From the NCBI RefSeq assembly GCF_016765655.2, contig NZ_CP086106.1, positions 4,577,001-4,641,000 on the forward strand: a stretch of DNA of 64,000 nt. Direction: 5' to 3'. Position numbers and translations under genes: made by a program. Source of the DNA: Skermanella mucosa. GTDB lineage: Bacteria; Pseudomonadota; Alphaproteobacteria; Azospirillales; Azospirillaceae. Position 1 is the first letter of the stretch, and the number at the start of each line of letters is the position of its first letter. Shown here one piece after another: positions 1-64,000 of this stretch. The notes under the pieces were generated by a model, which saw nothing but the letters and a program-made list of their open reading frames with translations, did not search any database and was not told where the DNA came from.

Positions 1-474
1 AGCCGGCTGGTCAGCAGCCTGGACAGCCTGGGGCGCAAGCGCCAGTGGGGAACGGTCAGCATCGACAACCGCACGCTCGACCGGACGCGCCGCGCGATCG
101 GCGACTTCGTGATGGACAACCTGGACCGCACGGCCGGGAAGTCGGAAGCGTCCCGCGCGGCGATCGCGGCCAACCCCGGCTCGTCCAGCGACGCCGAGGT
201 GGCGGAGGCCGAGGACCGCGCGTCGGCGCTCCGCCAGTTCAGGGACCTGTCGCGCGCACTCAAGATCGAACACCAGACCAAGGCCAAGTTCGACTCCATC
301 ACCAGGTCGATGGAGGCGGAGGCGATCGAGCAGATCCGGTCCGCGGTCAGGTGCGGGCTGCCGCGCGCCGAGATCAACCAGATCATCGTGGACCGGCTGC
401 GGCTGTGCGACATCCTCGAAGGTTACGACCGGGTCAAGGAGCTGAAGGCCAAGCTGCTCGCCGCGGCGGGGTGA
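1..474 (+). CDS. Hypothetical protein, 5' end cut by the window edge
   Basis: The reading frame is open from the first base and ends in TGA at 472-474, leaving about 157 visible residues. A GTG at 109 could serve as an internal start, but the open frame upstream encodes plausible protein (a basic stretch beginning SRLVSSLDSLGRKRQW), so the gene most likely begins outside the window. The visible part is charged and mostly helical, with no membrane segment and no motif I recognise. It ends in a Lys/Leu-rich helix (VKELKAKLLAAAG). The next gene lies on the opposite strand, so the two converge. Function unknown. Confidence 0.6.
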   Translation, partial: SRLVSSLDSLGRKRQWGTVSIDNRTLDRTRRAIGDFVMDNLDRTAGKSEASRAAIAANPGSSSDAEVAEAEDRASALRQFRDLSRALKIEHQTKAKFDSITRSMEAEAIEQIRSAVRCGLPRAEINQIIVDRLRLCDILEGYDRVKELKAKLLAAAG

Positions 475-504
475 GCCGGACCGCCTGCCCGCCTCAAGCC
501 CGCC

Positions 505-1242
505 TCACGCCGATGGCCGCGCCGCCTCGGCCTCCGCGTACGGCGCCTGCCTCCGCTGCCCGGTCGGGCAAAGGTCGAGCAGGACGCAGCGGCCGCAGGC
601 GGGATTGCGGAAATAGCAGCAGCGCTGCCCGTGCAGCATCATGACTTCGTGATTGTCGTAGATCCGCTGCGCGGTCCAGTCCTCCGGCAGCTGCGCCGAC
701 AGCACGGCGTGCGAAGGTCCCACCGCCAGGGTGGCCGGTATCATGCCGGTGCGGACGGCGACCCGATGGTGATGGCTGTCCACCGGCAGGGCCGGCCGCC
801 GCAGGGTGCTGAAGCTCAGCACGGCGGCGCTGGTCTTGGGGCCGACGCCGGACAAGGCTTCCAGCCAGGCCCTCGCCTCGGTGACCGGCAGGTCCGCCAG
901 GAAGTCGAGCGACAGATCACCGCCCCGCCGCTCGGCGATCCCCCGCAGGATCTGCTGGATACGCGGGGCTTTCTGCTCCGGCCAGGTCACCCCCGATATG
1001 ACTTCCTGGATTTCGGCCAACGGCGCGTCGCGCACCGCGGCCCAGTCCGGATAAGCCGTGCGCAACGCCTTGAAAGCCCGCCCCGAATCGGCGTTGCGGG
1101 TCCGGTGGGACAACAGGGACGAGACCAGTTCGCTCAGCGGGTCCAGGCTGTGGAAATAGGCCACCGGACATTCGTAGGCGACGCAGAGCCTGCGGTGGAT
1201 CTCCAGCACCTTCGCGGTCAGATCGTCCAGCTTTCCGGTCAT
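505..1242 (-). CDS. Endonuclease III-like HhH-GPD DNA glycosylase
   Basis: A base-excision repair enzyme of the endonuclease III/MutY superfamily, 245 residues. The helix-hairpin-helix and catalytic lysine are visible in LSGVGPKTSAAVLSF, and the catalytic aspartate follows in LPVDSHHHRVAV. The C-terminus carries the iron-sulfur loop with the endonuclease III spacing C-X6-C-X2-C-X5-C (CYFRNPACGRCVLLDLC). I chose the ATG at 1242 because a perfect AGGAGG stands just upstream. A longer frame reaches 1302 but adds an unlike, Cys/Arg-rich leader. The sequence differs from canonical Nth, so the lesion preference is unknown. It acts on genomic DNA in the cytoplasm. Confidence 0.85.
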   Translation of the reverse strand: MTGKLDDLTAKVLEIHRRLCVAYECPVAYFHSLDPLSELVSSLLSHRTRNADSGRAFKALRTAYPDWAAVRDAPLAEIQEVISGVTWPEQKAPRIQQILRGIAERRGGDLSLDFLADLPVTEARAWLEALSGVGPKTSAAVLSFSTLRRPALPVDSHHHRVAVRTGMIPATLAVGPSHAVLSAQLPEDWTAQRIYDNHEVMMLHGQRCCYFRNPACGRCVLLDLCPTGQRRQAPYAEAEAARPSA

Positions 1243-1288
1243 CGGCAACCTCCTGTCGCAGGAACAACGACTTAGGACGATGGGCGGC

Positions 1289-1765
1289 TCAGAAAAGCCC
1301 ATGCAGCAAGGTCCGGCGGGAGTGCCGGACGGTGACGACCAGCCCGGCCGCCCGGCGCTGGATGTCCTGGCAGCGGAAAGGGTCGGCGGCGCGCCCTGAT
1401 TCGGTGAAGTCGCCGCCGCTGACCGCGTCGAACAGGCCGATCAGGTCGGAATCCGCGTCGAACCGGAAGACCCAGCTCTCGCGGTCGAGCAAGTCCAGCC
1501 ACAGCTCGATCCGGCGCTGCAGGCCGAGGATCTCGGCACGCAGGCGGATTCCCTCCGCGCCCAGGTCGGCGGCGGGCAGGCTCCAGATGCGCACGCCCGC
1601 ATCGGCGAAGCGCTCGATGTCCCGGCACAGGTCGTCGATCCTTGCCGAAAGGTCGCCGCTGCGCAGGCCCATGCGGTTCAACGCGGTGTTGGTCAGCGCC
1701 GTGAGCATCGCGCCGCCCAGCGCGCCGCCGAGCAGGCTGCCCAGGAACGCCTTGTCCTCCCACAT
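1289..1765 (-). CDS. Hypothetical protein with N-terminal glycine-rich membrane segment
   Basis: 158 residues starting at MWEDKAFLG. A Gly/Ala-rich hydrophobic stretch at roughly residues 8-30 (GSLLGGALGGAMLTAL) could be a membrane helix or a glycine-zipper segment. The rest is soluble and acidic, with Leu/Arg helices that may form a short coiled coil (LGLQRRIELWLDLLDRES). The upstream frame runs to 1843, but the ATG at 1765 gives the most natural N-terminus. The ribosome binding site is only a weak G-rich stretch. I do not recognise the family. It lies 46 bases upstream of the glycosylase gene on the same strand, so the two could be co-transcribed. Confidence 0.5.
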   Translation of the reverse strand: MWEDKAFLGSLLGGALGGAMLTALTNTALNRMGLRSGDLSARIDDLCRDIERFADAGVRIWSLPAADLGAEGIRLRAEILGLQRRIELWLDLLDRESWVFRFDADSDLIGLFDAVSGGDFTESGRAADPFRCQDIQRRAAGLVVTVRHSRRTLLHGLF

Positions 1766-1868
1766 GGATCCGCCCCCGAGCCATAGTTTGCGAACAAATG
1801 TTCTATGTTTGTTCACTATAACCGCGAGTTCGTCCGGAGCCAAGGGGCGGCTCGGCGCTTGGAGGATT

Positions 1869-2198
1869 TTATTCCAGGGAGTCGGAGGGGTGCGGCAGCC
1901 CGAGGATGTAGGATTCGATCGCCAGCTTCGTCCGGCGGTACCCCCCGTCCGCTTCTATGACGATGCGGCGGGCAAGATCCTCGCGGGAGAAACCTGCGGT
2001 TTCCAGGGTCGCGAAAACTTCATGAAGCCAAGCCATGGAATAGGACGGTCCACCTATTCTCAGCACCACGGTATCCCCGTGCCGCAGGGCCGGGACCAGC
2101 AGATCTTCACGGAACGCCTCGGCGCTGTGGGGACCGCCGCTGCGATGGCGGCCACCCGTAACCAGGGAAAAATCCCTGCCGATGTCGATCAAGGTCAT
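1869..2198 (-). CDS. STAS-like domain protein (DUF4325 type)
   Basis: 109 residues with a good GGAGGA site before the ATG at 2198. The order of elements fits the STAS-like DUF4325 fold: an N-terminal strand with a polar loop (IGRDFSLVTGGRHRSGG), a strand with Asp and Arg (GDTVVLRIGG), then a helix beginning SMAWLHEVFATL, which corresponds to the conserved 'S-x-x-W/F-hydrophobic-E' helix. Such proteins are thought to act as small regulatory or anti-sigma-antagonist-like modules. They are often found near sensor ATPases, but no kinase is adjacent here. The family assignment rests on pattern recall only, and the role is unknown. Confidence 0.6.
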   Translation of the reverse strand: MTLIDIGRDFSLVTGGRHRSGGPHSAEAFREDLLVPALRHGDTVVLRIGGPSYSMAWLHEVFATLETAGFSREDLARRIVIEADGGYRRTKLAIESYILGLPHPSDSLE

Positions 2199-2278
2199 CG
2201 CGTCCTCCGGCGTGGCGGCGATCGGTCCGCACCGGCGACATTAGCGAAAATCTCCCGAAACTTCGAGAGCGCTGTTGC

Positions 2279-2473
2279 TCAGGACCCGGTCAGGCCGCAA
2301 CTCCATTTGCGGACGCGGTACTTGGGATGCGCGTCCGCCCACTGGACGGCGAGCCGCTGGCCTTCGAACATGCAGGCATGCATGCTCATCTGGCTGGATT
2401 CAAAGGGCGGCCATTCCTTGTGGCACTTGGTCGGGTCAGACGCGAGGCAGACGAGCAGGACCAACTCAATCAT
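2279..2473 (-). CDS. Small cysteine-containing protein, probably exported
   Basis: 64 residues beginning MIELVLLVCLASDP, with a GAGAGG ribosome binding site before the ATG at 2473. A short hydrophobic N-terminus is followed by a compact polar domain with four further Cys/Met-rich positions (PTKCHKEW, MHACMFEGQ, RKWSCGLTGS). The pattern resembles small alphaproteobacterial proteins annotated only as hypothetical. The paired cysteines would suit disulfides in the periplasm. The region upstream (higher coordinates) is the xoxF regulatory region, so the gene is divergent from xoxF and may share that region. Confidence 0.55.
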   Translation of the reverse strand: MIELVLLVCLASDPTKCHKEWPPFESSQMSMHACMFEGQRLAVQWADAHPKYRVRKWSCGLTGS

Positions 2474-2700
2474 TCGAACCTCTCCACTTGGCTCATTGCG
2501 CGGAAGCCGGGCCTGGGATTCCCGTGCGGGGAATCGTCGGCGGGGTCACGTGATGAAACTGTGAACGGTTTAACGGACGGCCAGTGCCACCCGGCTCTTC
2601 GATTCGCCCTCGGCGATTCGCACTGAAGTTTTGTTTCTCGCGACAGTTTTCATGTTGCGCCGCCGAAGAAGAATGCTGCATCGCCGAGGAAACATCGCAA

Positions 2701-2753
2701 TAAGTTTGCTAAAACTTAGTTTCATTCGCCTTTTAGTACGAACTAATGTGCCG
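2701..2753. promoter_or_regulatory. Cluster of inverted repeats upstream of xoxF (candidate operators)
   Basis: An AT-rich island in otherwise GC-rich DNA. It holds a perfect 7-4-7 inverted repeat, TAAGTTT-gcta-AAACTTA, at 2701-2718. Overlapping it is AAACT-T-AGTTT, and slightly downstream is TTAGT-acga-ACTAA at about 2733-2746. The shared element is TTAGT. Dyads of this kind are typical binding sites for dimeric regulators. Location 240-290 bases ahead of the xoxF start suits an activator or repressor site. The regulator is not identified and no two-component system lies next to this cluster. Confidence 0.4.
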
Positions 2754-2850
2754 ACAACCCATCAAAAGATCTTACCCTAGAGCGCTAGTTGCACGCTGTT
2801 TCAACGCTTTAGGGTCAGTTCGCCTGAAGCCTTCTAAAGTCTTATTGTCG

Positions 2851-2943
2851 GCCTCCGAGAGAGGCGTTACGGTGATCTTCTAAAAATCCGCCCATTACCA
2901 CGGAGGCGGATAAACGGTCGGCGGGGCAATGCCGACCGATCAC
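2851..2943 (+). promoter_or_regulatory. Structured xoxF leader, possible three-way-junction RNA
   Basis: Three stems can be drawn in the leader ahead of xoxF. P1 pairs 2872-2877 (GTGATC) with 2938-2943 (GATCAC). P2 pairs 2886-2892 (ATCCGCC) with 2905-2911 (GGCGGAT). P3 pairs 2916-2922 with 2931-2937 (GGTCGGC/GCCGACC). P2 and P3 sit inside P1, which makes a three-way junction. Loop bases 2894-2899 can pair with 2925-2930 with one mismatch, a possible kissing interaction. A small hairpin GCCTC-cgaga-GAGGC (2851-2865) precedes the fold. I do not recognise it as a known riboswitch class. Transcription of this stretch is inferred, not shown. Confidence 0.4.
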
Positions 2944-2987
2944 AAAGTCGGTTGCGTCAGAGACAACGAACTCGGGAGGAGACGAAT

Positions 2988-4799
2988 ATGCGGCGGATGA
3001 AAATCCTGCTGACCACGGTTGCCCTAATCACCGCGGGAACGGCATACGCCAACGACGAAGTGATGAAGCTGCAGAAGGACCCGAACAACTGGGCGATGCA
3101 GCTCGGCGACTATTCCGGTAAACGCTACAGCCCGCTCGACCAGATCAATACCCAGAACGTCAAGAACCTGCGGGTCGACTGGAGCTTCTCGACCGGCGTC
3201 CTGCGCGGCCACGAAGGCGGCCCGCTGGTCATCGGCGACGTCATGTACGTCCACACCCCCTTCCCCAACATCGTCTTTGCCCTCTCCATCCCCGAGAAGG
3301 GCAAGATCCTGTGGAAGTACGAGCCGCGCCAGGATCCCAACGTGATCCCGGTGATGTGCTGCGACACGGTCAACCGCGGCGTGACCTATGCCGACGGCAA
3401 GATCTTCCTGGCCCAGGCCGACAACACGCTGGTGGCCCTCGATGCCAAGACCGGCGAGGAAGTCTGGAAGGTCAAGAACGGTGACCACACCAAGGGCGAG
3501 ACCCTCACCGCCAACCCCGTGGTCGTCAAGGACAAGATCTTCGTCGGCATCTCCGGCGGCGAGTTCGGCGTCCGCGGCCACCTGACCGCCTACAACATCA
3601 AGGACGGCAAGCAGGTCTGGCGGGCCTACTCGACCGGTCCCGACGCCGACGTCAAGATCGACCCGCAGAAGACCACCATGCTCGGCAAGCCGATCGGCGA
3701 CCGCGACCTGGGCGTGTCGACCTGGAACGGCGACGAGTGGAAGATCGGCGGCGGCACCACCTGGGGCTGGTACACCTACGATCCCGAGCTGAACCTCATA
3801 TATTATGGGACCGGCAACCCGGGCACCTGGAACCCGGCCCAGCGCGCCAAGGACGGCAAGCGGGAAGGCAGCGACAACAAGTGGTCGATGTCGATCTTCG
3901 CCCGCGACGCGGACACCGGCGAAGTCAAGTGGGTGTTCCAGAAGACCCCGTTCGACGAGTGGGACTATGACGGTGTCAACGAGAACATCCTCGCGGACAT
4001 CACCGTCAAGGGCAAGCCCGTCAAGGCTCTGGTCAACTTCGACCGCAACGGTTTCGTCTACACGCTCGACCGCGTGACCGGCGAACTGCTCGTCGCCGAG
4101 AAGTACGACCCGACCGTCAACTGGGCGACCCACGTCGACATGAAGACCGGCCGCCCGGCCGTGAACGAAAAGTACAGCACCTTCGCCAACGGGCCGGACA
4201 CCAACTCCGAAGGCATCTGCCCGGCGGCGCTGGGGACCAAGGACCAGCAGCCGGCGTCGTTCTCGCCGGACACCGGCCTGTTCTACGTGCCGACCAACCA
4301 CATCTGCATGGACTACGAGCCGTTCGAGGTCGCCTACAGCGCCGGCCAGCCCTACGTGGGTGCCACGCTGTCGATGTACCCGGCCCCGAACTCGCACGGC
4401 GGCATGGGCAACTTCATCGCCTATGACGCGGCCCAGGGCAAGATCGTCTGGTCGAAGCCCGAGGCGTTCGCGGTGTGGAGCGGCGCGCTGACCACCAAGG
4501 GCGGCGTCGCCTTCTACGGCACGCTCGAAGGCTACCTGGTGGCGGTCGACATGAAGGACGGCAAGGAGCTGTACCGCTTCAAGACCCCGTCCGGCATCAT
4601 CGGCAACGTCAACACCTTCGTGGCTGACGGCAAGCAGCACATCGCGGTGCTGTCGGGCATCGGCGGCTGGGCCGGCATCGGTCTGGCGGCGGGCCTGAAC
4701 GACCCGCAAGCCGGTCTGGGCGCCGTCGGCGCGCACGCCTCGCTCGGCCAGTACACCAACCTGGGCGGCGTGCTGACCGTCTTCACGCTGCCGGACTGA
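2988..4799 (+). CDS. xoxF: XoxF lanthanide-dependent PQQ methanol dehydrogenase
   Basis: A periplasmic quinoprotein that oxidises methanol to formaldehyde or formate and passes electrons to XoxG; 603 residues. A signal peptide ends near TAYA (residues 18-21). The eight-bladed propeller W-motifs are visible throughout (for example [13 protein letters not shown]). The vicinal disulfide is CC at 124-125. Likely metal ligands are Glu192, Asn277 and the catalytic Asp326. Asp328, two residues on, gives the D-Y-D signature that marks lanthanide enzymes (calcium-type MxaF has a small residue there). The start at 2988 follows GGGAGGA; a frame from 2952 lacks this. No mxaI lies nearby, as expected for the Xox type. 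Confidence 0.95.
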
Positions 4800-4835
4800 T
4801 CGTTCCGACGCGCTGAACGTAGATCGCTAATGCTC

Positions 4836-4871
4836 CCGGTGTTTCCGTTCCGCGAGGGGCGGAAACACCGG
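4836..4871 (+). terminator. Hairpin between xoxF and xoxG (terminator or mRNA processing stem)
   Basis: A perfect 12-bp stem, CCGGTGTTTCCG (4836-4847) with CGGAAACACCGG (4860-4871), and a 12-base loop, followed by ctcgtttc. It stands between the xoxF stop and the xoxG start. The T-tract is short, so partial termination or 3'-end protection of the xoxF message is more likely than complete termination. Confidence 0.7.
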
Positions 4872-4896
4872 CTCGTTTCACTGGACATAGAACGCC

Positions 4897-5337
4897 ATGA
4901 ATCTGTCTTTCCTGACGCGGGTCGCGACTGCCGGCGCCGCTTTCTTTTTCCTCGCAGCCGGAACTCCACACGCCCAGGACGCCGAAACGGATCCTTACGA
5001 AAGGCCCTACATCGTCGAAGACGGTAAGGTCGACCAGGGAACCTACAACGGATTTCGGCGCTATCACTCCTCCTGCCACGTCTGCCACGGCCCCGACGGC
5101 CTCGGCGGCTCCTTCGCGCCGGCCCTGGTGGAGTCGGTCAAGAGGCTCGATTACGACAAGTTCGCCGAGATCATCGCGAACGGGCAACAGCAGAGCGGAG
5201 CCACCGGCCAGCGCGTCATGCCGTCGTTCGGGACCGATCAGAACGTCATGCTCTACGTCGCCGACATCTACGGCTACCTGAAGGCCCGGTCCGACGGGAA
5301 GATCGACCGCGGACGCCCCGAACGTATCAAGAAGTAA
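4897..5337 (+). CDS. xoxG: XoxG c-type cytochrome, electron acceptor of XoxF
   Basis: A single-haem periplasmic cytochrome c of 146 residues. The signal peptide covers roughly residues 1-26 (ending TPHAQ). The haem site is C60-H-V-C63-H64 (SSCHVCHGPDG) and the distal ligand is probably Met108 in RVMPSFG. It is expected to take electrons from the reduced PQQ of XoxF and pass them on to a terminal oxidase. It is the second gene of the xox cluster, separated from xoxF by a strong hairpin, which would allow less cytochrome than dehydrogenase to be made. The last codons form the first copy of a 15-base tandem repeat that continues past the stop. Confidence 0.9.
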   Translation: MNLSFLTRVATAGAAFFFLAAGTPHAQDAETDPYERPYIVEDGKVDQGTYNGFRRYHSSCHVCHGPDGLGGSFAPALVESVKRLDYDKFAEIIANGQQQSGATGQRVMPSFGTDQNVMLYVADIYGYLKARSDGKIDRGRPERIKK

Positions 5338-5382
5338 CGCATCAAGAAGTGACCTATCAGGAAGCAACGCATCCGCAAGTGA
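5323..5382. repeat. Four imperfect 15-bp tandem repeats at the xoxG 3' end
   Basis: The units are CGTATCAAGAAGTAA (5323-5337, last codons and stop of xoxG), CGCATCAAGAAGTGA, CCTATCAGGAAGCAA and CGCATCCGCAAGTGA. The period of 15 keeps frame, and three of the four units end in a stop codon. This looks like duplication of the xoxG tail filling the xoxG-xoxJ spacer. Confidence 0.75.
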
Positions 5383-5405
5383 CGCTGCCGTCACGGAGAT
5401 TTGAC

Positions 5406-6221
5406 ATGCTGGCACGAATCTCGATGCTGGTCGCGGCCGCCCTGGTGGCGGCCGGCACGGCCTCGGCCGTCGAACTGCCGAAGCGCGACGCGCTTCGGGT
5501 CTGCGCCGACCCCAACCTCCTGCCCTTCTCCAACGACAAGCTGGAAGGGTTCGAGAACAAGATCGCCTCGATGATCGGCGAGGAACTGGGCGTTCCCGTC
5601 GTCTATACCTGGTGGCCCCAGACCATCGGCTTCGTCCGCAACACGCTCCGCGCGCGCAAGTGCGACATCGTCATGGGCGCGGCCTCGGGCGAGGGGCTGA
5701 TGCAGAACACCAACCCCTATTACCGCTCGGTCTACACCCTGGTGTACCGGGAGAATTCCGGGGCGAAGATCACGGCGATGAACGATCCGGCGCTGCGCGA
5801 CATGCGCATGGGCGTGGTCGCCCAGACGCCGGGCGCCACGCTCGCCACCATGAACCGGATCAACAACCTGGAGCCCTACCAGCTCGACGTCGATACCAGG
5901 GTCGACAACCCGGCGCGCCGGGCGGTCGAGGACGTGTCGTCCGGCAAGATCGACGCGACGGTGCTCTGGGGTCCGATCGCGGGTTACTTCGCGGCGCAGC
6001 AGCCGACCAAGCTGACGGTCGTGCCCCTGGTCGGCGAACGCGGGACCCGCGTGGAGTTTCCGATCACCATGGGCATCCGCATCGAAGAGCCGGAGTGGAA
6101 GCACTGGCTGAACGACTTCATCCAGCGGCGCCAGTCCGACATCGACGCCGTGCTGGCCCAGTACAACGTCCCTCTGCTGACAGCGAGCGGCCAGCTCCAG
6201 TCCGCCGCCGTCGCCCGGTGA
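5406..6221 (+). CDS. xoxJ: XoxJ periplasmic binding-protein-like partner of XoxF
   Basis: 271 residues with a signal peptide ending near TASA. The mature N-terminus (VELPKRDALRVCADPNLLPF) and the segment FENKIASMIGEELGVPVVY match the family of quinoprotein dehydrogenase-associated solute-binding proteins. These resemble ABC-transporter substrate-binding proteins but have no transporter genes alongside. In methylotrophs XoxJ is proposed to help activate or mature XoxF through its large cavity. I start at the ATG at 5406, preceded by ACGGAGA. The longer frame from 5349 lies inside the tandem repeat. The gene ends in GTGA, overlapping the start of the next gene, so the two are translationally coupled. 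Confidence 0.88.
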   Translation: MLARISMLVAAALVAAGTASAVELPKRDALRVCADPNLLPFSNDKLEGFENKIASMIGEELGVPVVYTWWPQTIGFVRNTLRARKCDIVMGAASGEGLMQNTNPYYRSVYTLVYRENSGAKITAMNDPALRDMRMGVVAQTPGATLATMNRINNLEPYQLDVDTRVDNPARRAVEDVSSGKIDATVLWGPIAGYFAAQQPTKLTVVPLVGERGTRVEFPITMGIRIEEPEWKHWLNDFIQRRQSDIDAVLAQYNVPLLTASGQLQSAAVAR

Positions 6222-6766
6222 ACAGGCGAACCGTCGCCGCCGCGCTGGTCGCGGCGGCGGTGCTTTCTTCGCCGGCCATCGCGGCGGAATTCAGGATGTC
6301 GGACTACCGGGCGCCGACCCCGGACACGGTCCCCGGCGCGGCCACCGTCGGCACCGAACGGGTCCGCGAGATGGCGAACAGGGGCGAGGCCGTGCTGATC
6401 GACGTCTACCCCGCCCCGCCCCGGCCGGCCACGCTTCCCCCCGGCGCCGTTTGGATGCCCAAGGCGCGCCGGACCATCCCCGGCGCGGTCTGGCTTCCCA
6501 ATGTCGGGTACGGCGCCCTGCCGGACGGCATGGACCGGCATTTCCGGGACAGTCTGGAGCGCCTGACCCGGGGCGACCGCGGCCGGCCGATCGTCTTCTT
6601 CTGCGAACCGGATTGCTGGATGTCCTGGAACGCGGCGCTGCGCGCCGTCGGATACGGCTACCATGCCGTCCACTACTACCCCGAGGGGGCCGGTGGCTGG
6701 ACCGCGGCGGGGTTGCCGCTCGAACCGGCCCAGCCGACCCGGCCCGAACTCGATGAGGCCCCGTAG
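6218..6766 (+). CDS. Quinoprotein-associated rhodanese-like protein (PQQ 'CXXCW' family)
   Basis: 182 residues from a GTG start that overlaps the xoxJ stop by four bases. A signal peptide (RTVAAALVAAAVLSSPAIAA) is followed by a domain of rhodanese fold. The hallmark cysteine pair is in FFCEPDCWMSWNAALRA, matching the Cys-Cys-Trp-Met-Ser-Trp-Asn motif of the family found in PQQ-dependent alcohol oxidation clusters. It probably acts in the periplasm in thiol or sulfur chemistry linked to dehydrogenase or cytochrome maturation; the exact role is unknown. The start depends on coupling, because I see no strong ribosome binding site. Confidence 0.82.
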   Translation: MNRRTVAAALVAAAVLSSPAIAAEFRMSDYRAPTPDTVPGAATVGTERVREMANRGEAVLIDVYPAPPRPATLPPGAVWMPKARRTIPGAVWLPNVGYGALPDGMDRHFRDSLERLTRGDRGRPIVFFCEPDCWMSWNAALRAVGYGYHAVHYYPEGAGGWTAAGLPLEPAQPTRPELDEAP

Positions 6767-6773
6767 GGTGGCG

Positions 6774-7418
6774 TCACTCCATGTGGTTCGCGATGGTCCG
6801 GGCGAGCTGCCCCACCCGCCGCTCGACGATGACGGGCTGCTCGCACAGGGCGCCGAGCGAGCGCTGGCGCTCCTCGATGATCCGGCGCTGCCACGCCAGC
6901 TGATCGCCGAGTTCGCGGATGCGCGCCTCGTCCCGGGGCTCCGCGGCACGGGCCCTGTCCAGCTCGCCGACCGTCTTCGTCATGCCGGCGAGCATGCCCT
7001 TCTGTGCCCGGTCGAACTTGCGGATGGCGTCGATCGCCCGACTCCGCAGGCGGTTGGCCTCGTCGAAGACACCCGCGAACAGAAGCGTCAGCGTCTCGTT
7101 GCGATCGCCCTGGATGCTCTCGGCGAACCGGTCGACGGCGGCATTGGCCTCGTCGTCCGGAACCGCGCGGGAGACGACCCGCGTCGCCAGCGAGGCGACT
7201 TCCCGATTGTCCGGCCACGCCTTCAGGTAATCCTCGACCGGCGGGCCGGCCCAGATCGTCGCGGCCGAGAGAGTGGGCACGAAGACCTGGACGCACGGCC
7301 AGTCGGGAGGGGTCTCCACCCGGGGCTGGGCGTACGCCGCGGCGGCCGGCATAGCGGCGAGGCTCGCCCCGAGCAGGACGGCTTTCAGGCTCTTCTGTAC
7401 GGAATTCCGGAAACGCAT
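6774..7418 (-). CDS. Secreted coiled-coil protein of unknown function in the xox island
   Basis: 214 residues with GGGAGAG before the ATG at 7418 and a clear signal peptide (SLKAVLLGASLAAMPAAAAYAQ). After a short motif with one cysteine (PDWPCVQVFVPTLS), the rest is almost entirely helical and charged. It has a likely coiled coil at about residues 140-200 (LDRARAAEPRDEARIRELGDQ). The conserved-looking beginning PPDWPCVQ resembles proteins of unknown function beside xoxF genes in other Alphaproteobacteria, as far as I recall. It faces the previous gene (convergent, 7 bases apart). It is probably periplasmic. Confidence 0.65.
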   Translation of the reverse strand: MRFRNSVQKSLKAVLLGASLAAMPAAAAYAQPRVETPPDWPCVQVFVPTLSAATIWAGPPVEDYLKAWPDNREVASLATRVVSRAVPDDEANAAVDRFAESIQGDRNETLTLLFAGVFDEANRLRSRAIDAIRKFDRAQKGMLAGMTKTVGELDRARAAEPRDEARIRELGDQLAWQRRIIEERQRSLGALCEQPVIVERRVGQLARTIANHME

Positions 7419-7474
7419 GTCTCTCCCTCTGGTCGCTCTTCATTCTTGATCGTTTTCAAAGGAAGCATACACCG

Positions 7475-7981
7475 ATGCCACGGCTGATTCCGCTGCTGAT
7501 CGCACTGCTGACGGCAGCCTTTCCCGCCGTCGCGGCTCCCCTGCCCGCCGCGGTCTTCGAGATCGAACTGGTCGATACCAGCGGCGAGGGTCGGTCACCG
7601 GCCCACGAGCAAAGGATCCGGGCGACGACCGAGGCGTTGCGCCGCGAGCTGGCCGAGACCGGCCTCTACGCCCCGCTGGACCTCGCGCCCGCGGCCGACC
7701 GGATCGACGACCATCTTTCCTGCGAACAATGCCTGCTGGACATCGCGCGGGACATGGGCGGCCGGGTGGCGGTGGTCGGCAAGGTCAACAAGATCAGCAC
7801 GCTGATCCTCAGCATGGACATCGTCGTGCGCGACCTCGACGACGGCAAGGTGGTCGCCCGCGGCACCGCCGACATCCGGGGCGACAACGACCGCGCCTGG
7901 CTGCGCGGCATGGAATGGCTGGTGGAACACCGGATCGTGCCCCAGGGGGCGCCCCCCGGGGAGGAGCGTGCGCCCCGATGA
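7475..7981 (+). CDS. Secreted DUF3280/DUF2380-like protein
   Basis: 168 residues with AAAGGAAG upstream and a signal peptide ending near AVAAPLP. The mature part starts with a strand and the signature FEIELVDTSGEG, then an Arg/Glu-rich helix and a cysteine pair (LSCEQCLLDIARDMGG). This pattern fits the small exported DUF3280/DUF2380 proteins that often sit beside methanol or ethanol quinoprotein genes. The fold resembles curli-assembly/TolB N-domain-like modules. It is divergent from the coiled-coil protein gene. The function is unknown, and the family name is from pattern recall. Confidence 0.65.
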   Translation: MPRLIPLLIALLTAAFPAVAAPLPAAVFEIELVDTSGEGRSPAHEQRIRATTEALRRELAETGLYAPLDLAPAADRIDDHLSCEQCLLDIARDMGGRVAVVGKVNKISTLILSMDIVVRDLDDGKVVARGTADIRGDNDRAWLRGMEWLVEHRIVPQGAPPGEERAPR

Positions 7982-8007
7982 CGACGGGGCGCAGCCGGCT
8001 CTCCGGG

Positions 8008-8361
8008 TTACTGCTTGGCCCCTCCCTGCGGGGTCGGTTCCGGCGGGCGCTGCTGGGTTCCGATGGCGCCCTGGCGCTGCGCGGCGAGCGAGCCGGAGTC
8101 GGCATCCTTGGGACCGAACTGGAGGCCGCCTCCGGTGCCACCCCCGGTCGCCGCCTCGGCTTCGCTTTCGGCGCTGCCGGCACCGGACAGGTTGCCCGAC
8201 TGGTCGGCGGGCTTCGGGGGCTGCTGCTGGTTGCCCATGGCCCCTTGCCGTTCCTGCATCAGGGTTTCGTTGGAATTGCTCTGCTGAGCCACCGCGATGG
8301 ATGCGCTCCCCAGGGTCGTCGCCAGGACGGCGGCAATCATGGAAACCTTCGTCACGTTCAT
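8008..8361 (-). CDS. Secreted low-complexity protein
   Basis: 117 residues. The second of two nearby ATGs (8361) is preferred because GGAGG lies 6 bases upstream of it, whereas the same site directly abuts the first ATG (8367). After a signal peptide (ending ASIAVAQ) the protein is rich in Gln, Gly, Pro and Ser. It carries two similar blocks (MQERQGAMGNQQQPPKP and AAQRQGAIGTQQRPPEP), an internal duplication separated by a glycine-rich linker. It is likely a disordered periplasmic or surface protein. No family recognised. Confidence 0.5.
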   Translation of the reverse strand: MNVTKVSMIAAVLATTLGSASIAVAQQSNSNETLMQERQGAMGNQQQPPKPADQSGNLSGAGSAESEAEAATGGGTGGGLQFGPKDADSGSLAAQRQGAIGTQQRPPEPTPQGGAKQ

Positions 8362-8523
8362 GAACATCCTCCAGTTTTATTGTTGATTCCCGATGGGTTC
8401 CGCCCCGATCGGTTCCGTCACCGACCATCAACACTGGACAAATCGTTTCATCACGAACGGACGACTGCGCCGACGATGCCCATATTGGTATAATCGAGGT
8501 AAATAATACGGGAGGACCTTCAG

Positions 8524-8910
8524 ATGAAGGCTGCGATCATCGTGCTGGCGACGGCACTCTCCATCGGCGGAGCCAACGCCCAGACGGCCGGTCCCGCCGC
8601 CGGATCCACCGCCGGCCCCACTTCCGACCCCCATGACTATCCGACGTCCGCGCGGGTCGATTACGTGATCGGCTGCATGGCGACGAACGGGCAGACCCAG
8701 GAGGTCATGGAGCGCTGCTCCTGCAGCATCGACCACATCTCCCGGACGATCCCCTACAACAGCTTCGTACAGCTGGAGACCGTCCGCAGGATGCAGGACC
8801 AGCCGGGCGAGCGGGCGATGCTGTTCCGCGGCGTCGGCTGGGTCAAGGACCTGCAGGAGCGATTCCGCCTGGCCCAGGTGGAAGCCGACCTGGAATGCTT
8901 CCCGCAGTAA
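8524..8910 (+). CDS. Small secreted cysteine protein associated with methanol oxidation genes
   Basis: 128 residues, with GGGAGGA upstream and a signal peptide ending GGANAQ. The mature domain begins DYPTSARVDYVIGCMATNG and continues with the double-cysteine motif ERCSCSIDHIS. This combination recurs, as far as I remember, in small proteins located next to PQQ alcohol dehydrogenases and cytochromes. The C-x-C is not a haem motif because no His follows. It may bind metal or form disulfides. The expected location is the periplasm and the function is unknown. Confidence 0.65.
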   Translation: MKAAIIVLATALSIGGANAQTAGPAAGSTAGPTSDPHDYPTSARVDYVIGCMATNGQTQEVMERCSCSIDHISRTIPYNSFVQLETVRRMQDQPGERAMLFRGVGWVKDLQERFRLAQVEADLECFPQ

Positions 8911-8931
8911 GCCTGCCGGCGGGCGGGGCGC

Positions 8932-9795
8932 TCAACTCGCCGGCTGCGGCGTGACCTTCCAGTCCCCGGTATAGACCTGGTCCTTGCTGTCGGTCACCCG
9001 GACGTCCAGCTCTCCCGGCCCCTTGGGCTGGAACGTGAAGTGGAGGCTCGGGTCCTCGCTCAGCGAGATGTCGGTCTCCACGTCCAACACGGGCTTGCCG
9101 TCATAGCTGACCTTGATCGACCGGATGAAATAGGGCGGCACGTAGGTGCGCGAGATCTGGTCGAACTGCATGCCGCTGTGGTTCGGGTGGCTGACCAGGA
9201 GCTGGGCCGTCACCGGCGCGTCCGCCGGGACCGACTGCGGCAGGTTCAACTTCATCCTGCCCAGCCGGGCCAGCGCCTGCTGCGGGTCCTTCATGGCCGG
9301 AGCCGAGCAGCCCCCCGCCGCCTTGACATAGCGCTCCGCGCTGAGCAGGCGGCCGTCGCTGGTCTCGGCCACGGCATGGATCAGGGTATATTCGTTGACC
9401 CGGACCCGCGTGCTGATCTCCAGCGCCTTGCGTTCGTCGAACAGGTGGAACTTGCCGGCCAGCGGCACGGGGTTGCCGTCGATCAGCAGGGTCAGCGTCC
9501 GGATCGACCAGCCGGCGTCCTCCGGGATCGTGGCCTTCATGGTGACCGGGACGAGCGCCGCGTCCTGCGCCCGGTACGGTGCGTCCAGCGTCAGGAAGGC
9601 GCTGCCGTCCTCGATCTCGCGATCGGGAAAATAGACCTCCCGGACGTTCTCCCAGCGGGCGTAGTCGTCAGGCTTGGCGTCGCTCGGCCGGGTTTCGGCC
9701 GACGCCGCGTCTCCGGCCGGCAGCAGGGCGGCAAGCAGCAGGGCGGCCAGGAACGATCCCAGCAGGGTTGCCGGACGCGAAGCTCGTGCGGACAT
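8932..9795 (-). CDS. Quinoprotein dehydrogenase-associated SoxYZ-like carrier
   Basis: 287 residues with GGAGGA upstream and a signal peptide (LLAALLPAGDAASA). The first half is SoxY-like and ends in the swinging-arm type motif KAAGGCSAPA, where SoxY has GGCGG. The second half is SoxZ-like (HPNHSGMQFDQ, then beta-sandwich strands). This fused SoxYZ-like protein is known from PQQ-dehydrogenase gene neighbourhoods, where it is presumed to carry an unidentified adduct on its cysteine as part of a 'quinoprotein relay'. It lies just downstream of, and in the same direction as, the metallo-hydrolase gene, so they form a two-gene operon. Confidence 0.85.
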   Translation of the reverse strand: MSARASRPATLLGSFLAALLLAALLPAGDAASAETRPSDAKPDDYARWENVREVYFPDREIEDGSAFLTLDAPYRAQDAALVPVTMKATIPEDAGWSIRTLTLLIDGNPVPLAGKFHLFDERKALEISTRVRVNEYTLIHAVAETSDGRLLSAERYVKAAGGCSAPAMKDPQQALARLGRMKLNLPQSVPADAPVTAQLLVSHPNHSGMQFDQISRTYVPPYFIRSIKVSYDGKPVLDVETDISLSEDPSLHFTFQPKGPGELDVRVTDSKDQVYTGDWKVTPQPAS

Positions 9796-9819
9796 GATGC
9801 GATCCTCCGATCAGGTTTC

Positions 9820-10740
9820 TTATTCCCATTCCAGTTCGGCGAACACGGTCACCGCGTTCCGGGGATTGTCCTCGTCGAACAGGTGCCAGCGCCCCCGTTC
9901 CGACGCGGCCGCCTCGGCCGAGGCCCGGTCGATGGTGCCGCCGTCCTTCTGGATGGCGCGGATGTCCCCGACCAGCGTGGTCAGATAGCGGCGGGTGTCT
10001 TCCGCCCCTTCCGGCCAGGGGGCCGACGCCGGCCCATGGCCCGGCACGACCCGCTTCGCCGGCAGCGCGGCCAGGGCGTCGAGCACGCGAAGCCAGCCGA
10101 GCCCGCTGCCGTCGACCGTGGGCAGGCGTTCCTGGAACACCAGGTCGCCCGCGAACAGCGTGCCGGTCGCGGTATCGAACACCGTCAGGTCGTTGTTGGT
10201 ATGGCCGGTCGGGTGGGCCGTCAGTTCCAGGCTCCGGCCGCCCAGGTCGAGCCGGTGGGTGGCTTCGACCGTGATGGTCGGAGGGACCAGGACTGCGCGC
10301 CCGGCCTCCTCCGCGCCGAAACTCTCCTCCAGGCGCCGCTGGTAGGTGTCGGCGCGGGCCATCAGGGCGCCCTGGAAATCGGCATGGGCGACGAAGTCGG
10401 GACGGTCGTCGAGGAAGGCGCCGTTGCCGAACACGTGGTCCGGATGCATGTGGGTGTTGATCACGAACCGGATCGGCAGGTCGGTGCGCTGCCGGATCGC
10501 CTCGCGCAGGCCGCGGCCCAGGCCGGGCGTATTGCCGGTGTCGATCACCGCGACCGACTGGGTCCCGATGACGAACGCCATGTTGGCCACGTCGCCGCCG
10601 TTCGAGCGCTCGGCATATTCCGGAAGCCCGGCATGGACGAAAACCCCGGCCGCCACCTCCTCCACGCGCAGGGGATCGGCGACCGCCGGCGCGGCACCGC
10701 AGAGACACGACAGTATGATGACCGCTCTCGATATCCTCAT
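9820..10740 (-). CDS. Quinoprotein relay system metallo-beta-lactamase-fold hydrolase
   Basis: 306 residues with a signal peptide (ISRAVIILSCLCGAAPAVA). The zinc site is visible as HMHPDHVFGN (H-x-H-x-D-H), with a later His in GHTNNDLTVF and another in VPGHGPASAP. The family resembles SoxH and accompanies SoxYZ-like carriers in PQQ alcohol oxidation clusters, where it is proposed to hydrolyse the carrier-bound product in the periplasm. I use the ATG at 10740, directly before the signal peptide; a longer frame to 10782 would spoil it. The carrier gene follows after 24 bases. Confidence 0.85.
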   Translation of the reverse strand: MRISRAVIILSCLCGAAPAVADPLRVEEVAAGVFVHAGLPEYAERSNGGDVANMAFVIGTQSVAVIDTGNTPGLGRGLREAIRQRTDLPIRFVINTHMHPDHVFGNGAFLDDRPDFVAHADFQGALMARADTYQRRLEESFGAEEAGRAVLVPPTITVEATHRLDLGGRSLELTAHPTGHTNNDLTVFDTATGTLFAGDLVFQERLPTVDGSGLGWLRVLDALAALPAKRVVPGHGPASAPWPEGAEDTRRYLTTLVGDIRAIQKDGGTIDRASAEAAASERGRWHLFDEDNPRNAVTVFAELEWE

Positions 10741-10956
10741 GACACTAAATATGATAGTGGATCCCGGTTCCGCGACAAACATCTCGTTCGTCGAAAAGAC
10801 CAGGCTGCAGATCCCAAGGTCGAATGCTGCATTTGCGAAGAAGAATTCCGGGCCGGGACAAGACGCTGCGGCAAGGACCGACGGCGGATGCTGATGGTCA
10901 CGGCGAGCCCGCCTCTCCCCATCCCGGTGTCGGTGCCCCCACGACGGGCTTTCCGC

Positions 10957-11634
10957 TCAGATGCCGTCCGCCCGCACGATCACCATGACCGTGCGCCGCA
11001 GGATCGCCAGGTCCTGCCGGAACGACCGCCCCTCCACATAGGCGAGATCGAGGCGGAGACGATCCTCGAAGGTCGTGCGATGCCGCCCCGAGACCTGCCA
11101 AAGGCCGGTCATCCCGGGCTTCACGCGGGCGATGGCGGCGTGGGCACCCGGATGCCCTGCCAGCTCGTGGGGCATGTAGGGGCGCGGACCCACCAGGCTC
11201 ATGTCGCCGGACAGGACGTTCCAGAGCTGCGGCAGCTCGTCCAGGCTGGTGCGGCGAAGGATCCGGCCCACGCGGGTCACCCGCGGATCGTCCCGCAGCT
11301 TGTGATGCCGCTGGTATTCCGCCCTCAGGACCGGATCGGCCGCCAGCAGCCTGTCCAGGCGGGCTTCCGCATCGGCATGCATGGTGCGGAATTTCAGCGC
11401 GTTGAACGTCCCTGCCCCGGCCCCGCAGCGCCGCTGCCGGAACAGGGCCGGCCCGCGGGTCTCCAGCCTCACCGCCAGCCCGACCAGCGCCAGCAGCGGC
11501 GCCAGCAGGCCCAGCAGGATCCCCGCGACGACGATGTCGAACAGGCGCTTCGCCACCCCATACCCCGACAGCGGCCCGGCCGAGGTCGGTATCGGTAGCG
11601 CCGTATCGTGACGCCCGGCCTCCGTAACGGACAT
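10957..11634 (-). CDS. Undecaprenyl-phosphate sugar phosphotransferase (exopolysaccharide priming type)
   Basis: 225 residues. One N-terminal membrane helix ([26 protein letters not shown]) is followed by the conserved cytoplasmic catalytic domain: [24 protein letters not shown], then [26 protein letters not shown], then [14 protein letters not shown]. These are the signature blocks of polyprenyl-phosphate hexose-1-phosphate transferases that start capsule or exopolysaccharide repeat units. It lacks the multi-helix N-terminal part of WbaP, so it is the short PglC-like form. No other polysaccharide genes adjoin. The ATG at 11634 has a GGGGAGA site upstream. Confidence 0.88.
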
Positions 11635-11868
11635 GAATGATCTCCCCGTCAACCTTCGATCCCTAATTGTTGACGGCACATTAACCACTCGGTCCCGACG
11701 GCGCTGTGAACCCGATTACAACGGTGGCGCCCCTGGCAAGGCGCCAGGGTTGGGGCAATCTTGTTCGCAACGTCGGTGGATCGTTCCGTGGTCCGCGGCG
11801 TTCCCATCCCATGATTTCCGGATCGAAGGCGGATCCGAACCTTTGAAATCCCCGCGAGGAGCCCTTCC

Positions 11869-12453
11869 ATGACCGACCAACAGACGCCGCTGCGCATAGT
11901 CGGAATCTCCGGCAGTCTGCGCAAAGGCTCGCTCAACTCCGCCGCCCTGCGCGCCGCGCGCGACCTGGCGCCGCCCGGCGTGACGATCGAGATCTTCGAC
12001 ATCTCGGGCATTCCGCTCTACAACGACGACACCAGGACCGAAAACGGGTATCCGGCGCCGGTCCAGGCGCTGCGCGATGCCCTGAAGGCGGCCGACGGCA
12101 TCCTGTTCGCGACGCCGGAATACAATTACTCGGTACCCGGGGTACTGAAGAACGCGATAGACTGGGCGTCGCGGCCGCCGGAACAGCCCTTCGACGCGAA
12201 GCCGATCGCTATCATGGGTGCCAGCCCCGGCGTACTCGGCACCGTCCGCGCACAGACCCACCTGCGCCAGTTCTTCACCTACCTGAACGGATTCGTGCTG
12301 AACCGGCCCGAGGTGATGATCGGACAGGCGAATTCCAAGTTCGATCCGGAAGGCAGGCTGACCGATCAGGGCACGATCGACTTCCTCAAGACCTTCCTGG
12401 CCTCTTTCGCGGATCACATTCGTTACCACCAACGTGCTAAATCAAGGCATTAG
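11869..12453 (+). CDS. NAD(P)H-dependent FMN reductase (ChrR/YieF-like)
   Basis: 194 residues of flavodoxin-like fold. The phosphate-binding loop is GISGSLRKGSLNSAALRAA. The family motif ATPEYNYSVPGVLKNAIDW, which contacts the flavin, is complete. These enzymes reduce quinones, chromate or azo compounds using NAD(P)H and protect against redox cycling. CGAGGAGC lies before the ATG. The gene stands 85 bases upstream of the glutathione-dependent formaldehyde dehydrogenase gene on the same strand and may be co-transcribed with it. Confidence 0.88.
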   Translation: MTDQQTPLRIVGISGSLRKGSLNSAALRAARDLAPPGVTIEIFDISGIPLYNDDTRTENGYPAPVQALRDALKAADGILFATPEYNYSVPGVLKNAIDWASRPPEQPFDAKPIAIMGASPGVLGTVRAQTHLRQFFTYLNGFVLNRPEVMIGQANSKFDPEGRLTDQGTIDFLKTFLASFADHIRYHQRAKSRH

Positions 12454-12538
12454 ACGGTTGGACGATTGACCTCACCGGACGAATGGTCAACGATCGCGGC
12501 ACAAGGGAACAAGTGTCTCGGTTGGGAGGGATATAATA

Positions 12539-13648
12539 ATGGACGTACGTGCTGCCGTGGCCTTCGAGGCCGGCAAACCACTCAGCATTGAGACAGTGCA
12601 GCTTGAAGGCCCCCGGGCCGGCGAGGTGCTGGTCGAGATCAAAGCCACCGGCGTCTGTCACACCGACGCCTACACGCTTTCGGGTGCCGACAGCGAAGGA
12701 AAGTTCCCCTGCATCCTCGGGCACGAGGGTGCCGGCATCGTGGTCGATGTGGGTCCGGGAGTCACCAGCCTGAAGAAGGGCGACCACGTCATTCCGCTCT
12801 ACACGCCGGAATGCCGCCAGTGCGAATACTGCCTGAGCCAGCGGACCAACCTGTGCCAGGCGATCCGTGAAACCCAGGGCCGCGGCGTGATGCCCGACGG
12901 CACCAGCCGGTTCTCGCTGAACGGCAAGCCGATCTGGCACTACATGGGCACCTCGACCTTCGCCAACTACACCGTGGCGCCCGAGATCGCGCTGGCCAAG
13001 ATCCGCGAGGACGCGCCGTTCGACAAGGTCTGCTACATCGGCTGCGGCGTCACGACCGGCCTGGGCGCCGTGATCTGGACCGCCAAGGTCCATCCCGGCG
13101 CCAACGTCGTCGTGTTCGGCCTGGGCGGCATCGGGCTGAACGTGATCCAGGGCGCCCGCATGGTCGGGGCCAACATGATCGTCGGCGTCGACATCAACCC
13201 GTCGCGCCGCGAGATGGCCGAGAAGTTCGGGATGACCCATTTCGTCAACCCGAAGGAAGTCGAAGGGGACCTCGTCCCGTATCTGGTGAACCTGACCAAG
13301 GGCGGGGCCGACTACAGCTTCGAGTGCATCGGCAACATCAATACGATGCGCCAGGCGCTGGAGTGCTGCCACAAGGGTTGGGGCATCTCGACCATCATCG
13401 GCGTCGCCCCGTCGGGCGCCGAGATTTCCACCCGCCCGTTCCAGCTGGTCACCGGCCGCGTGTGGAAGGGCAGCGCCTTCGGCGGTGCGCGCGGACGAAC
13501 CGACGTGCCGAAGATCGTGGACTGGTACATGGACGGCAAGATCAACATCGACGACCTGATCACCCATGTCGTGCCGCTGGAGCAGATCAACGACACCTTC
13601 GACCTGATGCACGAAGGCAAGTCGATCCGTTCGGTCGTCACCTTCTGA
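12539..13648 (+). CDS. frmA: S-(hydroxymethyl)glutathione dehydrogenase / class III alcohol dehydrogenase
   Basis: 369 residues, the usual length. It oxidises S-hydroxymethylglutathione (formed from formaldehyde and glutathione) with NAD and also reduces S-nitrosoglutathione. Visible features are the catalytic zinc Cys in ATGVCHTDAYTLSG, GHEGAGIVVDVGPGV, the structural-zinc lobe CRQCEYCLSQRTNLC, and the nucleotide-binding GLGGIGLNVIQGAR. GGGAGGG is 8 bases before the ATG. In this window it is the logical sink for formaldehyde produced by XoxF. A strong hairpin terminator follows the stop. Confidence 0.95.
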   Translation: MDVRAAVAFEAGKPLSIETVQLEGPRAGEVLVEIKATGVCHTDAYTLSGADSEGKFPCILGHEGAGIVVDVGPGVTSLKKGDHVIPLYTPECRQCEYCLSQRTNLCQAIRETQGRGVMPDGTSRFSLNGKPIWHYMGTSTFANYTVAPEIALAKIREDAPFDKVCYIGCGVTTGLGAVIWTAKVHPGANVVVFGLGGIGLNVIQGARMVGANMIVGVDINPSRREMAEKFGMTHFVNPKEVEGDLVPYLVNLTKGGADYSFECIGNINTMRQALECCHKGWGISTIIGVAPSGAEISTRPFQLVTGRVWKGSAFGGARGRTDVPKIVDWYMDGKINIDDLITHVVPLEQINDTFDLMHEGKSIRSVVTF

Positions 13649-13671
13649 CGTCCTGCCGGATATCCCAAAAG

Positions 13672-13705
13672 GAACGCCCGCGCGTGGCCACACGCGCGGG
13701 CGTTC
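13672..13705. terminator. Bidirectional hairpin terminator after frmA
   Basis: A perfect 15-bp stem GAACGCCCGCGCGTG / CACGCGCGGGCGTTC with loop gcca. It lies between the frmA stop and the convergent gene at 13739. The flanks are AAAA on the left and tcgtt on the right, so it may serve both strands. Confidence 0.8.
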
Positions 13706-13738
13706 TCGTTCGGGATACCGGGTTTCGGCAGGCGGGTT

Positions 13739-14077
13739 TCAGTAGCCGGAGCGTCCGGGCCGGCCACGGGGCGGGAAGCGGCTCGACGTGGACCGGATTT
13801 CCTGGCGGGCGCCGCCGTCCTCGTCATCGTCGGGATTGCGCGCGGACTGCCTTTCCCGCTTGTTCTCGGCCTCCGCGCTGGCGATCGTCGCCTCCATTTC
13901 CCGGATGCGCTCCTTCAGGGGGGCGATCACCGAGCCGTCCGGCTTGCGGGCGATGAATTGTGCGAGATCGTGCTTCAATCTGGCGAGCTGGCTCTTCAAA
14001 AGCGGCACGTTGGGCTTGGCGTTGGGATTGGGCTTCCCACCGCCGACCCGGTAGGCTTGCTCCTCGTATTTGCTCAC
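13739..14077 (-). CDS. Small charged coiled-coil protein, unknown function
   Basis: 112 residues from a GTG at 14077 with AGGAGGGAA upstream; the frame runs on to 14143 but no comparable site exists there. The N-terminus is polar (SKYEEQAYRVGGGKPNPNAKPN). A long helix follows (LKSQLARLKHDLAQFIARKPD, LKERIREMEATIASAEAENKRE), then an Arg/Gly-rich basic tail (RFPPRGRPGRSGY). This could be a nucleic-acid-binding or structural protein. No family recognised. Confidence 0.55.
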   Translation of the reverse strand: MSKYEEQAYRVGGGKPNPNAKPNVPLLKSQLARLKHDLAQFIARKPDGSVIAPLKERIREMEATIASAEAENKRERQSARNPDDDEDGGARQEIRSTSSRFPPRGRPGRSGY

Positions 14078-14182
14078 GACTTCCCTCCTGATTCGACCCG
14101 CAATACACGGGGACCGTCCGGTGTACCCATGGGACGGCATCAAGTACCGTAAGGCGCTTTGTCCCCGGGGTCACGCGGTTTA

Positions 14183-14208
14183 GGCCGCCGGCGTTTCGAC
14201 CGGCGGCC
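14183..14208 (-). terminator. Probable terminator of the Tim44-like gene
   Basis: A perfect 9-bp stem GGCCGCCGG / CCGGCGGCC around an 8-base loop, 24 bases past the stop of the minus-strand gene at 14232. The following T-tract is poor (TAAACC on the minus strand), so the assignment is moderate. Confidence 0.5.
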
Positions 14209-14231
14209 CAAAGGCGAATGAAAGCCGGACC

Positions 14232-15239
14232 TTAGGCCTGCTGTATCGCCGAGAGAACCCAGCCGCCGCCGGCCGGGCGACGGAAGGTCCAGACCTCGAC
14301 GGCCTCGGTCGGCTTGGTGCGATCGCCGTCGACCACGGAGTCGCCGGCCCGATCGACCGTATAGTCCACCAGCGAGTAGCGCATGGCGACGGTGGCGTAG
14401 TCGACGGCTCCCTCGCGCCACGCCTCGGACAGGTCGCCCTGGAGAAGGCGGACATCCTCGATGCGGTTGACGACGCCGCGCGCCGCGTTGGCGTCCAGCT
14501 CCTCGGTGAAGTAGGAGGCCATCTCCGGCGTGGTCAGCGAGCGCAGGGCCGCCCGGTCCTCATTTCCGTAGCCGGTCTGGATGTCGCGCAGCAACCGCTC
14601 GAACGCCTCGTAGTCGGCCGGTCCGATCCCGATGCCGTCGACCCCCTTGGGCGTCTTGGCCGTCCGGGCAGCACCGCCGCCGCCGAGACCCGCCCCGGTC
14701 CTGGCATATCCGCCCGGCGCCGCGTTCCGGTTCAACGGCCCCTGGCCCAGCGGGCCGCGGCCTCCGGAATTCCCGGCCCCGGCATAGGCCGGCTGGTTGC
14801 GGCTCCTGAAGAAGCGGATCGCCAGCCAGATCAGCCCGCCGATCAGCGCCACCTGGAGCAGGAAGCCGAGGATCGACGCGAAGCCGCCCAATCCGCCGAA
14901 GAAGCCGCCCCCGAGCAGCATACCGATCAGGCCGGCACCGAGCAGGCCGCCGGCAAGGCCGCCGAAGAAGCCGCGGTTTGCGGGCGCTGCCGGACGCTGG
15001 AGCCCGGCGGCCGCGCCGGGTTGCCCCGCGGTCGGGCGATCGGTCGCCGAGCGCTCCATCGGGGCGGCCGTGCGCGGGGCCGTATTGGTCGGTGCGGGAG
15101 CTTCGTAGGTGCGGGCGCCCCGGCTGCCTAGATTGCTGCTCCGCCCGGGACGGGCGTCGACCGACGTCGCGACGAGCGTCAGGACGGCGGCAAGGGCGAT
15201 GAGCGCCTGGGTGCGCCTGGGCTTTCTGTTCTGGGTCAT
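14232..15239 (-). CDS. Tim44-like domain membrane protein
   Basis: 335 residues. An N-terminal signal or anchor is followed by a Pro/Ala-rich linker, then a very glycine-rich hydrophobic block at about 88-150 (GFFGGLAGGLLGAGLIGMLL, then IGGLIWLAIRFFRSRNQPAY) that forms a membrane hairpin. The C-terminal domain at about 210-335 is the Tim44/Tim21-like NTF2-fold (DYEAFERLLRDIQTGYG, EVWTFRRPAGGGWVLSAIQ). Bacterial members are inner-membrane proteins of unclear function, distantly related to the mitochondrial import motor subunit. The ATG at 15239 has AAGAAG upstream. Confidence 0.85.
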   Translation of the reverse strand: MTQNRKPRRTQALIALAAVLTLVATSVDARPGRSSNLGSRGARTYEAPAPTNTAPRTAAPMERSATDRPTAGQPGAAAGLQRPAAPANRGFFGGLAGGLLGAGLIGMLLGGGFFGGLGGFASILGFLLQVALIGGLIWLAIRFFRSRNQPAYAGAGNSGGRGPLGQGPLNRNAAPGGYARTGAGLGGGGAARTAKTPKGVDGIGIGPADYEAFERLLRDIQTGYGNEDRAALRSLTTPEMASYFTEELDANAARGVVNRIEDVRLLQGDLSEAWREGAVDYATVAMRYSLVDYTVDRAGDSVVDGDRTKPTEAVEVWTFRRPAGGGWVLSAIQQA

Positions 15240-15301
15240 GACCTGCTTCTTTGGGCCTGTTTCTTTTGCTTCCCCCCATATGGGGGGTCATGACCGGAAT
15301 T

Positions 15302-15655
15302 TCAGCGATTGTCGGAAGCGGAACCCACGGTATCGGTCCGGCCCGGGGGATCGCGCATCTGGCGCAGACGGTCGGACCGCCACTCCCAGTAGCTTGCGCC
15401 GATGTCTGCGATCTCGCCATATCCTCGCGCTGGGCGGACCCGCTCCGAGAAAGGGTCGGCCGGCGGCAGCGACGATCCCAGGAGCTGACGGTCGTCCGGC
15501 AGGGGCGTCAGGTTTCCGGCATGGTTCGGCGCCCCATAGGCGTCGCGGTATGTGTCGTAAGGGATGACGCCCTGAGCCGACGCGCTGGATGGCGCCAACA
15601 ACAGGATCGCGCACAGGATGGCATGGCGCAGGGGAAGGGACATGGCAAGGGACAT
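15302..15655 (-). CDS. Small secreted protein, unknown function
   Basis: 117 residues from the ATG at 15655, which has CGGAG upstream; a second Met follows at 15643. A clear signal peptide (HAILCAILLLAPSSASAQ) is followed by a Tyr/Asp-rich polar domain (VIPYDTYRDAYGAPNHAGN) ending in charged residues. There is no cysteine in the mature part. No family recognised. It lies upstream of the Tim44-like gene with 62 bases between, same direction. Confidence 0.5.
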   Translation of the reverse strand: MSLAMSLPLRHAILCAILLLAPSSASAQGVIPYDTYRDAYGAPNHAGNLTPLPDDRQLLGSSLPPADPFSERVRPARGYGEIADIGASYWEWRSDRLRQMRDPPGRTDTVGSASDNR

Positions 15656-15774
15656 GGCGGCGGCTCCGGTTGGCACCCCAAGATTAACCGGAGGTCGGCC
15701 CGGCTCTCATGCCTCCGGCCGGGGTACGGCCGTTACTCTCCGGATCCCCTTCCGGTCACCCGGAATGCCCGGCG

Positions 15775-16017
15775 TCAGCGCGGGTAGATGATCTGCTCGT
15801 CGTTCAGCAGGTTGAAGTCCCCGTTGGCCGCCGGTGACCGTGCCAGGACGATGCTGATACCGCGGCTGCGAAGCGCGTCGAGCACCTCGTCGGCATCGCT
15901 GGTGTGGACGCTGCCGATCGGGAGCAATCTGTCGAATTCTTCGATCGTCACGTTTCCCTGCCGCTTGCCGATATCCAGCAGCCTCAGGACAGGAAATCTA
16001 TGATCGACGGTAGCCAC
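15775..16017 (-). CDS. Stand-alone sigma-70 region 1.1-like protein
   Basis: 80 residues from a GTG with GGAGGG about 8 bases upstream. The core NVTIEEFDRLLPIGSVHTSDADEVLDALRSRGISIV follows the pattern of sigma-70 region 1.1, a small winged-helix-like acidic module that normally sits at the N-terminus of the housekeeping sigma factor and keeps it off DNA. (The motif is quoted in two parts: NVTIEEFDRLLPIGSVHTSD and ADEVLDALRSRGISIV.) Here no sigma core follows: the protein ends QIIYPR. Separate region 1.1-like proteins are annotated in several Alphaproteobacteria. A role in modulating RNA polymerase is possible but untested. Confidence 0.65.
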   Translation of the reverse strand: MATVDHRFPVLRLLDIGKRQGNVTIEEFDRLLPIGSVHTSDADEVLDALRSRGISIVLARSPAANGDFNLLNDEQIIYPR

Positions 16018-16235
16018 TGCCCGCCCTCCACCAAGGTTATTCCCATTCCATCCAACATGTTAGCAGCCGAATCGTCACTGTGGCCCGCCCGATCCGGCGA
16101 GACCGCGCCAGCGCTGAAAAGCAATCCCTTCGGATAAGGGCTCGCCAAATGATCAAAGGCCGAACTTCCGTGTTATTTGCTTTGCTGCAACGCACCGGTT
16201 AGAACCGCCAAAAACCTTCATATGAGGAAACCTCC

Positions 16236-17663
16236 ATGGTAGGTCTTTTCGGCATCATACTGTCACTAGTATTGCTTATGTATCTGGCATACAGGGGCAT
16301 CACGGTTCTCGTGCTTGCACCTTTGCTTGCCGCCATGGCTGTTCTTTTCGCCGGCGATCTACCGCTTCTGGCCACGTATACCCAGGTTTTCATGACGGCG
16401 GCGGGCCGCTTCGTGACCACGTATTTCCCGCTGTTCCTGCTCGGCGCCGTGTTCGGCAAGCTGATGGACGACAGCGGGTCCGCGCGGGCCATCGCCCACT
16501 GGATCGTCGAGAAGCTGGGAGCGGAACGCTCCATCCTGGCCGTGGTCCTGGCCTGCGGGATCCTGACCTATGGCGGCGTCTCGCTGTTCGTCGTGGCCTT
16601 CGCCGTCTACCCGATCGCCGTGGCCCTGTTCCGCGAGGCGCAGATCCCCAAGCGGCTGGTCCCCGGCGCCATCGCCCTGGGCTCCTTCACCTTCACCATG
16701 ACGGCGCTGCCCGGCACCCCGGCGATCCAGAACCTGATCCCGATGCCCTATTTCGGCACCGACGCCTTCGCCGCCCCCGGCCTCGGCCTGCTGGCCGCCG
16801 CGATCATGCTGGTCGGCGGCACGGCCTGGCTGAGCTGGCGCCACCACCGCGCCCATGCCGCCGGCGAAGGGTACGGCACCCATCCCGACGATCCCCGCCC
16901 GGAACCGCGCGCCCGCTCCGTCGGCGCCATGGCGCTGGACCGGGACGAGGTCGCCGCCCCCGGAATCCTGATCGCCGTGCTGCCGATCGTGCTGGTGATC
17001 GCGCTGAACTACATCTTCACGAACTTCCTGATCCCGACCTGGGACACCGGCTACCTGGCCGACCCGAAATACGGCGCGACCACCGTCGCGAAGGTCCAGG
17101 GCACCTGGGCGATCATCATCGCCCTGATCGTCAGCAGCGTCGCCGTGGTGGCGCTCAACTGGCGGATTCTGCGCGACCGGGTCGCCACCTCGATCAACGA
17201 GGGCAGCATGGGCTCCCTGCTGCCGATCTTCAACACGGCGTCGGAGGTGGGCTACGGCGCGGTGATCGCGTCCCTCGCGGCCTTCACGATCCTGCGCGAC
17301 TTCGTGCTCAACCTGTCGCCCGACAACCCGCTGATCTCGCTGGCGGTCGCGGTCAATGTGCTGGCCGGCGTCACCGGTTCCGCCTCGGGCGGCATGAGCA
17401 TCGCGCTGGAGACACTCGGCAGCACCTATGCCCAGCTCGGCCAGGCGGCGGGCATCAGCCCGGAACTGCTGCACCGGATCACAGCGATCTCGTCCGGCGG
17501 CTTCGACGCCCTGCCCCACAACGGCGCCGTGATCACGCTGCTGGCGATCTGCAAGCTGACCCACCGCCAGTCCTATGTGGACATCATGATGGTCGCGGTC
17601 GTCATTCCGGTAACCTCGCTGATCGTCATCATCGCGCTGGGCACGATGTTCGGCTCGTTCTGA
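16236..17663 (+). CDS. GntP-family permease
   Basis: 475 residues with about 12-13 hydrophobic helices. It starts MVGLFGIILSLVLLMYLAYRG after GAGGAAA. Family-specific blocks are LPGTPAIQNLIPMPYFGTDAF, the loop with a conserved Asn/Ser helix (SEVGYGAVIASLAAF), VTGSASGGMSIALETLG and SSGGFDALPHNGAVITLL. The last two form the central substrate region in GntP/ArsB-like carriers. Members import gluconate, 3-hydroxybutyrate or related hydroxy acids. The substrate cannot be read from sequence. The location beside an alcohol-dehydrogenase regulator suggests a small organic acid of the same pathway. It converges on the regulator gene. Confidence 0.85.
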   Translation: MVGLFGIILSLVLLMYLAYRGITVLVLAPLLAAMAVLFAGDLPLLATYTQVFMTAAGRFVTTYFPLFLLGAVFGKLMDDSGSARAIAHWIVEKLGAERSILAVVLACGILTYGGVSLFVVAFAVYPIAVALFREAQIPKRLVPGAIALGSFTFTMTALPGTPAIQNLIPMPYFGTDAFAAPGLGLLAAAIMLVGGTAWLSWRHHRAHAAGEGYGTHPDDPRPEPRARSVGAMALDRDEVAAPGILIAVLPIVLVIALNYIFTNFLIPTWDTGYLADPKYGATTVAKVQGTWAIIIALIVSSVAVVALNWRILRDRVATSINEGSMGSLLPIFNTASEVGYGAVIASLAAFTILRDFVLNLSPDNPLISLAVAVNVLAGVTGSASGGMSIALETLGSTYAQLGQAAGISPELLHRITAISSGGFDALPHNGAVITLLAICKLTHRQSYVDIMMVAVVIPVTSLIVIIALGTMFGSF

Positions 17664-17673
17664 AGCCGCCCGC

Positions 17674-19515
17674 TCAACGCTGGCGGAGCTTCTTGTAGAC
17701 CGTGTTGCGGGTGACGCCCAGGCGGCGGGCGGTTTCGGCGACGTTGCCGCCGGTCTGCTCCCAGGTCGCCACCACGCGGTCGATCACCGCCCGCTCCAGC
17801 GTCGAGGATGCCGGCGCCGGAGCGGCCCGGGGAGGGTCGACATGGCAGGTGTCGATCACGCCCTGGTCGCCGACCGCGATGGCGAGCCTGGTCAGCACGC
17901 CGCGCAGTTCGCGGATGTTGCCGGGCCAGGTCCGCCCGGCCAGCGCCGCCAGCGCCGCGTCGGCGATGGCGCAGCCGGGATCGATCTCCCGCAGCAGCCG
18001 GCGGGCGATCGCGTCGAAATCGGACCTTCCGGCCAGCGGCGGCAATTCCACCTCCACCGTGTTGAGCCGGTAGAACAGGTCGGCCCGGAAGCGCCCGGCG
18101 CCCACCGCCTCCCCCAGATCCACGTTGGTCGCGGCGACGAGCTGAAGATCCACCTTCCGCCTCGCCCCGCCGCCGACCGGGCGGACCGTCCAGTCGTCGA
18201 GCAGCCGCAGCAGGCTTCCCTGCACCGGCAGCGGCATGTCGCCGATCTCGTCCAGGAACAGGGTCCCGCCGTCCGCCTCTATGACCAGCCCGCGGGCGCC
18301 GCCGCGGCGCGCCCCCGTGAAGGCGCCGTCGGCGTAGCCGAACAGTTCGGCCTCGACCAGGCTCTCCGGCAGGGCCGCGCAATTGACCGGGACGAAGGCG
18401 CCGGTGCGACCGCTCGCGGCATGGGCATGGCGGGCCATCAGCTCCTTGCCGGTTCCCGTGGCGCCCCGGATCAGGATGGGCACCGCCCGCGCCGCGGCAC
18501 CGGAGACCTGCCGCAGCGCCGCCTTGACGGCGGGATCCTCGGCGATGAAGCCGACCTGGCGATCGGGCGTCCCGCGGTCCTTCCGCGCGTGGATCGGACA
18601 GGCATGGCGCAGATTGTCGATCGCGACGACGTAGCTGCTGCCCTCGTGGTCCTCCAGCCGCACACGCTCCCGGCGATGCCCCTCGTCCAGGAACCGGTGG
18701 AAGCCGGTCCGGAACAGCTCCGCGAAATGATGCCCGGGACTGGCCGGCAGCCCCTGGAGGAAGAACTGCGCCTGCCGGTTGGCCGCCAGCACCCTGCCCT
18801 CCCCGTCCACCGCCAGCAGGCCGGCGCTCAGCGTGCGCAGATACTCGGCCCTGGTGTGGAAGATCAGGACGAGATGGTCGCGGTGGGCCTCGCGGAACAG
18901 CCCGTTCTCGATCTGGCGGACCGACATCTTCACCAGCGCCATGGTGTGGCGCTGCCGGGACCTGCAGTCGCTCGACGCGTCCAGCACGGCGGCGATCTCG
19001 CCGGTGGGGCCGAAGATCGGCGCCGCGTTGCAGGTCAGCCCGCCGTACGTCGTGAAGAAATGCTCCGGCCCGTGGACCGTCACCGGCGCCCGCAGGGAAG
19101 CCGCCAAGCCGAGGGCGTTGGTGCCCTGGTGCAGTTCGCCCCACAGGCCCCCGGCCCGGATGTTCTTGGCGTCGGCCGTGGTGCGGAAAGTATCGTCGGT
19201 GATGGTGTCCAGCACCATGCCGCCGGGATCGCCCAGGGCGATCATGAAGTTGGAGCCGGAGATCTGGTGGTAGAGGTTATGCATCTCGGCCAGCGCCAGC
19301 CGGCGGGTCGTTTCGTGCCGCTCGCGCGCCTCCTCCAGCTGGGTACCGGCGGCGTAGATTAGCTCGGGCGAGCGGTGCGGCTCCAGCCCCGCCTCCAGGC
19401 AGCGATCCCAGGACTGCCGGATCTCCGGGGCGAGCAGGTCCGGCGAAGCGATGCCCCGGTCCTGGAGTTCGATGCGCGCCTGCCTCAGGCGCTCCGCGGG
19501 CGAGAGCAGTCCCAT
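17674..19515 (-). CDS. Sigma-54-dependent activator of the AcoR type, divergent from adh
   Basis: 613 residues. N-terminal GAF-like sensor domain (about 75-200, with HQGTNALGLAASL where AcoR-like proteins have GTNG/AxG), a PAS-like segment (about 220-320), the AAA+ domain with Walker A GATGTGKELMARHAH and the sigma-54 contact loop DGAFTGARRGG, and a C-terminal Fis-type helix-turn-helix (VAETARRLGVTRNTVYKKL). The ATG at 19515 follows GGGGAGGA. It probably senses a small alcohol, ketone or diol and switches on the divergently transcribed dehydrogenase from the -24/-12 promoter at 19648. Confidence 0.92.
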   Translation of the reverse strand: MGLLSPAERLRQARIELQDRGIASPDLLAPEIRQSWDRCLEAGLEPHRSPELIYAAGTQLEEARERHETTRRLALAEMHNLYHQISGSNFMIALGDPGGMVLDTITDDTFRTTADAKNIRAGGLWGELHQGTNALGLAASLRAPVTVHGPEHFFTTYGGLTCNAAPIFGPTGEIAAVLDASSDCRSRQRHTMALVKMSVRQIENGLFREAHRDHLVLIFHTRAEYLRTLSAGLLAVDGEGRVLAANRQAQFFLQGLPASPGHHFAELFRTGFHRFLDEGHRRERVRLEDHEGSSYVVAIDNLRHACPIHARKDRGTPDRQVGFIAEDPAVKAALRQVSGAAARAVPILIRGATGTGKELMARHAHAASGRTGAFVPVNCAALPESLVEAELFGYADGAFTGARRGGARGLVIEADGGTLFLDEIGDMPLPVQGSLLRLLDDWTVRPVGGGARRKVDLQLVAATNVDLGEAVGAGRFRADLFYRLNTVEVELPPLAGRSDFDAIARRLLREIDPGCAIADAALAALAGRTWPGNIRELRGVLTRLAIAVGDQGVIDTCHVDPPRAAPAPASSTLERAVIDRVVATWEQTGGNVAETARRLGVTRNTVYKKLRQR

Positions 19516-19647
19516 GTCCCGTTCCTCCCCTGACGACCTGTTATGTTCAAGTCTTGCACAGCCAAGGTGTGAGCAGGCGTTGATTATGTAAACACGCAAT
19601 TCGGGGCAATTCCGAGGAATGCCGCGAGTTCCCGCCTTTCCGCACCC

Positions 19648-19663
19648 TGGCACGCCCCTTGCC
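19648..19663 (+). promoter_or_regulatory. Sigma-54 (-24/-12) promoter of adh
   Basis: TGGCACGCCCCTTGCC carries the invariant GG and GC exactly 10 bases apart and matches the TGGCACG-N4-TTGC consensus. The start of transcription would be near 19674, 55 bases ahead of the adh ATG. Upstream, an imperfect dyad TGCACA-N7-TGTGAGCA (19555-19575) could be the enhancer site for the divergent activator. Confidence 0.88.
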
Positions 19664-19728
19664 TTTACCGGTCCCGGTTCCAACGAGAACCTGAAGATCG
19701 ACCGAATCACAAACGGGGAGGCTCATCC

Positions 19729-20772
19729 ATGAAGGCGGCCGTGCTCTACGAATTCGACCCGTCGCTCACCAGCCCGCAGTTCGTCCGGTACGAGGAGGTC
19801 CCCGATCCCAAGATCGAGAAGACCACCGACGTGATCGTGCGCATCGGCGGCGCCGGCGTCTGCCGGACCGACCTGCACATCGTGGAAGGGATCTGGCGCA
19901 GCAAGGTCGATGTACAGCTTCCCTACATCATGGGCCACGAGAACGCCGGCTGGGTCGAGGAGGTGGGCAAGGGCGTCGAGGGCATCAAGGTCGGCGACCC
20001 CGTCATCTGCCACCCGCTGGTGACCAGCGGTCATTGCCTGGCCTGCAGGCGCGGCGACGACATGCACGCGACCGACAGCAAGTTTCCAGGCATCAATGCC
20101 AACGGCGGCTATGCCGAGTACCTGCTGACCGGCGTGCGGTCCCTGATCAAGCTGCCGGCCAGCCTGACCCCCAAGGACGTCGCCCCCTATACCGACGCCG
20201 GCCTGACCGCCTACCGCGCCGCCAAGAAGGCGTCCCGCCACTTGCTTCCCGGCGAATACGCCGTCGTGATCGGCGTCGGCGGGCTGGGCCATATCGGCGT
20301 CCAGGTCCTCGCCGCACTGTGCGCCGCCGAGATCATCGCGGTGGACCGCTCCGACATGGCGCTTGGTTTGGCGAAGGAGTGCGGCGCCCATCACTTGGTG
20401 AAGTCCGACGGCACCGAGGTCGAACAGATCCTGGCCCTGACCGGCGGGCGCGGGGCCGAGGCGGTGATCGACTTCGTCGGCGAGGGCGACGCGGTCGAGA
20501 AGGGCCTCGCCATGACCCGCAACGCCGGCTTCTACTACATCGTCGGCTATGGCGGGAAAGTGGAGATCCCGACGATCGAGATGATCACGTCGGAGAAGAC
20601 CATCGTCGGCAACCTGGTCGGCACATATCCCGAACTGGTCGAGCTGATGGCCCTGGCGGACCGCGGCCTGGTCAAGCTGGCGACCCGCGAATACCGGCTT
20701 GAGCAGGCCAACGAGGCGCTGCACGACCTGCACCACGGCAAGGTCAAGGGCCGTGCCGTCCTGATACCCTGA
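19729..20772 (+). CDS. Zinc-dependent NAD(P) alcohol dehydrogenase of the prm island
   Basis: 347 residues of the medium-chain dehydrogenase family. Catalytic zinc residues are Cys in GAGVCRTDLHI and GHENAGWVEEVGKGV. The dinucleotide fold is GVGGLGHIGVQVL. In the structural-zinc lobe (SGHCLACRRGDDMHATD) only two of the usual four cysteines remain; Ser and Ala stand at the first and fourth positions. It lies in the position of the adh gene that accompanies propane monooxygenase clusters, so it likely oxidises the alcohol made by the monooxygenase (for example 2-propanol). It is controlled by the sigma-54 promoter and GGGGAGG before the ATG. Confidence 0.88.
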   Translation: MKAAVLYEFDPSLTSPQFVRYEEVPDPKIEKTTDVIVRIGGAGVCRTDLHIVEGIWRSKVDVQLPYIMGHENAGWVEEVGKGVEGIKVGDPVICHPLVTSGHCLACRRGDDMHATDSKFPGINANGGYAEYLLTGVRSLIKLPASLTPKDVAPYTDAGLTAYRAAKKASRHLLPGEYAVVIGVGGLGHIGVQVLAALCAAEIIAVDRSDMALGLAKECGAHHLVKSDGTEVEQILALTGGRGAEAVIDFVGEGDAVEKGLAMTRNAGFYYIVGYGGKVEIPTIEMITSEKTIVGNLVGTYPELVELMALADRGLVKLATREYRLEQANEALHDLHHGKVKGRAVLIP

Positions 20773-20900
20773 GGCTTTGGAGCGCGTTCCATGAGCCGCG
20801 ATGCGTTGGGCCACGGCCCAACGCATCGGCCCGGCTGCCCCGGCCTGATCGACCTGATCGGGCACGGCTCCTATACCCTGAGGCTCCAATACCCTGAGGC
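20764..20900. repeat. Three copies of ATACCCTGAGGC after adh
   Basis: The 12-mer ATACCCTGAGGC occurs at 20764-20775 (last codons and stop of adh), 20873-20884 and 20889-20900, all in the same orientation. The copies flank a strong palindrome. This looks like local duplication of the adh 3' end. Confidence 0.7.
20800..20827. terminator. Strong palindrome after adh (terminator or REP-like)
   Basis: GATGCGTTGGGCC (20800-20812) and GGCCCAACGCATC (20815-20827) are perfectly complementary over 13 bp with only two bases between. No T-tract follows, so it may act as a mRNA 3'-end block or be a repeated extragenic palindrome instead of a classical terminator. Confidence 0.6.
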
Positions 20901-20923
20901 ACAGATACTGGAAGGACATCGCC

Positions 20924-21166
20924 ATGGGTTTCGAACCCGAGGTCGCCCAGGCCGGCCCGTACGAGTGGGAAGTCGAGGAAGGCGATCTGGTCTTGTGGTG
21001 CCGGTGCGGGCGCAGCGCCACCCAGCCGATCTGCGACGGCTCCCACGCCGGCACCGGGATCAGCCCGATGGGGTGGAGGGCGCCCGGCACCGGGACGGTC
21101 TTCCTGTGTGGCTGCAAGCATACCGCCAACGCACCGCTCTGCGACGGGCACCACAATGACCTCTGA
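20924..21166 (+). CDS. CDGSH iron-sulfur protein with two clusters
   Basis: 80 residues with AAGGA before the ATG. Two complete CDGSH-type sites are visible: CRCGRSATQPICDGSH and CGCKHTANAPLCDGHH. Each has three Cys and one His to hold a [2Fe-2S] cluster, as in mitoNEET/MiNT-type proteins. Such proteins transfer electrons or clusters. The position between the alcohol dehydrogenase and the monooxygenase operon invites a link to the iron-sulfur reductase or diiron centre, but that is inference. The next gene begins before this one ends. Confidence 0.88.
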   Translation: MGFEPEVAQAGPYEWEVEEGDLVLWCRCGRSATQPICDGSHAGTGISPMGWRAPGTGTVFLCGCKHTANAPLCDGHHNDL

Positions 21167-21473
21167 CGACGGACACTCCGACGACCCGTTCCAGATCCTG
21201 ATGGCCGAACGCTACGCCATCGTCGCGAAGCTGACCGAGCTGAACTCGGCCCAGCTCACGCGGGAGGGCCGGCGCGCCGGGGTGGAGTTCGAGCTGTCCC
21301 GCTGCCGCCAGGACCTGGCGGCGGCGCCGACGCCCGAGCTGTCGGCCCGGCTGGCCGAACTGGAACGGGAACACCGCGACGCCATCGAGCAGACGAAGAA
21401 GATCGAGGCCGAACGCGAGGCCCTGATCCTCAAGCTGGAAGAGATCGTCCATCGATTGAACGAACCGCACTGA
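21156..21473 (+). CDS. Small coiled-coil protein, unknown function
   Basis: 105 residues from the ATG at 21156, overlapping the CDGSH gene by 11 bases, which suggests coupling. After a short acidic start (MTSDDGHSDDPFQILMAER) the protein is one long charged helix (VEFELSRCRQDLAAAP, LAELEREHRDAIEQTKKIEA, ALILKLEEIVHRL), likely a coiled coil. No family recognised. The overlap and direction place it in the adh-CDGSH unit. Confidence 0.55.
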   Translation: MTSDDGHSDDPFQILMAERYAIVAKLTELNSAQLTREGRRAGVEFELSRCRQDLAAAPTPELSARLAELEREHRDAIEQTKKIEAEREALILKLEEIVHRLNEPH

Positions 21474-21508
21474 ACGCTGGACCGAACGCAAACCGGAGAC
21501 CCGACACC

Positions 21509-21691
21509 ATGACCACTTCAGCGGCATCGGCCGAGGATGCATCCAAGGACGAATTCTTCAAGCGGCTCGCCGACTTGTCACAGGAGATGATCGCCGCCCA
21601 TGGAGAAGACTTCACCATGGGAGCCCTGATCCTGGGCGCCCGCTACATCGCGGAGAAGAAGGCGAAGCCGGAGGAGACGGCGAAGAAGTAG
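21509..21691 (+). CDS. Small helical protein, unknown function
   Basis: 60 residues, MTTSAASAEDASKDEFFKRL onward, with GGAGA 9 bases before the ATG. It ends in a Lys-rich tail. The middle (LSQEMIAAHGEDFTMGALIL) looks amphipathic. It follows the coiled-coil gene by 35 bases and may be the last gene of the adh operon. Function unknown. Confidence 0.5.
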   Translation: MTTSAASAEDASKDEFFKRLADLSQEMIAAHGEDFTMGALILGARYIAEKKAKPEETAKK

Positions 21692-21699
21692 CGCTGCAG

Positions 21700-21921
21700 T
21701 CAGTGGCTGGGCATGGCGAAGCGCATGAGGCTGTAGACGGTCACGACCAGTCCCGTCAACGCGACATACATGCAACCACACCCCTGCAAGACGGCCAGTT
21801 TTGAAACACTCCGGCGGCCCTGAACGTCCCACAAGTAAACAATGACCACAATCGAGATCGGGAGAAAGATCCGCAAGCCAGCATTTACAAGGGCCTGAGA
21901 GATGCCCAAGAACTGGCACAC
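21700..21921 (-). CDS. Doubtful small membrane-protein ORF in the prm control region
   Basis: 73 residues from a GTG, with two hydrophobic segments (LRIFLPISIVVIVYLW and YVALTGLVVTVYSLM). The second half uses GC-rich codons like real genes here. Against it: there is no ribosome binding site, and the proposed start lies inside the sigma-54 promoter at 21914-21929. It may be non-coding regulatory DNA. Confidence 0.2.
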   Translation of the reverse strand: MCQFLGISQALVNAGLRIFLPISIVVIVYLWDVQGRRSVSKLAVLQGCGCMYVALTGLVVTVYSLMRFAMPSH

Positions 21922-21929
21922 CGCTTGCT
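21914..21929 (+). promoter_or_regulatory. Sigma-54 (-24/-12) promoter of the prmABCD operon
   Basis: TGGCACACCGCTTGCT has GG and GC exactly 10 bases apart and matches the -24/-12 consensus. Predicted transcription starts near 21940, leaving a leader of about 240 bases before prmA. Two activators of the right class lie in the island (17674-19515 and 30324-32261). Confidence 0.87.
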
Positions 21930-22182
21930 AACCATCGTAAGAACAACAAGCCACCGACCATGACGCGGTGCAATAAACAAGGAAGTAGTGCGGGGAAACG
22001 GCCATGACAGCAGCACGGCGGAAAATTTCTGCATTCCGGGCGTAAGGCACGCTCCGGAAAATCATGGAACGCCATCCCGGACTGAACTCAAGCCGGCCCG
22101 AAGAGCCGGCCAAGGCGGAAACCTGTCGTTATACGAAATGTCGGCAACGAGATTCCAGCCAACGAATTCCAGGGAGTAAACC

Positions 22183-23847
22183 ATGCCTGACGGTTTGACG
22201 CTCAACAAGATCATCGCTCAGAAGGGCATCAGCATCGGCGAGGCGGCGCGCCGGGTCGCGGACTTGGGCTGGACGCCCTCCTATGTCCAGGAAGCCATGA
22301 CCTTCCCGACCGACTACAAGATCTCCAAGGCGCCCAAGGACCCCATGAAGCAGGTCCTGCGGTCGTACTTCCCCATGCAGGAAGAGAAGGACAACAGGGT
22401 TTACGGCGCGCTCGACGCGGCGCTGCGCGGCGACATGTTCCGCAACGTGGAGCCCCGCTGGGTCGAATGGATGAAGCTGTTCCTGGCGATCATCCCCTTC
22501 CCCGAGATCTCGGCCGCGCGCTCCATGGCGATGGTCGGCCGGCTGGCGCCGGGCGATGACCTGCGCACCGGGTTCACCATGCAGATGGTCGACGAGTTCA
22601 GGCACTCGACCATCCAGATGAACCTGAAGAAGTGGTACATGGAGAACTACATCGACCCGGCCGGGTTCGACATCACCGAGGCCGCGTTCGGCAAGTGCTA
22701 CGCCACCACCATCGGCCGGCAATTCGGCGAAGCCTTCGTGACCGGCGACGCGATCACCGCCGCCAACATCTACCTGACCGTCGTCGCCGAGACGGCCTTC
22801 ACCAACACCCTGTTCGTCGCGATGCCGTCGGAAGCGGCTCGGAACGGCGACTACGCCCTGCCGACCGTGTTCCTGTCGGTCCAGTCGGACGAGAGCCGCC
22901 ACATCGGCAACGGCCACTCGCTGCTGATGTCGATCCTCAACAACCCCGACAACCACCAGCTCCTGGAACGCGACCTGAAATACGCGTTCTGGCAGAACCA
23001 CGCGATCGTCGACGCCGCTATCGGCACCATCATCGAGTACGGCACGACCAACCGCGACAAGAACAAGGAGAGCTACGCGGAACTGTGGCACCGCTGGATC
23101 TTCGAGGACTATTACCGGACCTACATGCTGCCGCTGGAGAAGTACGGCATCAAGATCCACCACGACGACGTCCACGAGGCGTTCGACCGAATCGTCAAGA
23201 AGAACTACGTCCACAAGGTCGCCCAGTTCTTCTCCGCCGGCTGGTGGGCCAACTTCTGGCGCATCGAGGCCATGACCGAGCGGGACTTCGAGTGGTTCGA
23301 GCACAAGTATCCCGGCTGGTATGACGAGTTCGGCGCATGGTGGGAGAACTACGCCAAGCTCAGCAAGCCCGGCAACCCGCCGATCACCTTCGTGGACACC
23401 GGCTACGTCTATCCGCACCGCTGCTGGTCCAACCTGGTGCCCTGCCTGATCCGCGAGGACATGGTCGTGGACGAGGTGGACGGCCAGATCTACACCTACG
23501 GCCACGAGGTGGACCGCTGGACCCACAAGGTCGCCTTCCAGGGCGAGTACGAGGGTCGGCCGACCCCCGCCATGGGCCGTTTCAGCGGCCATCGCGAGTG
23601 GGAGAGCATGTACCATGGCTGGGACCTGGCCGACGCGATCAAGGACATGGGCTTCGTCCGCCCCGACGGTAAGACCCTGATCGCCCAGCCCCACCTGTCG
23701 TTCGACGAGAAGGACATGTGGACCCTGGACCATGTGCGCGGCTACGAGATCAAGAGCCCCCTGATCACGCTCCGCGAGATGACCCCCGAACAGCGCGAGA
23801 AGCACGTCGCCGAGTACAAGAAGGGCTTCAAGGTCCATCGGATCTGA
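22183..23847 (+). CDS. prmA: Propane/ketone monooxygenase hydroxylase, large (alpha) subunit
   Basis: 554 residues, the diiron-bearing subunit of a soluble multicomponent monooxygenase. All six carboxylate and histidine ligands are present with the methane-monooxygenase spacing: Glu108 (PFPEIS), Glu138 and His141 (DEFRHS), Glu203 (VVAET), Glu237 and His240 (SDESRHIGNGH). With reductase and coupling protein it inserts one oxygen atom into a short alkane, acetone or similar substrate. The order alpha-reductase-beta-coupling protein matches actinobacterial prmABCD/mimABCD. A perfect hairpin follows the stop. Confidence 0.93.
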   Translation: MPDGLTLNKIIAQKGISIGEAARRVADLGWTPSYVQEAMTFPTDYKISKAPKDPMKQVLRSYFPMQEEKDNRVYGALDAALRGDMFRNVEPRWVEWMKLFLAIIPFPEISAARSMAMVGRLAPGDDLRTGFTMQMVDEFRHSTIQMNLKKWYMENYIDPAGFDITEAAFGKCYATTIGRQFGEAFVTGDAITAANIYLTVVAETAFTNTLFVAMPSEAARNGDYALPTVFLSVQSDESRHIGNGHSLLMSILNNPDNHQLLERDLKYAFWQNHAIVDAAIGTIIEYGTTNRDKNKESYAELWHRWIFEDYYRTYMLPLEKYGIKIHHDDVHEAFDRIVKKNYVHKVAQFFSAGWWANFWRIEAMTERDFEWFEHKYPGWYDEFGAWWENYAKLSKPGNPPITFVDTGYVYPHRCWSNLVPCLIREDMVVDEVDGQIYTYGHEVDRWTHKVAFQGEYEGRPTPAMGRFSGHREWESMYHGWDLADAIKDMGFVRPDGKTLIAQPHLSFDEKDMWTLDHVRGYEIKSPLITLREMTPEQREKHVAEYKKGFKVHRI

Positions 23848-23863
23848 CGCCCGGCCGGAAACA

Positions 23864-23888
23864 GGGGAGCGCCGCCAAGGCGCTCCCC
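23864..23888 (+). terminator. Intercistronic hairpin between prmA and prmB
   Basis: GGGGAGCGCC (23864-23873) and GGCGCTCCCC (23879-23888) form a perfect 10-bp stem with loop gccaa. There is no T-tract. It more likely stabilises the prmA message or lowers downstream expression than ends transcription. Confidence 0.6.
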
Positions 23889-23933
23889 GACTTCCGCCGC
23901 AAGCCGCCAGATCTTCGTCCAGGGGAATCCCAC

Positions 23934-24992
23934 ATGACCCAGAACCCGTTGGCCGCCCGCGCGGTCCACACGGTCCTGCTGCAGCCCGCCGGCATCGAAA
24001 TGGAAGTCGAGGAAGGGGAAACCGTTCTCGATGCGGCGTTCCGCCAGGGCATCTCGCTGATGCACGGCTGCAAGGAAGGACAATGCTCCAGCTGCAAATC
24101 GGTGCTGATCGACGGTGACGTCGAACTGCTGAAATACTCCACCTTTGCGCTGTCCGAGATGGACCGCGACACCAACCACATCCTGCTCTGCCGCACGCTG
24201 GCCTACAGCGACATAGAAGTCGAGCTGCTGAACTACGACGAGGACCTGCTGTCCCGCTCGATCGCGGTGAAGGACTTCGCGGCCCGACTGACCGCCATCG
24301 TCCCGCTGACCCACGACATCTTCCGCCTGGAACTGGAGATCGAGCAGCCGCTGAAGTTCTGGGCCGGCCAGTACGTGGACATCACCATCCCGGGCAAGGG
24401 CATCACGCGCTCCTTCTCCATGGCGAACCCGCCGAGCGACCCGCACCGCCCCCATTTCATCATCAGGAAATACCCCCAGGGCGCCTTCTCGGCCCAGCTC
24501 GACGGCAGCCTGAAAGCCGGCGACAGCCTGATGCTGCGCGGCCCCTTCGGCACCTGCCTGCGGCGCGAGAACCGTTCCGGCCCGATGGTGCTGGTGGGCG
24601 GCGGCTCGGGCATGTCGCCCCTGTGGTCGATCCTCCAGGACCAGATCGGATGCGGCGAGCCCGCCCGGCCGATCCGCTTCTTCTACGGGGCCCGGCAGAC
24701 CCGCGACCTCTTTTACCTCGACCGTTTCGCGGAGCTGGCCGAACGCCTGCCCGACTTCCGCTTCATACCGGCGCTGTCCGACGCGGCGCCCGACGACGGC
24801 TGGACGGGCGAGACCGGCTTCATCCACGAGGTGGTACGCCGGCATCTCGGCGCCCTCGGCGACGCCTCCGACATCGACGTCTATTCCTGCGGCCCGCCGC
24901 CGATGATCGACGCCCTGCTGCCGGTGCTCCAGATCGGCGGCGTCGAACCGGACCGCATCTATTTCGACAAGTTCACGCCGGCCCTTCGGTAA
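23934..24992 (+). CDS. prmB: Monooxygenase reductase component
   Basis: 352 residues. N-terminal plant-type ferredoxin domain with C46-X4-C51-X2-C54-X31-C86 binding a [2Fe-2S] cluster. Then an FAD domain with R159-S-F-S162 (ITRSFSMANPP) and an NAD domain (GGGSGMSPLWSIL near 222-234, and CGPPPMIDALL near the end). It takes two electrons from NADH and passes them singly to the hydroxylase. The ATG at 23934 has AGGGGAA upstream; the frame is open further upstream but without a comparable site. Gene order places the reductase second, as in prm/mim clusters. Confidence 0.93.
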   Translation: MTQNPLAARAVHTVLLQPAGIEMEVEEGETVLDAAFRQGISLMHGCKEGQCSSCKSVLIDGDVELLKYSTFALSEMDRDTNHILLCRTLAYSDIEVELLNYDEDLLSRSIAVKDFAARLTAIVPLTHDIFRLELEIEQPLKFWAGQYVDITIPGKGITRSFSMANPPSDPHRPHFIIRKYPQGAFSAQLDGSLKAGDSLMLRGPFGTCLRRENRSGPMVLVGGGSGMSPLWSILQDQIGCGEPARPIRFFYGARQTRDLFYLDRFAELAERLPDFRFIPALSDAAPDDGWTGETGFIHEVVRRHLGALGDASDIDVYSCGPPPMIDALLPVLQIGGVEPDRIYFDKFTPALR

Positions 24993-25033
24993 GGGCCGAC
25001 CGCCAACCTTTGCAAACGGGGAGGAAAACAAAA

Positions 25034-26155
25034 ATGACGGCACAGGTTCAGGAAACCGAAGTCAAGTCCGGCGCCGCCGGCGCGAAGAAGTTCCCGGGAT
25101 GGGACAGCCGCAAATACAATTATTATGAACCGAAGGGCCGCAAGGCGACCCATTACGAGGACATGACGGTAGACGTCCAGCCGGACCCCGAGCGCTACCT
25201 GCTCCAGAACTGGATCATCTCCTTCGCCGACGGGACGCCGACCTACTACAAGGGCTGGACCAAGCTCCAGTCGTCGGACTGGCACAAGTTCCGCGCGCCC
25301 GACCAGGAGTGGGAGCGGACCCATTACCAGCGCCAGTCCACCATCGAGGGCATGATCAAGAACGTCGTGGACAATGCCCGCAAGTCGGGCGCCCCGTCGC
25401 GCTTCGATCCCCGCTGGGTCAAGATCCTCCAGGATCATGTCGGCGCCTACAAGCATGCGGAGTACGGGTTGGGCAAGGCGACCATGCATGCCCAGCGCTA
25501 CGGCTACACGCAGATGGTCAACAACGCCATCCTGACCAACTCGTCCTACAAGCTTCGCTTCGCCCAGGACCTGACGCTGTACCTGAGCGAGATCGGCATG
25601 GACCTGCCCGTGTTCGACGCGACCGCCGGCAAGACCCACTGGCTCGAAGACCCGGTCTGGCAGGGCGTGCGCGAGGCGACCGAGGCCGTGATGGGCGCCG
25701 AGGATTACCTGGAGCAGTATTTCGCGACCAACGTCGTGTTCGAGCCCCTGGTCGCCGAACTGTTCCGCAGCGGCTTCGTCATGCAGCTGGCCGCCGCCCA
25801 GAACGATTTCGCGACCCCGGCCGTGGTGTCGGCGGCCGAGGCCGACTACGAGCAGAACCTCGCCAATACGGTCGAGCTGTTCCACCTGCTGGCCCAGGAC
25901 CCCGAGCACGGCGAGGCGAACCGCAAGGTCATGGAAGGCTGGCTGGAGAAGCACGGCGCCCTCTGCGTCAAGGCGGCGAACCAGCTGCAGCCGGTCTGGT
26001 CGCAGCCGCGCGTCAAGGCGGCCCAGTTCACCGACGCCTTCGCGGCCTCGTCCAACCGCCTGAGGGCCATCTGTGCCGAAATCGGCATCGAAGTGCCCGC
26101 CGCCGTCGCGATCGCGCCGGCCGCCGCCCCCGCCCAGCCGGCCGCCGACGCCTGA
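25034..26155 (+). CDS. prmC: Monooxygenase hydroxylase, small (beta) subunit
   Basis: 373 residues with GGGGAGGAAA before the ATG. It belongs to the ferritin-like beta subunits: helical, without the diiron ligands. Recognisable stretches are YLLQNWIISFADGTPTYYKG, HAEYGLGKATMHAQRYGYT and RFAQDLTLYLSEI. The C-terminus ends in an Ala/Pro-rich tail (AIAPAAAPAQPAADA) not needed for the fold. It pairs with PrmA to form the hydroxylase core. It is preceded by the reductase gene with a 41-base gap. Confidence 0.92.
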   Translation: MTAQVQETEVKSGAAGAKKFPGWDSRKYNYYEPKGRKATHYEDMTVDVQPDPERYLLQNWIISFADGTPTYYKGWTKLQSSDWHKFRAPDQEWERTHYQRQSTIEGMIKNVVDNARKSGAPSRFDPRWVKILQDHVGAYKHAEYGLGKATMHAQRYGYTQMVNNAILTNSSYKLRFAQDLTLYLSEIGMDLPVFDATAGKTHWLEDPVWQGVREATEAVMGAEDYLEQYFATNVVFEPLVAELFRSGFVMQLAAAQNDFATPAVVSAAEADYEQNLANTVELFHLLAQDPEHGEANRKVMEGWLEKHGALCVKAANQLQPVWSQPRVKAAQFTDAFAASSNRLRAICAEIGIEVPAAVAIAPAAAPAQPAADA

Positions 26156-26186
26156 AATTCCCGGATCGAGAGAGGAGAAAAGAGCC

Positions 26187-26543
26187 ATGAGCGTCGCCCA
26201 TGACTTCAACATCTTCAAGCCCATGCAGGACCTGACCTTCGAGCACACGATCTCGCACCAGTGCGGCGTCACCATGAACGACAGCGTCGAGGCGCGCTGC
26301 ATCGCCGAGGTGATGGAGAACAAGCCGGGCATCAAGGTGACCTACATGCCGGCCATGATCCGCATCGACGGCGAAGGCAAGATGGAATTCAAGATGGACG
26401 AGATCAGCGAGGCGCTGGGCCGCGAGATGACCCCGCACCTGTTCGAGATCTCCACCTCCACCCACTACGGCCGCATGGTCATGATCGACGACAACACGGT
26501 CGTGTTGTTCGGCAACATGGACGACGCGCTCGAATACACCTGA
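26187..26543 (+). CDS. prmD: Monooxygenase coupling (effector) protein
   Basis: 118 residues, the usual size of MmoB/DmpM-like effectors. It contains CGVTMNDSVEARCIAEVM and PAMIRIDGEGKMEFKMDEIS, typical of the cofactorless regulatory subunit that docks on the hydroxylase and tunes substrate and oxygen access. AGAGGAGAAAAG precedes the ATG. It lies 31 bases after prmC and 41 bases before the amidohydrolase gene. Confidence 0.92.
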   Translation: MSVAHDFNIFKPMQDLTFEHTISHQCGVTMNDSVEARCIAEVMENKPGIKVTYMPAMIRIDGEGKMEFKMDEISEALGREMTPHLFEISTSTHYGRMVMIDDNTVVLFGNMDDALEYT

Positions 26544-26584
26544 CCCGACAAGATCCAATCAAGAACCGATCGGCGGAGGAAACG

Positions 26585-27643
26585 ATGTTCAAGACGGCGG
26601 AAGGCGAGGAAATCTTCATCATCGACGGCCATACCCACCTGTGGGACGGCAGCAAGGAGAACCAGAAGAACATCCATGGCGGACAGTTCATCGACTGCTT
26701 CTACGGCTACCATACCGCGCTCAGCCCCAAGGAGTATGTCTGGCCCAAGGAGAAGTTCGACAAGTACGGCGCGGAGACCATGTACAACGACCTGTTCGTC
26801 GAAGGCTACGACGACATGGCGATCTTCCAGCCCACATACCTGAAGGACTTCTACGTCAACGGCTTCAACACGACCGAGCAGAACGCCGTCCTCAAGGAGA
26901 AGTATCCCGACCGCTTCATCCTCAACGGCGCCTGGGATCCGCGCGACGGCGAAGCGGGCATCGAGGCGCTGCACGAACTGGTCGAGAAGTACAAGATCCA
27001 GGGCGTCAAGCTCTACACCGCGGAGTGGAAGGGTGCCAGCAAGGGCTGGAAGTTGACCGACGAGTGGGCGCAGCGCTACATGGCCGAATGCGTCAAGCTG
27101 GGCGTGAAGAACATCCACGTCCACAAGGGGCCGACCATCCTGCCCCTGAACCGCGACGCCTTCGACGTGGCCGACATCGACGACGCGGCGACCAGCTTCC
27201 CCGAGCTGAACTTCATCGTCGAGCATTGCGGCCTGCCCCGCCTGGACGATTTCTGCTGGATCGCCGTGCAGGAGCCGAACGTCTATGGCGGGCTGGCGGT
27301 AGCCCTGCCCTTCATCCACAGCCGGCCCGATTATTTCAACCAGGTCATTTCCGAGCTGCTGTTCTGGCTCGGCCCCGACCGGCTGCTCTACGGCAGCGAC
27401 TACGCGATCTGGTCGCCCAAGTGGATGGTCGAGAAGTTCATGGCGCACGAACTTCCCGACACTATCAAGAAGGACAAGGGCGTTGACCTCGACCTGGACG
27501 CCAAGCGCAAGATCCTCGGGCTCAACGCCGCGAAGCTCTACGGCATCGACGTGCCGGCCCACAAGGCCAAGCTGAGCGGCACCGCGCCGGCCCGCGCGGA
27601 GGAGCAGACCATGGCGCAGGTCGCCGAAGTCCTGGGAGACTGA
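26585..27643 (+). CDS. Amidohydrolase-superfamily protein of the prm operon
   Basis: 352 residues with CGGAGGAAA before the ATG. The metal-site motif IDGHTHLWDG stands at the N-terminus. A later His is in KNIHVHKGP, another in IVEHCGLPRLDD, and the catalytic Asp in LLYGSDYAIWSP; together these define an amidohydrolase_2-type TIM barrel (aminocarboxymuconate decarboxylase-like). The same gene follows prmD in actinobacterial propane/acetone monooxygenase clusters, where it appears important for making active enzyme, although its reaction is not established. It is translated close to the DUF59 gene. Confidence 0.88.
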   Translation: MFKTAEGEEIFIIDGHTHLWDGSKENQKNIHGGQFIDCFYGYHTALSPKEYVWPKEKFDKYGAETMYNDLFVEGYDDMAIFQPTYLKDFYVNGFNTTEQNAVLKEKYPDRFILNGAWDPRDGEAGIEALHELVEKYKIQGVKLYTAEWKGASKGWKLTDEWAQRYMAECVKLGVKNIHVHKGPTILPLNRDAFDVADIDDAATSFPELNFIVEHCGLPRLDDFCWIAVQEPNVYGGLAVALPFIHSRPDYFNQVISELLFWLGPDRLLYGSDYAIWSPKWMVEKFMAHELPDTIKKDKGVDLDLDAKRKILGLNAAKLYGIDVPAHKAKLSGTAPARAEEQTMAQVAEVLGD

Positions 27644-27648
27644 AGTCC

Positions 27649-28464
27649 ATGACCGTTCACGTCACCCCGGGCGACCCGCGCGCGGCGGAGGTGTGGGCGA
27701 GCCTGGCGTCGGTGACGGACCCTGAACTCGACGAATCCGTGACGGAGCTCCGCTTCGTCACGCAGGTCGAAGTGGACGCGGAGGATCGCGTCCACATCGG
27801 GTTCCGATTGCCGACATACTGGTGCGCCGCCAACTTCGCCTTCCTGATGGCCGACGACATGCGGGTCGCGGTCTCCTCCCTCCCCTGGGTCCGGCAGGTC
27901 CTGGTCGACCTGCGCGACCACATGTATTCCGACACCATCAACGAGGGGCTGGCCAAGGGCCGCTCCTTCAAGTCGACCTTCAGCGACGAGGCGGCCAACG
28001 AGGACCTGGACGACCTGCGCCGGACCTTCCGGATCAAGGCGTTCCAGCGCCGGCAGGAAGCGGTGGTCCGTTACCTGCTCGACCGGGACTGGACGGTCCA
28101 GGCGATCCTCGACCTCGACTGCACGCACTTGGCGACGCTGGCGATCGACGATGCGGAAGCCGCCCGCCAGCGCGACCGTTACCTGGAGATCCGCCGCGAA
28201 TTCGGCGGCCCCGGCGACATGGCCTTCACCACGGCGCAAGGCGAACCGATCGACCCCCGGAACTTCGCCGAATACCTGTCGCTGCTGCGCCGGGTCCGGA
28301 TCAACACGGAGTTCAACGGACATCTCTGCCGTGGCCTGCTCCAGGCCCGCTACGGCGACCCCGCGCCAGACGGGGAACCCACCCTGGCCGACTTCATCGC
28401 CGGCCGGGTGGCAACCCAGGTGGCAAAAAGCAACACGGGAGGGAATGACGGATGCCGAAAATGA
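27649..28464 (+). CDS. DUF59/MIP18-type iron-sulfur assembly-like protein of the prm operon
   Basis: 271 residues. The first ~105 match the MIP18/PaaD/SufT fold: SVTDPELDESVTELRFVTQV, then the conserved Cys59 in RLPTYWCAANFAF and the strand WVRQVLVDLRD. The remaining ~165 residues form a helical extension with no family I recognise (for example RRQEAVVRYLLDRDWTVQAI). Homologues accompany propane monooxygenase genes and may help metal-centre maturation. The gene starts 6 bases after the amidohydrolase stop and overlaps the chaperonin gene by 13 bases. Confidence 0.8.
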   Translation: MTVHVTPGDPRAAEVWASLASVTDPELDESVTELRFVTQVEVDAEDRVHIGFRLPTYWCAANFAFLMADDMRVAVSSLPWVRQVLVDLRDHMYSDTINEGLAKGRSFKSTFSDEAANEDLDDLRRTFRIKAFQRRQEAVVRYLLDRDWTVQAILDLDCTHLATLAIDDAEAARQRDRYLEIRREFGGPGDMAFTTAQGEPIDPRNFAEYLSLLRRVRINTEFNGHLCRGLLQARYGDPAPDGEPTLADFIAGRVATQVAKSNTGGNDGCRK

Positions 28465-30089
28465 TGCTCCACCGCGCCGAGGCGCGCGCCGCCCTCGGCC
28501 GGGGCGTCGAGAAGCTGACCCTGGCGGTCCAGGGCACCCTCGGCCCCAAGGGCATGAACGCGATCATCGACCGGCCCATCGGCACGCCGATCGTCTCCCG
28601 GGACGGGGTCAGCATCGCCGACGAGGTCGAGCTGGAATGCCGGTTCGAGAACATGGGCGCCCAGGTGGTGCGGGAGGTGTCCAAGCAGACCAACGAGATC
28701 GCCGGCGACGGCACCACCACCGCCACCGTGCTCGCCAACGCGCTGATCCAGGGCGGGCTCAAGGTCCTTGAGAACCAGGGCAGCCCGGTGGACTTGGTCG
28801 CCGGCATCGACCGAGCCGCCGGCGTCGTCATCGACGCCCTGAAAAAATCCGCCAAGCCGCTCTCCGGCCACACGCAGCTGGAAGCCGTCGCCACCATCGC
28901 CGCGACCGATCCAGCATTGGGGCATCTGGTGGCCGAGGCGCTGCGCCGGGTCGGGAGCGACGGCATCGTCGAGGTGACGTTCGGCCCGGGCGTCGAGACG
29001 ACCCTGGAAGTGGTCGAGGGCATGTCGTTCGACCGGGGCTACATCTCCCACCACATGGTCACCGACGTGGAGACCATGCGGGCCATCCTGGACGATCCGC
29101 TCATCCTGATCACCGACCAGCGGATCGCATCGCCCGACCAGATCGCCCACATCCTGACGGAAGTCTCCGCTACCGGCCGTCCGCTGCTGATCATCGCCGA
29201 CGAGCTGGCCCCCGAAGTCGTGGTGACCCTGATGGGCATGCGGCGCAACGGGGCGGGCCTGGCGGTCGCGGTCAACCCGCCGGAGTTCGGCCACTGGCGG
29301 AAGGCCATGCTGGAGGACATCGCGATCCTGACCGGCGGACGGGTGATCGCCCGCGACCTCGGCGGCCGGCTGGAACAGGTCACCCTGGAGGACCTCGGCA
29401 GCGCCGACCAGGTCCGGGTCGGCCAGAGCTTCACCTCCCTGATCCGGGGCCACGGCGACCCTGAGCTGATCCGCGCCCGCCGCGCCCAGGTCCAGCGCCA
29501 GTTCGACGCGGCTCCGCCCAACATCGAGCGGGACAAGTATACCGAACGGCTCGCCAAGCTGACCGGCGGCACCGCCACCATCCTTGCCGGCGGCGCCACC
29601 CCGGCGGAGCAGAAGCGCCGGGTCCAGCTGCTCGACGACAGCCTCAACGCCGCCCGCGCGGCGCTGGAGGAAGGCGTCGTGCCCGGCGGCGGAACCGCCC
29701 TGATCCAGGCGGCGCCGGCCCTGGACGTCCTGGCCGACCAGACCTCGGGCGGGGTCCGCGACGGCGTCCGGCTGTTCCAGCGCGCGCTTGCGGCGCCGCT
29801 CGGCTGCATCGCCGAGAATTGCGGCCTCGCGGCGAACGACATCGCGGCCCGCGTGGCGGAGGCGCCCCGGGGCACCGGGTTCGATGCCCGGACCGGCCAG
29901 TTCACAGACCTGATCGAGGCCGGCATCACCGATCCGGTCAAGGTCACCACGACGGCGGTGCGCAACGCCTCGTCCGCCGCGTGCCTGATCCTGAACACGC
30001 ACACGCTGATCGCGGACAGGCCCGACGGGTCCGACCCCACGGCCGGACCGGCGCTCGGCGCCGGGGCGGAGAAGCTTGGCCGCCAATAG
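28452..30089 (+). CDS. GroEL-like chaperonin dedicated to the monooxygenase
   Basis: 545 residues, full chaperonin length. ATP-site motifs LGPKGMNAII, VSRDGVSIADEV and NEIAGDGTTTATVLANAL are intact, as is EGVVPGGGTALIQA. It lacks the Gly-Gly-Met tail of housekeeping GroEL and no groES adjoins. In actinobacterial mim/prm systems a chaperonin (MimG) encoded in the operon is required to fold the hydroxylase, and this gene occupies that place. It overlaps the DUF59 gene by 13 bases and has GGGAGG upstream. A strong hairpin follows. Confidence 0.92.
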   Translation: MPKMMLHRAEARAALGRGVEKLTLAVQGTLGPKGMNAIIDRPIGTPIVSRDGVSIADEVELECRFENMGAQVVREVSKQTNEIAGDGTTTATVLANALIQGGLKVLENQGSPVDLVAGIDRAAGVVIDALKKSAKPLSGHTQLEAVATIAATDPALGHLVAEALRRVGSDGIVEVTFGPGVETTLEVVEGMSFDRGYISHHMVTDVETMRAILDDPLILITDQRIASPDQIAHILTEVSATGRPLLIIADELAPEVVVTLMGMRRNGAGLAVAVNPPEFGHWRKAMLEDIAILTGGRVIARDLGGRLEQVTLEDLGSADQVRVGQSFTSLIRGHGDPELIRARRAQVQRQFDAAPPNIERDKYTERLAKLTGGTATILAGGATPAEQKRRVQLLDDSLNAARAALEEGVVPGGGTALIQAAPALDVLADQTSGGVRDGVRLFQRALAAPLGCIAENCGLAANDIAARVAEAPRGTGFDARTGQFTDLIEAGITDPVKVTTTAVRNASSAACLILNTHTLIADRPDGSDPTAGPALGAGAEKLGRQ

Positions 30090-30135
30090 GCTTGGTCGGC
30101 AGTGAGATCCGCCGCTTCCTGCCGGCCGGGGGTGC

Positions 30136-30168
30136 GACGCACGGGGCGGACCGCCGGCCCCGTGCGTC
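30136..30168 (+). terminator. Hairpin terminator of the prm operon
   Basis: GACGCACGGGGC (30136-30147) and GCCCCGTGCGTC (30157-30168) form a perfect 12-bp stem with a 9-base loop, followed by aatctctcc. It lies 47 bases after the chaperonin stop and separates the operon from the regulator gene. Confidence 0.72.
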
Positions 30169-30323
30169 AATCTCTCCCCGGTTCGTCAAGATCGAAGGAG
30201 AGTTCAAGAAGACATCATCCAAACTTTATCGTTACCCAAGGACTTCGCACAGTGTAAACTCCAAGATCCGGACCGCGCCGTCTGAGCAAAAATAATAGGA
30301 TCCGGGCGAGGGAGTGTGAATAC

Positions 30324-32254
<1,931 letters not shown>

Positions 32255-32261
<7 letters not shown>

Positions 32262-32881
32262 TCTCGGCCCGGGCGCGCCCTGTAGACCGGCAGCGAGACC
32301 CCGAAGACGATGCCGACCGCGCGTATTCCGAACGCGGCCACGAAGCCCGCTCCCTGGGACCACACGGCCCCCGCTCCCGCCAGGATCAGCAGGAGATAAG
32401 CCAATGCGCCGGCCGCCGCAGCCGTCGCATAGATCTCCTTGCGCAGGATCAGCGGTACCTCGGCGCACAGCACGTCGCGGATGATGCCGCCGAAGGTGGC
32501 GGTCATGACGCCCAGGATCACGGCGACCGGCAGCGGCGCTCCGGCCTCCAGCGCCTTCTCGGCCCCGGTCACGCAGAACAGCGCCAGCCCGGCGGCATCG
32601 GCCCAGAGCAGGGCCTTGTAGCGCGATTCCAGGTAGGGTGCCGTGAAGAACAGCAGGATGCCGACGCCGATGCAGGTCATCACGTATTCCGGCGCCGAGA
32701 TCCAATAGACCGCCCCCTGCCCCAGCAGCAGGTCGCGCATGGTGCCGCCGCCGATCCCCGTGACGGTGGCGACCAGGCAGAACCCGACGACGTCCATCTG
32801 CTTGCGCGACGCCGTCAGCGCGCCGCTGGCGGCGAACACCGCGACCCCGCAGAGGTCGAGCCAGGCGATCCATTGGTCCAA
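32255..32881 (-). CDS. TRIC/YicG-family membrane cation channel-like protein
   Basis: 208 residues with seven predicted helices in two similar halves. Each half carries the glycine-rich signature: VTGIGGGTMRDLLLG and MTATFGGIIRDVLCAE. This is the bacterial TRIC (UPF0126/YicG) family, homotrimeric potassium-permeable channels of the inner membrane. I choose a TTG start at 32881, which has GGGAGA upstream and gives the usual N-terminus (LDQWIAWLDLCGVAVFAASG). An ATG frame at 32989 would overlap the divergent efflux gene and add an odd leader. Confidence 0.88.
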
Positions 32882-32982
32882 CGCGTATCTCCCATGCCGA
32901 TGGTTTGGCCCCACACCTTCTATACAGGCGTTCCCGAGGGTGCGAAGCTGCGCCGACATATCCCCGCGACGCAGAAGACTCA

Positions 32983-34185
32983 ATGACATCGCTGTCCGCA
33001 GGACGGGCCCGGCCCGTCAACCCTCATTGGCTTGCCATCGTCCTCAGTTCCCTGATGGCCTTCGCCCCGCTGGCCATCGACATGTATCTCCCGGCCCTGC
33101 CGGAGATCGGCCGGAGCCTTGCCGCCTCTCCGGCATCGGTCCAGCTTTCGCTCTCCAGCTTCTTCCTGGGCTTCGGCTCCGGCCAGCTGGTCTGGGGGCC
33201 CCTGGGCGACCGGTTCGGCCGGCGCGGACCGATCACCGCCGGCATCCTGATCTACATCGCCGCCAGCTTCGGCTGCGCGCTGACCACCGACGCGGACCAT
33301 CTGGTGCTGTGGCGTTTCGTCCAGGCGTTCGGTGCCTGCGCCGCCCCGGTGCTGGCGCGCGCCATGGTGCGCGACCTGTTCCCCCAGGACCAGGCGGCCC
33401 GCATGCTGTCGCTGATGATGCTGATCATGGGCGTGGCCCCTATGATCGCCCCGCTGCTGGGCGGCCAGGTACTGGTGCAACTCGGCTGGCGAGCGATCTT
33501 CTGGGGGCTGGCCGCCTTCGGTCTCGTGGTGCTCCTGGCGCTTTTCTCGATCCCGGAAAGCCTCGCCCCGGCGGCGCGCCGGCGGGTCGGCATGGGCGCC
33601 ATGCTGTCAGGCTACCTGCGCCTGATGGGCAACCGCACCTACCTTGCCTATTCGCTGGCCGGCGCCTTCTTCACCGGGGGCATGTTCAGCTATATCGCGG
33701 GAACGCCATTCGTCTATATCGAGTTTTTCGGGATCTCGCCGCAGTCCTACGGACTGCTGTTCGGCGTCAATGTCGTCGGCATGATGGCCTTCAACCTGGT
33801 GAACCGCCGGCTGGTTCTGGCGGTCGGCTCCGACCGCGCGCTGCGCTATGGAGCCCTTGGCTGCGCCGCTTCGGGCATCGTCCTGGCAGTGCTGGGCGCC
33901 ACCGGAAGCTTCGGGCTGGCGGGGATCGCCGTGCCGCTGTTCTTTTATCTCGCCATGCTCGGGCTGGTCGGCGCCAACTCCATGGCCGGCGCCATGTCGG
34001 TCGTGCCCGGCATGGCGGGCGCGGCGTCGGGCCTTGCCGGAACGATACAGTTCGGCATGGGTGCGGCGGCGAGCGCCCTGGTCGGTTGGCTGTCCGACGG
34101 AACGCCCGGGCCGATGGTCCTGGTGATCGGCGCGATGGGGATCTGCTGCGCGGTGGCGGCGCTGGCGCTTCCGAACCGCTCGTGA
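32983..34185 (+). CDS. Bcr/CflA-family drug efflux transporter (MFS)
   Basis: 400 residues with 12 hydrophobic helices. The family opening is complete: APLAIDMYLPALPEIGRSL. The MFS loop motif follows in WGPLGDRFGRRGPI, and RFVQAFGACAAPVLARAMVRD is the next conserved helix. Related proteins export bicyclomycin, chloramphenicol, sulfonamides or small peptides using the proton gradient. The ATG at 32983 has only a weak AGAAG upstream. It is divergent from the TRIC gene and converges on the Rpn gene. Confidence 0.88.
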   Translation: MTSLSAGRARPVNPHWLAIVLSSLMAFAPLAIDMYLPALPEIGRSLAASPASVQLSLSSFFLGFGSGQLVWGPLGDRFGRRGPITAGILIYIAASFGCALTTDADHLVLWRFVQAFGACAAPVLARAMVRDLFPQDQAARMLSLMMLIMGVAPMIAPLLGGQVLVQLGWRAIFWGLAAFGLVVLLALFSIPESLAPAARRRVGMGAMLSGYLRLMGNRTYLAYSLAGAFFTGGMFSYIAGTPFVYIEFFGISPQSYGLLFGVNVVGMMAFNLVNRRLVLAVGSDRALRYGALGCAASGIVLAVLGATGSFGLAGIAVPLFFYLAMLGLVGANSMAGAMSVVPGMAGAASGLAGTIQFGMGAAASALVGWLSDGTPGPMVLVIGAMGICCAVAALALPNRS

Positions 34186-34234
34186 AATGGCGGGCCGCGA
34201 CCCGGCATGCGGCTCGGAAACTCACCCGTGCCGG

Positions 34235-35182
34235 TCAATGGCGCTGGTCATCCGGAAAGACGGCATCGAGCGACTCCGCCGTCAAGGAACGCCGCAGGAT
34301 CACATCGAGCTGATCGAAGGGCGTCCTGCGAAGCCTTTCCTCGACAGCCGGCGGGATCAAACCGAATCGGGTTTCGAGGGCAATGCGGATACTCTCCGCC
34401 TTGCCTTCGATCACACCCTTGGCATGACCCTCGTTCAGCCATTGCTGTGCAGCGAGCGATACCATGTCCTGCTCCCGGTTCGGCCTGACCCTGCCGTTCA
34501 CCATCCTCATCATGTCGACGGAGATCCGCGGGTACATCTCCAGCATATAGTACAGCACTTTCTCCGCCAGGGGCGAGCCCTCGCGCAGGCCGGACAGCAC
34601 CGCCTCCAGCAGCCTCTCCGGGTCGGGCTGGCGGTAGACATACTTCAGCGGCAGCAGCGCCGCCCGGACCTCCGGGTCGGAGGACAGCTGGTCGTCGGGG
34701 ATGGGCACGATGTTGCAGACGACGTAGCGGAAGTCGCGCAGCAGGTCCCGCAGGCCCTCGTCGGCGCCGATGACGTCGATGACGGAGGTCGGCACCGTCC
34801 AGGCGCTGCGCCCGTGATAGAACACCAGCGGGATGACCGGGGGCAGCCGGCGCATCCTGGAAGCGTCGTCGCCGACGAAGCTCTCCCAGATGTCGACCAG
34901 GTAGCCCAGCACCTGGAGCGGCGTCCGGGGATCGGGGTGGCTCTTGTGCTCCAGCAGCACATAGATCAGCAGGGTGCCGCCGTCGCGCAGGCGGACCGAG
35001 AACAGCCGGTCGACCCAGCTCGGCGTCAGCGTCCGGTCGACGAAGCTGCCGTCCAGCGGCACCGGCGGCTCGTCGCCCAGGCGGGCCGCGATATCGGCCG
35101 GCAGGTAGTCGCGGATCAGGATGCCGGCCCGGACCGGATCGTCCAGCAAGGCGCGGAACAGAAGGTCGTGCTGCTGGCCCAT
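34235..35182 (-). CDS. Rpn-family recombination-promoting nuclease / putative transposase
   Basis: 315 residues beginning MGQQHDLLFRALLDDPVRAG, the typical start of the RpnA-E PD-(D/E)XK family. The nuclease core is visible as SWVDRLFSVRLRDGG followed by LLIYVLLEHKSHPDP, with E-x-K as the catalytic pair. The C-terminal half is the usual variable helical part. A GTG at 35239 would add 19 residues. Family members stimulate RecA-independent recombination and may act in phage defence. No inverted repeats flank the gene, so I do not call an insertion element. Confidence 0.8.
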   Translation of the reverse strand: MGQQHDLLFRALLDDPVRAGILIRDYLPADIAARLGDEPPVPLDGSFVDRTLTPSWVDRLFSVRLRDGGTLLIYVLLEHKSHPDPRTPLQVLGYLVDIWESFVGDDASRMRRLPPVIPLVFYHGRSAWTVPTSVIDVIGADEGLRDLLRDFRYVVCNIVPIPDDQLSSDPEVRAALLPLKYVYRQPDPERLLEAVLSGLREGSPLAEKVLYYMLEMYPRISVDMMRMVNGRVRPNREQDMVSLAAQQWLNEGHAKGVIEGKAESIRIALETRFGLIPPAVEERLRRTPFDQLDVILRRSLTAESLDAVFPDDQRH

Positions 35183-35269
35183 CGGAAGGCGACCGTCCGC
35201 ATGCGGTGGAATGATCGCGGCACAAAACCGTGCCGGCACCCGCTCCGCAATGCGGCATCTCGCCGTGCG

Positions 35270-35455
35270 TCAGGCGGCCTTGCGAAGCTGATCGTTGGCG
35301 GGCTGGCCATTGAAGTTCGCGTTGCCGGCGCCGCGGGTGCCCTCGGCCAGTTCATCGCGGGTCAGCTTGCGCGCGATCACGGCGGTCACGGCGAAATGAA
35401 CCATGGCGATCAGGGCGAGCAGGGTGACGATGCTGGCGGTGGCTTCGGTGAGCAT
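35270..35455 (-). CDS. Small single-pass membrane protein
   Basis: 61 residues, with CAGGAA 7 bases before the ATG at 35455. One membrane helix (ASIVTLLALIAMVHFAVTAV) is followed by a basic and polar cytoplasmic tail (IARKLTRDELAEGTRGAG). A longer frame to 35596 has an unlike, Cys-containing leader. No family recognised. It lies upstream of the Rpn gene on the same strand. Confidence 0.55.
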   Translation of the reverse strand: MLTEATASIVTLLALIAMVHFAVTAVIARKLTRDELAEGTRGAGNANFNGQPANDQLRKAA

Positions 35456-35760
35456 TGGATTATTCCTGTCTTGGAAGTTCGTTTGTGCAGTGCAGTAAAT
35501 ATGACCCTGAACAACCCTGCATGTCAAATCCGGCATGAGGTATTTTGTATACCAAGCTCGGGAAGCTGCCTTGCGTTTCGCGGATAGGTAACGCAAACCT
35601 GATCGAAACCTTTATCGGAACCGGATTGGAGATATCCTCCGCGAACACTCCGCACCTTTTACGAGCTTTCTCGGAGACTCATTCCCTTCAGGAAATATTG
35701 TGACGCAATGCAGTATAAGAAAGCTGTTTCCTTGCCCGCCGAAATCCATATTCCATGATT

Positions 35761-36762
35761 TCATTGCCGGCCGGAGGGACGCTGTACGGTCCAGCGTCCG
35801 GGGCGCCGCTTTGACAGGCCCCAGAACCAGGCGATGTGCTCGACACAGGCGATACCCATGTCGAAGACATAGGGCGCCGTCATGACCGACCGCGCGCCGC
35901 TGCCGGCCCGCACCGGCGTGCCGTGCGCCATGCCCTTGACGACATATTCCTCGACAACGGCCTCCCCGGCCCGGTTCAGCCAGGCGCGCCGGATGTGCCC
36001 GCTGACCTTGTCCACGGTGCCCGGACTCCGGGGCAGCCGGTGGACGCCGATCCACTGCTTGACGATCTCCGCGCCGTTGGCGGGATTGACGGTCCGGTCC
36101 GAATCGCCGTGCCAGACCGAAATCCGCGGCCACCGGCCCCGGTGCGCCGAGGCGGCTCGGACCAGCCCCGCCCAGACGATGGACGGCCTGACCCGACCGT
36201 GGACCATGGCGTTGAGCGCGTCCATCCTGCCATAGGCGGCCTTGTACGGCATGCCGGCGATCACCGCTCCGCCGGCGAAGACGTCAGGATATGTCGCGAG
36301 GAGCGTGGCCGCCATGGCGCCGCCAGCCGACAGGCCGGTCACATAGACGCGGCCGCCGTCGAGCCTATGGTCGGCGACCATCCGGTCGACCATCTGGCGA
36401 ATCGACAGGGGCTCGCCCTGGTCCCGCTCCATGTCGCCCGGCGAGAACCAGCCGAAGCACCGGTTGAAGTTGTTCGCCCGCCTCTGTTCCGGCAGAAGCA
36501 GCGCGAAGCCAAGGCGGGCGGCCAGTTTCGACCAGCCGATGCCATGGTCTAGGCTCGCCGCCGTCTGTCCGCACCCGTGCAGGGCAACCACCAGCGGAGC
36601 GTTCGCGGACAATTTTGGCGGCACATACCTATGCATCCGGAGATTCCCGGGGTTCGAACCGAACTCCGCCACTTCCACGATGTCGGGTCGCCATGACGGT
36701 GCCGCATGACCGGAACCCGGATTCCGGAATGCCGTCGCCATCCTGCCTGTCGCTCGGGCCAT
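35761..36762 (-). CDS. PHB depolymerase-family esterase (type 1 catalytic domain)
   Basis: 333 residues of alpha/beta-hydrolase fold. The oxyanion-hole segment is PLVVALHGCGQTAASLDHG. The lipase box is YVTGLSAGGAMAATLLATYP, containing G-x-S-x-G. The catalytic Asp is likely in WHGDSDRTVNPANG and the His in KGMAHGTPV. N-terminal residues are polar with no signal peptide, which suggests an intracellular enzyme or a different ester substrate. Two Met starts (36762, 36741) are possible. A probable MmgR-like sRNA lies about 240 bases upstream on the same strand. Confidence 0.82.
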   Translation of the reverse strand: MARATGRMATAFRNPGSGHAAPSWRPDIVEVAEFGSNPGNLRMHRYVPPKLSANAPLVVALHGCGQTAASLDHGIGWSKLAARLGFALLLPEQRRANNFNRCFGWFSPGDMERDQGEPLSIRQMVDRMVADHRLDGGRVYVTGLSAGGAMAATLLATYPDVFAGGAVIAGMPYKAAYGRMDALNAMVHGRVRPSIVWAGLVRAASAHRGRWPRISVWHGDSDRTVNPANGAEIVKQWIGVHRLPRSPGTVDKVSGHIRRAWLNRAGEAVVEEYVVKGMAHGTPVRAGSGARSVMTAPYVFDMGIACVEHIAWFWGLSKRRPGRWTVQRPSGRQ

Positions 36763-36999
36763 CGCCCTGCCTGTCGAAGTGATTGGAAGCGCTGGGGAGC
36801 CGGTCGCCTCGGCCGCCCGCTATCGGGATGAACCCGGCCGGAAAGGGACTCGTTCCTTCGCAGGTGCGAAATCATGGCGAAGCAGCGGAAGTGCCCTCGA
36901 TTGCGGCAGATGCCACTGCCTAATTTTTCGGCATAGTTACAAAAAAAGGATATAAGAAAGTTGGAGCATTAAGCAGTTGGCAAGCGCGCCGATTTGTGC

Positions 37000-37079
37000 A
37001 AAAAAAAGGCCGCCCCGAAAGGCGGCCTGAGTCTAGGGAGGAAACGCCCAAAGAGGCGTATGCAGCATCACTGCTGCGA
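37000..37079 (-). ncRNA. mmgR: MmgR (alpha-r8)-like small RNA
   Basis: Read on the minus strand, this has a hairpin GCAGCA-gtga-TGCTGC, a second hairpin ACGCC-tctttg-GGCGT, an unpaired TTTCCTCCCT (37035-37044), and a textbook terminator GGCCGCC-tttcgg-GGCGGCC followed by eight T (37027 down to 37000). The 10-mer UUUCCUCCCU between a short stem and a strong terminator is, as I recall, the hallmark of MmgR, the alphaproteobacterial sRNA that limits PHB storage in Sinorhizobium. A possible promoter is TTGATC-N16-TAACTT just upstream. The 5' end is inferred. Total about 80 bases, close to the known size. Confidence 0.68.
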
Positions 37080-37397
37080 CATCGAAGTTATCCGAAATCG
37101 GAACTCGATCAATGGGAAAGGCAGGTCGTCAGATCTGCCCTTCGCCATTTGCATGACCGCGCGCCCGTCTCCGGGAATGCGCAGGGCTCCAGCCACACCG
37201 ATACCCCTTCCGGAAACGCGCGGCAGGGAAGGATCACCTCGAAACGCGCTTCCTTTCGGTCGCCGTTTTCCGTGCTCGGTAAGCCACCAACCTCTCGTCA
37301 GACCAGCGATTCTCTCCCTGCCTATACCGTTCGAACGACGGAGGTTCGCGGGATACGCCGATCTATCCCTAAAATTCTATTAATTTCCCCTTTATAT

Positions 37398-37424
37398 TGG
37401 TCATTTTTTAGACCATTCTTGGTC
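37398..37424. promoter_or_regulatory. Alternating TGGTC/GACCA elements before the LuxR-type gene
   Basis: TGGTC at 37398-37402, GACCA at 37411-37415 and TGGTC at 37420-37424 form two overlapping inverted repeats in AT-rich sequence. The layout suits binding of a dimeric NarL/LuxR-type regulator near a promoter. Confidence 0.35.
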
Positions 37425-37509
37425 TCAAGAAGATCACAGCCCACGAACGACTTACCAACCGGCCCCCCTCGTCTAGCTGCGCGGCAGCAATTTATAGGAA
37501 CCCAAAGTC

Positions 37510-38199
37510 ATGAACGCCAATGGCCGTACGATCCTCGTTGAATCCAATCGTCTTTTCCGTGAAGGACTTAAGCATCTGCTGGCCGGCACCCGCTTCGAGG
37601 TCGGTGCCGAGTTCAATACCATGGAGCAGGCGATCGCCCATGGCGGCCAGGAAGGCCCCGGGCAGGACGCCGAGCCGGCGCTGGTAATCACCGGACAGGC
37701 CATCAAGGCCGCGGCCGACCTGCAGCAGCTCCGGGATACCTATCCCTCTGCCCGTATCGTCGTGCTGGCCGACGACATGTCGGTGGACATGCTGCGCGAT
37801 GCGATGGGCGGCGGCGCGGACGGTTTCCTGATCAAGAACGTCTCGCCCGAAGCGCTGATCCAGTCGCTCCAGCTCATCATGCTGGGCGAGAAGGTGTTCC
37901 CGACCAACCTGGCCGCGATGCTGCTCGACATCAACGCGCCCTCGCCGCAGAACTCGATCCGCGGCCTGTCACCCCGCGAGCAGGAGATCCTTCAATCGCT
38001 GGTCACCGGCGCCAGCAACAAGATGATCGCGATCCGGCTCGGCATCACCGAGGCGACCGTCAAGGTCCACCTGAAGACGCTGCTGCGCAAGATCGACGTC
38101 AACAACCGCACCCAGGCGGCGATCTGGGCCATGAACAACGGCTTCTCGGCGGAAGGCTCGGGCACGCCGACCCGCAATCTTCAGGCGGTTTCCGCCTGA
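37510..38199 (+). CDS. LuxR-family regulator with a degenerate receiver domain
   Basis: 229 residues. The N-terminal ~130 have the receiver fold (TILVESNRLFREGLKHLL, then FLIKNVSPEAL with the conserved Lys). However, the acidic pair is Glu-Ser and the phosphoacceptor Asp is replaced in ALVITGQAI, so it is probably not phosphorylated. The C-terminus is a complete LuxR/NarL helix-turn-helix: LSPREQEILQSLVTGASNKM and GITEATVKVHLKTLLRKI. No partner kinase adjoins. AGGAA before the ATG is weak. Alternating TGGTC/GACCA repeats about 90-110 bases upstream may be self-regulatory sites. Confidence 0.85.
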   Translation: MNANGRTILVESNRLFREGLKHLLAGTRFEVGAEFNTMEQAIAHGGQEGPGQDAEPALVITGQAIKAAADLQQLRDTYPSARIVVLADDMSVDMLRDAMGGGADGFLIKNVSPEALIQSLQLIMLGEKVFPTNLAAMLLDINAPSPQNSIRGLSPREQEILQSLVTGASNKMIAIRLGITEATVKVHLKTLLRKIDVNNRTQAAIWAMNNGFSAEGSGTPTRNLQAVSA

Positions 38200-38212
38200 G
38201 GCGAAGCCCCTC

Positions 38213-38232
38213 CCCGGGGAGCACTCCCCGGG
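38213..38232 (+). terminator. Hairpin after the LuxR-type gene
   Basis: CCCGGGGAG (38213-38221) and CTCCCCGGG (38224-38232) pair perfectly over 9 bp. A second stem, TCAGGCGG-ttt-CCGCCTGA (38181-38199), includes the stop codon. No clear T-tract, so termination is likely but not certain. Confidence 0.5.
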
Positions 38233-38282
38233 ATCACGACTGAAACCAGGACGGCGACAACAGGCTGCGGACGGGACTTTCC

Positions 38283-38501
38283 ATGAGCGATCATTCCAAA
38301 CTTCACACTATTCCTGTCAAACTTGGCCTCAGCGAACATTACCTGGTGGGTCGCATGCTGATGCTCCGGGAGCGTCTGACGCCGCAGCAGTGGAACGTCT
38401 ACGACCGAAGCGCGGAAGCGATCTGCAACCAGATCCTCAGCCGCCTGCCCGCCGACAACCCCGACTCCGCCAAGTGGGACAACCGCCGCAAACGGGACTG
38501 A
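38283..38501 (+). CDS. Small hypothetical protein
   Basis: 72 residues, MSDHSKLHTIPVKLGLSEHY onward. It is polar and helical (GRMLMLRERLTPQQWNVYDR) with a basic end (KWDNRRKRD). No membrane segment or cysteine motif except one Cys (AICNQILSRL). A strong terminator follows, which supports it as a real last gene of a unit. No family recognised. Confidence 0.55.
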   Translation: MSDHSKLHTIPVKLGLSEHYLVGRMLMLRERLTPQQWNVYDRSAEAICNQILSRLPADNPDSAKWDNRRKRD

Positions 38502-38535
38502 GGCACACGGCCGAAACCGAAACCGCGCCGATCCG

Positions 38536-38570
38536 AACGGCCGCGCCCCAGGCAACGGGGCGCGGCCGTT
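38536..38570 (+). terminator. Strong hairpin terminator
   Basis: AACGGCCGCGCCCC (38536-38549) and GGGGCGCGGCCGTT (38557-38570) form a perfect 14-bp stem with a 7-base loop, followed by tgccgtttac. It closes the unit ahead of glgC. Confidence 0.8.
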
Positions 38571-38786
38571 TGCCGTTTACCGAAGTACAAGTGACTGCCT
38601 GGAACTGTTCTTAATTCAGTCTGAAAAACATAGTAAACGAGGAGGGATTAATCCTCTGGACAAAAGCATCATCGCAGTGCAACAAGGCTACCTTTTCCCG
38701 CATCGGCTGTTACTCTGATACCGAAGTGCGAAAGCCATATCCAAGAGCGTCGATCCCCAACAGACGCCAGAAGAAGGAACAGCTTG

Positions 38787-40040
38787 ATGCAACTCAAGAT
38801 CATGGGACTGATCCTCGCCGGCGGCAAAGGCACGCGGCTGTTTCCGTTGACGAAGGAGCGGGCGAAGCCGGCCGTACCCTTCGGCGGCAAGTACCGCATC
38901 GTCGATTTCGTCTTGAGCAATTTCATCAACTCGGGAATTTTCTCGATCTATGTCCTGATCCAGTTCCGTAGCCAGTCCCTGCTCCAGCATCTGCGTGACG
39001 GCTGGCAGTTCGGCGGGCTGCTTCAGGAGCAGTTCATCATCCCGGTGCCGGCACAGATGCGCTCGCCCGGGGAGACCTGGTACAGCGGCACGGCCGACGC
39101 CGTGGCCCAGAACTGCAACCTGATCGAACAGTCCCGGCCCGACCTCGTGGTCCTGTTCGGCGCCGATCACATCTACCGGATGGACATCCGGCAGATGATC
39201 GAGTTCCACTCCCGCATGAATGCCGGAGTCACCGTCGCCGTGATCCCGGTCGACAAGAAGTACGCCAAGGAATTCGGCGTGATCGAGGTGGACGAGGATG
39301 GGCGGATCATCGGCTTCGTGGAGAAGCGCGAGGATGCCCCGACCATGCCGGGCGACCCGACCAAGGTCCTGGCGTCCATGGGCAACTACATCTTCTCGAC
39401 CGACCTGCTGCTGAGGATGGTCTACGACGACGTCAAGAACCCGAACAGCTCCCATGACTTCGGCAAGGACATCCTGCCGAACCTGGTCGGCAAGGTCGAG
39501 ATGTTCGCCTACGACTTCCAGACCAACCGCATCGCCGGCGACCCGCCCGACCGGGTCCCGTACTGGCGCGACGTCGGCACGCTGGACGCCTATTACGAAG
39601 CCAGCATGGACGTCCGCGCGATCGATCCGCCGCTCAATCTCTATAACCGCCAGTGGCCGCTGCGCACCTCGGGCTATTCCGACCCGCCGGCCAAGTTCGC
39701 CTTCGACGAGGACGATCGCCGGGGCCAGGCGATCGACAGCATGCTGTCCGGCGGCTGCATCGTTTCGGGCGGCGTCGTCAAGCGCTCGGTGCTCGGCCGC
39801 TGGGTGCGCGTCCATTCCGGTGCCCTGGTCGAGGACAGCGTGATCTTCGACAACGTGGACATCGGCCGCCGGGCCAGGATCCGCCGCGCGATCATCGAGA
39901 AGAACGCCCGCATCCCCGCCGACGCGGTGATCGGCTACGATCTCGACGAGGACCGCAAGAAGTACCATGTCACCGAAAGCGGGATCGTGGTCATCGACGG
40001 TACCCGCTCGCCGGTGCCGCTGGGTCACATCACCGTCTGA
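38787..40040 (+). CDS. glgC: Glucose-1-phosphate adenylyltransferase
   Basis: 417 residues. It makes ADP-glucose from ATP and glucose-1-phosphate, the committed step of glycogen synthesis. The nucleotide-binding start GLILAGGKGTRLFPLTKERA is intact, with KPAVPFGGKYRIVDFVLSNF next. Catalytic and substrate residues are in FGADHIYRMD and the sugar-phosphate loop VEKREDAP. The C-terminal left-handed beta-helix repeats follow (SGGCIVSGGVVKRSVLG). The ATG at 38787 follows AAGAAGGAAC; a TTG lies just before it. It is 69 bases upstream of pgm. Confidence 0.95.
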   Translation: MQLKIMGLILAGGKGTRLFPLTKERAKPAVPFGGKYRIVDFVLSNFINSGIFSIYVLIQFRSQSLLQHLRDGWQFGGLLQEQFIIPVPAQMRSPGETWYSGTADAVAQNCNLIEQSRPDLVVLFGADHIYRMDIRQMIEFHSRMNAGVTVAVIPVDKKYAKEFGVIEVDEDGRIIGFVEKREDAPTMPGDPTKVLASMGNYIFSTDLLLRMVYDDVKNPNSSHDFGKDILPNLVGKVEMFAYDFQTNRIAGDPPDRVPYWRDVGTLDAYYEASMDVRAIDPPLNLYNRQWPLRTSGYSDPPAKFAFDEDDRRGQAIDSMLSGGCIVSGGVVKRSVLGRWVRVHSGALVEDSVIFDNVDIGRRARIRRAIIEKNARIPADAVIGYDLDEDRKKYHVTESGIVVIDGTRSPVPLGHITV

Positions 40041-41741
<1,701 letters not shown>

Positions 41742-41777
41742 CCGGCGGCCGGGACGCCGCCCGCAGGGGCGGCCCCG

Positions 41778-42176
41778 TCAGGTGGAGGGAGCGGTTCCGG
41801 CTTCGGAGCCCAGCATGGACTTCAGCGTCCGCAGCATGCCGGCGAGGTCGAGCGGCTTGGTGAAAATCTCGATCGGGCCGTCGATCTCCACCCGCAGACG
41901 GTGTTCCACCTCCTCCGACAGGTAGCCGCTGGCGACGATCACCGGCAGCCGCGGCGCGGCGATCCGCAGGCGGGCGGCCAGTTCGTCACCGGTCATGCGC
42001 GGCATCTTCAGGTCGGTGACCACGGCATCGGCGCCGTCGCGCTGCCAGATGTCCCAGGCCTCCTGCCCATCGCCCGCCAGGCTCACCCGGAAGCCTCGCC
42101 GCTGCAGGACATTCTCCATCGCCATCGCGGCAAGCACCTCGTCATCGACGACAAGGATGTGGCGCTGGTCCGACAT
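41778..42176 (-). CDS. Single-domain response regulator
   Basis: 132 residues, receiver only. Acidic pair in HILVVDDEVLAAM, phosphoacceptor Asp in AVVTDLKMPRMTG, conserved Ser/Lys in VIVASGYLS and IFTKPLDL. There is no output domain, so it probably relays phosphate or controls a partner by binding. AAGGAGAG precedes the ATG at 42176. It lies 72 bases after the MHYT kinase gene in the same direction, the natural partner. Confidence 0.9.
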   Translation of the reverse strand: MSDQRHILVVDDEVLAAMAMENVLQRRGFRVSLAGDGQEAWDIWQRDGADAVVTDLKMPRMTGDELAARLRIAAPRLPVIVASGYLSEEVEHRLRVEIDGPIEIFTKPLDLAGMLRTLKSMLGSEAGTAPST

Positions 42177-42248
42177 TGTCCGCTCTCCTTGAACCATATG
42201 AACCCATTGAACACCGGAACCGGGTCTTTAGCACTTCCGAAATCGTGC

Positions 42249-44090
42249 TTATTTCACAAGTGGCAGCCGGACCTCGAAGCGGGCACCCGTCACGGTACCG
42301 CCTTCGACGACGTTGGCGGCGGTTATGCGGCCCCCCATCGCCTCGACGATCCGGAAGCTGATGGCGAGGCCGAGGCCGGTGCCGCGCCCCGCTTCCTTGA
42401 CCGTGAAGAAGGGATCGAAGATGCGGGCCATGTCGCGCGGCTTGATGCCGGTACCGGTATCGGAAACGCAGATCGCCAGCGTGCCCGCGGCGGCGTCGGC
42501 CCGGACCGTCACGTCGATCCGGCCGTCCCGGTCGGGCGCGATCGCGACCCTGTCCTGGACGGCGTCACGGGCATTGGTCAGCAGGTTCAGCACGACCTGC
42601 TCCAGCTGCAGCGGGCGGCCCCGCGCCTGGACCGGATCCTCCGGCAGGTCGAGCACGACGGTGACTCCCTCCGCCGCGAACTGGCGCTCGATCAGCTGGA
42701 CCGAGACCCGCAGGCTGTCCCGCACGTCGAACACGTCGGTGGTGCCGGTATCGCGGCGGCTGAAGACCCGCATGTGGTCGACGATGCCGCGCAGGCGCTG
42801 CGTCTGCTCGACCGCCACCTTCATGACCTGCTTCAGATGGTCCCTGTCGAACTCGCCCTCCTCCATGGCCAGCAGCGCGTCCTCGCTCCACAGCGAGATG
42901 GCGTTGAGCGGCTGGCTCATCTCGTGGGCTATGCCGGCCGCCATGGTGCCGAGCGTGGCGAGGCGCGACGTCTGATCAAGTTCCTCCTCCAGTCGAAGCC
43001 GTTCGGTCAGGTCGCGGAAAGTCATGACGATCCCGGCCACCGCGGGCTGGTGCAGCAGGTTGGTCGCGATCACTTCCAGCGTCCTGTAACCGCCTTCGGG
43101 CAATTCCGTCCTCACCGTCCGGCTGACGCTTTCGCCCGGCCGGGACACCGCGTCGGAGACCAGCTCGGCGACGTTCCCGCCGTCACCCTGCACGATCTCC
43201 GCGGCGGGCCAGCCCAGCAGCGCGGTTTCGGGCCGGCCCAGGATCCGGTCGACCGGGCCGCTGGCGAAACCGATGGCGCCGGCATTGTCGATCAGCACCA
43301 TGGCGTCCGACGCATTCTGGACCAACGCCCTGAAGCGCAGCTCGCTGGCCCGCAGCATGCCGGCTTCCCTCTGCGCCAGCCGGCGGTCGACCATCGCCGA
43401 GAACAGGGCCATGGACAGCAGCGAGACACTGACCACCGTCACCAGGGTGCCGACCACGGTCTGGTCCAGCCCATCGCCGCTCGGGCCGGGTAGATCGGCG
43501 TCCACCACGAAGGTGGCGGCCGCCATGCCGGTATAGTGCATGCCGACGACGGCGAGCCCCATGACGCCGGCCGCGGCGAACCGCTGGAGCCCCGAACCGG
43601 TGCGGAACGCCAGCCGCAACGCCGCGACCGAGGCGCCGATGGCGATCAGCACCGACACCTTGACCAGTACGGGATCATAGTCCAGCCGGGCCTGCATCCT
43701 CATGCCCGACATGCCGAGATAATGCATGGAGACGATGCCGCCGCCCATCAGGGCACCGGCGGCCAGGATCCGCCCGGTCGAGGATGAGTCGGCATTGACG
43801 ACGAACAGGCCGATGCCGGTGACGACGATGGGGAGCAGCAGCGACGCGATGGTGACGCCGGAGTCGTAGGCGACCGGCATCGGCATCATCCAGGCCAGCA
43901 TGCCGACGAAATGCATCGCCCAGATGCCGCCGCCCATCGCGACGGCGGCGGCGATGATCCAGGCCCTGGCGCCCTTTCCATCGGTGGTGCGGACGCGGGT
44001 GGCCAGGTCGAGAGCGGTGAACGAGGCGAAAACGGCGATCGCGTATGACAGCAGCACAAGCGCGGTGTTGTAGTGTCCGCTCATGCCCAT
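42249..44090 (-). CDS. MHYT-domain sensor histidine kinase
   Basis: 613 residues. N-terminal seven-helix MHYT sensor (about 1-235) with the three motifs MHFVGMLAWMMP, MHYLGMSGMRM and MHYTGMAAATF, thought to bind copper and sense oxygen, CO or NO. Then a PAS domain (about 255-370), the dimerisation helix with the phospho-His in AAGIAHEMSQPLNAISLW, and the ATPase domain (LNLLTNARDAV, DTGTGIKPRDMARIFDPFF, GTGLGLAIS). The ATG at 44090 is used; the frame extends upstream in a basic, unlikely leader. It is co-transcribed with the receiver gene. Confidence 0.9.
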   Translation of the reverse strand: MGMSGHYNTALVLLSYAIAVFASFTALDLATRVRTTDGKGARAWIIAAAVAMGGGIWAMHFVGMLAWMMPMPVAYDSGVTIASLLLPIVVTGIGLFVVNADSSSTGRILAAGALMGGGIVSMHYLGMSGMRMQARLDYDPVLVKVSVLIAIGASVAALRLAFRTGSGLQRFAAAGVMGLAVVGMHYTGMAAATFVVDADLPGPSGDGLDQTVVGTLVTVVSVSLLSMALFSAMVDRRLAQREAGMLRASELRFRALVQNASDAMVLIDNAGAIGFASGPVDRILGRPETALLGWPAAEIVQGDGGNVAELVSDAVSRPGESVSRTVRTELPEGGYRTLEVIATNLLHQPAVAGIVMTFRDLTERLRLEEELDQTSRLATLGTMAAGIAHEMSQPLNAISLWSEDALLAMEEGEFDRDHLKQVMKVAVEQTQRLRGIVDHMRVFSRRDTGTTDVFDVRDSLRVSVQLIERQFAAEGVTVVLDLPEDPVQARGRPLQLEQVVLNLLTNARDAVQDRVAIAPDRDGRIDVTVRADAAAGTLAICVSDTGTGIKPRDMARIFDPFFTVKEAGRGTGLGLAISFRIVEAMGGRITAANVVEGGTVTGARFEVRLPLVK

Positions 44091-44238
44091 GATCGTCCCG
44101 TCAATTTCAGCCTCCCTTTGGTTGCGAGGAGGCTTATACGACGGTCCGCGGCCGCTGGCACCTGACCTTTCGGCCCCTTCCTGTTCCGGATAGCAGGGAT
44201 CTATGCCGAAGGTCCGTATGCCGGCCGGGTCCGGAGCG

Positions 44239-44562
44239 TCACCGAATGTCGAACCGCCACCACACGCTGGGCGGCGGCGGACGGTAATAGCGCGGCGGAG
44301 CCTGCCAGTGGCGGCGGCCCCCGCCGTCATGACGCGAGAAGCGATCGCGGCGCGCCGCCCGGCGCTCGCCGATGATCTCGCCGAGTTGGACGCAGGCGCG
44401 GCGGTTGCCGAAGTCGCAGGCCCGTTTCAGGCCGTGGGACTGGTAGGGATTGGAATGCAGTTGCCTGCCCCAGCGGTCCCCGTGCCGGTCCCAATCGGCC
44501 TGGGCCGGGAGAGCGGTCAGCAGAAGCAGGGACGCTGATGCGAGCAGGAGCCGGATACCCAT
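44239..44562 (-). CDS. Small secreted basic protein
   Basis: 107 residues with AAGGTGA before the ATG at 44562 and a signal peptide (LLLASASLLLLTALPAQA). The mature domain has two cysteines in KRACDFGNRRACVQLGEIIG, a pattern seen in Sel1-like or short disulfide-bonded helices, then an Arg/His/Pro-rich tail (RYYRPPPPSVWWRFDIR). Probably periplasmic. No family recognised. Confidence 0.55.
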   Translation of the reverse strand: MGIRLLLASASLLLLTALPAQADWDRHGDRWGRQLHSNPYQSHGLKRACDFGNRRACVQLGEIIGERRAARRDRFSRHDGGGRRHWQAPPRYYRPPPPSVWWRFDIR

Positions 44563-44603
44563 GGGGTCACCTTGCAGGGATGTGTGCAAGGGTCAACAGC
44601 GGC

Positions 44604-44623
44604 CCCCGGGGGGTTATTCCCCC
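44604..44623 (-). terminator. Hairpin after the secreted protein gene at 44673
   Basis: CCGGGGG (44604-44610) and CCCCCGG (44617-44623) form a 7-bp stem. Wider G/C blocks (GCCCCCGGG with CCCGGGGGC) can add an outer stem. It is 49 bases past the stop of the minus-strand gene. Confidence 0.5.
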
Positions 44624-44672
44624 GGACCCGGGGGCGGCCGGAATGCCGCTCCCCGGGCCCGGATGGCCGCGG

Positions 44673-45017
44673 TCAGAGACCGGTCGCGGCGGTCCGGGTC
44701 GCGGAGTCGACGCGCAGCTTGTCGCCGTCGCGGGTCAGCACGAGACGGGCGGCCGGCGAGCCTTCGTCACCGGCCAGTTCGATCACGGCCGACTGGCCGG
44801 CGGCCAGGTCGTGGGTGAAACGCAGGGCCGGCGAGCGGTCATCGGCGGCGACGGTGGTGACGACTTCGAACTTGTCGGAGGAATTGGTGAAATAGACCAC
44901 GGCGGAACCGTCGCGCAGGGAGACGGTACGGGCCTGGTCGGCGCTCACGACGTCGGCGGCCGAAGCGACCGAGGGAACCAGGAGGGCCAGGGCGGCAGCG
45001 GCGATGATGCGACGCAT
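44673..45017 (-). CDS. Small secreted beta-rich protein
   Basis: 114 residues, AAAGGA upstream, signal peptide MRRIIAAAALALLVPSVASA. The mature part alternates strands (ARTVSLRDGSAVVYFTNSSD, FEVVTTVAADDRSPALRF, AVIELAGDEGSPAARLVLTR), suggesting a small beta-sandwich in the periplasm. No cysteines. No family recognised. Confidence 0.55.
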   Translation of the reverse strand: MRRIIAAAALALLVPSVASAADVVSADQARTVSLRDGSAVVYFTNSSDKFEVVTTVAADDRSPALRFTHDLAAGQSAVIELAGDEGSPAARLVLTRDGDKLRVDSATRTAATGL

Positions 45018-45190
45018 TGTGAAGTCCTTTCGCAGTGCAACAAACTGCGAGGATATATAGTAGACCTTGGTTAGGGAAACATGAATTTTTGCACTGCAAA
45101 AAATCTATAGGTGGTCTGCGCTTATCGTATCGGCCCGTTTGTGACGGGATGAGGCGCGTTCGGCATCGGACATACTCGCGCCGATTGCCG

Positions 45191-45234
45191 GGACAGGTTG
45201 ACGGCATCTGCGGAAGATGCCGGTCAACCTGTCC
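45191..45234. terminator. Long hairpin after the gene at 45247
   Basis: GGACAGGTTGAC plus GGCATCT (45191-45209) pairs with AGATGCC and GTCAACCTGTCC (45215-45234) around a 5-base loop. That makes 19 pairs with one bulged G at 45222. It follows a minus-strand stop by 12 bases. No T-tract. It may be a terminator or an extragenic palindrome. Confidence 0.55.
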
Positions 45235-45246
45235 TGGAAGTTCCGG

Positions 45247-45441
45247 TTACTTGCGGTTTTTCGGCGGGGTCAGCATCGGCATCCAGAACTGCATGGACAT
45301 CCGGACCCAGCTCTGGATGAATTCCTGCTGCTGGCGCTGGAATTCGGCGTTCCAGGCGCCGCGCATCGTGTTGGCCGACGAATTGAAGGCCGAGAGCCAG
45401 ACGCTCATGAAGGGGTTCTTGGCGGCGTAAAGGTTCTGCAC
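45247..45441 (-). CDS. Small amphipathic protein, phasin-like in character
   Basis: 64 residues from a GTG at 45441 with AGGAGG 5 bases upstream; a longer frame to 45519 has no site. The protein is rich in Trp, Met, Phe and Gln (NPFMSVWLSAFNSSANTM, RQQQEFIQSWVRMSMQFW) with a basic end (PKNRK). Such amphipathic helices occur in proteins bound to PHB granules, but I cannot prove a phasin. Function unknown. Confidence 0.5.
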   Translation of the reverse strand: MQNLYAAKNPFMSVWLSAFNSSANTMRGAWNAEFQRQQQEFIQSWVRMSMQFWMPMLTPPKNRK

Positions 45442-45555
45442 GGGGACCTCCTGTCCTGGTTGTGAGTCGATACAACATCCCGCAGTGCGAAACGGCACCA
45501 CGGGACACTCATCGGCCAACCGGCGGGAGATCGCGGCGCGCCGCCCGGGACTGCG

Positions 45556-46101
45556 TCACGTTGAAGCGGCGAGCCCCGGCAGGGCCGGAGCCGGCGGTGC
45601 CTGGCGCAGGCGGCGAAGCCCCAGCTCGTTCCGAAGCCGCCAAAGATTGCTGACGAAGCACATGGTGTCCGACGCCAGGCCGAAAGGCGAGCCGACCGCC
45701 ATGTTGTGGGTCGCCCATCCCATGGAGCAGAGGATGAAGAAGCCGCGCAGCTTCAATGTGTCGGTCTGCCAGCGGCCCAGCGTCGCCATCGCCATCCCGA
45801 ACGCGGCGCCCGCCGAGGCGAGCCCGTTCCAGGTCAGGACGGTCAGCAGCGCGATCATCGGCACGGTGGACCAGAACAGGATCGTGGTCGCGCGGCTGCG
45901 GCGTTCGGGCAGCGAGGCGAGCGCCTGGATCAGGGTCACGGCGCACATGGCCGAACCGCTCCACGCGCCGAGCAGGCCGTAGTGGATGCCGAACATGATG
46001 GTGGCGAAGGCCTGGACGGCGAGAATGGCGCGGCGGTCCTTGAGGAAACCCCAGGACGAACCGGCAATGACGCCGGTGATGCCAAATATTTCGGCGAGCA
46101 T
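45556..46101 (-). CDS. YgjV-family inner-membrane protein
   Basis: 181 residues with five to six hydrophobic helices. The family pattern is recognisable: EIFGITGVIAGSSWGFLKDR, then a helix with FGIHYGLLGAWSGSAMC, and GFFILCSMGWATHNMAVGSP near the end. YgjV-like proteins are predicted membrane proteins of unknown function. I use the ATG at 46101; a GTG at 46116 is also possible. Neither has a strong ribosome binding site. Confidence 0.75.
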   Translation of the reverse strand: MLAEIFGITGVIAGSSWGFLKDRRAILAVQAFATIMFGIHYGLLGAWSGSAMCAVTLIQALASLPERRSRATTILFWSTVPMIALLTVLTWNGLASAGAAFGMAMATLGRWQTDTLKLRGFFILCSMGWATHNMAVGSPFGLASDTMCFVSNLWRLRNELGLRRLRQAPPAPALPGLAAST

Positions 46102-46644
46102 GGCTCTGGACAGCACTGCATGGGAGGGATGGGAAAGACAGTGTTGTATATACCCTGGCCGGTGTTCGGCCCGCCGTGCGATGTTCGCCGGGGTGCCATG
46201 CGGAAACTGTGCCCTCGAAGGCGCACTTGTCTCATCTCGGACACACCTTCAAGATCGGGGTGCTTTGATCCGAATGGGTGAGGCGGGTGTACGGTGCCGA
46301 CTCGCGTCCGGTCCATGATTCCGCTGACCGCGTTGGACCTGGGCTCCGGCTGTCTTCGATGCCCCGCAGGCTGCGTTAAAATCAGGTTATCGAACCCTTC
46401 GGCATATGACGGGGACGAAAGGCCGAAGTTCCTTCGATAGGTTATAACCGTTAATTACTTTGAGCATATGCCCCGCCCCATGGACATGGACTTGCTTCAA
46501 ATTTCTCTGGAATTTCCATGTATTGCAATGGGATGGCAAAATTGGTTTGAGGTCTAACTCCTGCGAAGTAGGTAATCATTCATTAACTTAACGAGCCGTA
46601 TTTCAGATCCCAACAGATCACGCTGCGTATGGAGCACGTCGACC
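46102..46644. other. 543-base intergenic region
   Basis: I see no gene. The part from about 46380 to 46620 is lower in GC. It holds a perfect 10-base palindrome GGTTATAACC (46440-46449), a related GGTT-atcg-AACC at 46384-46395, and two CATATG sites. CTTCGGC and GCCGAAG near 46398-46428 could form a stem. It probably contains the promoter for the disordered-protein gene at 46645. Confidence 0.5.
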
Positions 46645-47226
46645 ATGAAGGACGATCAGAATTCCGGCAATGACAACGGCCCCTACCTGCTCGGACAGGC
46701 CCTCTCGGGTCGACACCTGCTGGATTCTCCCGGTTCTTCGAGCGGCATCGACAATGCCGGAGCCAGGCGACCCGATGGCGATACCTACCTGCGGAGTTCC
46801 CGGCCCTTGCCCCGCCGGCCGAACCGGCGCATCGACCCGCGCGGCCTGGGCGACCGTCCGACGGCGCCGGACCGTCCGGCGGGCATTCCGGATCGTACCG
46901 CGGCGGAGCGGATCTCGGCCGCCGCCTCGGCCATGCAGGCCGACAACGACTTCGACCTGGACGACGACGATTCCGACGACCTGAACTCGAACGGCCTGAT
47001 CTCGCGGTCCGGCTGCCCGCGCGGGTGGCTGATCAGCGAAGCCGAACTGGCACGCCGTTTCGCCCGCCTGGGCGGCCGGTTCGAGGACATCGAGGTGGAC
47101 ACCGAACTGGACCGCCCCGCCGTTTCCGCCAAGCCGGCCCGCCCCGCCCCCCGGGATGCCGGGCACTCCTCTTCCTATACGTCCCTGTTCGACCTGCCCC
47201 GCCGTCCCCCCGCTTCCAGGCGCTGA
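46645..47226 (+). CDS. Disordered acidic/arginine-rich protein, unknown function
   Basis: 193 residues, GGAG about 11 bases before the ATG. Composition is extreme: Pro/Arg-rich N-terminal half (SSRPLPRRPNRRIDPRGLGD) and a strongly acidic block (NDFDLDDDDSDDLNSNG). One short structured stretch follows (RGWLISEAELARRFARLGGR), then a Pro-rich end. It is probably largely disordered, with a small helical motif. No family recognised. It precedes the short-chain dehydrogenase gene by 84 bases. Confidence 0.5.
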   Translation: MKDDQNSGNDNGPYLLGQALSGRHLLDSPGSSSGIDNAGARRPDGDTYLRSSRPLPRRPNRRIDPRGLGDRPTAPDRPAGIPDRTAAERISAAASAMQADNDFDLDDDDSDDLNSNGLISRSGCPRGWLISEAELARRFARLGGRFEDIEVDTELDRPAVSAKPARPAPRDAGHSSSYTSLFDLPRRPPASRR

Positions 47227-47310
47227 CCGGACGCCCTGCGATCGAGGGCTTGAAACTTCCCGCCGCCGACGTGTTTCCTTCCCGGGGAATAGGCCCCACG
47301 GGAAGAGGAA

Positions 47311-48156
47311 ATGGATATGTCGAACCACCCTGCCCTGGCATCCGGCCGCGTCGCCGTCGTCACCGGGGCGGCCAGCGGCATCGGCCTTGCCGCGGCACAG
47401 CGCTTCGCGGCGCTCGGCATGAAGGTCTGCATGGCCGACATCGACGCGGACGCCCTGGAAAAGGCCGCAGCCGGGGTCGGCGGAACGGCCGAGACGCTGG
47501 CGGTCCCGACCGACGTCTCCGACCGCTCGCAGGTCGAGCGACTCCGGGACAAGGCCCTGGACCGCTTCGGAGAAGTCGCCGTCCTGATGAACAATGCCGG
47601 CCGCGAGGGCGGCGGCGGGCTGTTCGGCGATCCGGCGCGCTGGCAGGCCATCCTCGACACCAACCTGTGGGGCGTCGTCCACGGCATCCAGGCGTTCGGC
47701 CCGGCCATGATCGCCCAGAACTCTCCCGCGGCCATCATCAACACCGGTTCCAAGCAGGGCATCACCTGCCCGCCCGGCGATACCGCCTACAACGTGACCA
47801 AGGCCGGCGTGAAGGTCGTGACGGAAGCGCTGGCCCACGAGCTGCGCAACACCGAAGGCTGCCAGGTGACCGCCCACCTGCTGATCCCCGGCTTCACCTT
47901 CACCGGCTTCACCCGTGTCCGCGTGCAGGAGAAGCCGCCCGGCGCCTGGACGCCCGAGCAGGTCATCGACTTCATGCTGCCGGCCATGGCCGCGGGCGAC
48001 TTCTACATCCTGTGCCCCGACAACGACGTGACCCGGGAGATGGACGAGAAGCGCATCCGCTGGGCGGCCGAGGACATCATCCGCAACCGCCCCCCGCTGT
48101 CCCGCTGGCATCCCCTGTACAAGGAGGAGTTCGAGAAGTTCGACCCGAAGGGCTGA
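47311..48156 (+). CDS. Short-chain dehydrogenase/reductase
   Basis: 281 residues. Cofactor loop VTGAASGIGLAAAQRF, acidic residue for NAD at CMADIDADAL, NNAG motif in VLMNNAGREG, catalytic Ser in IINTGSKQGI and the Y-x3-K pair in TAYNVTKAGVKVV. The substrate is unknown. The long C-terminal part (about 200-281) is typical of SDRs acting on larger substrates. The ribosome binding site GAAGAGGAA lies in the right arm of a 7-bp stem (CTTCCCG/CGGGAAG, 47277-47304), which may control translation. Confidence 0.88.
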   Translation: MDMSNHPALASGRVAVVTGAASGIGLAAAQRFAALGMKVCMADIDADALEKAAAGVGGTAETLAVPTDVSDRSQVERLRDKALDRFGEVAVLMNNAGREGGGGLFGDPARWQAILDTNLWGVVHGIQAFGPAMIAQNSPAAIINTGSKQGITCPPGDTAYNVTKAGVKVVTEALAHELRNTEGCQVTAHLLIPGFTFTGFTRVRVQEKPPGAWTPEQVIDFMLPAMAAGDFYILCPDNDVTREMDEKRIRWAAEDIIRNRPPLSRWHPLYKEEFEKFDPKG

Positions 48157-48190
48157 CGCGGCAGGCGATCCGGACGGAAGCCGCAGCCCC

Positions 48191-49588
48191 TCACACGTGC
48201 TCGGCCGCCGCCGCCGCCGCGGAGGCCTCGCCGCGGGCATGCTCCGCGCTCTTCATGCCGTTGAAGAAGGCGTTCAGGGCGACCGCGACGATGGCGGCCA
48301 GCAGGATGCCGGATTCCAGCAGCGGGTGCAGGGCATGGGGCAGGTTCTTGAAGAAGTTCGGTGCCACCAGCGGGATCATGCCGAAGCCGATGGAGATCGC
48401 GACGATGAACAGGTTGTTCGGGTTGTTGCGGAAATCGACGGCGGTCAGGATCCGGGCGCCGGTCGCGGCGACCATGCCGAACATCACCAGCCCCGCCCCG
48501 CCGAGCACCACCACCGGCACCGCCTCGACCAGCGCCGCCATCTTGGGCAGCAGGCCCAGGATCAGCATGATCACGCCGCCTGCCACCGTGACCCAGCGCG
48601 AGCGTACGCCGGTGACGCCGACCAGACCGACATTCTGCGAGAACGAGGTGTAGGGGAAGGTGTTGAAAATGCCGCCCAGCAGCGTGCCGACGCCGTCGGC
48701 GCGCAGGCCCCGGGTCAGCGAGGCCTGGTTCACCTCGCGGCCGGTGATGTCGCCCAGCGCCAGGAACATGCCGAGCGACTCGATCATGACGACCAGCATC
48801 ACGATGCACATGGTCAGGATCGGGATCAGGTGGAACTGGGGCATCCCGAAATGGAAGGGCAGCACCAGGTCGAACCACGCCGCGGTCGCGACCTTGCCGA
48901 AATGCATCAGGCCCAGCGACGCCGCCAGCACCGACCCGGCGACGATGCCCAGCAGCACCGCGATATTGGCGACGAACCCCTTGCCCCACTTGATCAGCGC
49001 CAGGATCACCAGCAGCACGAACAGGGCGATGCCCAGTCCGGTCACCTGCCCGTAATTGGGATTGGGGAAGGCCGCCGGCACGCCGTCCACCATCTTCGTC
49101 AGCATGGGCAGCCCGCCGCCGGCCCAGTTGATCCCGACCCGCATCAGGGAGATGCCGATCACCAGGATGATGGTGCCGGTCACGACCGGCGGAAAAAGAG
49201 GCAATAATCTGCTGATGAAAGGGGCAGCGACGATCCCGAACACGCCGGCCGCGATGACCGAGCCGTAGATCCCGAGCAACCCGATGTCGGGCGCCGCGGC
49301 CATGGACAGCATGGGACCGACCGACGCGAAGGTCACCCCCATCATGACCGGCAACCGGATGCCGACTCCGCGGAAACCCACGCATTGGACCAGCGTCGCC
49401 AATCCGCAGGCGAACAGGTCGGCGCTGATCAGGAAGGCGACGTCCTCCGGCGGAAGGCTGAGCGCCCGCCCGATGATCAGCGGCACCGCGACGGCGCCGG
49501 CATACATCACCAGCACGTGCTGCAAAGCCAGGGGTATCAGCCGCGGCAGCGGCAATCTTTGGTCCACCGGGTGGGTAATGGTCGCCAT
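48191..49588 (-). CDS. Nucleobase:cation symporter-2 (uracil/xanthine permease family)
   Basis: 465 residues with 12-14 helices. The family start LALQHVLVMYAGAVAVPLII is complete. The central signature helices are visible as ADLFACGLATLVQCVGFRGV, FPPVVTGTIILVIGISLMRV and the NCS2 motif ESLGMFLALGDITGREVN. Members import uric acid, xanthine or uracil with protons or sodium. The motif suggests a purine-type member (PbuX/UapA-like), but the substrate is not fixed. The ATG at 49588 has AGAGGA inside a 12-bp hairpin. Confidence 0.9.
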   Translation of the reverse strand: MATITHPVDQRLPLPRLIPLALQHVLVMYAGAVAVPLIIGRALSLPPEDVAFLISADLFACGLATLVQCVGFRGVGIRLPVMMGVTFASVGPMLSMAAAPDIGLLGIYGSVIAAGVFGIVAAPFISRLLPLFPPVVTGTIILVIGISLMRVGINWAGGGLPMLTKMVDGVPAAFPNPNYGQVTGLGIALFVLLVILALIKWGKGFVANIAVLLGIVAGSVLAASLGLMHFGKVATAAWFDLVLPFHFGMPQFHLIPILTMCIVMLVVMIESLGMFLALGDITGREVNQASLTRGLRADGVGTLLGGIFNTFPYTSFSQNVGLVGVTGVRSRWVTVAGGVIMLILGLLPKMAALVEAVPVVVLGGAGLVMFGMVAATGARILTAVDFRNNPNNLFIVAISIGFGMIPLVAPNFFKNLPHALHPLLESGILLAAIVAVALNAFFNGMKSAEHARGEASAAAAAAEHV

Positions 49589-49594
49589 GGGAGT

Positions 49595-49629
49595 CCTCTG
49601 CGCCAAGAATGCATCCTTTGGCGCAGAGG
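49595..49629 (-). promoter_or_regulatory. Leader hairpin covering the permease ribosome binding site
   Basis: CCTCTGCGCCAA (49595-49606) and TTGGCGCAGAGG (49618-49629) are perfectly complementary over 12 bp with an 11-base loop. On the permease message the arm nearest the start contains the AGAGG that would bind the ribosome, 7 bases before the ATG. It could hide the site, or the DNA palindrome could be a repressor operator. Confidence 0.55.
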
Positions 49630-49678
49630 GTTGCAACAATTACGCCACAATTCCACCCGACCGGCGGCCGGGCTCCCG

Positions 49679-50215
49679 TTACTGCCCCTGCCCGTAGGCC
49701 AGGACGTGCTCGGGGTAGTGGACATCGGCGGCGGGATCGCGCTTGAAGTCGAGCAGCAGGACGACCCGCGTCTCGCCGCTGCGGTTCCAGGCCTCGTGCT
49801 CGGTCGTGTCATCGAACAGCATCAGGCCGCCGGGGGTCCAGGACTTGGTCTCCGGCCCGACCCGGATCGCGCAATCCGGGGGCGTCAGCAGCCCGACATG
49901 GGCGCGCAGGACCTCGCTGGTATAGCCGAAATGCGGCCCGATATAGGTCCCGGGCGCCAGGGACGAGAAGCCGGCGGTGAGCAGTCCGGGAATCTTCTCG
50001 ATCGCCTCGGTGGTGCGCGGGCAAAGCGCGCAGTGCTCCTCCACCTTCTGGCCGAACTTGTAGAGCGGGAACACCGTCCAGTTCCCGTCATAGATGCTCT
50101 TCTCGGGCCAGGCGATGAAATACTCCTTGGAGAGGGCGAGCAGTTCGGCCCGGATATCCATCCAGGCGTCGGAGAGGGCGGCCAGTTCCGGCACCTGCGC
50201 CGGGTCCATGAACAT
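49679..50215 (-). CDS. Aspartyl/asparaginyl beta-hydroxylase-like protein
   Basis: 178 residues from the ATG at 50215 with AGAGGTT upstream. Iron-binding pattern: GTYIGPHFGYTSEVLRAHVG, then the second His in DDTTEHEAWNRSGETRV, with the oxoglutarate-binding Arg after it. This is the Asp/Asn hydroxylase-like (LpxO-related) dioxygenase domain. The substrate, lipid or peptide, is unknown. It lies downstream of, and opposite to, the siderophore-iron operon; iron use may be a coincidental link. Confidence 0.82.
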   Translation of the reverse strand: MFMDPAQVPELAALSDAWMDIRAELLALSKEYFIAWPEKSIYDGNWTVFPLYKFGQKVEEHCALCPRTTEAIEKIPGLLTAGFSSLAPGTYIGPHFGYTSEVLRAHVGLLTPPDCAIRVGPETKSWTPGGLMLFDDTTEHEAWNRSGETRVVLLLDFKRDPAADVHYPEHVLAYGQGQ

Positions 50216-50383
50216 GATTGAACCTCTTGAATACAATGTAACTCAAAAGCGAATTATAATGGCACAGGATACTCCGGAGGGGCAATCGGCACTGCGGTGC
50301 CGAGCTTCAGGTGGCACCGGCTTCACGCCCGCCCGGGCACATCATCCGTAATCCCCTCGATTGACTACCCCAACCAAAACTAT

Positions 50384-50398
50384 TGCAAGTCACTCGCA
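50384..50398 (+). promoter_or_regulatory. Candidate Fur-type box before the siderophore operon
   Basis: TGCAAGT-c-ACTCGCA is a 7-1-7 inverted repeat with one mismatch, the geometry of Fur sites. It is followed by TTATCATT, which resembles a Fur hexamer. It stands about 80 bases before the TonB receptor start. Confidence 0.5.
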
Positions 50399-50478
50399 TT
50401 ATCATTAGCGTCCCGCAGCACCGTCCCGGCGCCTCCCCGACCGGCCGCCCTGTTTCTGTCTTCTGCGGGAAAGTCCCC

Positions 50479-52632
50479 ATGCCTTCCGAAACTCGCCCAA
50501 TTTCCCTCCTGGCAAGACTGCTGGGAACCGCGGCGGTCATGATCCTTCCCGCGGCCCTTCCCGCAGGTGCTGCCGCCCAGGGGACGGACGGCGGCCAGAT
50601 CGTCCTGCCGCCCATCTCGGTCGAAACCACGGCCCCGACCGGCACCGGCCCGGTGCAGGGCTACGTGGCCCCGGTGACGTCCACCGCGACCAAGACCGAC
50701 ACGCCGCTGATCGAGACACCGCAGTCGATCTCCGTCATCACCCGCGACCAGCTCGACGACCGCGCCGTGCAGTCCATCACCGAGGCGCTGGGCTACACCG
50801 CCGGCACCTTCTCCGGAACCATCGCCGACCCGCGATTCGACGATCCCAACATCCGCGGGTTCAGCGCCGGCCCCAACCAGTTCCTGGACGGGCTGCGCAT
50901 CCTGCGCAGCTTCGGGGCGCCGGCGATCGAGCCCTACGGCCTGGAGCGGGTCGAGGTCCTGCGCGGCCCCTCCTCCGTGCTGTACGGCCAGTCGGTGCCG
51001 GGCGGGCTGGTCAACATGGTCAGCAAGCGCCCGACCGAACAGAGCTTCGGCGAGGTCAACCTCCAGGCCGGCAGCCACGACCGCTACCAGGGCTCGTTCG
51101 ACCTGGGCGGCCCGCTCGACCAGGAGGGGCAGTTCCTCTACCGGCTGACGGCGCTGGGCCGGAAGAGCGACACGCAGATGGACTATGTGGAGGACGACCG
51201 CTGGTTCGTCGCCCCGGCGCTGACCTGGAAGCCCGACGCCGACACCAGGCTGACCCTGCTCGGCCGGTTCCAGCACGACGAGGCGCAGTCGCCGCCGGGC
51301 CTGCCCGCCGTCGGCACCCTCTTCGGCAGCCCGTTCGGCGATATCTCCACCAGCTTCTACCCGGGCGAGCCGACCTTCCGCGACAGCGAGCTGGAGCTGT
51401 CCAGCATCGGCTACGATTTCGAGCACCGCATCGACGACACCTTCACGATCCGGCAGAACGCCCGGTACCTGCATCTCAGCTTCGACTACGACACGCTGTT
51501 CACGTCGGGCCTGGCCGCCGACCAGCGCACGCTCCAGCGCGGCAGCCTGATCCAGCGGGAAAGCTCCGACACCGTCAACATCGACACCTCGGGACAGGCG
51601 AAGTTCGCCACCGGCCCGCTGGGCCACACGGCGCTGCTGGGCGTGGATTACCGCCGCTTCTGGGGCGACACGCAGACCGGCTTCGGCGCCGCCCCGTCGC
51701 TCGACCTGCTGAACCCGGTCTACGGGCAGGCGATCGCCCTGCCCCCGATCGGGACCGACCGTGACGACGACCTCAGCCAGCTCGGCGTCTATGTCCAGGA
51801 CCAGGTCAGGCTCCACAGGTGGCTGCTGACCCTGGGCGGGCGCCACGACTGGGTCGAGACCGAGCAGCGCAGCCGCATCACCGGCGCGGAGACCACGCAG
51901 GACGACAGCGCCTTCACCGGCCGCGCCGCCCTGATGTACCTGTTCGACAGCGGCTTCGCCCCCTATGTCAGCTACACCACCTCGTTCGACCCGGTGATCG
52001 GGACCCAGGCGCCCCAGCGCGGCGGCGGCACCTTCGAGCCGACCGAGGGCGAACAGTACGAGGTCGGCGTCAAGTACCAGCCGCCCGGCAGCAACAGCTT
52101 CTTCACCGCGGCCCTGTTCGACCTGACCCGGACCAACGTCACCACCACCGATCCCGACTTCCCGACCTTCCAGGTCCAGACCGGCGAGGCGCGGGTCCGC
52201 GGCATCGAGCTGGAGGCGACCGCCAGCCTGACGCAGGGCCTGGACGTCACCGCCGCCTACACCTACCTCGACTCGGAAGTGACCGAGAGCAACGCGGGGA
52301 CCGAGGGAAACCGGCTCGCCGCCGTGCCCGAGCACCTCGCCAGCCTGTGGGGCGCCTACCGCTTCCCGGAGGGCAGCGCCCTGGAAGGCTTCGGCCTGGG
52401 CGCCGGCGTGCGCCATGTCGGCTCCCGCTTCGGCAACGAGGCCAACGACATCAAGGTGCCGGGCGTCACCCTGTTCGACGCCGCGATCCACTACGACTTC
52501 GACCGTTTCCGCGTGGCGCTCAACGCCAACAACCTGTTCGACAAGGAATACGTGACCTCCTGCGGCAGCGTCGGCGGCTGCTACTACGGCAACCGCCTCG
52601 CGGTGATCTCCACCCTGACCTACCGCTGGTAA
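50479..52632 (+). CDS. TonB-dependent siderophore receptor
   Basis: 717 residues. The signal peptide covers roughly residues 1-34. The plug domain begins with PLIETPQSISVITRDQL, and its conserved segments VEVLRGPSSVLYGQSVPGGL and VNMVSKRPTE are intact. Then a 22-strand barrel, with terminal strand NNLFDKEYVTSC and a C-terminal aromatic (ending LTYRW). The features match ferric hydroxamate receptors (FhuE/FpvA type). The last loop has paired Cys (SCGSVGGCYYGN). The ATG at 50479 follows GCGGGAAAG; a longer frame lacks a site. It is the first gene of the iron operon. Confidence 0.93.
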   Translation: MPSETRPISLLARLLGTAAVMILPAALPAGAAAQGTDGGQIVLPPISVETTAPTGTGPVQGYVAPVTSTATKTDTPLIETPQSISVITRDQLDDRAVQSITEALGYTAGTFSGTIADPRFDDPNIRGFSAGPNQFLDGLRILRSFGAPAIEPYGLERVEVLRGPSSVLYGQSVPGGLVNMVSKRPTEQSFGEVNLQAGSHDRYQGSFDLGGPLDQEGQFLYRLTALGRKSDTQMDYVEDDRWFVAPALTWKPDADTRLTLLGRFQHDEAQSPPGLPAVGTLFGSPFGDISTSFYPGEPTFRDSELELSSIGYDFEHRIDDTFTIRQNARYLHLSFDYDTLFTSGLAADQRTLQRGSLIQRESSDTVNIDTSGQAKFATGPLGHTALLGVDYRRFWGDTQTGFGAAPSLDLLNPVYGQAIALPPIGTDRDDDLSQLGVYVQDQVRLHRWLLTLGGRHDWVETEQRSRITGAETTQDDSAFTGRAALMYLFDSGFAPYVSYTTSFDPVIGTQAPQRGGGTFEPTEGEQYEVGVKYQPPGSNSFFTAALFDLTRTNVTTTDPDFPTFQVQTGEARVRGIELEATASLTQGLDVTAAYTYLDSEVTESNAGTEGNRLAAVPEHLASLWGAYRFPEGSALEGFGLGAGVRHVGSRFGNEANDIKVPGVTLFDAAIHYDFDRFRVALNANNLFDKEYVTSCGSVGGCYYGNRLAVISTLTYRW

Positions 52633-52638
52633 CCCGCC

Positions 52639-53418
52639 TTGGACGGAAACCTCTACGAACTCCAGGGCGCCGCCTTCGGCGTGCCCGGCCGCGACCTGCT
52701 CCACCCGCTCGACCTGACCCTGTCGGGGCGCCGCATCCACGGGCTGATCGGCCCCAACGGGTCGGGCAAGAGCACGCTGGTCAAGCTGCTGGCCGGGCAG
52801 CAGAAGCCCACGCGCGGGACCGTCCGGTTCGCCGGCCGGCCGGTCGGCGACTGGGCCGGGCGCGCCTTCGCCCGCAAGGTGGCCTACCTGCCCCAGTTCA
52901 CCCCGGCCGCCGACGGCATGACCGTGCGCGAGCTGGTGGCGCTCGGCCGCTTCCCCTGGCACGGCGCGCTGGGCCGGGTCACGGCGGCGGACCGGGCGGC
53001 CGTGGAGGAGGCGATCGCGCGCACCGGCATGGCGGGCCTGGCCGGGCGGCTGGTCGATACGCTGTCCGGCGGCGAGCGGCAGCGCGCCTGGCTCGCCATG
53101 ATGCTGGCCCAGGACACCGAATGCCTGCTGCTGGACGAGCCGACCTCCGCCCTCGACGTGGCGCACCAGGTCGAGGTGCTGGCCCTCGTGCGCCGGCTCA
53201 GCCTGGAGCGGTCGCTGGGCGTCGTGGTCGTCCTGCACGACGTCAACATGGCGGCGCGCTACTGCGACGAGATCCTGGCGCTCGGCGGCGGCCGGCTGGT
53301 CGCCCGCGGCTCGCCCGGGGAGATCATGCGGCCGGAGATGCTGGCGCGGATCTACGGCCTGCCCATGGGCGTGCTGCCCCACCCGGCGACCGGCCAGCCG
53401 ATCGGCTACGTCCAATGA
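52639..53418 (+). CDS. Siderophore ABC transporter ATPase
   Basis: 259 residues of FhuC/FecE type, TTG start 6 bases after the receptor stop. Walker A GPNGSGKSTLVKLLAG, signature loop LSGGERQRAWLAMMLAQ, Walker B LLLDEPTSALD, and switch His in VVVLHDVNMAAR. It energises the fused permease in this operon. It ends in ATGA, overlapping the start of the binding-protein gene. Confidence 0.93.
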   Translation: MDGNLYELQGAAFGVPGRDLLHPLDLTLSGRRIHGLIGPNGSGKSTLVKLLAGQQKPTRGTVRFAGRPVGDWAGRAFARKVAYLPQFTPAADGMTVRELVALGRFPWHGALGRVTAADRAAVEEAIARTGMAGLAGRLVDTLSGGERQRAWLAMMLAQDTECLLLDEPTSALDVAHQVEVLALVRRLSLERSLGVVVVLHDVNMAARYCDEILALGGGRLVARGSPGEIMRPEMLARIYGLPMGVLPHPATGQPIGYVQ

Positions 53419-54326
53419 CGGCGACCGCCGCCCTTTCCCGGCGGGCCTTCTGCGGAGCCGCCGCCCTGCTCGGCCTGCTGCCGTCCGGCCTCGCCGCGGC
53501 CCCGGCCCCGGCCCCGGCGCCCGCACCGTCGCGCGTCGCCGCGGTGGACTGGGCCATGCTGGAGACGGTGCTGGCGCTCGGCCTCGTGCCGGTCGCCGGG
53601 ACCGAACTGGTCCACTACGCCCGCTGGGTCGTGACGCCCCCGGTGCCGGCCCCCGTCGCCGACCTGGGCCTGCGCGGCGCGCCCAACCTGGAGCTGCTGC
53701 TGCGGACCGCCCCCGACCTGATCCTCAGCTCCCATTTCTACGCCGGCATCCGGCACCGCCTCGGCCGGATCGCGCCGGTGCGGGAATCCTCGATCAACGC
53801 CCCGAACGGCCGCCCCTATGCCCGCGCGCTGGCCGAAACCGCCGAGCTGGGCGCCTTGCTGGGCCGGGCCGACGCCGCCCGGACGCTGGTGGACACGACC
53901 GAAGCGGCCATGGACGCGCACCGCCGCACCTTGGCCGGAACCGCCCGGCGCCCCGTCCTGGTGATGAACTTCGGCGACAGCCGCCATATCCGCACCTTCG
54001 GCGCCGACAGCCTGCTCGGCTCGGTGCTGGAACGGCTGGGCCTGCCCAACGCCTGGACCGACCGGACGCAGTACCGGGCCTCGGCCACCGTCGGCATCGA
54101 GCGGCTGGCGGAGATGCCGGACGCGGTCCTGGTAATTGTCGAGCCGACGCCCCCCGGCGTCGAGCCGGTGCTGGAATCGAGTCCGCTCTGGCACGCGCTG
54201 CCCGGCGTGCGGGCCGGCTCCCTGGTCCGCCTGCCGGCCGTCAATTCCTTCGGCGCGCTGCCCGCCGCCGCCCGTTTCGCGGAGCTGCTGGTGCCGCGCC
54301 TGACCGGGGAGCCCGCCCATGGCTGA
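53415..54326 (+). CDS. Siderophore-iron periplasmic binding protein (FhuD-like)
   Basis: 303 residues, ATG overlapping the ATPase stop by four bases. The N-terminus has a twin-arginine type signal (LSRRAFCGAAALLGLL), then a Pro/Ala linker. The domain VAAVDWAMLETVLALGLVPV and LLLRTAPDLILSS are typical of class III binding proteins for ferric hydroxamates. It hands the iron-siderophore to the membrane permease. It overlaps the permease gene by 8 bases. Confidence 0.9.
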   Translation: MTATAALSRRAFCGAAALLGLLPSGLAAAPAPAPAPAPSRVAAVDWAMLETVLALGLVPVAGTELVHYARWVVTPPVPAPVADLGLRGAPNLELLLRTAPDLILSSHFYAGIRHRLGRIAPVRESSINAPNGRPYARALAETAELGALLGRADAARTLVDTTEAAMDAHRRTLAGTARRPVLVMNFGDSRHIRTFGADSLLGSVLERLGLPNAWTDRTQYRASATVGIERLAEMPDAVLVIVEPTPPGVEPVLESSPLWHALPGVRAGSLVRLPAVNSFGALPAAARFAELLVPRLTGEPAHG

Positions 54327-56352
54327 CCTGGCCGCCCCCCGTCGCGACGCGCCGGCACTGCCGCGCGGCCCCGCCCTGCTGGCCCTGGCGCTGGGGCTTG
54401 CGGCCTCGGCCCTGGCGTTCCGGGAACTCCACCTCCTGCTGCCCGTGGCCCGCTGGCCCGGCGCGCTGCTGGCGCCCGACCTGACGGACATGGACCAGGT
54501 GCTGTTCCACTACAGCGCCCTGCCCCGCCTCGCGATGGCGCTGCTGTGCGGCGCGGCGCTCGGGCTGTCCGGCGCGCTGCTCCAGCGGGTGCTGCGCAAC
54601 CCGATCGCGGAGCCCTCGACGCTCGGCATCTCCGCCGGCGCCCAGCTCGCCCTGGGTGCGGCGACGCTGCACGCCCCCGCCCTGATGGAAGCCTCGCGGG
54701 AGGCGGTGGCGCTGGCCGGCGCGGTGGCCGCCATGCTGCTGGTCCTGGCGCTGTCGTGGCGCCAGGGCCTCCGCCCGGTCTCGGTCGTGCTGTCCGGCCT
54801 GGTGGTCGGCCTGACCTGCGCCGCCCTCGGCGGCACCCTGATCCTGCTGAACGGCGAGTACCTGATGTCGCTGTTCATCTGGGGCGGCGGCTCGCTCAGC
54901 CAGCAGGGCTGGGGCGACGTCCTGACCCTGCTGCCCCGCCTCGCCGCGGCGGGCATCGCCGCGGCCCTGCTGATGCGCCCGCTGACCCTGCTGGGGCTGG
55001 ACGACGCGGCGGCCCGCAACCTCGGCGTGGCGCTCCACGCGACGCGGCTCGGCATCCTGCTGGTGGCGGTCTGGCTGGCCGCTTCCGTGGTCGCGCTGGT
55101 CGGAATCATCGGCTTCGTCGGCCTCGCCGCGCCGACCTTCGCCCGGCTCGCCGGCGCCCGGAGCCCGCGGCAGGTGATGGCCTGGGCTCCCCTGATCGGC
55201 GCCCTGCTGCTGTGGCTGGCCGACGCCGCCACCCAGACCTTCGCCGGCGGCCAGGCCAGTCTGGTCCCGACCGGCGCCATGACCGCCCTGCTGGGTGGGC
55301 CGCTGCTGCTCTGGATGCTGCCCCGGCTGCACGCCCTGGCCGGGCCGACCGACGCCGGGACCGCCTCGACCGGCATCGGGCGCACCGTCGCGCATCCCTG
55401 GCGCTTGGTCGCCGCCCTGGCCCTGGCGCTGCCGCTGCTGTGCTGGGCGGCACTGGCGCTTGGCACCGGGCCGGACGGCTGGACCCTGGCGACCGGCGAC
55501 CAGTTCGACCGGCTGCTGCCCTGGCGGGGTCCGCGCCTCGCGGCCTCCGTCGCCGCCGGCGCGATGCTGGGCGCGGCGGGAACCATCCTCCAGCGCCTGA
55601 CCGGCAACCCCATGGCGAGCCCGGAAGTGCTCGGCATCAGCTCGGGCGCCGGGCTCGGCCTCGCCGTGCTGATGCTGACCGCCGCCGCCCCGGGCCGGCC
55701 GGAACAGCTCGCCGCCACCTCGGCCGGGGCGGCGGCGGCGCTGGCCGTCATGCTCCTGCTGGCCCGCCGCTCCTCCTTCGCGCCGGAACGGCTGCTGCTG
55801 GCCGGCGTGGCGCTGGCGTCCTTCTGCGGCGCGGTGCTGGCCGCCATCATGGCGAGCGGCGACATCCGGGCGTTCCAACTGCTCGGCTGGATCACCGGAT
55901 CGACCTATGGCACGGAAGCGCTGGACGCCCTCCTGGCCGGCGCCGCCGCCCTGGTCCTGCTGCTGGCGGTGCCGCCGACCGCCCGCTGGCTGGAGGTGCT
56001 GCCGCTGGGCGAGACCGCCGCCCGCGGCCTCGGGCTTCCGCTCGGCGGCAGCCGGCTGTACCTGATCGTGCTGGCGGCCCTGCTCAGCGCGGCGGCGACG
56101 CTGGTGGTCGGCCCGCTCAGCTTCATCGGGCTGATGGCGCCGCACCTCGCCCGCCTCGCCGGGCTGCGCCGGCCGCTGACCCACCTGGCGGGCGCCGTCC
56201 TGCTGGGCGCCCTGCTGATGGGCCTGTCCGACTGGCTGTCGCGGACCGTGGCGTTTCCCTACCAGCTTCCGGTCGGCCTGTTCGCGACGCTGGTCGGCGG
56301 CCCCTACCTGATGTGGCTGCTGGCCCGCCCCGCGGGCTCCGGCCGAGGCTGA
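54319..56352 (+). CDS. fhuB: Fused ferric-hydroxamate permease
   Basis: 677 residues containing two BtuC/FecD-like halves in one chain, as in FhuB, each with about ten helices. Each half has the permease hallmarks: first half ALLQRVLRNPIAEPSTLGIS and IGFVGLAAPTFARLAGARSP; second half TILQRLTGNPMASPEVLGIS and SFIGLMAPHLARLAGLRRP. The matching duplicated motifs show the fusion directly. It works with the ATPase and binding protein encoded just upstream. Confidence 0.94.
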   Translation: MADLAAPRRDAPALPRGPALLALALGLAASALAFRELHLLLPVARWPGALLAPDLTDMDQVLFHYSALPRLAMALLCGAALGLSGALLQRVLRNPIAEPSTLGISAGAQLALGAATLHAPALMEASREAVALAGAVAAMLLVLALSWRQGLRPVSVVLSGLVVGLTCAALGGTLILLNGEYLMSLFIWGGGSLSQQGWGDVLTLLPRLAAAGIAAALLMRPLTLLGLDDAAARNLGVALHATRLGILLVAVWLAASVVALVGIIGFVGLAAPTFARLAGARSPRQVMAWAPLIGALLLWLADAATQTFAGGQASLVPTGAMTALLGGPLLLWMLPRLHALAGPTDAGTASTGIGRTVAHPWRLVAALALALPLLCWAALALGTGPDGWTLATGDQFDRLLPWRGPRLAASVAAGAMLGAAGTILQRLTGNPMASPEVLGISSGAGLGLAVLMLTAAAPGRPEQLAATSAGAAAALAVMLLLARRSSFAPERLLLAGVALASFCGAVLAAIMASGDIRAFQLLGWITGSTYGTEALDALLAGAAALVLLLAVPPTARWLEVLPLGETAARGLGLPLGGSRLYLIVLAALLSAAATLVVGPLSFIGLMAPHLARLAGLRRPLTHLAGAVLLGALLMGLSDWLSRTVAFPYQLPVGLFATLVGGPYLMWLLARPAGSGRG

Positions 56353-56356
56353 CGCG

Positions 56357-57094
56357 ATGGAAACTCCCGTTCCCGCCCCCTTCGACTTCCTGGCCGGCCC
56401 GGCCGGCCGGTTCGGCGCCCGTCTGGTGCCGCCCGCGTCCGCCCCGGACGCCATCCCGGCCGCCGCCCTGGTCGCCGAGGGCGGCCTGGACCTGGCACTC
56501 GGAACCCTGCGGTCCCGCCATCCCGACGGGGAGTCGCGGGCGCTGCTCTCGCTCTGGTCGCGTCACTATTTCTACAGCCTGATCCCCCCGGTGGTGCTGG
56601 GCGCGCTGCTGGCCGGCCGGACGCTCCCGCTCGGCCTGTCCGGAACGGCGGTCCATCTGAACGGCGACGGCGTCCCCGCCGCGATCGTCCTGCCCCATGC
56701 GGGGACCGAGGGCGCCCCGGTCGCCGCGACCGACATGCTTCGGCCACTCGCCCGCGACCATCTGGAGCCGCTGATCGACGGCCTCGCCGCCCAGGCCGCC
56801 GTCTCGCCGCGCGTGCTCTGGGGCAACGCCGCCGGCTACCTGCATTGGGTGGTCGAACTGCTCGCCGGCGAGGACCCGGCCTCCCCGGCGCTCGCCGAAG
56901 CCCATGCCCTGATCCACGCGGGCGCCTGGCCGGACGGCTGGCCCAATGCGCTGGACGAGCCGATGCGCTATACCGACGGACCGGACGGCCGGCAGGCCTG
57001 GCGCAAGGTCTGCTGCCTGCTGTACCGCGTCCCCGGCCGTGACCTGTGCCCCTACTGCCCCCTGGCGCTCCGGGCGAGCCGCCGCGAACACTGA
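56357..57094 (+). CDS. fhuF: Siderophore-iron reductase FhuF
   Basis: 245 residues. The diagnostic C-terminal motif C-C-X10-C-X2-C is present (VCCLLYRVPGRDLCPYCPL) and binds an unusual [2Fe-2S] cluster. FhuF reduces cytoplasmic ferric hydroxamates to release iron. Other family parts are the central SLWSRHYFYSLIPPVVLGAL and GNAAGYLHWVVELL. It starts 5 bases after the permease stop and precedes the PPOX flavoprotein gene by 20 bases. Confidence 0.93.
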   Translation: METPVPAPFDFLAGPAGRFGARLVPPASAPDAIPAAALVAEGGLDLALGTLRSRHPDGESRALLSLWSRHYFYSLIPPVVLGALLAGRTLPLGLSGTAVHLNGDGVPAAIVLPHAGTEGAPVAATDMLRPLARDHLEPLIDGLAAQAAVSPRVLWGNAAGYLHWVVELLAGEDPASPALAEAHALIHAGAWPDGWPNALDEPMRYTDGPDGRQAWRKVCCLLYRVPGRDLCPYCPLALRASRREH

Positions 57095-57114
57095 CCCGAA
57101 AGGACTCCCGCCCC

Positions 57115-57720
57115 ATGGACCATCACCCGACCGACTGGTTCGACGACGCCCATGGCATCCACGGCGTCGAAGCCCTGGCCGCCCGCTATCCGACGCCGCA
57201 CGAGAAGGTCGTCGGCAAGCAGATCGACCGGCTGGACGGCCATTCCCGCACGCTGATCGCGGCATCCCCCTTCCTGGTGCTGGCGACAACCGGCGCTTTC
57301 GGCCTGGATTGCTCGCCGCGCGGCGGCACGCCCGGTTTCGTCCAGGTCCACGACGACCACACGCTGCTGCTGGCGGACTGGCCGGGCAACAACCGGCTCG
57401 ACAGCCTGCGCAACATCGTCCAGAACCCGGCGGTCGGGATGGTCTTCCTGCTGCCGGGCATGGGCGAGGTGTTCCGGGTCAACGGCCGGGCGAGGCTGTC
57501 CGCCCATCCCGGCCTGCTCTCCCGCCTCGCGGAGGGCGGCAAGCAGCCCCGCTCCGCCATCGTCGTCACCGTGACCGAAGCCTTCATCCACTGCCCGCGC
57601 GCCATCGCCGTCGCCGACCTGTGGAACCCGGAGAAACACGTGGACCTGTCGGCGCTGCCCAGCGCCCGCACCGTCTTCGAGGCCCACGTGGCCCTGTCGT
57701 CCCGCAAGGTCCGGGCCTGA
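57115..57720 (+). CDS. PPOX-type FMN flavoprotein at the end of the iron operon
   Basis: 201 residues of the split-barrel pyridoxamine-5'-phosphate-oxidase-like family. The flavin-binding pattern is ASPFLVLATTGAFGLDCSPR with RGGTPGFVQVHDDHTLLLAD and GNNRLDSLRNIVQNPAVG, characteristic of the MSMEG_1061-like subgroup. AAAGGACT precedes the ATG. Position after fhuF suggests a flavin-dependent step in iron release or redox protection, but the reaction is unknown. Confidence 0.85.
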   Translation: MDHHPTDWFDDAHGIHGVEALAARYPTPHEKVVGKQIDRLDGHSRTLIAASPFLVLATTGAFGLDCSPRGGTPGFVQVHDDHTLLLADWPGNNRLDSLRNIVQNPAVGMVFLLPGMGEVFRVNGRARLSAHPGLLSRLAEGGKQPRSAIVVTVTEAFIHCPRAIAVADLWNPEKHVDLSALPSARTVFEAHVALSSRKVRA

Positions 57721-57725
57721 AGTCC

Positions 57726-59264
57726 TCAGAACATCGCGGACTGGCCGTAGAACGGCTTCGCCTCCCCTTCCCGGATATAGCCGTCGTAGAAGGACTTGAC
57801 GTGCGGGAACACGGCGTTGCCCAGCTCCCGGCGGGCGACCTCGTCGGGCGTGCGCGGCCTGGACAGGGTCTCGGCGATCTCCGCCAGCACCTGGTCGCGG
57901 TCGATGCGGGTGAAGCGGCCCTCGGCGTAGACCAGGTCGCCGTCGATATAGACCGCGTCGACCGCGTTGGTCTTGGCCCGCTGGATGACGGCGTCCAGCA
58001 TCGGGATGTCGGGGTCCTGGAACGGGTACGTCGCCGTCTTCCAGTTGATCAGCACAGCGTCGAAGAAGCGGCCGGGGTCCAGGCGGCCGATCTGCTCGCC
58101 GAAGGCGGTGGTGCGGGCGCCCGACTCGGTCGCCATCTTCAGCACCTGCGGGCAGGTCGGCACATCGTCCTCCATCCCCGGCGTGCGATGGACCCGCAGC
58201 GCCAGCCGCATCTCCTGGAGCATGTCGCGGTCGTCGTTGATCCCGGCCTCGTCCAGGCCCATGCCGACGGTGATCCCCTTCTTCTCGAAGAAGTTCAGCG
58301 GCGCGATGCCGGAGCGCAGGCGGAAATTGGACGAGCAGTTGTGGCAGATGCAGGTGCCGGTGTCGGCGGCGATGTCGATGTCCTCCTCGTTCAGCCAGAC
58401 GCCGTGGCCGAGCGTCATGCGCGGGCTGAGCAGGCCCAGGTCGTGGAGGTGGCGCACGGCGGTCTTGCCGGTGCGGCGCATCGCGTACTCCTTCTGGTAC
58501 GCGGTCTCCAGCAGATGCATGTGCATGGGAACGCCGGCGGCCTTCGACTTCTCGTTCAGCGCCAGCAGCCCCTCGTCGGTGCACCAGTGCAGGTTGGCCG
58601 GCGCCAGCTGGATGCGGGTCAGGCGCTGGCCCTCGTTCTCGCGCGTCAGCTGGTCGAACAGGGTCAGGAAATCCTCGAACGGCAGGGCCTGCGACTTCAG
58701 GTACTTCAGCAGGTCGGCACCGAGCGGCCCCGGCAGACGCTCGCAGAACGCCTCGTCGGCCTCGTAGACCAGCCGGTTCTGCTCGCGCACGGCATAGCAG
58801 TAGGACGCGCGCATGCCGAGGTCGCGGTAGGCCCCCAGCACCTTCGACGCGGCGCCGTGGACCGCGTCGTAGCCGCCCTGCATCCAGCCGTGGATATGCT
58901 GCACGGTGGTGATGCCGGACGAGATCATCTCGAACGCGGAATAGAGCGTGTCGAGATAGAGGTCGATCCGGCGGGCCGGCATCCGGCTGGCGAACCACAG
59001 CTCCAGCGCATGGTCCGGCGAGCCGAGCTGGAGCGGCGTCAGGCCCACATGGTGGTGGCTGTTGACGAAGCCCGGCAGCATGACATGGTCCGGATAGCTC
59101 CGAACCGACGCCAGCGGGGCCAGTTGCTTCATCTCGTCGAGGGTTCCGGCGGCGGCAACGACGCCGCCGCGCGACAGCACCGCGCCGTCCTCGATGACGA
59201 CGGGGGTGTGGCGGTCCTGGATGCCGGTGACGACCCAGCGGGCCTGGACGATGAGGTCTCCCAT
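57726..59264 (-). CDS. ATZ/TRZ-type amidohydrolase (deaminase or chlorohydrolase-like)
   Basis: 512 residues with AAGGAG before the ATG at 59264. Metal motifs: GFVNSHHHVGLTPLQLG (H-x-H type), HMHLLETAYQKEYAMR, TLGHGVWLNEED, and the catalytic Asp in VGMGLDEAGINDD. The domain layout fits cytosine/guanine deaminases, s-triazine hydrolases and related enzymes that remove an amine or halide from a heterocycle. The extended C-terminus (about 430-512) contains a second conserved beta part. It is the last gene of the minus-strand transporter operon; the substrate is unidentified. Confidence 0.88.
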   Translation of the reverse strand: MGDLIVQARWVVTGIQDRHTPVVIEDGAVLSRGGVVAAAGTLDEMKQLAPLASVRSYPDHVMLPGFVNSHHHVGLTPLQLGSPDHALELWFASRMPARRIDLYLDTLYSAFEMISSGITTVQHIHGWMQGGYDAVHGAASKVLGAYRDLGMRASYCYAVREQNRLVYEADEAFCERLPGPLGADLLKYLKSQALPFEDFLTLFDQLTRENEGQRLTRIQLAPANLHWCTDEGLLALNEKSKAAGVPMHMHLLETAYQKEYAMRRTGKTAVRHLHDLGLLSPRMTLGHGVWLNEEDIDIAADTGTCICHNCSSNFRLRSGIAPLNFFEKKGITVGMGLDEAGINDDRDMLQEMRLALRVHRTPGMEDDVPTCPQVLKMATESGARTTAFGEQIGRLDPGRFFDAVLINWKTATYPFQDPDIPMLDAVIQRAKTNAVDAVYIDGDLVYAEGRFTRIDRDQVLAEIAETLSRPRTPDEVARRELGNAVFPHVKSFYDGYIREGEAKPFYGQSAMF

Positions 59265-59287
59265 GGGGGACTCCTTGGTGTTCATGA

Positions 59288-60121
59288 TCATTGGGGAACG
59301 AAGGCGCGGAGCCGGCGCGCGGTCGGGTTGCGTTCCGCGGCGAGCAAGAGGCGGGCGGGATCGATGTCGGCGAGCACGGCGGCTCCCGGACCGGAGACGA
59401 CCGTGCCGTCCGGTCCGACCGCGACCGTGTCGCCATCGTGGCGGACGCTGCGGCCGTTGATCGTTTCGATACCGGATCGAGCTGCCGAGACGGCGTAGAC
59501 CGCGTTGGCCCGGGCATGGGTGCGCAGTTCGGCCAGGAAGATGCCGTCGGGATCGTCGGGCGCCGGGCCCGCCACCAGCACCGCGACGAGGTCGGCCCCC
59601 GCCGCGGCCGCCGCGCGCCAGCATTCCGGGAACCGGCGGTCGTAGCAGACCAGAGTCGCCAGCCGGATCGGCCCGACCCGGACGGTGCCGATCCGGGCCG
59701 GACCGGCATCGAAATGATCGGCCTCGCCGAACGGCTCGCCCGGAGCGGCGGGCGGCAGGTGGATCTTCAGCGCGATCGCTTCGGCGATACCCTCCGGCCG
59801 GGCGAGGACCGCCGCGTTGAACGGCTTGCCCGGCCCGCCCGGCGACAGCGCCATGCCGAACAGGATCGGGACGCCCAGGCGGGACGCGACCCCGACCGCC
59901 CATGCCGCGGTCGGGCCGTCCAGCGGTTCGGCGGGATGGGGGAAGCGGCCGGGGTCCTCCGCCGCGGCATAGGGCACGGCGAACAGCTCCGGCAGGATCA
60001 CCAGATCGGCGCCGGCCCCGGCGAGCGCCTCGGCGGCCCGCTCCGCCCCGGCGAGGGCGCAGCCTTCCCCGCCGCCGGCCGGCCCCGTCGAGGCCGCGCC
60101 GACTCGAAAGAATTTTTCCAT
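59288..60121 (-). CDS. Nitrilase-superfamily carbon-nitrogen hydrolase
   Basis: 277 residues. The catalytic triad is Glu in ADLVILPELFAVPY, Lys in ALKIHLPPAAPGEPF and Cys in LATLVCYDRRFPECW. The Cys-Tyr-Asp-Arg-Arg-Phe-Pro-Glu motif is typical of amidases, not true nitrilases. N-terminal residues vary from relatives and there is only a weak ribosome binding site; the gene lies 13 bases from the ATPase gene. It probably hydrolyses an amide or carbamoyl product of the imported compound. Confidence 0.87.
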   Translation of the reverse strand: MEKFFRVGAASTGPAGGGEGCALAGAERAAEALAGAGADLVILPELFAVPYAAAEDPGRFPHPAEPLDGPTAAWAVGVASRLGVPILFGMALSPGGPGKPFNAAVLARPEGIAEAIALKIHLPPAAPGEPFGEADHFDAGPARIGTVRVGPIRLATLVCYDRRFPECWRAAAAAGADLVAVLVAGPAPDDPDGIFLAELRTHARANAVYAVSAARSGIETINGRSVRHDGDTVAVGPDGTVVSGPGAAVLADIDPARLLLAAERNPTARRLRAFVPQ

Positions 60122-60134
60122 GAAGGATCGGCCC

Positions 60135-60938
60135 CTACGCTTCCTGTTCGGCGAAGGCGCGGTCCACCTCGTCGGCCAGCAGCTCGGTGAAGAGGTCGCG
60201 ATACTCGTGGTAGCGTGGGTCGCGGCTCGGCCTGGGACGCGGCAGGTCGATCGGGACGATGGTCTTGACCTGCCCGGGACGCGCGGTGAAGACGACCACC
60301 CGGTCGGCGAGCGAGATCGCCTCGTCGATGGAGTGGGTGACCAGGATCACCGAGGCGCCGCTGTCCCGCCAGATCTGGAGCAGGAAATCCTGCATCTTCG
60401 ACCGGGTCTGGACATCGAGCGCCGCGAACGGCTCGTCCATCATCAGCACCTTGGGCCGCATCGCCAGCGCCCGCGCGCAGGCGGCGCGCTGGCGCATGCC
60501 GCCCGACAGCTCGTCCGGCTTCTTGTCCAGCATGTCGCCGAGGCCCACCGACCGCAGCATGTCGGCGGCGACCGCGCGCCGTTCCGTCACCGGGACGCCC
60601 CGCACCGACAGCCCGAAGGCGACGTTGTCGGCGATGGTCAGCCAGGGGAACAGCGAGGCATCCTGGAAGATCAGGCCGCGCTCGGCCGACGGCTGGGTCA
60701 CCGGGATGCCGTCCTGCTCGATGCTGCCGCCGGAGGCGCCTTCCAGCCCGGCGATCATGTAGAGCAGCGTGGACTTGCCGCAGCCCGAAGGCCCCAGCAG
60801 CACCACGAACTCGCCCGGCATGACGTCCAGGCTGAGGTTCCGAAGCGCGTGGACCGGCGGGCGGCCCTCCGGCATCCAGGTCTTGGCGACGTCCCGGATC
60901 GAGACGGCGGGTTGGACCGGTTCGTTCGCCGCGGTCAT
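60135..60938 (-). CDS. TauB/SsuB-type ABC transporter ATPase
   Basis: 267 residues. Walker A GPSGCGKSTLLYMIAGLEG, signature LSGGMRQRAACARALAM, Walker B VLMMDEPFAALDVQTR and switch His in VTHSIDEAISLADRVVV. It belongs to the nitrate/sulfonate/taurine family. GGGAGG lies upstream and the start overlaps the permease stop by four bases, so the two are coupled. Confidence 0.93.
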   Translation of the reverse strand: MTAANEPVQPAVSIRDVAKTWMPEGRPPVHALRNLSLDVMPGEFVVLLGPSGCGKSTLLYMIAGLEGASGGSIEQDGIPVTQPSAERGLIFQDASLFPWLTIADNVAFGLSVRGVPVTERRAVAADMLRSVGLGDMLDKKPDELSGGMRQRAACARALAMRPKVLMMDEPFAALDVQTRSKMQDFLLQIWRDSGASVILVTHSIDEAISLADRVVVFTARPGQVKTIVPIDLPRPRPSRDPRYHEYRDLFTELLADEVDRAFAEQEA

Positions 60939-61846
60939 CGCGAACCTCCCTGGCCGGGGGCCACCCACCACAGCATGCGGCCCTGGATGGTGCGGAGCCC
61001 CCAGTCGAACAGGAAGCCCAGCACGCCGATGATCGCCATGGTGAAGAAGACCAGCTTGGCATTGAAGGTGGCCCGCGCCATGCTGGTGATCTGGCCCAGG
61101 CCGGTGCCGACCCCGACCGCCTCGGCGATCAGCACGACCATCCAGGCGGCGAACAGGTTCAGCCGCAGCGTCATGAACAGGCTCGGCAGGATGGCGGGCA
61201 GGATCACGCGCCAGAAGGTCTGCGCCTCGGTCGCCCCCATGATCCGGGCGACGTGCAGGTAGTTCTTCGGCACGCTCTCGAACTGGGCGACGGTGGACAG
61301 CACGATCGCGAAGAACACGGTGATGAACACCAGGAAGATCGCCGGCACGTCGCCGATGCCGAACACGAAGATCGCGACCGGCAGCCAGGCTACCGGCGAG
61401 ATCGGCGCCAGCAGCAGGATCGTCGGCAGCAGCAGGTTTCGGACCAGCCTGACGTAATGGACCATGGCGCCGACCGCGACGCCCAGCACGAAGCCCAGCG
61501 TCAGGCCCAGCACGACGCGGCTGGTCGTCCACAGGATCGTCAGGAGGAGCCCGGTCAGCCCGCTGCCCGTCCCCCGGCTGCCGACCCTGTTGGTCTGGTC
61601 GAAATAGGCCAGCGTGCCGGGTATGTCCTGGAGGAACAGGTGAGGCGGCGGCAGCAGCAGCGGGTTGGCCCAGCCGACCGCCCACAGGATCTCCCAGATC
61701 GCGGTGAACAGGCCGATGGACGCCAATCCCCAGCCGAGGGAGACGACATGGCGGCGAAGCTTCGGCGATACCGGCGGACGGACGGCGGCGTCCTGGCCGC
61801 TTCCCCGTCCCAGGGTGCCGATCACCGTTTTGGTGGTCATGCTCAT
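60935..61846 (-). CDS. TauC/SsuC-type ABC transporter permease
   Basis: 303 residues, about six to seven helices. The family region is VVLGLTLGFVLGVAVGAMVH, followed by PISPVAWLPVAIFVFGIGD and the EAA loop PKNYLHVARIMGATEAQTFW. A second ATG at 61840 is possible. It forms the membrane channel for the transporter encoded with it, and lies between the binding-protein and ATPase genes. Confidence 0.9.
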   Translation of the reverse strand: MSMTTKTVIGTLGRGSGQDAAVRPPVSPKLRRHVVSLGWGLASIGLFTAIWEILWAVGWANPLLLPPPHLFLQDIPGTLAYFDQTNRVGSRGTGSGLTGLLLTILWTTSRVVLGLTLGFVLGVAVGAMVHYVRLVRNLLLPTILLLAPISPVAWLPVAIFVFGIGDVPAIFLVFITVFFAIVLSTVAQFESVPKNYLHVARIMGATEAQTFWRVILPAILPSLFMTLRLNLFAAWMVVLIAEAVGVGTGLGQITSMARATFNAKLVFFTMAIIGVLGFLFDWGLRTIQGRMLWWVAPGQGGSR

Positions 61847-61920
61847 GCAGTTTGCTTCCGGTAGCGGGATGGCCGCGCCTGCGGGGCGCGGCCTCTCTTG
61901 CTTCGGGTCAAAAGGCGGGA

Positions 61921-63003
61921 TCAGGCCGCGGACTTCAGGTTGAGCGAGCCGTACAGCTCGCCGTTCTCGGCGATGACCTGGTCCAGCAGGCTCCAGTCGA
62001 AGGCGCCGGCGTCGGGCATGTTGCGGATATAGCCCAGCTCCTGCATCGACCGGCCCCGGTCGATGATGAATTGCTGCTGGTTGCGCTGGTCGACGACGAT
62101 GGGCTGCTTGTTGGACGCGTCCAGCGCCGCCTCCATGGTCGTCTTGTAATAGCTGCCGACGGTGTCGTTGAGGGCGGCCTGCTTGTCGGACTCGGCCTGC
62201 GACTGGGCGACCATCAGGGCCTTGATCACCGCCTTGACCGCGCCCGGATTGCTCTCCAGCAAGGGAATGCGGGCGGCCAGCACGCAGTCGGAATAGCCCT
62301 TGCCGTAGAGGTCGGTTCCGTCCGACAGCACGGTGGCGCCGGGGCGCCCCATGACGCACTGGGAGGCATAGGGCTCGATATGGCAGATCGCGTCCACGGC
62401 GCCGGCGATGAAGGCCTGGGCCAGCTCGGGCGAGGTGTTCAGGTAGCGGATATCGACGTCCTGGAAGCTCATGCCGGCCTGCTTCAGGTAGTCGTAGGGC
62501 AGGACCTCCAGCGTGTCGGCCTGGAAGGTGCCGAAGCTCTTCCCCTTCAGGTCGGCGGCCGACTTGATGCCTTCCTTCGCCACGATGATGCAGCCCTGGA
62601 CGCCGCCGCCGGCCACGATGCGGACCGGGGCGCCGGCATCGTAGAGGGTCATGAAGTTGGAATACGGGATCATCGAGATGTCGACCAGCCCGGCCCCGAA
62701 CATGGTCGTGATCTCGGTGTTGGACGGCGTCACGACGAATTCCAGCTCGACGCCGTCCGCCCTGGTCAGCTCCCGCTCCTTGGCGAGGAAGATGCCCATG
62801 TTGCAGAAGCCCGAGCCGTGGGTCGCCTTGACGGTAGTCGCGGCATGCGCGGCCGTCGGGGTCAGCAGGGCCGCCAGATGGGCGGGTATCGCCACCGTCG
62901 CCGCGGCTGCCGCAGCACCCGCGGCCGAGGTCTTCAGGAAGCCGCGCCGGGAAAAGTCGGGCGACGAGAAGTTACGGAAAAAGGTGCCGTCACGATCGCA
63001 CAT
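61921..63003 (-). CDS. NMT1/TauA-like substrate-binding protein with Tat signal
   Basis: 360 residues with GGAG 7 bases before the ATG. Twin-arginine signal FSRRGFLKTSAAGAAAAAAT. The binding domain starts VKATHGSGFCNMGIFLAKER, with the family pattern FGAGLVDISMIPYSNFMT and LKGKSFGTFQADTLEV. Such proteins bind sulfonates, nitrate, pyrimidines or similar small molecules. Linked to a deaminase and an amidase, the ligand is probably a nitrogen heterocycle or amide; that is inference. First gene of the operon. Confidence 0.9.
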   Translation of the reverse strand: MCDRDGTFFRNFSSPDFSRRGFLKTSAAGAAAAAATVAIPAHLAALLTPTAAHAATTVKATHGSGFCNMGIFLAKERELTRADGVELEFVVTPSNTEITTMFGAGLVDISMIPYSNFMTLYDAGAPVRIVAGGGVQGCIIVAKEGIKSAADLKGKSFGTFQADTLEVLPYDYLKQAGMSFQDVDIRYLNTSPELAQAFIAGAVDAICHIEPYASQCVMGRPGATVLSDGTDLYGKGYSDCVLAARIPLLESNPGAVKAVIKALMVAQSQAESDKQAALNDTVGSYYKTTMEAALDASNKQPIVVDQRNQQQFIIDRGRSMQELGYIRNMPDAGAFDWSLLDQVIAENGELYGSLNLKSAA

Positions 63004-63551
63004 GGTCCACTCCAGCCGGTTGAAAGACCGTATGGAGACCGCACGAAGTCATAACTCCGCCCGCCGAGGGGACCGGAGTGGCGCTCGAACATGAAGTCCT
63101 TCACTGCGCCGGCCATTGCACGGAGTCCATACAATGGGCACGCCAACCCGAAAGAGCGTCGATCGCTCTGCGCTGATGGATTCCTCTACGCAACCGCCGT
63201 GCCAGTTCCGGATCCCGCCCCACGCCCCGCGAAGCGCCGGAATCTCAGGCACCGACCAAGGCCCGAACGCCCGGATATGCGCCAAATGCATCGAATTGAT
63301 GCATACGCCATTATGTTGATCGAAGATCCACCCAGCCGGGTCCGCCGGCCACCGCTCCCGCACAATGCTTTTGATGAAGCCTGGCGGAACAGAGTGCCGT
63401 TGGTCGGCCTTCGCCCGTCAGGGCGAACGCCGACACCCTGCGTCAACGCTCCGGCCACGCTGTCGGCGTCGGCCTTCGGCCGAGGCCGACCTACGATAAA
63501 TCAAACGAAGAACACTACGCCCGCCGCTTCCATCCTGCGGCCCCTGGTCGT
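63004..63551. other. 548-base intergenic region
   Basis: No gene is convincing; frames here have unusual codon use and no ribosome binding sites. It holds the promoter region of the transporter operon (minus strand). A 7-bp hairpin GTCGGCC/GGCCGAC at 63468-63490, downstream of the lipoprotein gene, may be its terminator although no T-tract follows. Confidence 0.5.
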
Positions 63552-64000
63552 CTATCGCAGGCCGACCTGCGCCACCTGGCTCTGCCGGGCCAGTTCGTCG
63601 GGACCCATTGCCACGGCGGTGTAGAACGGGCCGCGCATTTCCGAGCAATAATACTGGTCGCCCATGGCCAGCAGGCGCAGGGATTCGCCGTTGGAGATCC
63701 TTGTGTGCATCTTGTCGAACTCCGCCATGCCGCCCATCCGGTCCGCCAGCTCGTGCTGGGACCGGCGCAGGATCGCCGCGTTGCGGTTGGTGAAGCTGGC
63801 ATACCGGGCGAAAGCCGTGGGATCGCCCCAGACACGGCCGCAGGCCAGCCCCGCCAGCATCGTCCGCGTCTGGAGCGAGACGATCCGGTCGGCCGAGCTG
63901 TCGCCCAGCATCAGCGGAGTCTGCGCCGTTTCCAAGACAGGATCAGGCGTTTCCGCGCAACCGGCCAGGACCAGCGTGCCGAATAGGATGCCGGCGATCG
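63552..64000 (-). CDS. Lipoprotein of unknown function, 5' end beyond the window
   Basis: The frame is open to the window edge. A lipobox LVLAGC lies about 45 bases inside the edge, followed by AETPDPVLETAQ, so the protein is a lipid-anchored membrane protein whose first residues are cut off. The rest is mostly helical, with TRTMLAGLACGRVWGDPTAF and QYYCSEMRGPFYTAVAMG, two Cys that may pair. A start at 63935 (TTG) would drop the signal, so it is unlikely. Function unknown. Confidence 0.7.
   Translation of the reverse strand, partial: IAGILFGTLVLAGCAETPDPVLETAQTPLMLGDSSADRIVSLQTRTMLAGLACGRVWGDPTAFARYASFTNRNAAILRRSQHELADRMGGMAEFDKMHTRISNGESLRLLAMGDQYYCSEMRGPFYTAVAMGPDELARQSQVAQVGLR

Follow-up and report, generated by a model that had tools for sequence, protein, structure and literature searches.

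In Escherichia coli, a 5' stem-loop in the leader of ompA stabilises the mRNA. Control of the lanthanide switch is described in the accessible text of PMC5018670, among other papers, as exercised by proteins, and MxbDM and MxaY are named there as protein regulators. A further paper, PMC12530212, treats both xoxF and riboswitches, and its riboswitches sit at other genes. The literature search found no riboswitch of xoxF and no paper on xoxF of Skermanella.

The window analysed here, a 64,000-nucleotide stretch of the Skermanella mucosa genome, carries the xoxF gene listed in Table 1. The stretch upstream had been read as the leader of xoxF, and this assignment held: the gene falls in the PQQ alcohol-dehydrogenase family, its product contains WDYDGVNE, with the DYD motif that we take to be the lanthanide signature of XoxF, and it is followed 3' by a methanol-metabolism cytochrome gene and then by a MoxJ-like binding-protein gene. 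In the preferred reading, which was drawn from leader sequences and is given a probability of about 0.5, xoxF of Skermanella has a 5' leader with two tandem hairpins (P2 and P3) that were selected as RNA and would tune mRNA stability or ribosome access. A selected RNA structure, if true, would add a post-initiation layer to the expression of a lanthanide enzyme in Skermanella; the present case is a modest one, that of a genus-level structured leader of putative effect.

Table 1. Features of the xoxF leader and gene (positions are those of the window)
Feature	Position	Strand	Description
Invariant 20-mer GCCTTCTAAAGTCTTATTGT	2829..2848	+	Identical in 5/5 Skermanella; probable promoter -10/start region
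P1, 5' strand GTGATC	2872..2877	+	Partner GATCAC 2938..2943 (P1 3' strand), 6 bp
Invariant TCTTCTAAAAA	2876..2886	+	Holds second CTTCTAAA copy and CTTCT
P2 hairpin	2886..2911	+	ATCCGCC 2886-2892 / GGCGGAT 2905-2911, 7 bp; conserved core 2887-2892/2905-2910
P2-loop segment ATTACC	2894..2899	+	Proposed kissing partner GGCAAT, P3 loop 2925-2930; 5/6 in window
P3 hairpin	2915..2938	+	CGGTCGGC 2915-2922 / GCCGACCG 2931-2938; loop variable, 8-11 nt
Small hairpin GTTG/CAAC	2951..2967	+	Just 5' of ribosome-binding site; all 4 pairs in four species, 3 of the 4 in G002
Shine-Dalgarno GGGAGGAG of xoxF	2974..2981	+	Kept in 5/5 Skermanella species
xoxF	2988..4799	+	Start ATG 2988, 603 aa; PQQ-dependent methanol/ethanol dehydrogenase family (TIGR03075, 741 bits)

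The three stems claimed by the sequence-only reading (P1, P2 and P3) were all present in the window, and the extra copies of GTCGG were found at 2847, 2917 and 2947. P3 has 8 bp alone and 7 bp once P1 claims its last G. A perfect nested 6+7+7 junction did not arise in any of 5000 dinucleotide-shuffled versions of the 140-base region, and the same rule fired at one further place in the 64-kb window, so the arrangement is rare and not unique. That sole other match, at 44541-44730, was obtained on both strands. Single-sequence folding showed the leader to be modestly special (z -1.87, equalled by 7 of 200 shuffles). Placing P1 on top of P2 and P3 in the window gained about 4 kcal/mol (-31.6 vs -27.2 kcal/mol), while the minimum-energy fold of 2841-2955 paired CCTCCG (2852-2857) with CGGAGG (2901-2906), displacing P1 and P2.

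Leaders were compared among five closely related Skermanella species (the window, G002, G001, G004 and G003); the G004 leader was the same as that of S. stibiiresistens SB22. P2 and P3 together were paired in 68 of 70 pair cells (97.1%), with 29/30 cells paired in the P2 core and 39/40 in P3. One P2 pair goes from C-G through U-G to U-A among the species, and one P3 pair was altered on both sides (G-C/G-U to U-G). The tolerated changes in the two stems were mostly C to U opposite G, which keep pairing on the + strand only. The small GTTG/CAAC hairpin was almost invariant and is thus uninformative on pairing.

When partner columns were slid, pairing in P2 and P3 fell to 22-55%. A column-dealing control gave 52/500, which is not decisive, as expected with five rows. 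The consensus fold of 2877-2940 on a plain MAFFT alignment had a z of -5.7 on the + strand, where 0 of 400 column shuffles were as good, compared with -1.9 on the reverse strand, since the majority of the changes turn a C that faces G into U. A substitution model based on the leader's own spectrum predicted 12.7 broken cells if changes were placed region-wide and 9.9 if they were placed in the stems only, against 2 observed. The deficit had p <= 5e-5 on a star tree, a simulation that counts shared changes repeatedly, so that the combined p overstates independence; p by species ranged from 0.005 to 0.13. Among 288 syntenic neighbourhood tiles, those of P2 and P3 ranked 2nd and 3rd. Pair-keeping changes, compensatory or wobble, that suit the transcribed strand, as in a structured mRNA leader, were found in P2 and P3 only, in a five-species comparison of limited power. 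The earlier claim of RNA-level structure in the xoxF leader is therefore upheld for these two stems, kept on the + strand in five species, and P2 and P3 were probably selected as RNA structure in the form of a tandem hairpin pair.

P1 behaved differently. It was paired at 6/6 positions in three close species, where its sequence was identical, and being unchanged there it says nothing on selection; in both G004 and G003 it kept 3/6 pairs without compensation. Loop-loop pairing between P2 and P3, which had been noted as five of six positions and stood in the window, fell to 2/6 in the same two species. Two alternative folds, a 2851-2865 hairpin and the GCCTCCG-CGGAGGC pairing, were rejected, each being kept in three species only. 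The sequence-only reading had proposed a three-way junction and had named stems broken without compensation in homologous leaders as grounds for abandoning it. Of the compensatory changes that it had asked for in relatives, P2 and P3 supplied two pairs altered on both sides, while P1, the closing stem, was broken uncompensated in 2 of 4 relatives. Because P1 and the loop-loop contact fail in G004 and G003, the conserved object is the tandem hairpin pair and not the three-way junction, which would at most characterise a single sub-clade. A five-species comparison thus suffices to part the better supported stems (P2 and P3) from attractive unsupported ones (P1 and the loop-loop contact).

The decay of P1 and of the loop contact also bears on the view that the hairpins are functionless, GC-rich products of ancestral chance, kept mainly by recent common descent beside a truly functional promoter (~2802-2848). 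The element is restricted to the genus, the xoxF leaders of Azospirillum and others being unrelated, single-sequence folding of the relatives was unremarkable (z -1.4, -1.0 and -0.25), and the strongest conservation sits upstream of P2 and P3, all of which fit such an origin. Nevertheless, the broken pairs are too few for the number of substitutions and the + strand asymmetry is strong, and we consider chance hairpins unlikely, while giving them some weight.

The strongest DNA conservation was located 5' of the hairpins, in the invariant 20-mer and in the TCTTCTAAAAA block. Within the 20-mer, TAAAGT (2835-2840) stands 17 nt from a weak -35-like GGGTCA (2812-2817), and the 20-mer probably forms the -10/start region of a promoter with the message starting near 2847; a sigma-70 scan detected no promoter consensus. 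A search with 19 of its 20 bases, allowing up to 3 mismatches, gave a single occurrence in the genome. The 64-kb window holds two copies of CTTCTAAA, where 0.12 would be expected, the first at 2831-2838, and the closely spaced pair occurred once in the window's own genome. The TCTTCTAAAAA block can be read either as a regulator repeat or as a single-stranded leader segment, and the duplicated CTTCTAAA may itself be a regulator site.

Such blocks would also suit a DNA-level element: a regulator of xoxF would bind P2 or P3 as a palindromic operator, and the true RNA start would lie downstream. Perfect inverted repeats of 7-8 bp adjoin the two conserved AT-rich blocks, and the duplicated CTTCTAAA resembles a protein-binding repeat. 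However, half-site spacing in P3 was 8, 8, 8, 8 and 11 across the five species; the loop grew from 8 nt in four species to 11 nt in G003 with the stem intact, which fits an RNA and not a two-half-site operator. The changes, moreover, mostly pair as G-U in RNA and on one strand only. The P3 palindrome GGTCGGC-GCCGACC was rejected as a regulon site, its copies elsewhere in the genome having no common spacing. An operator is accordingly considered quite unlikely. One hairpin, GGTCGGCCTTCGGCCGAGGCCGACC, was present in about six copies in the genome in either orientation (L150 and others), possibly as a dispersed repeat or terminator.

On the minus strand, P2 with its A-run (a stem, then TTTTTAG) could be taken for the intrinsic terminator of a leftward transcript, and a terminator-like site was indeed found at 2904-2887. 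One such site compares with 0.6 expected in shuffles, though, the stem does not survive the substitutions when read on the minus strand, and no known gene reads leftward into the site, which makes this reading the most improbable of those weighed. The longer P3 loop of G003 also speaks against it. On the + strand, no intrinsic terminator or attenuator (G+C-rich stem, then a T run) was detected in 2560-3000.

The element had not been recognised as a described riboswitch, and the Rfam search (Rfam 15) agreed, with no family match and none in the leader up to E 5. A covariance model run over 82 family and 289 class genomes gave nothing convincing beyond the five Skermanella leaders, and in a DNA search of the 82 family genomes only these five were real. 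Class-level matches, whose per-genome E-values began at 0.001 across the 289 genomes, are at chance level, and the weak family matches that were examined, several within coding sequence, resemble chance matches. Those at L130, L131 and L134 were rejected as representing one conserved stretch, inside a long open frame in L130. The model gave no convincing match at 79 other xoxF loci, and the element was without a match among PLSDB plasmids. Each genome had one copy, and none was found before other genes or outside Skermanella in the genomes searched. Over 80 xoxF leaders the mean folding z was -0.63, slightly better than shuffles, so there is no general structured xoxF leader. The P2/P3 leader is probably genus-specific and previously undescribed.

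Sensing of a metal, PQQ or substrate, suggested earlier, was not supported. A riboswitch whose aptamer was the three-way junction and whose ligand was a lanthanide, PQQ or an alcohol would be suitably placed before the gene of a lanthanide enzyme; P1 forms in three species, and two unpaired stretches of the would-be junction were conserved in the five leaders, namely TTCTAAAAA and the A-rich segment that links P2 to P3. The hairpin loops vary, however, leaving no apparent ligand pocket, the closing stem is broken in half of the relatives (2/4), the element is single-copy and was not found before other genes or in the other genera searched, and published lanthanide-switch control, in the accessible text of PMC5018670, is by proteins. 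The riboswitch is thus very improbable.

CTTCT in the TCTTCTAAAAA block is complementary to AGGAG of the Shine-Dalgarno. With a transcript from 2857, the predicted pairing probability was 0.42-0.67 in the window, G001 and G004 and low in G002 and G003, and it was about zero in most species for transcripts from 2829 or 2845; the values span 0 to 0.67 by species and start. The two segments are invariant, and the pairing is thus without covariation support. A cis-acting RNA switch, answering a lanthanide, PQQ or a small RNA, in which CTTCT masks the Shine-Dalgarno or pairs elsewhere, is likewise very improbable.

Under the preferred reading of a tandem hairpin leader, transcription would start near 2847 and give a leader of about 140 nt, in which P2 and P3 would follow each other as stable stem-loops, downstream of the promoter and upstream of the ribosome-binding site. 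Their job would be general post-initiation control of a presumably strongly expressed xoxF: they may slow decay from the 5' end, keep the ribosome-binding site accessible or tunable, or both. Across the folded hairpins, CTTCT 5' of P2 might pair with AGGAG and lower translation.

Further observations were made around the xox genes. A 16-bp hairpin at 4836-4871 (CCGGTGTTTCCGTTCC-GCGA-GGGGCGGAAACACCGG) lies just past the xoxF stop codon and before the cytochrome gene; it was retained in G002 and G001, where substitutions preserve pairing, and a long hairpin of differing sequence stands within about 40 bases past the stop in most Azospirillaceae xoxF genes examined. It is perhaps an mRNA-stabilising element that separates the expression of xoxF from that of xoxG. 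The top consensus-fold tile of the neighbourhood (6196-6265; z -4.9 on the + strand and -3.9 on the reverse) covers the end of the MoxJ-like gene and just beyond, and contains a terminator-like stem of 13 bp (6232-6262). A gene in which SoxY and SoxZ domains are fused (8932-9795, minus strand) is situated near the xox cluster, and a suhB/mmgR small RNA was identified by Rfam at 36993-37064 on the minus strand (59.8 bits). Contig C231 of G003 (L121) carries the start of a second xoxF-like gene, with 62% identity over 34 residues, and its leader was without the hairpin element.

Compared with known systems, the leader has something in common with each of three. The xoxF leaders of the Azospirillum brasilense and lipoferum clades also carry hairpins 5' of the Shine-Dalgarno, and those of the brasilense clade gave a moderate consensus-fold signal (+ strand z -3.7, reverse strand z -3.0); nevertheless, no sequence or structure homology was detectable, and the covariance model had no match there. 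With the cis-regulatory riboswitch families of Rfam it shares the leader position before a gene for a cofactor-dependent enzyme, but it differs from them in its variable loops, its unconserved closing stem and its restriction to a single genus. Leaders of the ompA type have no sequence relation to that of Skermanella, yet the two are alike in design: in both, stable hairpins lie between the message start, a predicted one in Skermanella, and the ribosome-binding site, and the sequence drifts while the pairing stays.
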